From a virus: 23,872 bases of DNA. Made by a program: the position numbers and the translations under genes. The notes beneath the pieces are model-generated. The model saw only the letters and a program-made list of their open reading frames with translations, was not told the origin of the DNA and ran no database searches. Shown here piece after piece: positions 1 to 23,872 of this stretch; within the stretch, counting starts at the first letter, position 1, and every line of letters starts with the position of its first letter. The stretch is taken from positions 1 to 23,872 of the IMG/VR virus record IMGVR_UViG_3300042485_000447, one strand, 5' to 3'.

Positions 1-57
1 ACTATGACTGCTGCTAAAGTTTCTAATTTTACTGTAATAGGAGAAACTTACGCTTAA
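1..57 (+). CDS. C-terminal end of an upstream gene (partial)
   Basis: The first frame is open from the window edge and reads TMTAAKVSNFTVIGETYA before a TAA stop at 55-57. Two bases separate this stop from the next start codon, the same TAATTATG junction found between the large virion genes downstream, so it is very likely the end of a real co-transcribed gene. Its position before a receptor-binding protein suggests a tail or fibre component, but 18 residues are too few to identify it. Confidence 0.6.
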   Translation, partial: TMTAAKVSNFTVIGETYA

Positions 58-59
58 TT

Positions 60-1085
60 ATGGAAAGAGGATATGAAAATGGTTTAGTACAAGGAAACAC
101 TGTAGGACTGTCCTCTGGATTACATGGAGGAAGGTTTGGTCATACAATGTCCAAAAGGTTAAACATGCTAAATCCTTCTACTATTAGAGATCCGAAAAGG
201 AATCCTGTATTTTATATTAATGCAGAGTCTGCTAATGTACTTCTTAATTCAGGTTCAGTACAAACATGTTATAATCTAGTAGAAAGTGTTCCTAATCAAA
301 TACTAGAAAAAGTAGAAGATGTAATAATACAAAATGCAGGTACTACTTATAGACCTCCATTGGTTCTTAATGGATTAGGTGGAAGAAATTACATGAATTT
401 TGGAGATACTGCAAACAGATATTTAGAAAGTAGTACATTAGCTAAAATGTATTGTACTATCAATTCTCCTACAAATGTTTATGCAAGTGGTACGGGTTTC
501 ACGTACATGTTTGTTATACGCAGAGCTAATCTACCTACAAGTACAGTAAGTATTTTAGATGGAAGAGATAGTACTACACTTGCAGGGTCTGGTGACATTC
601 TATTAGAATTAAATAGTAATAATTCAATTACTTTTGATTACAAAGGAGGACAAGGAGGATCTGTAACAAGTATAACAGGAACTGCAGGAGTAGGATTGCT
701 AACTGATTGGAGTATATTAACAGTGAAGTGTCAATTAAGAATAGATGGTGGACCATTACCTTTAGATAATCAATTCAGTAACTACAAAAGATATGATATG
801 CCTAGGGATAATAGGGTAGGGAATACTTCGGCTATTGATATTTTTGTAAATGGTATAGAGCAACAAAAAACAATTACTACAAATAACTTTACAAACTCTG
901 ATCATTTTGGAGATGATTCTTATAGAATGTTGGATAGAAATATCTTTATAGGAAATAAAGGATCTGTATTTGGAACTAGTGGTACTCACATTGCTGCAGT
1001 GTTAATGATACCTGCCTATATAGATAAATCATTTCAACAAAGAATAGAAAACTATTTTAGATACTATTATAATAAACCTTTCTAA
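60..1085 (+). CDS. Lectin-fold (LamG/concanavalin A-like) virion protein, probable receptor-binding or tail-fibre protein
   Basis: The 341-aa product has no signal peptide or membrane segment. An N-terminal part rich in Gly and Asn leads to a segment (about residues 100-120) of the form 'RPPLVLNGLGGRNYMNFGD', typical of the start of phage LamG-like domains. A beta-rich jelly-roll pattern follows (FTYMFVIRR, ILLELNSNNSITFDY, WSILTVKCQLRIDG, IDIFVNGIEQ, RNIFIGNKG). It closes with the usual helix after the lectin fold, 'IAAVLMIPAYIDKSFQQRIENYFRYYY'-like (described by its positions, about 312-337). Such proteins bind carbohydrate or mediate host adsorption in Bacteroidota phages. It lies just before the lysis genes, a usual place for fibre genes. 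Its glycine codons (22 GGA, 11 GGT, 2 GGG) and near-exclusive AGA/AGG arginines differ from the GGT-rich tail genes, which suggests module exchange. The fold is fairly sure; the exact role is inferred. Confidence 0.72.
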   Translation: MERGYENGLVQGNTVGLSSGLHGGRFGHTMSKRLNMLNPSTIRDPKRNPVFYINAESANVLLNSGSVQTCYNLVESVPNQILEKVEDVIIQNAGTTYRPPLVLNGLGGRNYMNFGDTANRYLESSTLAKMYCTINSPTNVYASGTGFTYMFVIRRANLPTSTVSILDGRDSTTLAGSGDILLELNSNNSITFDYKGGQGGSVTSITGTAGVGLLTDWSILTVKCQLRIDGGPLPLDNQFSNYKRYDMPRDNRVGNTSAIDIFVNGIEQQKTITTNNFTNSDHFGDDSYRMLDRNIFIGNKGSVFGTSGTHIAAVLMIPAYIDKSFQQRIENYFRYYYNKPF

Positions 1086-1130
1086 CACAATAAATACTTT
1101 TTAAATTAAAAAATATTAAACACAATTAAA

Positions 1131-1568
1131 ATGATTAGAACATTTTTAACAGGTATTGTAGTATCAATAATAACATTTTTAACACCTATTAAAGGATTTT
1201 TAGTATTAATGGGTGCTATGGTTTTCGCAGACACTGTGTATGCAATGTATGTCGCATATAAAACTGGACAAGGTCTAGACAGTTTAACAAGCGATAAATT
1301 TTTTAACATCGCTCCTAAATTATTTTTCTATTTAGGATCAATAATATTAGCGTACATGTGTGACTACTATCTAATTGGAGTCAATCATTTATTTGGTGTT
1401 GAAATGTTTGGAACAAAGATTGTTTCATTTGCGTTCATAAGTAATGAAATTAAGAGTATTAATGAAACGTATATTAAACGAAATAATAAAGGTATGTATG
1501 ATACATTAAAAGAATTTTATACAGTCTTAAAACGATTAAAAAAAGATGTTAATGACTTACTAAATTAA
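1131..1568 (+). CDS. Phage holin (holin 4-like family)
   Basis: This 145-aa protein has three or four hydrophobic segments, about residues 4-18, 21-43, 64-83 and 87-103. A charged, helical C-terminal tail follows (NETYIKRNNKGMYDTLKEFY). The pattern of an Asp at the end of the second segment (FADTVYAMYVAYKTG), a Ser/Thr-rich link, a Lys before the third segment and an Asp within it (AYMCDYYLIG) matches holin_4-type phage holins. Holins form inner-membrane lesions that release or activate the endolysin. The endolysin gene begins six bases after this stop codon, which supports the call. No clear promoter is seen in the 45-base AT-only gap upstream, so it is probably co-transcribed with the lectin-fold gene. 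Confidence 0.8.
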   Translation: MIRTFLTGIVVSIITFLTPIKGFLVLMGAMVFADTVYAMYVAYKTGQGLDSLTSDKFFNIAPKLFFYLGSIILAYMCDYYLIGVNHLFGVEMFGTKIVSFAFISNEIKSINETYIKRNNKGMYDTLKEFYTVLKRLKKDVNDLLN

Positions 1569-1574
1569 TATATT

Positions 1575-2048
1575 ATGAAATTAGATAACGAAGGTTACTT
1601 ATTGATTGCTACATTTGAAGGTTTAAGATTAAACCCATATCTATGTAGTGCAAATGTACCAACAATAGGTTATGGAAATACTTTTTATCCTAACGGTAAA
1701 AAAGTTACATTAAAAGATAAACCTATTACAAAAGAATATGCTTTTGAAATATTTAAATTTGTTGCAGATTTATTTGCAAAAGATGTAGCGTCTTTAATAA
1801 AATCAAAGGTTACACAAAATCAATTTAACGCGTTAGTATCGTTTGCCTACAATGTAGGCAGCGATATTGACCAAGATGATATTGCAGAAGGTTTAGGAGA
1901 TAGTACATTACTTAAAAAAGTAAATGCTAACCCTAATGACATTTCAATTATAAATGAGTTTCTTAAATGGAATAAGGCTGGTGGTAAAGTTATACCAGGT
2001 TTAGTTACTCGTAGAAAAAAAGAAGCTTCTGTATATTTTAAAAAATAA
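1575..2048 (+). CDS. Endolysin, GH24 T4-type lysozyme
   Basis: The 157-aa protein is a single GH24 (T4/lambdoid) lysozyme domain of normal length, cleaving the MurNAc-GlcNAc bonds of peptidoglycan. The catalytic region reads FEGLRLNPYLCSANVPTIGY: Glu15, eight residues, Cys24, five residues, Thr30. This fits the Glu-8-Asp/Cys-5-Thr triad with the Asp replaced by Cys, a variant known in the family. Further family marks are the QFNALVSFAYNVG motif (about residues 83-95) and the C-terminal GLVTRRKKEASVYF. There is no signal peptide or signal-anchor helix at the N-terminus, so export would depend on the holin just upstream. It forms a lysis cassette with its two neighbours. Confidence 0.93.
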   Translation: MKLDNEGYLLIATFEGLRLNPYLCSANVPTIGYGNTFYPNGKKVTLKDKPITKEYAFEIFKFVADLFAKDVASLIKSKVTQNQFNALVSFAYNVGSDIDQDDIAEGLGDSTLLKKVNANPNDISIINEFLKWNKAGGKVIPGLVTRRKKEASVYFKK

Positions 2049-2051
2049 CAT

Positions 2052-2672
2052 ATGAGAAATTTAAATAGTGATATTATTAAATATCTGATTATTGTAATAT
2101 TAGTCGGTATTATATTTTTACAAAGAAGCTGTTATAAGGAACATGTGAGTATTGTAAAACTACCTGAAGTAAAAGGTACTTTTGATACTGTTAAACCTAA
2201 AGAGATTCCATCTAAAACAAAATATGTTTATACAACATTAAAAGGTAAGACAATCTATTTAACAAATCCAGTAAACGATTCACTTGTAAAAGAATATGAG
2301 AAAGCAACTGACTCAATTTGCAAACTACAATTATATTTAGATGCTATTTCAGAAAGAGAATATCTTACAGAGTATGACAATGATACAATCAACTTAAAAG
2401 TATATTCTAAGGTACAAGGTACCTTATTAAAAGAAAAGCCCTCATACGTCATTAAAACGCGTTCTGTGGAAACATCTAAGTTAATTAAAGAACAGAAGTT
2501 TGCAATGTACGCTGGTGTAGATGTTTTTGATAATAAACTATTTAATAATTTTGGAGTTAAAGCTTCTTTAGGTTTTCAAAATAAGAATAAAGACATTTTG
2601 ACATTTTCTTATGACACACATAAGAATTTTTACCTAGGTTATTCTGTTAAACTGTTCAGTATTAAAAAATAA
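2052..2672 (+). CDS. Membrane-anchored protein of the lysis cassette, spanin candidate
   Basis: I do not recognise a named family. The 206-aa product has a short cytoplasmic N-terminus and a clear membrane helix at about residues 10-23 (KYLIIVILVGIIFL). An extracytoplasmic part of about 180 residues follows. Its middle is charged and partly helical (KEYEKATDSICKLQLYLDAI). Its last 60 residues alternate in short strands (FAMYAGVDVFDN, NFGVKASLGFQ, DILTFSYD, FYLGYSVKLF) as in an outer-membrane-like beta sheet. It starts three bases after the lysozyme stop. Position and topology fit an inner-membrane spanin that joins the two membranes at lysis, but no separate outer-membrane lipoprotein gene is seen. 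Cys27 follows QRS, which is a poor lipobox. The spanin role is inferred from context. Confidence 0.55.
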   Translation: MRNLNSDIIKYLIIVILVGIIFLQRSCYKEHVSIVKLPEVKGTFDTVKPKEIPSKTKYVYTTLKGKTIYLTNPVNDSLVKEYEKATDSICKLQLYLDAISEREYLTEYDNDTINLKVYSKVQGTLLKEKPSYVIKTRSVETSKLIKEQKFAMYAGVDVFDNKLFNNFGVKASLGFQNKNKDILTFSYDTHKNFYLGYSVKLFSIKK

Positions 2673-2695
2673 ATTATAAAATAAATACATTAAAA

Positions 2696-2727
2696 TTTGG
2701 AATTGTCAATAATTTATATTATCTTTG
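2696..2727 (+). promoter_or_regulatory. Bacteroidota-type promoter upstream of the exonuclease
   Basis: A TTTGG at 2696-2700 and a TATCTTTG at 2720-2727 match the Bacteroidota sigma factor consensus (TTTG near -33, TAnnTTTG near -7). Twenty bases separate TTTG from the TA of the second element, the same spacing as in the other two promoters of this window. Transcription would start near 2733, leaving a leader of about 20 bases. Confidence 0.75.
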
Positions 2728-2752
2728 TAATAATAATTATAAAAAATAATAT

Positions 2753-3685
2753 ATGACAGTTGCGGAGATTAAACAATTTATAAAAGATAAACCAGGTTAC
2801 GTAAAAGAAGGGTCTAAAAGATTAAAAAATCATTTAGTAAACAAAGGATTTAATCCTACAGTAAACAATTGTAAAATTGCATTACGTGAATCTCGTGAAG
2901 AATTTAGATTACAAAGTAATTCAGTATCACAAAATACAGCAAAAGTTTTAATTTATGATATTGAAACATCTTATAATATTGTTAAGTCTTGGAGAGTAGG
3001 TTATAATTTAAATATTAACCCTCAAGATATATTACATGAACGTAAAATTATATGTATAAGTTATAAATGGTCTAATGAAGATCAAATTTATAACTTATCG
3101 TGGGATAAGAATCAATGTGATAAATTTATGATTGAACAATTTATTGAAGTTTTAAATGAAGCAGATATAATTGTTTCACATAACGGAGATAAATTTGATT
3201 TACCTTGGATTAAAACACGAGCGTTATATCATAACTTACCAATGTTAGTAAACTACAAACAGTTTGATACATTAAAAGTTGCTAAAAGAAAATTCAATTT
3301 TAACTCTAATCGTCTTGATTACATTTCAGAATTTTTAGGTTTTGGAAATAAGATTAAAACTGAAATGGCATTGTGGGACGATATTATTCTTCGTAAGTGT
3401 CCAATTGCAATGAATAAGATGATTGAATATTGTGATATGGATGTTGAACTTTTAGCTAAAGTATATGACAAACTTGTTTATTGGGAAAATCCAATGAGTC
3501 ATGTTGGTGTAGATACTGGAGCACCTAAATATAGTTCACCTGTATCAGGAGGTTTAAATCTTAAACTTGTTAAAACAATTACAACTAATCGAGGTACTAT
3601 CAAACGAATTATGCGAGATATGGATACTGATCGACTATTTGAAATGAGTGATACAAATTTTCAAAAATATAAACTAAATAAATAA
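2753..3685 (+). CDS. 3'-5' exonuclease, PolB-proofreading (DnaQ-like/RNase H-fold) family
   Basis: This 310-aa protein carries the three motifs of a DEDDy exonuclease. ExoI is YDIETS with Asp69 and Glu71. ExoII is HNGDKFD, fitting N-x3-F-D with Asp149. ExoIII is YCDMD, fitting Y-x3-D with Tyr226 and Asp230. The four acidic residues bind the two catalytic metals. Residues 1-55 are basic and helical (PGYVKEGSKRLKNHLVNKGF) and could be a helix-turn-helix DNA-binding part. No polymerase palm domain follows, so it is a free-standing nuclease; it may act in replication, recombination or DNA processing. It has its own promoter and is followed by a terminator, although it sits between lysis and tail genes rather than with replication genes. 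Confidence 0.9.
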   Translation: MTVAEIKQFIKDKPGYVKEGSKRLKNHLVNKGFNPTVNNCKIALRESREEFRLQSNSVSQNTAKVLIYDIETSYNIVKSWRVGYNLNINPQDILHERKIICISYKWSNEDQIYNLSWDKNQCDKFMIEQFIEVLNEADIIVSHNGDKFDLPWIKTRALYHNLPMLVNYKQFDTLKVAKRKFNFNSNRLDYISEFLGFGNKIKTEMALWDDIILRKCPIAMNKMIEYCDMDVELLAKVYDKLVYWENPMSHVGVDTGAPKYSSPVSGGLNLKLVKTITTNRGTIKRIMRDMDTDRLFEMSDTNFQKYKLNK

Positions 3686-3691
3686 ACCTTA

Positions 3692-3729
3692 AACCTCTTA
3701 GCTCAAATATGTAGTTGAGAGGTTTTTTT
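3692..3729 (+). terminator. Rho-independent terminator after the exonuclease gene
   Basis: AACCTCT (3692-3698) and AGAGGTT (3718-3724) form a perfect 7-bp stem; TCAA and TTGA in the loop can extend the pairing past a bulge. A run of seven T follows (3723-3729). It begins six bases after the exonuclease stop and ends twelve bases before the next start codon. No promoter is seen between it and that next gene. Confidence 0.8.
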
Positions 3730-3741
3730 AATTTAACAAAT

Positions 3742-4422
3742 ATGACGCTAGAAAAAATTATTTATGATGTACGCGAACAATTAAAATTATTTACAGATGA
3801 TTCTGAAATTAGTAACAGATACATTGCTCATTTACTTAATATTAAACGTGCTAAGTACTTACGTCAAGAATTAAACAATTATCAACGTACAACAGATATT
3901 TCTGTAAAACAAACATTGTGTTTAGGATTAGAAAGAGTTTCATCTAATCAATGTGATTTAGATTATGAGTGTGAGTATATTTTACGTACAGTACGTACAA
4001 TACCTCAACCATTAGAATTACATATTAAATCAGGTATTACAAGTGTACGTCCTACAAATAGAATTAGTACACCTTTTAACTTTGTGACAAAAGAGAAAGC
4101 TATTTATAGTAAACACTCACCTTTTGGGAAAGGAATCTTTTCTTTTTTAGATGCTGACAAACATATTTATTTATTGTCTACAGATGACGCGTTAAATATG
4201 TTAGAGTGTATTACAATTACAGGTGTATTTGAAGATCCTTTATCTTTAGAAGGTTATACAAACTGCTGTAGTTGTGAAGATGCTAAGCCTTGTTTTGACG
4301 AACTTAAAAGTGACTATCCTTTACAGCCACATTATATTGATTTAATTAAAAATGAAATTATTAAAGAATTAGCACTTGGTGCAAACGTTCAGGAAGATAA
4401 AGAAAATGACACTAATGATTAA
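3742..4422 (+). CDS. Tail ring protein / P22 gp4-like head-to-tail connector
   Basis: The ATG at 3742 gives a 226-aa protein. An upstream TTG at 3715 would place the start inside the terminator stem and is unlikely. The N-terminus (TLEKIIYDVREQLKLFTDDSEISNRYIAHLLNIKRA, residues 2 to about 37) is a helical connector-like segment. A beta-rich middle follows, then 'DYPLQPHYIDLIKNEIIKEL' and a charged tail ending in ENDTND. This organisation is typical of crAss-like ring proteins, also called tail-stabilisation proteins, which stack under the portal. Cysteines 175, 176, 178 and 184 form a tight cluster. The next gene overlaps its end by 17 bases, and the IHF-like, second ring and muzzle genes downstream support a tail-assembly role. 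Which of the several ring proteins it is cannot be told. Confidence 0.68.
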   Translation: MTLEKIIYDVREQLKLFTDDSEISNRYIAHLLNIKRAKYLRQELNNYQRTTDISVKQTLCLGLERVSSNQCDLDYECEYILRTVRTIPQPLELHIKSGITSVRPTNRISTPFNFVTKEKAIYSKHSPFGKGIFSFLDADKHIYLLSTDDALNMLECITITGVFEDPLSLEGYTNCCSCEDAKPCFDELKSDYPLQPHYIDLIKNEIIKELALGANVQEDKENDTND

Positions 4423-4933
4423 GAATCCACGTACTGAAGGTAAGATTAAAACTCATTATGGTATGGTTGATTATTTTAAATTTTTTAAAAGTAAACATCC
4501 AACTATAAAAATTGATCGTGTAAAATATTCAAATATTATTTCAGAATTTAACGAAGGTCTTGTTAATTTAATAATTGAAGATAATCTTGAATATGATTTA
4601 CCTTACTTAGGTTCAACGATAAGTATTAAAAAGGAAAAGCGTGTACCTAGAATTGTAAATGGTAAATTATATAATACTGTACCAGTTGATTGGGTAGCAA
4701 CTAATAAATTATGGGGTGAGGATAAGGATGCTTACGATAAAAAATTACTTGTACGTTATTCAAATACTCACAGTTCAAAATATGTATTTAGAATATATTT
4801 TAAAAAGTATAAACAAGTTTTCTTAAACAAAAAATATTATTTTTTTAAACCTACAAGGACATTTCAAAGATTACTTAGTGCAAGAATAAAAGATAACAAT
4901 AAAGAAAAATATAACTCATTTTTATTATATTAA
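4406..4933 (+). CDS. IHF/HU-like protein of the tail gene cluster
   Basis: The chosen ATG at 4406 gives 175 aa and is preceded by AGGAAG nine bases upstream, one of the few Shine-Dalgarno-like sites here; a TTG at 4376 would lengthen the overlap with the previous gene. Residues 38-80 follow the HU/IHF pattern: a helix (YSNIISEFNEGLVNLIIED), then LPYLGSTISIKKEKR with Leu65, Pro66 and Gly69, comparable to LPGFGTF followed by a basic arm. 'NGKLYNTVPVDWVATNKLW' (about 84-102) matches a block I recall from the IHF-like proteins of crAss-like phages. The basic, aromatic C-terminal half (YFKKYKQVFLNKKYYFFKP) is extra to classic HU. It could bind DNA or have been recruited as a tail part. The fold is likely; the function is open. 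Confidence 0.65.
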   Translation: MTLMIKNPRTEGKIKTHYGMVDYFKFFKSKHPTIKIDRVKYSNIISEFNEGLVNLIIEDNLEYDLPYLGSTISIKKEKRVPRIVNGKLYNTVPVDWVATNKLWGEDKDAYDKKLLVRYSNTHSSKYVFRIYFKKYKQVFLNKKYYFFKPTRTFQRLLSARIKDNNKEKYNSFLLY

Positions 4934-4934
4934 C

Positions 4935-5690
4935 ATGACAAACGGGAATTATAAATCACTAGGTAGTGTATTGTGGAGAGTATTGAAAAATCCTTTAGCT
5001 GCAGAACTAACTTATGAAGAAGCAGCAGAGTATGCTTTAGAATTTATTAAATTATTAGGTGCACCTGTAATATACCTTGATAATCTTAAAACATTAGAAT
5101 TAACCTGTCATAAGGCAGAGTTACCTTGTGATTTACTTTATCTAAATGGTGTGCGTTACATGGACACAAATATTGAAGGTGCTGTAAATGAACCTATTGC
5201 GATGCGTGAAGCTACAAATGTTTATCACATGGATCCTGCAGAATTTGCAAATGAAACAAACAGTGACTTTAATGTACGTGGAAATCATAGACGTAATGAA
5301 TTTACATATCAAATTCAAAAAGGAATTTTATTTTCATCTATGCCTGATGGTTCAGTTGAAATATCTTACAAAGGTATTGCATTAGATGAAGACGGTTATC
5401 CTTTAATACCTGACAATGAAAAAGTAATGTTAGGTTTAGAATATTATATCCTTAGCAGATATTTAGAACCATTATGGATGATGGGTAAAGTTACAGATAA
5501 AGCTTTTCAATACATCCAACAAAAAAGATACTTCTATACTCCTTCAGCATTTACATCATTACAAATGCCGTCACTTGATAAAATGGAAACTATGATGAAT
5601 AGTTTAAATAGACTTATTATCAATACTACAGCACATCAAAACTTCTTTAAGAAAATGGGTGAGAAGGAACGCATTAGAAAATTTCGTTAA
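4935..5690 (+). CDS. Second tail ring / stabilisation protein
   Basis: The 251-aa protein has a helical N-terminus with an acidic stretch (LTYEEAAEYALEFIKLLGAP), a mixed middle, and a conserved block at about residues 128-165: GILFSSMPDGSVEISYKGIA, then DEDGYPLIPDNEK. That block is characteristic of ring or connector proteins of crAss-like and other Bacteroidota podoviruses. It ends in helices with aromatic residues and a basic tail (KERIRKFR). It starts one base after the IHF-like gene and is followed by the muzzle gene. It is expected to form part of the ring stack between portal and muzzle. The family call is good; the exact ring is not determined. Confidence 0.7.
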   Translation: MTNGNYKSLGSVLWRVLKNPLAAELTYEEAAEYALEFIKLLGAPVIYLDNLKTLELTCHKAELPCDLLYLNGVRYMDTNIEGAVNEPIAMREATNVYHMDPAEFANETNSDFNVRGNHRRNEFTYQIQKGILFSSMPDGSVEISYKGIALDEDGYPLIPDNEKVMLGLEYYILSRYLEPLWMMGKVTDKAFQYIQQKRYFYTPSAFTSLQMPSLDKMETMMNSLNRLIINTTAHQNFFKKMGEKERIRKFR

Positions 5691-5707
5691 TATATAAACA
5701 ATAAATA

Positions 5708-8700
5708 ATGAACAAAGCAGTTAAACAGTCTTACAAGGGAATGAGTCAGGACATATCTAAGTCTAAATCAAGTCCTGAATTTTATTTTGAAGGTAAAAAT
5801 ATAAGAGTTGTTGCTACTGATTCACAAAGTACAGGTTCTGTATCAAATGAAAAAGGTAACAAGTTAATTTATCAAATACCGACACCTGTAATTAATTATA
5901 CAACAAAGGTAATAACTTACGGAAGTAAAACATTATCTTATACCACAACTGATATTAACTATGGTCCAGCACAAAGTGCTGACCAGGTTATATTAGGATT
6001 TGCAAATACTAGAGATTATGTAATATTATTTACTACAGATAGTAATGGATTTGATTGTATTTGGAAAATAAGATATAATGATTATGATATTACATTATTG
6101 TATTTAAGAAATCTTAATTTTTCAACAAACAATCCTATTCAAGTTCTTAATAATTTTGAGAATGCATCTATAGATAAAGTTTATTGGATAGATGGTAAAT
6201 CACAAGTTAGATTTTTAAATATAAATCATTCAATTGCAAATGGTGATTTAGAAGCATTAATTGATGTACCTGTTACAACAATTGATATGGTTGGTAAATA
6301 CATACTTAAACAACCTTTAATTAAAGAAATATTAAGTGGTAGTAAACATACATCTGGTAGAATACAGTACGCGTATAACTTATATCGTTTAAATTCAACA
6401 CAAACTAAATTAAGTCCTTTAAGTAAAATGATTTCTTTAGATAAAGGTAATTTAGGTGGTGGTATTGTAAATGAGATTGTAGGTGCTTTACCTGTAATTG
6501 AAATTAACAATCTCGATACGACATTTACAAATATTAAAGTATATGCAATAAAGTACACATCTCTTAATGAAACACCTTCTATTTATTTAATAGATGATCG
6601 CGAAATTCCTAAAAACGGTAATGTTGAAATATTTGATGACGGATCAACAATAAGCACCTTATCTTTAGAGGAATTTATTTTTCTTGGATCAGATATTATT
6701 ATTCCTAAACATATAAATAATAAAGATAATAGATTATTATTTGCAAACTATAATGAGGTTAATTTTGAAATACTTTTAGACACTCGTGCATATAGTTTTA
6801 ATAGTTCAGGTACATGCACGGTTTTTGAAGATATTCGTTTATATGAAACAGGTGATACAACACCTAATATTAACGGTATTACTGGAATACCTACTAATAT
6901 TACAGGTCCATTATTTGCAAACGGTTTAAAACATGACAGTATTAACTTAGATTTTGATACGTATAAATTCCATTTAAATGGTACAACTCGTGGCGGTGAA
7001 GGTAGATATTTAAAGTATGAACTTACTCAAACACAAGATTATGATTCATCTGCACAATATTTTAAAGACGATGAGATTTATAGAATAGGTATTCAGTTTT
7101 ATAATAATTATGGACAAATAACATTACCAAATTGGATTGGTGATTTTAGATCAACTAATGGTAACTTAGAAGGTAATTATAATACATTAAAGTTTGCATT
7201 TAAATCTGAATTTTATACATGGTTAAATACATATTCTTTTGAAAACGATTATCAAAAACCTGTAGGATATAAAGTGTTAATTGCTGAAAGAACACTTAAT
7301 GATAAAACTATTATTGCAAGCGGTGTATTAAGTACAATGATGGCTCACGATAGATCATCTAGGGATGTACGCTACCCTGCTGACCAGACATATATTCAAA
7401 ATAGAGTTGAAGAATTACCTAAATTGCCTAATTTTCTTATTAGAAACTGTATGTTTAATACAGCTATAATACCTATGACCGCACCTTTACGTGTTACAAA
7501 TCATTTAGCAGAAATGAATCAAACACCTGGTGGTGGTTCAGTATATTCTGAAATATTAAGAGCTGATGCTGGAGATGTAGATACTGCTGGAAGATTTTAT
7601 CAGTTTAATCCAATGTTACAATTATATTCACCTGAAATATTATTTAAAGAAAGTTTTGCGTTAAGTAACAGTTTAAAACTTAGAGTTAAGGGTGCATTAA
7701 AAAATAAGTATAATGGAATGTGGGCTCGACGATATGGTACTACAAATTCAGATATTGTACATGAGGGTAAAATTAAAAATGGATTATCACCAGCATGGTC
7801 TTCAGAGGTAGAATCAATAGTTGGAAATGGTTATTATCCTTTAGATAGAGGTTTAATTGCACATCCAGGCGGTGAAGAAGCTAATAGAGTTTTACATTGG
7901 TTAGCCTATCGAGTATATGGTGATGTAGAGGTTAAAGATATTATTGTAGATAATGACTGCTTTGCTTTACAAAGTGATTTTTTAATTGTAGATCATTCAC
8001 CAGAACCACCTATAACAGAGGCTAAAATGAATTTAATTGATGCAAATACTAACGTACTTGTAGGTTTAAGTTTAAATTATCCTACTGCAGAAATAACATA
8101 TACAATTACACCCGATACAGATTTTACAACTGTACCATATAGTGTAAGTGGTTCGTCAAATGCTGCAGGTACTGATCTTTATTCAGGAGGTCTTATAGCT
8201 ACAACAGGTACACAAACAATTACAGTAACACACACACCTGATCCATTATTATTATCAACTACAACAACTTTAGATATTTCTAATTATTTAATATTATTAT
8301 CTAATGTATTATTTAAAGCATTTGTAGATATAACTGTAAAAATATATGATGATAGTGTAACACCTGTTATTAGAATTGAACGCGAAACATTATTTTTAGA
8401 TAATTATTTTGATAACACTGGAAAAATAACAACATCTACATCATTTTTTACACCTGCACCTACGTTAGTTGATTATAATATATATGGTACACCAGAATTA
8501 ACTGAAAAAGGTCAAAACTTTAAAACGTATAATAACGATACCAAATATAGATATTCTAATTCATTACAGAGTTTTTATTCCGATGGTAATAAAACTTGGG
8601 ATGATAAAGGTAAATATAATAGAAAAGTTGTTTCTATTAATAGTGATAACAATAGATGTATTACTCTTGTAACAGGTGATGATGATTCGTCATTATTAAA

Positions 8701-10276
8701 TACACAAAGACCTTCTATTGAAGAATTATATACAGATTTAGGTTTTACAGATGACAATAATGTTTTAATTGGTGAACTTGTAAGACCACATGATGAAATA
8801 TATTTAGGTAATATATATGGTGGTAATACATGGGAAGATAAACATCGTGCAAATTATCTTGAGGTTGGTGAATATATACCCTTAACAAATACTTCAGATA
8901 ATATAATTAATTCACCTGGTGATACGTATGTAAACAATTTTAAATTTTTAAGAATTGTTCGTAAAGATTCAGGTATAATTGAAGAAGGTATTCCACAAAT
9001 TGAAGAACTTGTAGAATATATTACTGAAACAACTGTTGATTTAAAAAATAGAGCAGATTTATCTTTAAATCTTTGGGATGATAAGTTTCAATATTCAGAT
9101 GCTGATTATCATAATTACAATAGAGTTTATTCACAAACACCTAATTTAATTAGACGTACTAATACACTATATACATTTAAAAAGATAAATAGTTATGATA
9201 CTAATATTATTGCATCTAAATTAAAATCATCTGGTGAGTTAATTGATAGTTGGACTGATATATTACAAAACGAAGTTATTACTTTAGATGGTAAATACGG
9301 AGCTATTAATTCACTTGCAAACTTTAATGATGAAATATACGCAATACAAGATAGAGCTTTTGCATTTATATCTGTTAACCCTAGAGTTCAAATTCAAGGT
9401 AACGATGGTTTAGGTGTAGAACTTGGTACAGGTGGTGTGTTAAGCGATTACAAATATATTACAACAGATAGTGGTACATTAAATAAATGGTCAACTGTAG
9501 CATCTACACAAGGTTTATATTTTTATGATACACTTAATAGATCGTTTAACATCTTTAGAGGTAACGTAATTGGACTATCTGACAGTAAAGCACTTCATAC
9601 CTATTTTACAAATAATACTGTCTTAAACGATCTTAAATTAGATAATCATATATTAGGTACAGGTATATCATCAGGTTATGATTATATTAACAATGAAGTA
9701 TTGATGACGTTTCATCAAGATAGTAAACCTTCATTTACAATAGCATATAATGAATCACAACAGATGTTTACTTCGTTTTATGATTATACTCCAAGTTTTT
9801 ATATTAGTAGAGGACTATATTACATTACAACAGATCCAACTAATAAAAAGCTTTACAGACAATTTGAAGGTCAGTATAATACATTCTACGATGTTAAATA
9901 TCCTTCATACGTAACACTTAATGTAAATCCTGCTGCAGATTTTGATTGTGTATTTGATAATATCAATTTTAAATCAGAAGTTTATTCTTATGATGCTCTT
10001 ACAGGTCTATACACGATTGACAATCCAGATAAAACATTAACTGGTATTAGAGCTTACACAGATCATTTAGATTCAAATACGGGTACTGCAGTGACTCCTT
10101 TAATTTCAGGTAGAAATAATAATCTACGTCGTAAGTTTAGAGATTGGAACGCATTAATACCTCGTGCAGGTAGACAACGTATCAGAGGACCTTGGATTAA
10201 ACTTAAATTAGTGTTTGATCAACAAGGTGATTACAAGTTTATTTTACATGATACAAATATTTTTTATACTATATAA
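5708..10276 (+). CDS. Muzzle / tail tubular protein (P22 gp10-like, crAss-like type)
   Basis: This 1522-aa protein begins with the marked N-terminal pattern of the family: YKGMSQDISKSKSSPEFYFE, then GKNIRV and an 'NEKGNKLI' turn within residues 8-55. The body is almost entirely beta-rich with repeated propeller-like stretches (LNTQRPSIEELYTDLGF, IYAIQDRAFAFISVNP, VLMTFHQDSKPSFTIAYNE). The end, about residues 1475-1522, carries IPRAGRQRIRGPWIK and a last strand. The length of about 1500 aa fits muzzle proteins, which form the distal tail nozzle of crAss-like phages. Residues of about 775-920 are Thr- and Ser-rich and look like an inserted beta domain. It follows the ring genes, 17 bases after the previous stop, and is followed by a promoter, so it probably ends a transcription unit. 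Confidence 0.8.
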   Translation: MNKAVKQSYKGMSQDISKSKSSPEFYFEGKNIRVVATDSQSTGSVSNEKGNKLIYQIPTPVINYTTKVITYGSKTLSYTTTDINYGPAQSADQVILGFANTRDYVILFTTDSNGFDCIWKIRYNDYDITLLYLRNLNFSTNNPIQVLNNFENASIDKVYWIDGKSQVRFLNINHSIANGDLEALIDVPVTTIDMVGKYILKQPLIKEILSGSKHTSGRIQYAYNLYRLNSTQTKLSPLSKMISLDKGNLGGGIVNEIVGALPVIEINNLDTTFTNIKVYAIKYTSLNETPSIYLIDDREIPKNGNVEIFDDGSTISTLSLEEFIFLGSDIIIPKHINNKDNRLLFANYNEVNFEILLDTRAYSFNSSGTCTVFEDIRLYETGDTTPNINGITGIPTNITGPLFANGLKHDSINLDFDTYKFHLNGTTRGGEGRYLKYELTQTQDYDSSAQYFKDDEIYRIGIQFYNNYGQITLPNWIGDFRSTNGNLEGNYNTLKFAFKSEFYTWLNTYSFENDYQKPVGYKVLIAERTLNDKTIIASGVLSTMMAHDRSSRDVRYPADQTYIQNRVEELPKLPNFLIRNCMFNTAIIPMTAPLRVTNHLAEMNQTPGGGSVYSEILRADAGDVDTAGRFYQFNPMLQLYSPEILFKESFALSNSLKLRVKGALKNKYNGMWARRYGTTNSDIVHEGKIKNGLSPAWSSEVESIVGNGYYPLDRGLIAHPGGEEANRVLHWLAYRVYGDVEVKDIIVDNDCFALQSDFLIVDHSPEPPITEAKMNLIDANTNVLVGLSLNYPTAEITYTITPDTDFTTVPYSVSGSSNAAGTDLYSGGLIATTGTQTITVTHTPDPLLLSTTTTLDISNYLILLSNVLFKAFVDITVKIYDDSVTPVIRIERETLFLDNYFDNTGKITTSTSFFTPAPTLVDYNIYGTPELTEKGQNFKTYNNDTKYRYSNSLQSFYSDGNKTWDDKGKYNRKVVSINSDNNRCITLVTGDDDSSLLNTQRPSIEELYTDLGFTDDNNVLIGELVRPHDEIYLGNIYGGNTWEDKHRANYLEVGEYIPLTNTSDNIINSPGDTYVNNFKFLRIVRKDSGIIEEGIPQIEELVEYITETTVDLKNRADLSLNLWDDKFQYSDADYHNYNRVYSQTPNLIRRTNTLYTFKKINSYDTNIIASKLKSSGELIDSWTDILQNEVITLDGKYGAINSLANFNDEIYAIQDRAFAFISVNPRVQIQGNDGLGVELGTGGVLSDYKYITTDSGTLNKWSTVASTQGLYFYDTLNRSFNIFRGNVIGLSDSKALHTYFTNNTVLNDLKLDNHILGTGISSGYDYINNEVLMTFHQDSKPSFTIAYNESQQMFTSFYDYTPSFYISRGLYYITTDPTNKKLYRQFEGQYNTFYDVKYPSYVTLNVNPAADFDCVFDNINFKSEVYSYDALTGLYTIDNPDKTLTGIRAYTDHLDSNTGTAVTPLISGRNNNLRRKFRDWNALIPRAGRQRIRGPWIKLKLVFDQQGDYKFILHDTNIFYTI

Positions 10277-10307
10277 TAAAAAATATTATAAAATATACAA
10301 TTATTTC

Positions 10308-10339
10308 TTTGGAAATATAATAAATATTTCGTATATTTG
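10308..10339 (+). promoter_or_regulatory. Bacteroidota-type promoter of the cargo-gene operon
   Basis: TTTGG at 10308-10312 and TATATTTG at 10332-10339 reproduce the TTTG-N20-TAnnTTTG arrangement. The 16 bases ATTTCGTATATTTGTA (10326-10341) are identical to those of the promoter at 23391-23422, so the conserved element is longer than the core. Transcription would start near 10345, giving an unusually long leader of about 70 bases. Confidence 0.8.
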
Positions 10340-10369
10340 TAAAACAAATTTATTTAAGACAATACAATT

Positions 10370-10397
10370 AGAGGTGGGAGAAATCTCACCTTTTTTT
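10370..10397 (+). terminator. Terminator-like hairpin in the leader of the 1492-aa gene
   Basis: AGGTGGGA (10372-10379), loop GAAA, and TCTCACCT (10384-10391) make an 8-bp stem with one G-U pair and a GNRA tetraloop. Two further weak outer pairs are possible, and seven T follow (10391-10397). The form is that of an intrinsic terminator. It lies after the promoter and before the start codon at 10418, so it would sit in the transcript of that gene as an attenuator or 5' stabiliser, or serve to end read-through from the muzzle gene. Confidence 0.75.
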
Positions 10398-10417
10398 ATA
10401 ATATAAAATTTTAAAAT

Positions 10418-13400
10418 ATGCCAGATCCTAATAAAAGTGCAAATATTGCAAAAGCGTACAAACAACTTAAATTAAAAAATGATCAAGAAGTTGCAAATCA
10501 AAAAAAAGATGAGTTAAATCAATTTAAAAAAGGTTATGTACCATCTTCAAATAAATATAAAAAGCAATTACAAGATTATAAAGATAATGAACCTCAACTT
10601 ACACAAGGATATAAATCTACAGAAAAAGAAAGAGCGTTTAATAAACAACAGTATGATTCTAAAGAATGGGATGATAAAAAATGGGGTTATTATGAAAATG
10701 TAGCCACAGCTGCGGAATTAGGAAATTTTGTACCTCATCCAGCAGCACAAGTTATAGGTAAAGCAGGAAGTGTAGCTTCTGCTGCATTAGCTGCAAGAAA
10801 AGCTAAATTAGAATATGATAAAGGAAATTATTTAAATGCAGGATTAAACGCTGGTTTAGGTCTTTTTTCTGCAGGTTTAGGTGCTAAAACTGGTATAAAT
10901 ACAGTAAAAGCTTCAAAATTAAATAGTTTAGAACGTGCTGTAGCACCTAGCGAATTTGTTCCAGGTACAATGGGTAATTTTAATACAGGTCGTATTCAAT
11001 ATAAAGTACCTAATTATTTAAATACATTTGCAAAAAATAATCCAGATGTTTTAAAAAATAGAGCATCTTTAGGTCTTGTAGGTACAGATGCTGTTACAGA
11101 TTTTAGCACACCTAATAATATACAACACGCAGATGGTGGACCTATTGATCCTATTAAAAATAAAATAACTACTCCTGCTACAAAAGCAGATAGTCTTGCA
11201 GTGTTTAATAATACAAAAGCTATTGAAGATTATTTTCTTAAAAATAAATATATAAAGCAAGACGTAAAAGATGATAAACGCTATAAACAAAGAATTAAAA
11301 ACACTGAAGAAATTATTAAAGATACTAAAAAATGGTTAAAAGAAGCACAAAATATGGATGTTTCTCCGTTTACAGGTGTAACAGTTGCTGATAAAAATAA
11401 AGCTATTAAAGAAGCTAAAAATGAAATTAGTTTTTTACAAAAAAATCTTACAAATATTAAACAAGAAAATGACCCAAAAAAATATATTTCTGAATTAGAA
11501 AAAAGTAAAAAATTATTTAATGACAGAAAAATAAATGAGGGTATGCATATAGATGTAAATGGAAATCTTATAAAAACTAAACCTTCTATTGATAATTATT
11601 ATTCTCCTATTGATGACAATACTTTTTATCAAAGAGAAAAGTCACAAGGTTTTTTAGATTTAAGATCACCTATGCCTTTATATGATAAAAGAATAACCCC
11701 ACAAGGTTTATCTCAATTTAAATCTCCAGATTTAGTTAAACGTGATAATTTACTAGATTTATTATCTAAAACAACAGATAATAAACAAAAAGCAGCAATT
11801 CAAAAACAAATAGACAGTCTTGAATATACTGACAATGTAGAAATGTATAAATATGATCCTCTTGCTGTAGTGCCTTTTGATATGGTTCCTGCTGAACAAC
11901 AGGAGGAAAGAATTAGAAAATATGGAACAAGTGGTGTACCAAAAAGTTTTATACAGCAGCATCCTAACTGGATTACAAATCAAAAAAATACAATACCTTT
12001 AAATATTACACAAGGTAAAAATTCTATACAATCAATACAAAATAATTTACAACCTGCAGGATTAGTACAAAATTCTTTAAATACAAATCCTGTTACAATT
12101 CAACAACCAGTTAGAGTACCAAAATCTTATAATATTGTAGATACTAACAATCAGCCTTTTGGTGGAGGAGAAACTTTTTATAAGTCTACTGATCTATCTG
12201 ATTTAAATAAACTACCTGCTGAAGGGTGGAATAGAAAAATAACACCTCAGTATGCTGACGGTGGTTTTATACATAATCAACTTAAACCTAGTTTAAACAA
12301 TTATTTAAATAATAATATGAAACAATATGCTCAAGGTGGACAACTTACTCGTTTTGATGAAGGTGGTACACACGAACAAAATCCTTTAGGAGGAATTCCT
12401 CAAGGTCAAGATGGACAAGGTAATATGAATACAGTTGAGCAAGGTGAAACTAAAAAGAATAATTTTGTTTATTCTAATAGAATTTCATTAGATAAAGATT
12501 TAATTAAACAATTTAATCTACCAGGATATATATCTAATAAAAGTGTAGCAGACGCATCTAAAGCAATTGATGAACAGTTTAAAGATCGTCAAGATAAATA
12601 TGCACAAGAAACTAAGAAAACATTATTAGAAAGATTATCTCAAGCTCAAGAATATCTTAAAGAGAAAGAGCAGGCTCAACAAGAGCAGATTAATCAATCT
12701 ATGCAAGCTAATTCACAACAAGTTCCTGATATGATGGAAGGTCAAATTCCTGAAGGAATGGAAGAATATGCTGAACAAGGTATGCAACAAAATCCTCAAG
12801 AAGAAATGATGGAGGGTCAACAACAGATGTACTTAGGTGGATCGTTTGGTGTTGCTGAAGCGGGTAATATGACTGCAGGTGGTAAAGGAATTGGTGCAAA
12901 CACACCTTTATCTAAAGTTTATGCAGGTCAACAATATATGATGGGTGGTCGTATAAATAAATACGTTGACGGTGGTCGTCCACAAATAACACCTTTAAAT
13001 CTTACACCAGCAGGTTTAGTTTCTACACCAACGGTAATGCCTACGGCAAATGTTGCAGATATAAGTAGATTAGGTGCTACTGCAAATACCGCAGGTGCTG
13101 CAGGTGCTACAGGTGCTACAGGTAGTATACCAGGTGGTGTTGCGGGAGCTTTAGGGATGGCGAGCGGTGTAATGGGATTGGCAAATTTATCACAAGGTAA
13201 AGGTGCTTCTACAAATAAAGGTATGTCAGCATTAAGTGGTGCAATGCAAGGTGCTGCAGGTGGTGCGGCATTAGGTCCTATAGGTGCTGGTGTTGGTGCT
13301 GCTTTTGGTATAGGTGCAGGTTTATTAGGTTCTGCTGCAGCAAGTCGTCAAGAAATGCGTGAAAATGATACAGCTGCTGCAACATATAATAATCAATTTA

Positions 13401-14896
13401 CAGATAAATATGCATTTGGTGGTACACTTAAACCAGGTGTTAAATATTCAGTTGGAAATAGTACAATAAGACCTTCAGTTGAAATGAAAAATAACACTGT
13501 TGCTATGATGGCAAATGGTGGAGAATTAACTAAAAATATGTTTAGTGACAATAGTAATTTATATGCAAATAGATATGCACTTGGTGGTGATATAGATCCA
13601 CCTAACGCAATATATGGTGAAGGTGAAAACAAAATTAAAAATGTTCAATCTATATTAAAAGTACCGCAAAGTGGTAATGCACTTACACAAACTAAAGCTG
13701 CGTGGAATAAATATCAGATTCCAGAATACGATCTTCGTAAAAAAGGAGTTAATTATATGTATCCTTGGCAAGAAAAAATTGATCAAGAACAAAACATTTA
13801 TACTGCAATGGGATTAACTCCAGGAGGAAGACAGTATAAACAATCATCTAACCTTACTCCCGCTGGAGTAAAATCTATATCTGCAACACAGCAGTTGCAA
13901 GAATCAATACAAAATTCTAGCATGGATGTTAACAAAGACGGTATTAGAGATGCCTTTGCAAATAATCCTAATATAAATTTAGAAGCCTTAAAAAACTTTA
14001 AAATAGGAGAAGGTATTAATGATAATGCTTCTTTAAGTTATGGCGACCGTTATGCTGAAGATGGTGTTAATTTTAAAATACCTAATCAAACTATAATGAC
14101 TCCTACAGATCAATATGGTAATGGAGTTAATACTGGTGCTGAACAAAAAGTAAATCTTCCTGAAACTAGATTTAGTAGAACTATGAATAAAGTAGGGCAA
14201 GGTATTGGAGAAAATTACGGTCAAGCTATGAGATATGTTCCTGTAGCAATGAATGCTTATCAATTATCACAAATTAGAAAACCTCAAGCTACACAATATA
14301 ATACATTACAAGATAAGTTTAGACCACAGTATGTAGATGAAGCACAACTTCAAAACATCGCAGCTCAAACACAACGTAATCAAATTAATGCACTTAGTCA
14401 AAGTGGTGCGTCGCCTGCACAAATGAGAGCTGCTATATTAGGTTCAGGTGTTAATATGAATAGAGGGTTATCTGAAGCTTATGCAAATGCTGCAGCTGAA
14501 AAAAGAGCAACTGACGAAAGAGGTCTCGCATTTGATGCTTCAATTAATGCACAGAATGCAGGTATTAAAAATAGAGCAATTGATGAATACCGTGCAGATC
14601 AAGGTAACTACGATACACAACGATCTAAATATTTAAGTGCTATTGGTACAGATATTGGATCAATTGGTAAAGAAGAGGTTAATAAAGATCAAATTGCATC
14701 AATGCTTGGTTATACTTGGAGAGGTAAATATCTTGTAGATAAAAATGGTAATAAAGCAACTCCTCAACAAATTGCACAAGCTAAAAATGCAATAACATCT
14801 GGAGATACAAAACCTGTATATAATGCTACAACAGGTGAAAAAATAAATTACGGTAGTTACGGAGGATTTTTAAAAACAAATAAAAGAGGATACTAA
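10418..14896 (+). CDS. Large virion cargo/ejection protein with YAxGG motifs
   Basis: The 1492-aa product resembles structural proteins known from crAss-like phages. The N-terminus is Lys- and Gln-rich and disordered. A small-residue helical region follows at about 100-175 (AAQVIGKAGSVASAALAARK, then GLNAGLGLFSAGLG). The protein then has the block GGTHEQNPLGGIPQGQDGQG...VEQGE...FVYSNRI (649 to about 690), a pattern I recall as conserved in these phages. A Gln/Glu-rich helix (730-800) precedes a Gly/Ala-rich glycine-zipper stretch (about 885-985). A short motif, [YHM]A-x-GG or similar, occurs at 237, 612, 637, 647, 805, 841, 849, 998, 1031 and 1053. The Ala/Gln-rich end (1290-1492) is helical. 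It heads an operon with two further virion genes, each starting two bases after the previous stop. It is probably packaged in the capsid and ejected; membrane activity of the Gly-rich parts is inference. Confidence 0.65.
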   Translation: MPDPNKSANIAKAYKQLKLKNDQEVANQKKDELNQFKKGYVPSSNKYKKQLQDYKDNEPQLTQGYKSTEKERAFNKQQYDSKEWDDKKWGYYENVATAAELGNFVPHPAAQVIGKAGSVASAALAARKAKLEYDKGNYLNAGLNAGLGLFSAGLGAKTGINTVKASKLNSLERAVAPSEFVPGTMGNFNTGRIQYKVPNYLNTFAKNNPDVLKNRASLGLVGTDAVTDFSTPNNIQHADGGPIDPIKNKITTPATKADSLAVFNNTKAIEDYFLKNKYIKQDVKDDKRYKQRIKNTEEIIKDTKKWLKEAQNMDVSPFTGVTVADKNKAIKEAKNEISFLQKNLTNIKQENDPKKYISELEKSKKLFNDRKINEGMHIDVNGNLIKTKPSIDNYYSPIDDNTFYQREKSQGFLDLRSPMPLYDKRITPQGLSQFKSPDLVKRDNLLDLLSKTTDNKQKAAIQKQIDSLEYTDNVEMYKYDPLAVVPFDMVPAEQQEERIRKYGTSGVPKSFIQQHPNWITNQKNTIPLNITQGKNSIQSIQNNLQPAGLVQNSLNTNPVTIQQPVRVPKSYNIVDTNNQPFGGGETFYKSTDLSDLNKLPAEGWNRKITPQYADGGFIHNQLKPSLNNYLNNNMKQYAQGGQLTRFDEGGTHEQNPLGGIPQGQDGQGNMNTVEQGETKKNNFVYSNRISLDKDLIKQFNLPGYISNKSVADASKAIDEQFKDRQDKYAQETKKTLLERLSQAQEYLKEKEQAQQEQINQSMQANSQQVPDMMEGQIPEGMEEYAEQGMQQNPQEEMMEGQQQMYLGGSFGVAEAGNMTAGGKGIGANTPLSKVYAGQQYMMGGRINKYVDGGRPQITPLNLTPAGLVSTPTVMPTANVADISRLGATANTAGAAGATGATGSIPGGVAGALGMASGVMGLANLSQGKGASTNKGMSALSGAMQGAAGGAALGPIGAGVGAAFGIGAGLLGSAAASRQEMRENDTAAATYNNQFTDKYAFGGTLKPGVKYSVGNSTIRPSVEMKNNTVAMMANGGELTKNMFSDNSNLYANRYALGGDIDPPNAIYGEGENKIKNVQSILKVPQSGNALTQTKAAWNKYQIPEYDLRKKGVNYMYPWQEKIDQEQNIYTAMGLTPGGRQYKQSSNLTPAGVKSISATQQLQESIQNSSMDVNKDGIRDAFANNPNINLEALKNFKIGEGINDNASLSYGDRYAEDGVNFKIPNQTIMTPTDQYGNGVNTGAEQKVNLPETRFSRTMNKVGQGIGENYGQAMRYVPVAMNAYQLSQIRKPQATQYNTLQDKFRPQYVDEAQLQNIAAQTQRNQINALSQSGASPAQMRAAILGSGVNMNRGLSEAYANAAAEKRATDERGLAFDASINAQNAGIKNRAIDEYRADQGNYDTQRSKYLSAIGTDIGSIGKEEVNKDQIASMLGYTWRGKYLVDKNGNKATPQQIAQAKNAITSGDTKPVYNATTGEKINYGSYGGFLKTNKRGY
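13091..13123 (+). repeat. 9-bp in-frame tandem repeat in the 1492-aa gene
   Basis: The unit (G/A)CAGGTGCT is repeated three times and begins a fourth copy, with first-base variation: GCAGGTGCT twice, then ACAGGTGCT, then ACAGGT. It encodes Ala-Gly-Ala / Thr-Gly-Ala triplets at the start of the Gly/Ala-rich segment. Repeats of this kind can change copy number without breaking the frame. Confidence 0.7.
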
Positions 14897-14898
14897 TT

Positions 14899-16875
14899 AT
14901 GCCAATTAACAGATATACAGATTTAAGTGTTTCAGCCTACAATCCCATGTCAATGGAGGAGTTGGCTGTAGCACCAATGATGAAACGTAAACAACATGAT
15001 GAATTAGATAAACAATTAGCTGAAGCTGTTGTTAAAGTTGATCCTTTAAAATATCATGAAGAAGAAGCGTTAAGACTTAAAAATGAATTGGAAGGTAAAG
15101 TTGCATCCCAAGCGGAGCAACTTGCCTCTCAAGGTATTACACCTGATGCAAAATCTTCATTTTATAAGTTAAATAAAGAATATAGAGATTTAACTGCACC
15201 TACAGGTCAAGTAGGTAAGATAAACCGTGCTAAAGAAATTTATGATAAAGAACACACTGCATTTATTAAGAATGCAATGGATCAGTCTAAAATAGGTAGT
15301 GGTAGAGCTGAAGAATTATGGAATGAACATGTTGCTAAAAATTATACAGGATATGAAGATCCTGAACAAAAACGTATTAAATATATTGATCCTTTAGGTA
15401 CTGTTGCGTATGAAGATTATGATAAAGATATAGCTGCAACTAAATCATTACTTGGTGATTATTCTGAATCACTTGGTAGAAGTGGATATAATATTATTAC
15501 AGACCCTACTACTCAAAAATTAATGTTAGTTAATTCAAAAGGTCAGGAAATTGAAAAATCAAATATAAGACAAGTTGATGAAGGATTAAAAGCATTTAAT
15601 GCAAAATGGTCAAATGAACAAGGTCAGGGTAGAAAATATGCAAACTTTGCAGGATGGAACGCTACTAATTTAAATGAGCGTACTAAACATTTATTTGAAG
15701 CTATGAAATCTAGAACACATGGTGAAGATATGGATAGTACTTATTCATTTGTACCTGGTCAGGATGGTAGTGGTGATGCTGAAAAAACCTCTGGTACAAT
15801 TATTAGTAATGATAGTACAATAAAAAGTAATGCTGAAAATCATGAAACTTATACCGACGCTGATTCAAAAATTAAAGTATTAGAAAATTCACCATCTTTA
15901 ACTCCTGCTGAAAAAAGTGAATTAGATGATTTAAAAGACTTACGCAAGGACGCAGACGATAAGTTAAAATTAAATCCAGAATATACTAAATTACAATCTA
16001 AATTTTTACAAAAGCAAAATGAAATAGAAAAATATCAATCTGAATATTTTACAAATAAAGATGGTATCTTACGTAGAAAAGATAATGCTTCTGGTAAATT
16101 TGTAGAAATTAAATTAACTAAATTAAAAAACGAGTTAGATAATATTTCTAATGAACAATCTAAAATAAAAGATAAAGCTTGGCAGAAATCATCATCATTA
16201 CGACATAATTATTCGTATTTACCAGATACACCAAAAGCAGAAGGTGCGTGGAATTTACATAATGAAAATGTACATGGTGTGTTAAAAGGTATTCCAAATT
16301 TATCAAGTGTGTTAGATTTAACAGGTATTGAAACTACTGGAGGATTAAGAAAAGATGTAGATGATGACGATGTTGCAAATATACAAGAATTAATAAAAAA
16401 TTCAGATGGTAAATCTTTTAAAATTAGCAACATTAAAACATACGGTGATAAAAAAGCACCTGAAATAACAGCAACATTTACAACTAATAAAAATGCTTCA
16501 GAATATGATGCTAAAGGTATAGCGTGGAATGATGAATATGGTGGTGCAGAAAGACCTGTAACTGTTACGTTTAAATTAAAAAGATTTACAAATGCTCCTG
16601 ATACTAAATCTGCTCCAGGATTTAAAAACTTAACTGGAGCTATTGCTCAGTTTTATAAAGATAAAGGTGGAATAAATGGTATAACAGGTAATTTCCAAGG
16701 ACATGAGGTTTATAATTCATTAATAACAAACGCATATAGTGATTTAACAAATGAGCAATTAGCTGAAAGATATTCAGCAGATAGTGATGCACAAGAAGTA
16801 TTGAACGATAGAGCGATAAAACGAGGTTTACAGCCTTCGCAGTTAGTTACTAAATATGCAAAATATAAAAATTAA
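14899..16875 (+). CDS. Cargo protein of crAss-like type (658 aa)
   Basis: The protein opens with NPMSMEELAVAPMMKRKQHD (about residues 15-34), a pattern I recall from the internal or cargo proteins of crAss-like phages, in which an 'SMEEL..PM.K..QHD' start leads to long helices. Residues 35-130 are highly helical and charged, likely coiled coil. The middle contains LGTVAYEDYDKDI and AKWSNEQGQGRKYANFAGWN. A second coiled-coil stretch lies at about 320-430, and a beta-containing end (EITATFTTNKN, PVTVTFKLKRF) lies at about 500-570. No enzyme motif, signal peptide or membrane helix is visible. It begins two bases after the 1492-aa gene and ends two bases before the 2170-aa gene, so the three are translated from one message and probably packaged together. 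Confidence 0.6.
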   Translation: MPINRYTDLSVSAYNPMSMEELAVAPMMKRKQHDELDKQLAEAVVKVDPLKYHEEEALRLKNELEGKVASQAEQLASQGITPDAKSSFYKLNKEYRDLTAPTGQVGKINRAKEIYDKEHTAFIKNAMDQSKIGSGRAEELWNEHVAKNYTGYEDPEQKRIKYIDPLGTVAYEDYDKDIAATKSLLGDYSESLGRSGYNIITDPTTQKLMLVNSKGQEIEKSNIRQVDEGLKAFNAKWSNEQGQGRKYANFAGWNATNLNERTKHLFEAMKSRTHGEDMDSTYSFVPGQDGSGDAEKTSGTIISNDSTIKSNAENHETYTDADSKIKVLENSPSLTPAEKSELDDLKDLRKDADDKLKLNPEYTKLQSKFLQKQNEIEKYQSEYFTNKDGILRRKDNASGKFVEIKLTKLKNELDNISNEQSKIKDKAWQKSSSLRHNYSYLPDTPKAEGAWNLHNENVHGVLKGIPNLSSVLDLTGIETTGGLRKDVDDDDVANIQELIKNSDGKSFKISNIKTYGDKKAPEITATFTTNKNASEYDAKGIAWNDEYGGAERPVTVTFKLKRFTNAPDTKSAPGFKNLTGAIAQFYKDKGGINGITGNFQGHEVYNSLITNAYSDLTNEQLAERYSADSDAQEVLNDRAIKRGLQPSQLVTKYAKYKN

Positions 16876-16877
16876 TT

Positions 16878-19800
16878 ATGGAAGATGAAAACGATAAACT
16901 TTTAAATAATTATGATAAAAATTTTCTCAATACTTTAGATGAAAATTTTAAAAAACATGCTGACGATAAAAGAAAAAATTTAGTATTAAATAATGCGTTT
17001 AATCAAGAAAAACATAAAGTAGCATTTAATAGTTTAAATCAAGATAATGTACGAAGTGGTACTAATCCTTTTTTAGATCAGTTTGTTGATTTAAATGCTG
17101 AAGATCCTTATAATGAATTAAGAGCTGCAAATCAATCAGGAGCAGCTCAATTGGGGTTAGGTCTTTTAAGAGCAGGATCTAAAGCAGCACAAGAAATATC
17201 AAAACTTCCAGGTGTTATTGGTGGTGCAGCACAAGCTACTATTGAAAATACTCAAGATTTAATATCTGGAAAAGATGAACATTCATTTATCGATACAACA
17301 TTTAATAACTCGTGGATAAAAACTATAGATGAAATTGGTGAAAAAATAAATACTGATGTTTTACCTGTATATACCGCAAAAGCTGTTAAAGAAGGTAATT
17401 TATGGGATAATATTTCATCAACTTCATTTTGGGCAACAGATGGTGCCGATGGTTTAGGTTTTATTATAGGTATGATGGCACCTGGTGCAATATTTGAATA
17501 TGTAGGATTAGGTAGTAAATTAATTAGTGCTGCATCACAAAGCCAACGATTAGCTAAAATTACATCAATGTCAGGTAAAGCTGAACAAGCTGTGAGTGCT
17601 TTAAAAACAATGGGAGTTACTGGAAAAACTATTGACAGTGGTTTAGCTGTAATGGGTAATACATTATTTGAAGCAGGTGCTGAAGCTAAAAGTGTTGGTG
17701 ATGATTTAGATAGAAAAAAAGATGAGTTTATGACTAGAAGGATTGCTGAAATTAAAAGCAACCTTGCTAAAACTTACAATGTAAACGAACCTGAGCTTAT
17801 TCAAGGACCAGTACGAATGGTTAGAAATCCTGATGGTACACAATCAATGTCATCTCCTGGATTAGTTCCAAATCCAAATTATAAAAATCTTGATCAAATA
17901 GCACTTGAACAAGCTGAAGGTGAATTTAAAGAACAGCGTGGGTTAGCAATGCGAAATACTTTTGTTAGTAACGTAGGTATTCTTTTAGGTCCTAATGCCA
18001 TGATGCATAAAGCAATATGGGGTAAAGCTGCTCAAAGATTTGAAAAAACTGCAGAGCAAGGTATAAAAGGTGTTGCTAAAAGAGGTGGTAAAATGCTTGA
18101 GCGATGGGGTAAAGCTGGTGCTTCAGAAGGTTTATGGGAAGAAGGTTCTCAAACCACTGTTGAAAACATGTATGTTAATAAAGCAATGAAAGGTTCTCTT
18201 GGTAAAGATGGTCTTGAAGGCTTTGTAGATGATTTTAATATTGGTGATTTTGCAAAAGAATATGTTAATACTTTAACATCAGTAGAAGGACAGAAAGCTA
18301 TATTTTTAGGAGGTGCTCTTGGAGGACCAATGATGTCATATCAAGGAAGAAAAGAAGATGTTGCAAATAGAAAACGTACAAATGAAGTATTAGATGGTAT
18401 TGATAAACAAATAACCCACTTCAATAATATTTTTGATAATGATATATATCAAAAAAATGAAGATGGTAGTTTTAAATATAAAAAAGACGATCAAGGCAAC
18501 GATACAACTGAAAGATTATTTGATAATAAAGCAGTTGCTAAAATGGCTAAAGATTTAAATTACACAGAACAGCAGTCAGCAATGTTTGACTTTGCTGTAA
18601 AAATGGGTAATACGGATGTTGTTGAAAAGTTAAAACAAGATGCTATTTTTAATTTAGTATTACCGTCTATACATAATGGTGAGATGGGTATTCAAGCTTT
18701 AGAACAACAACTAAAAGAAAATTCTAAGTTTCAGGAGTTAGTTGAACGAGATGCTAAAGCTGATAATAAGGATAAGACTAAAGAGTTTGTACAACAAACA
18801 CTTGAAACAGCTAAATATCTTCAAAAGCAAAATGAAAAGTTTGGTGATTTTAGTAGAGATGTTATTGATTTAACCCATCCTACAGCAACACAAAAACAAA
18901 AAGATGATTTTATTAACAAATTAAATGCATCATATTTAAATTCTAAACATCAGTTACGTCAAAATGAAACTAAGTTAAAAGCATTAGAGGATAAACGACA
19001 AGCTATATTTGATGAGTTAGGTGTAGATCCTTTATACGATCCTGAAGCTGAATTTCCAACAGCAAAAATGAAAACAGGTATTGTTTCAGATGAAGATTTA
19101 ATGCAACGTGCTGGAAAAACTAAAGCTGCACTTGAATCAAACGAGTTGTTAAAGAAAACAAATGACGAGTATAATGATTTAAAGAAAGAAATTGAGAATC
19201 ATAAGAAAGATATTTCTGAAATTTGGCAAGGTAAAGATAAGATTGCTGGTGCATTTAATAATTTTGTAACTAAAGACGATAAAGCAACGGAAGATACTTC
19301 AGATGAAAAAGTTGCACAAGCAGATCAGTTATTAACTGATATTAGTAATACTCAATCAAATAAAGAATTGGATAGGTTATTATTACCTGCATATGTTCCT
19401 CAAAAAACTGAAGCTGATTATAATAGAGAAGCTGAGTTAGGTATTGTTAAAGATGTATCTAAAAGTATTAATGAAGACCAGTCTATAGATAATTTAAAAT
19501 TAAACTTAGATAAATTAAAGTCGTTAAATATTAGTTCTGTTAAAATAGATGAGATTGCTAAAAGAATTGAAGATAGAATTAAACAATTGCAAGATGAACA
19601 AGAATCATTTAAAGATTTTCTTTTAGATGCAATTGATAACTTTGATAGTCAATCTCAAAAAGTTAATGATTTTATATCTGAGTTAAATACTGAAATAGAT
19701 TCTTTATTAAAAACCAAAGATGTTTTAGTTAAAAGTTTAAATGAACAAGACAGGTCACCAAAAGGTAGAAATGCTAAACTTATTAAACAATTAATTAAAG

Positions 19801-22800
19801 AAGCTGAGGACGAATTAAATAAGGTTGAAAAAGAATTAGAGTATTTAAACGGTCTTAAAGAAGAGGCTCAAAAAGAACTTGATAAGATTGAACAAGATTT
19901 AAGTTATATTTTTAATAGATATGATCAAATTGAAAAATCTGATTTCTCATCTATACAAGATATTGTTGATTATTTAAATACTAATAAAGAATTATTTAAA
20001 GAACACAGGTTTGATTTTGAAAGACTTTTAGTTAATAAATATCACACTGAACAAAGTGTTGAAGGATTATCAACAGCTATTGATGCTTTAGAAAATTACA
20101 CTGACGTTCTTAGGGCTACAATTAAATCTTTTTTAACATCTCAAGGTAAAATAAAAAATGAATCTGTTGCAGATCATAAGTTTATTAAAGAAGAGTTAAT
20201 GAAAACAACTAAGGCGTTGTTTGAAGCTAAAAAAGATTTAAAATCTGAACAAGCTAAATTAAGTAGATTAAATAAATCTATAATAGATAAACAAGCTATT
20301 AAATCTATAAATTTAGAAGAAGAGTTTTGGAATGATTTGCAGACGTTTAAAAAAGATAAGATTAATCCTTTAATTAATAATCCTGTTATTGCTGCTAAAC
20401 TTGAAGATAAAAGAAATGAGTTTACACAGCAAGAAGAGGAATTAGCTGAACAAGTTGCTGAAGAACAAATTGATTTACAAGAAGAACAGGTTATTAATAA
20501 TCCTGAAGAAGTAATAGAGTTAGTTACACCAACAGTTACTACAGATGAGAATGAAAACTTTCAATCTGAATCATTGCCTACACAAGCAAATGAAGATGAA
20601 GATAATGAAGTTGTTCATGCTGAAAATATGTCTGAAGAAAAAGTTGATGAGGAATTAAAAGGTGAAGTTGCAGGTGCAAAAGTTATTAGTACTAATAGAG
20701 AAACAGGTGAAACACTTTATGATAATTTACAAGATTTTGTAGATTATGAAAGATCTCCTAGAGATAAATCTAATGATGTTGTTACTTTTGAAGTTGGAGA
20801 TATAAATCCTAAAGACTTAGATTTAATAGCCGCTTTAAAAAATTTAAAAGAAGGAAATCTTAAATATGTTGAAAAACCTATAACTTCTTTTGATAAAGAA
20901 ATTAATAAACAAATAAAATTATTAGAAGAAAAGTTACCAATTAAAATCACAATAACAGACAATAAAGGTAATGACCACATATCTTACTTGGAAGCTCACT
21001 CTAAAGCAAATCAATCAGATCCAGATTCTAAACAAATGCTTGAGCAGCAGACAATGCCTTTACGAAGAAACATTATTGCTGAAGCTATTAAAAATAAAGG
21101 TTTAGATGGATTAACTACTAATATAGTTAAACAATATCCAGGATTACTTACAGTTCAATATACAGATGAAGGTGTAGCTAAAAACAATATATTTGACTTA
21201 CAAGTTTTTGACGGAATGTCTGAAGATGAAAAAGTTTTATATTTTCAAAAAAACACAGCGTTTGTAAACTGGGAAGGTAATTTAGTTAGTACGTTAAATC
21301 CTAAGAAACTAATTAAAGGTAATTTTGGTCAAAATCATAAAGGTGAGGTATTTTTAAATATACCACAAAATAATGGTAAACCGTTTTATTTAAAATTAAA
21401 CGTAAGTAAAGTTAGTGAAGATAAGGCTGAAGCTATTTATGAAATGATTAATGCATTAAGTCAGGTATCACAAACAATAAAATCACCTACAAGCTTCCAA
21501 GCAATGACTGTTGGTAAGTTTTTTGATACATTAACTGAACTTGATTCACAATTAAGCGATAGATTACAACAATCACTTAAAAATGAAATTGACTTTGTTA
21601 AAAAATATAACAAAGGAAGTGAAAGAAATGAAAGTTTAGGTAGATTTTTAGATTTACTTATCTATCATAAAAGTGAAAATGCAAAAACAGGATTTAATTT
21701 AAGTAAAGATGGTAATTTAAAATTAGGTTCATTAGCACAACATTTAACTGACGGTTTAGGTTTTAAACACGCTTTAACAATTACTAAGGATGAATTAGAT
21801 ACTGAAGAAGCTAAAAATGCGATAGTAAATTATATTCAATATAAACGACACAATGTTCTTATAACAAAAGATAATGTTGAAGAATTTGTATTTAATAATA
21901 AAGACTATGTTAAATATCTTTTAAATTCAGAATATCCAATATTAACTACAAATGCAGTTGTAAATCAACCTACATTTCAAGGATATAGCAATGTTTATTT
22001 AAATCAAGATGTTAAAAATTCAAAAGTTGTATCTTCTATAGGTAAAAGAGGAACAATTGCTCCTATAGTTAAAGACGATGCAACAATTAAATCTGAAATA
22101 CTTGGTAAGATTGACGCAGCTATAAAACTAGGAACTATTGATGAATTAGTAGGAGGGGCTAATAACGATGTATCAGGAGCTAAAGGTAAAACTTATAGAC
22201 AACTATACAATGCAGAACTAGTTGCTTTAGGTACAGATGCTAAAGCTGATATAATACAAACAAATGAACCTAATATTCAAACAGTTGGAAATGTAACTTT
22301 TGGTACTGCTAATAAGCAAGGACAAACTGATAATAATGAAGATGCTGTTTATGTAGATACACAAAATGGTATTTTTATTTTAGCTGATGGTATGGGAGGG
22401 GAAGGTATGATTACCTTATCTCCATCACAAGCTTCTAAAGTTGTTATTAATAAGTTATTGGGGAAAGAAGAAAAAACACTAACTGATTTAGTTTATGAAG
22501 AGTATTTAAAAAATCCAAATATATCATCTGAAGATGTTGTTAAATTTTTAATATCTAAAGGTTTTTCAAAACCTAATCCTATTTTTATAACACCTATGTT
22601 AACTGCTTTTAAAACAAAGGGTGATTTAAGTATTAAAAAAGGATTTAGGTCAGGAGCTACTGCATTAAAAGCAGAAAAAATTAATAAAAATACTTATAAA
22701 ATAGAAAAAGTAGGAGATACAGTATTTTTTGTTGTAGATAAAAATGGGAAAGTAATAAAACAACATGGGTTATCTGATGTTGCTACAACAAGTGGTTATA

Positions 22801-23390
22801 TGTTTTCTATTAAAGATGGCAAACCTTTTAGTAGTACTCCTAAAACAGATAACTTTACAATAACTCTCAATGAAGGAGAAACTTTAGTTTTAGCAACGGA
22901 TTTTATAGAAACAGATAAAGCTATTCAAGATTTTATTAACTCTGACTTTGGTAAAAATTTAGATTTTGCTAAATTTCAAAAAGAAAATAAAACAGATGAT
23001 TCTACATTTATTACTATTACATATGATGCAGAACTAGTTGCTTTAGAAGATAACACACAACAAGCTAAAATTGTTCCAGTTGAATTAGAAACAGCTAATG
23101 AAGATGGTACACTGCCTTCTGTTAAAGCTAAATTGCAAGCAGCATTAGGCAATAAAACAACACCAACTAAAAAAGAGGATGTAAAAATGGATACTACAAG
23201 TATTAAATCATTATTTGAAAATGCTACTGAAGACGGTAAAGCTGAAATATTATTTAATTTAGCAGACAATTTAAATAGTTTAGATTCTATTGATATTGAT
23301 AATTTAAGTAAAACTTTTGATACTCTTATAGCTGAAGCACAAAAACAAAATAAATCAATAGATGAAATTAATGAAATATGTGGACTTTAA
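16878..23390 (+). CDS. Giant multidomain virion protein with C-terminal PP2C phosphatase domain
   Basis: The 2170-aa product has several regions. Residues 1-500 resemble the N-terminus of giant crAss-like virion proteins (SWIKTIDEIGEKINTDVLPV, 'NISSTSFWATDGADGLGFII') and contain hydrophobic, Gly-rich helices (GLGFIIGMMAPGAIF, AIFLGGALGGPMM) suited to membrane passage. Residues of about 690-1180 are long coiled coils (KHQLRQNETKLKALEDKRQA). About 1180-1260 is an acidic linker. About 1265-1790 is a mixed domain containing GEVFLNIPQNNGKPFYLKLN, a block I recall from such giant proteins. About 1800-2049 is a PP2C phosphatase (separate entry). The last 110 residues are helical. I see no DxDxD RNA polymerase motif, so it is not the virion RNA polymerase itself. 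It ends directly before a promoter. Packaging and ejection are inferred from neighbours and family. Confidence 0.7.
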   Translation: MEDENDKLLNNYDKNFLNTLDENFKKHADDKRKNLVLNNAFNQEKHKVAFNSLNQDNVRSGTNPFLDQFVDLNAEDPYNELRAANQSGAAQLGLGLLRAGSKAAQEISKLPGVIGGAAQATIENTQDLISGKDEHSFIDTTFNNSWIKTIDEIGEKINTDVLPVYTAKAVKEGNLWDNISSTSFWATDGADGLGFIIGMMAPGAIFEYVGLGSKLISAASQSQRLAKITSMSGKAEQAVSALKTMGVTGKTIDSGLAVMGNTLFEAGAEAKSVGDDLDRKKDEFMTRRIAEIKSNLAKTYNVNEPELIQGPVRMVRNPDGTQSMSSPGLVPNPNYKNLDQIALEQAEGEFKEQRGLAMRNTFVSNVGILLGPNAMMHKAIWGKAAQRFEKTAEQGIKGVAKRGGKMLERWGKAGASEGLWEEGSQTTVENMYVNKAMKGSLGKDGLEGFVDDFNIGDFAKEYVNTLTSVEGQKAIFLGGALGGPMMSYQGRKEDVANRKRTNEVLDGIDKQITHFNNIFDNDIYQKNEDGSFKYKKDDQGNDTTERLFDNKAVAKMAKDLNYTEQQSAMFDFAVKMGNTDVVEKLKQDAIFNLVLPSIHNGEMGIQALEQQLKENSKFQELVERDAKADNKDKTKEFVQQTLETAKYLQKQNEKFGDFSRDVIDLTHPTATQKQKDDFINKLNASYLNSKHQLRQNETKLKALEDKRQAIFDELGVDPLYDPEAEFPTAKMKTGIVSDEDLMQRAGKTKAALESNELLKKTNDEYNDLKKEIENHKKDISEIWQGKDKIAGAFNNFVTKDDKATEDTSDEKVAQADQLLTDISNTQSNKELDRLLLPAYVPQKTEADYNREAELGIVKDVSKSINEDQSIDNLKLNLDKLKSLNISSVKIDEIAKRIEDRIKQLQDEQESFKDFLLDAIDNFDSQSQKVNDFISELNTEIDSLLKTKDVLVKSLNEQDRSPKGRNAKLIKQLIKEAEDELNKVEKELEYLNGLKEEAQKELDKIEQDLSYIFNRYDQIEKSDFSSIQDIVDYLNTNKELFKEHRFDFERLLVNKYHTEQSVEGLSTAIDALENYTDVLRATIKSFLTSQGKIKNESVADHKFIKEELMKTTKALFEAKKDLKSEQAKLSRLNKSIIDKQAIKSINLEEEFWNDLQTFKKDKINPLINNPVIAAKLEDKRNEFTQQEEELAEQVAEEQIDLQEEQVINNPEEVIELVTPTVTTDENENFQSESLPTQANEDEDNEVVHAENMSEEKVDEELKGEVAGAKVISTNRETGETLYDNLQDFVDYERSPRDKSNDVVTFEVGDINPKDLDLIAALKNLKEGNLKYVEKPITSFDKEINKQIKLLEEKLPIKITITDNKGNDHISYLEAHSKANQSDPDSKQMLEQQTMPLRRNIIAEAIKNKGLDGLTTNIVKQYPGLLTVQYTDEGVAKNNIFDLQVFDGMSEDEKVLYFQKNTAFVNWEGNLVSTLNPKKLIKGNFGQNHKGEVFLNIPQNNGKPFYLKLNVSKVSEDKAEAIYEMINALSQVSQTIKSPTSFQAMTVGKFFDTLTELDSQLSDRLQQSLKNEIDFVKKYNKGSERNESLGRFLDLLIYHKSENAKTGFNLSKDGNLKLGSLAQHLTDGLGFKHALTITKDELDTEEAKNAIVNYIQYKRHNVLITKDNVEEFVFNNKDYVKYLLNSEYPILTTNAVVNQPTFQGYSNVYLNQDVKNSKVVSSIGKRGTIAPIVKDDATIKSEILGKIDAAIKLGTIDELVGGANNDVSGAKGKTYRQLYNAELVALGTDAKADIIQTNEPNIQTVGNVTFGTANKQGQTDNNEDAVYVDTQNGIFILADGMGGEGMITLSPSQASKVVINKLLGKEEKTLTDLVYEEYLKNPNISSEDVVKFLISKGFSKPNPIFITPMLTAFKTKGDLSIKKGFRSGATALKAEKINKNTYKIEKVGDTVFFVVDKNGKVIKQHGLSDVATTSGYMFSIKDGKPFSSTPKTDNFTITLNEGETLVLATDFIETDKAIQDFINSDFGKNLDFAKFQKENKTDDSTFITITYDAELVALEDNTQQAKIVPVELETANEDGTLPSVKAKLQAALGNKTTPTKKEDVKMDTTSIKSLFENATEDGKAEILFNLADNLNSLDSIDIDNLSKTFDTLIAEAQKQNKSIDEINEICGL
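22210..22230 (+). repeat. 21-bp direct repeat, left copy, before the PP2C domain
   Basis: The 21 bases starting AT and continuing GCAGAACTAGTTGCTTTAG are identical to those at 23026-23046. The copies are 816 bp apart (272 codons), in the same frame, and encode the same AELVAL (residues 1779-1784). The copy lies about 15 residues before the first PP2C strand. Confidence 0.9.
22275..23025 (+). other. PP2C (PPM) Ser/Thr phosphatase domain within the 2170-aa protein
   Basis: About residues 1800-2049 show the PP2C motifs in order. NNEDAVYV has Asp1822. ILADGMGG has Asp1837 and Gly1838. RSGATAL covers 1926-1930. VGDTVFFVV has Asp1947. LVLATDFIETD has Asp2008. TDDSTFITI has Asp2040. These are the metal-binding and core positions of PPM phosphatases, which use two metals to hydrolyse phospho-Ser and phospho-Thr. 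The size of about 250 residues is that of a compact bacterial PP2C. Small deviations (GDT for GDS, TDF for TDG, DDST for DNxT) are conservative. It is fused near the end of a probably ejected phage protein and bracketed by 21-bp direct repeats. Glycine codons are more mixed than in the rest of the gene, with four GGG by my count. Catalysis looks possible; the target is unknown. Confidence 0.87.
23026..23046 (+). repeat. 21-bp direct repeat, right copy, after the PP2C domain
   Basis: This is the second copy of the repeat at 22210-22230, encoding AELVAL at residues 2051-2056 directly after the last PP2C strand (TFITITYD). Recombination between the copies would remove exactly 816 bp and leave the frame open. 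Confidence 0.9.
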
Positions 23391-23422
23391 TTTGGCTATA
23401 TCAAATTAATTTCGTATATTTG
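23391..23422 (+). promoter_or_regulatory. Bacteroidota-type promoter of the next large gene
   Basis: TTTGG at 23391-23395 directly follows the TAA stop of the giant gene, and TATATTTG lies at 23415-23422, with the same 20-base gap between TTTG and TA as in the other two promoters. ATTTCGTATATTTGTA (23409-23424) is identical to 10326-10341. The start codon follows only 16 bases after the second element, so the leader is probably about 10 bases. Confidence 0.8.
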
Positions 23423-23438
23423 TATAAAAATATAAAAA

Positions 23439-23872
23439 ATGGCATGTAGTAAATTAACAAAAACAAATGGTTCTGAGTCTGAATTAATAAAAACATTAGA
23501 AACAATTTTTGAAAATGAATTTAAAGCTGAGTCAAATTATTCTTATTTTGAATCAGATTTGTTTAAATCAGAATTTGGCGATTATGTAGAAGGTTATAAT
23601 GAAGGAGATCAATCTTTTCATGGTAGAGTTGACGATAATGGAGAACCAAAATTGTTTTACAATGAAACAGCTAAAAAATATTATTTTATTAATGAAAAGA
23701 AAGAAGAAGTTTTCTACCCTCTTGTAAAGAGAGGGTTGAGGGCTACTTTTAATTATAAACAAATTGATAAAATTGTTTCAAGATTAGCTTTAAATTATTT
23801 TAGTAAATCAAATTTAAATTTTAATAATATTAAGTTTGAAGAAGGTGAGAAATTACCTAATTTAAAATTAAA
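23439..23872 (+). CDS. N-terminal part of a further gene, probably another giant crAss-like virion protein (partial)
   Basis: An open frame starts at ATG 23439 and runs 144 codons to the window end without a stop. It begins MACSKLTKTNGSESELIKTL. The stretch GDYVEGYNEGDQSFHGRVDD, then NGEPKLFYNETAKKYYFINE, and 'PLVKRGLRATFNYKQIDKIV' (about residues 46-115) resembles what I recall from the starts of giant proteins in crAss-like phages. Its codon use is like the neighbouring late genes. It has its own promoter. Since the gene before it lacks polymerase motifs, this one is a candidate for the giant protein carrying the virion RNA polymerase, but that part lies outside the window. Confidence 0.6.
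   Translation, partial: MACSKLTKTNGSESELIKTLETIFENEFKAESNYSYFESDLFKSEFGDYVEGYNEGDQSFHGRVDDNGEPKLFYNETAKKYYFINEKKEEVFYPLVKRGLRATFNYKQIDKIVSRLALNYFSKSNLNFNNIKFEEGEKLPNLKL

Follow-up and report, generated by a model that had tools for sequence, protein, structure and literature searches.

A promoter-proximal hairpin in the leader of the cargo gene in a clade of crAss-like phages: a candidate leaky terminator

Phage T7 carries within an operon the partial terminator T-phi, which lies after the capsid gene and sets stoichiometry. In T4-like phages, promoter-early stem-loop cassettes (PeSL) have reportedly been described, by Arbiol in 2010 and by Comeau in 2014. Internal terminators are also known from ABC transporter operons, according to the available portion of one source (PMC9045158). 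For crAss-like phages, the accessible sections of a review describe expression only as early, middle and late blocks (PMC10136315), and little is known about the dosing and timing of their late genes. In searches of the open-licence literature, no title or opening of an abstract among the papers returned described a promoter-hairpin-gene element for crAss-like phages, crAss001 or Crassvirales. Such a conserved unit, together with a sister clade in which the order is reversed, offers a natural comparison for the study of transcription control in Bacteroidetes phages.

The window analysed here is a whole virus record of 23,872 bases, and its proteins match crAss-like phage families. The junction under study lies between two genes of the plus strand, the muzzle gene (5708..10276, 1522 aa; Pfam crAss_MUZ, 5e-200, and crAss_MUZ_C), which is the upstream neighbour of the hairpin, and the gene of cargo protein 1 (10418..14896, 1492 aa; Pfam crAss_CARG1, 9e-24), which is the first gene after it. 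Judged by the muzzle protein, the nearest named phage was Cellulophaga phage phi14:2 (48.6% over 600 residues). Positions 9000-14000 of the window gave no megablast match in the phage record collection, and no match was obtained when the window was searched against Rfam.

Comparison with the published Bacteroidetes consensus TTTG / TAnnTTTG, as given in the available part of its source (PMC7366714), identified a promoter of the sigma-ABfr type on the plus strand. The -33 element TTTG (10308..10311) is separated by a 20-nt spacer from the -7 element TATATTTG (10332..10339). A 6-bp dyad (ATTTGT-aaa-ACAAAT) overlaps the 3' half of the -7 element. The transcript would be expected to start near 10346, with an unpaired, A/T-rich leader (10346..10369, plus strand) that holds no ATG. 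Directly after it comes the plus-strand stem-loop (10370..10393), with 9-10 pairs (10 including flanks) and the loop GAAA. A T7 tract (10391..10397) directly adjoins the 3' arm, and the tract begins with bases that pair with the 5' flank. An A/T-rich spacer (10398..10417) leads from there to the start codon. The G-U pairs of the stem form only in plus-strand RNA. The G+C-rich stem with the U-tract directly behind it is the hallmark of an intrinsic terminator. A preliminary description of this DNA had located a hairpin between the promoter and the 1492-aa gene, about 25 bases past the expected start and 20 bases before the start codon; this proved accurate, as the stem begins about 24 nt past the predicted start and the T-tract ends at 10397, ahead of the ATG at 10418.

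A strict hairpin search, which required a stem of 9 or more pairs (4 or more of them G-C) with 6 or more T immediately behind it, returned two sites in the window, with T-tracts at 3723 and 10391. Shuffled windows held a mean of 0.007 strict sites each, only 2 of 300 having any, and for the 141-nt muzzle-cargo gap no strict hairpin appeared in 5000 shuffles. The junction hairpin with its T-tract is therefore unlikely to be due to chance. A looser scan found 10 terminator-like sites in the window, against 5.1 +/- 2.6 expected, and the longest stem among them was that of the junction. When the 105-nt stretch was folded whole, z was only -1.29, since the flanks are unstructured. These chance tests, and the covariation test given below, address structure and not function.

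Scanning viral contigs by muzzle alignment yielded 66 loci. Of these, 61 were read from the end of the muzzle gene to the next gene, which together with the window gave 62 junctions, grouped by eye; left out were L077, L080, L085 and L087, in which the match does not extend to the end of the muzzle gene, and the distant L091. The record G011 was taken without its last 363 bases. The order seen in the window (promoter, leader, hairpin, T-tract, ATG; hereafter P-T) was found in 15 of the 62 junctions, among them the near-copies L037 and L038, and L029, in which an inserted GIY-YIG gene precedes the hairpin. The opposite order, a terminator-like hairpin followed by a promoter (T-P), was present in 13 junctions, including L043 and L044, where the hairpin is preceded by an ORF overlapping the muzzle stop. 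The other 34 had no such hairpin in the gap, and many of these carry a -7 box 4-7 nt before the ATG. Among 16 named Crassvirales junctions none was P-T, while about nine were T-P by eye, two of these being identical. Absence from close relatives had been proposed as evidence against the hairpin; since the same arrangement was found in relatives, the claim stands.

Between P-T lineages the sequence of the stem differs and its pairing is retained. In five stems of equal length, 96.4% of the cells pair and four pairs have changed on both sides; covariation was 0.382, compared with 0.186 +/- 0.054 after shuffling (0 of 500 reached it) and with 0.05-0.22 when the structure was slid out of the real register. 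The T-tract was T7 in 12 and T6 in one of the 13 P-T loci measured, window included, and in these the distance from the expected start to the end of the T-tract was 52-59 nt. From there to the ATG, P-T loci have 12-22 nt. Structure and U-tract are kept across divergent relatives, as in intrinsic terminators.

The cassette also proved well conserved in sequence among near relatives. From the -7 box to the T-tract the window is 95% identical to L028, versus 74% for muzzle DNA and 55% for four-fold sites of identical residues in the neighbouring gene. The corresponding values were 98%, 76% and 62% for L036/L039, and 92%, 66% and 36% for L030/L036; for L032/L035 the comparison gave 94%, with an indel between the two. 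As a control, the second strict hairpin of the window (3691-3729) was found to be identical to its counterpart in the related record G002 as well, so strong conservation is a general trait of the hairpins of these phages, beyond that of the junction. An 18-mer leader pattern had nine matches in viral contigs, four of them at the muzzle-cargo junction of records already known; the other five were set aside as chance matches, mostly ribosome-binding-site-like and in other phages. The 19-mer leader pattern of the window matched only the L028 record.

Several features of the junction vary between loci. L030 and L029/L004 have a degenerate -7 box. A dyad of 8-10 bp lies over the -7 box in all ten T-P junction promoters that have a box (L031, L033, L034, L040, L041, L063, L064, L078, L090 and L092). 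One of 6-9 bp was seen in 4 of 13 P-T junctions (6 bp in the window, 10334-10348) and in none of 27 others; genome-wide, in 17 records, only 59 of 2774 -7 boxes have a dyad that reaches 6 bp. The dyad could be an operator or a two-way promoter. In the promoter-only group (L065 and many relatives, e.g. L067-L070) the cargo start codon follows the -7 box by just 4-7 nt, so that the cargo mRNA is probably leaderless there. Genes with a Pfam GIY-YIG match occur at four junctions, between promoter and leader in L004 (4837-5499) and between hairpin and cargo gene in L037 (4462-5109), L039 (4423-4950) and L045 (4357-4941). The ORFs that overlap the muzzle stop in L043 and L044 look related to them, and GIY-YIG genes may help to spread junction variants. 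In L004 (record G003), leader, hairpin and a tract of seven T are kept before the structural gene, though the GIY-YIG gene has split them off from the promoter.

When 22 core proteins of 14 near-complete records were used to build a tree (quick search, no bootstrap, arbitrary root), one branch separated the seven P-T records from the seven T-P records. Among these records the P-T arrangement is therefore the trait of one clade. A repeated origin, based on a tree of the muzzle C-terminus that needed five changes, was dropped after the core-protein tree. Because the two trees conflict, as seen for the muzzle C-termini of L045, L056, L048 and L088, the muzzle gene has probably recombined between clades. 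A protein of 90-103 aa, without assigned function, was present in 7/7 near-complete P-T records and 0/7 T-P records (G002 71729-72022, equal to L013 13229-13522; relatives in G003 and G005-G009). As a partner of the hairpin it was rejected, being confounded with the clade, and it was kept as a marker only.

The distribution of hairpins was also evaluated over 17 records, using mechanically called ORFs as genes. The P-T order occurred exactly once in each of eight records, always at the muzzle-cargo junction. In G003 it is split, and it was absent from G004 and the seven T-P records. All 17 records had other hairpins whose T-tract closely precedes an ATG, with no promoter box in between. One of them is the second strict site of the window, on the plus strand (hairpin 3691-3725, T7 3723-3729). 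It lies 12 nt before the ATG at 3742, without a promoter between, and separates the exonuclease gene from the tail ring 2 gene, both named from Pfam matches of the G002 orthologues. Identical in G002, it has other stems in G001 and G003. G002 carries a hairpin between the same two genes and another that separates the auxiliary capsid gene from a probable tail hub gene, the latter scoring below the Pfam cut-off. The genes behind these hairpins have no promoter of their own, and therefore the hairpins must be read through. The preliminary description had argued that the junction hairpin cannot simply end the transcript of its own promoter. This reasoning is sound: selection maintains both the promoter and the hairpin, and therefore transcripts must pass the hairpin; the paradox that had been raised is removed by the read-through of the promoterless hairpins. 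These observations suggest that leaky terminators are in general use in these operons.

With moderate confidence, the junction hairpin can be read as a leaky intrinsic (Rho-independent) terminator within the 5' leader of the late cargo operon. Transcription by host RNA polymerase would begin at the TTTG/TATATTTG promoter and produce about 52 nt of leader (52-59 nt in relatives). Part of the polymerases would stop at the U-tract and release a short RNA, and the remaining ones would pass the hairpin to give the cargo-1 mRNA. Polymerases arriving from the muzzle gene would face the same filter. The net effect would be that the injected cargo proteins are kept low and buffered relative to the upstream structural proteins, although both leakiness and dose control are deduced from sequence features. 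By a terminator score, 14 P-T hairpins reached 11-25 and 10 T-P terminators 5-10, on a yardstick of only four convergent-gene terminators at 27-39. In crAss001, the middle and late genes are thought to be made by host polymerase, in the available text of the source (PMC8375218), which fits the Bacteroidetes promoter type of the junction. The same text divides the large polymerase genes of crAss001 between the middle and the late stage, making special control at the junction plausible. The frequency of junctions without a hairpin (34/62) counts against a leaky terminator, showing that the gene order does not need one, and so does the degenerate -7 box of some loci.

A less probable reading is a regulated attenuator, in which a phage or host factor acting on the conserved leader would let polymerase pass late and so time the cargo operon. 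In L027, L030, L036 and L039 the unpaired leader and stem have a mean pairwise identity of 89-90% (about 90% for the leader) and the -7 region 86%, versus 70% for the 40 nt around and before the -33 element. When L004, whose promoter lies elsewhere, was added, leader and stem kept 88-90% and the preceding parts dropped to 59-66%. Moreover, the hosts use UpxY antiterminators on the leaders of capsule operons, as far as the available part of the source extends (PMC12118408). Against this, the leader differs between lineages (59% for the cassette of window and L027). In 14 loci the leader showed no fold with either stem arm that could compete with the hairpin, duplex energies being -5.6 to +1.8 kcal/mol versus -12 to -16 kcal/mol for the hairpin. 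The NusG family (PF02357) was matched in 0/5 records searched, several of which are fragments, the window having only 24 kb. Leader-peptide attenuation was rejected, as none of the leaders examined has an ATG between the expected start and the stem. Of the attenuator relieved by an antiterminator that the preliminary description had suggested, the conserved position fits, whereas a competing fold, a leader start codon and, in the five records searched, a NusG-type factor were not found; a classical attenuator is thus not supported by the sequences, and a trans-acting antiterminator may act on the cargo leader. A more elaborate scenario appears doubtful: that the terminator insulating the cargo promoter became a switch in this clade, the conserved leader loading a non-NusG antitermination factor that would open the operon of cargo and RNA-polymerase genes at a defined moment, whereas in the sister clade the same promoter would be controlled through the 8-10 bp dyad over its -7 box.

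A 5' hairpin that protects or matures the cargo mRNA without stopping transcription seems unlikely. It would suit the conserved pairing and the location near the expected 5' end. Such a structure needs no T-tract, yet T6-7 is kept at the stem in 13/13 loci while the stem changes, which the stabilising structure put forward in the preliminary description leaves unexplained.

Still less probable is a one-way insulator, which would block read-through from the muzzle gene while polymerases from the near promoter, being still in early elongation, get past it. At this junction the sister clade and named relatives do have a terminator ahead of the promoter, but an insulator in the P-T order requires promoter-proximal escape, whereas the terminator-promoter order would suffice without it. 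The barrier to read-through suggested earlier fits the sister clade, and in the window it may be part of the function. A small RNA gene, whose promoter and hairpin would yield a separately functioning RNA of 52-59 nt, with the cargo gene expressed by read-through, is very improbable: a mapped start and an intrinsic terminator do mark confident small RNAs in Bacteroides, in the available part of the source (PMC7366714), but the leader drifts between lineages and the 18- and 19-base leader patterns occur with a hairpin at no other place in viral contigs.

As a leaky terminator, the junction hairpin would resemble T7 T-phi and, as far as the accessible text describes them, the ABC transporter operons (PMC9045158), in all of which a leaky intrinsic terminator lies inside an operon. 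In G002, the hairpins that follow the auxiliary capsid gene and the exonuclease gene also resemble such stoichiometry-setting terminators. Unlike these systems, the candidate terminator of the crAss-like phages immediately follows a promoter and lies within the leader of the next gene. With PeSL, as far as the available text on them goes, it shares a composite promoter-terminator element between genes that is better conserved than its flanks. A promoter followed by a stem-loop between genes, the defining feature of PeSL, is present at P-T junctions, and the P-T junction is also targeted by GIY-YIG endonuclease genes. It differs in that PeSL are found in many copies in gene-shuffling regions, while the P-T element has one copy per record at one fixed place, the muzzle-cargo junction, is the trait of one clade and uses the Bacteroidetes promoter of a late operon. 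The UpxY-controlled capsule leaders of Bacteroides, in the available part of PMC12118408, likewise combine a transcription stop, an untranslated leader and a Bacteroidetes promoter; unlike in those operons, no UpxY/NusG match was found in the five records searched. In crAss001, DAC15 and other Steigviridae, the same two parts occur at the same junction in the opposite order, terminator then promoter.
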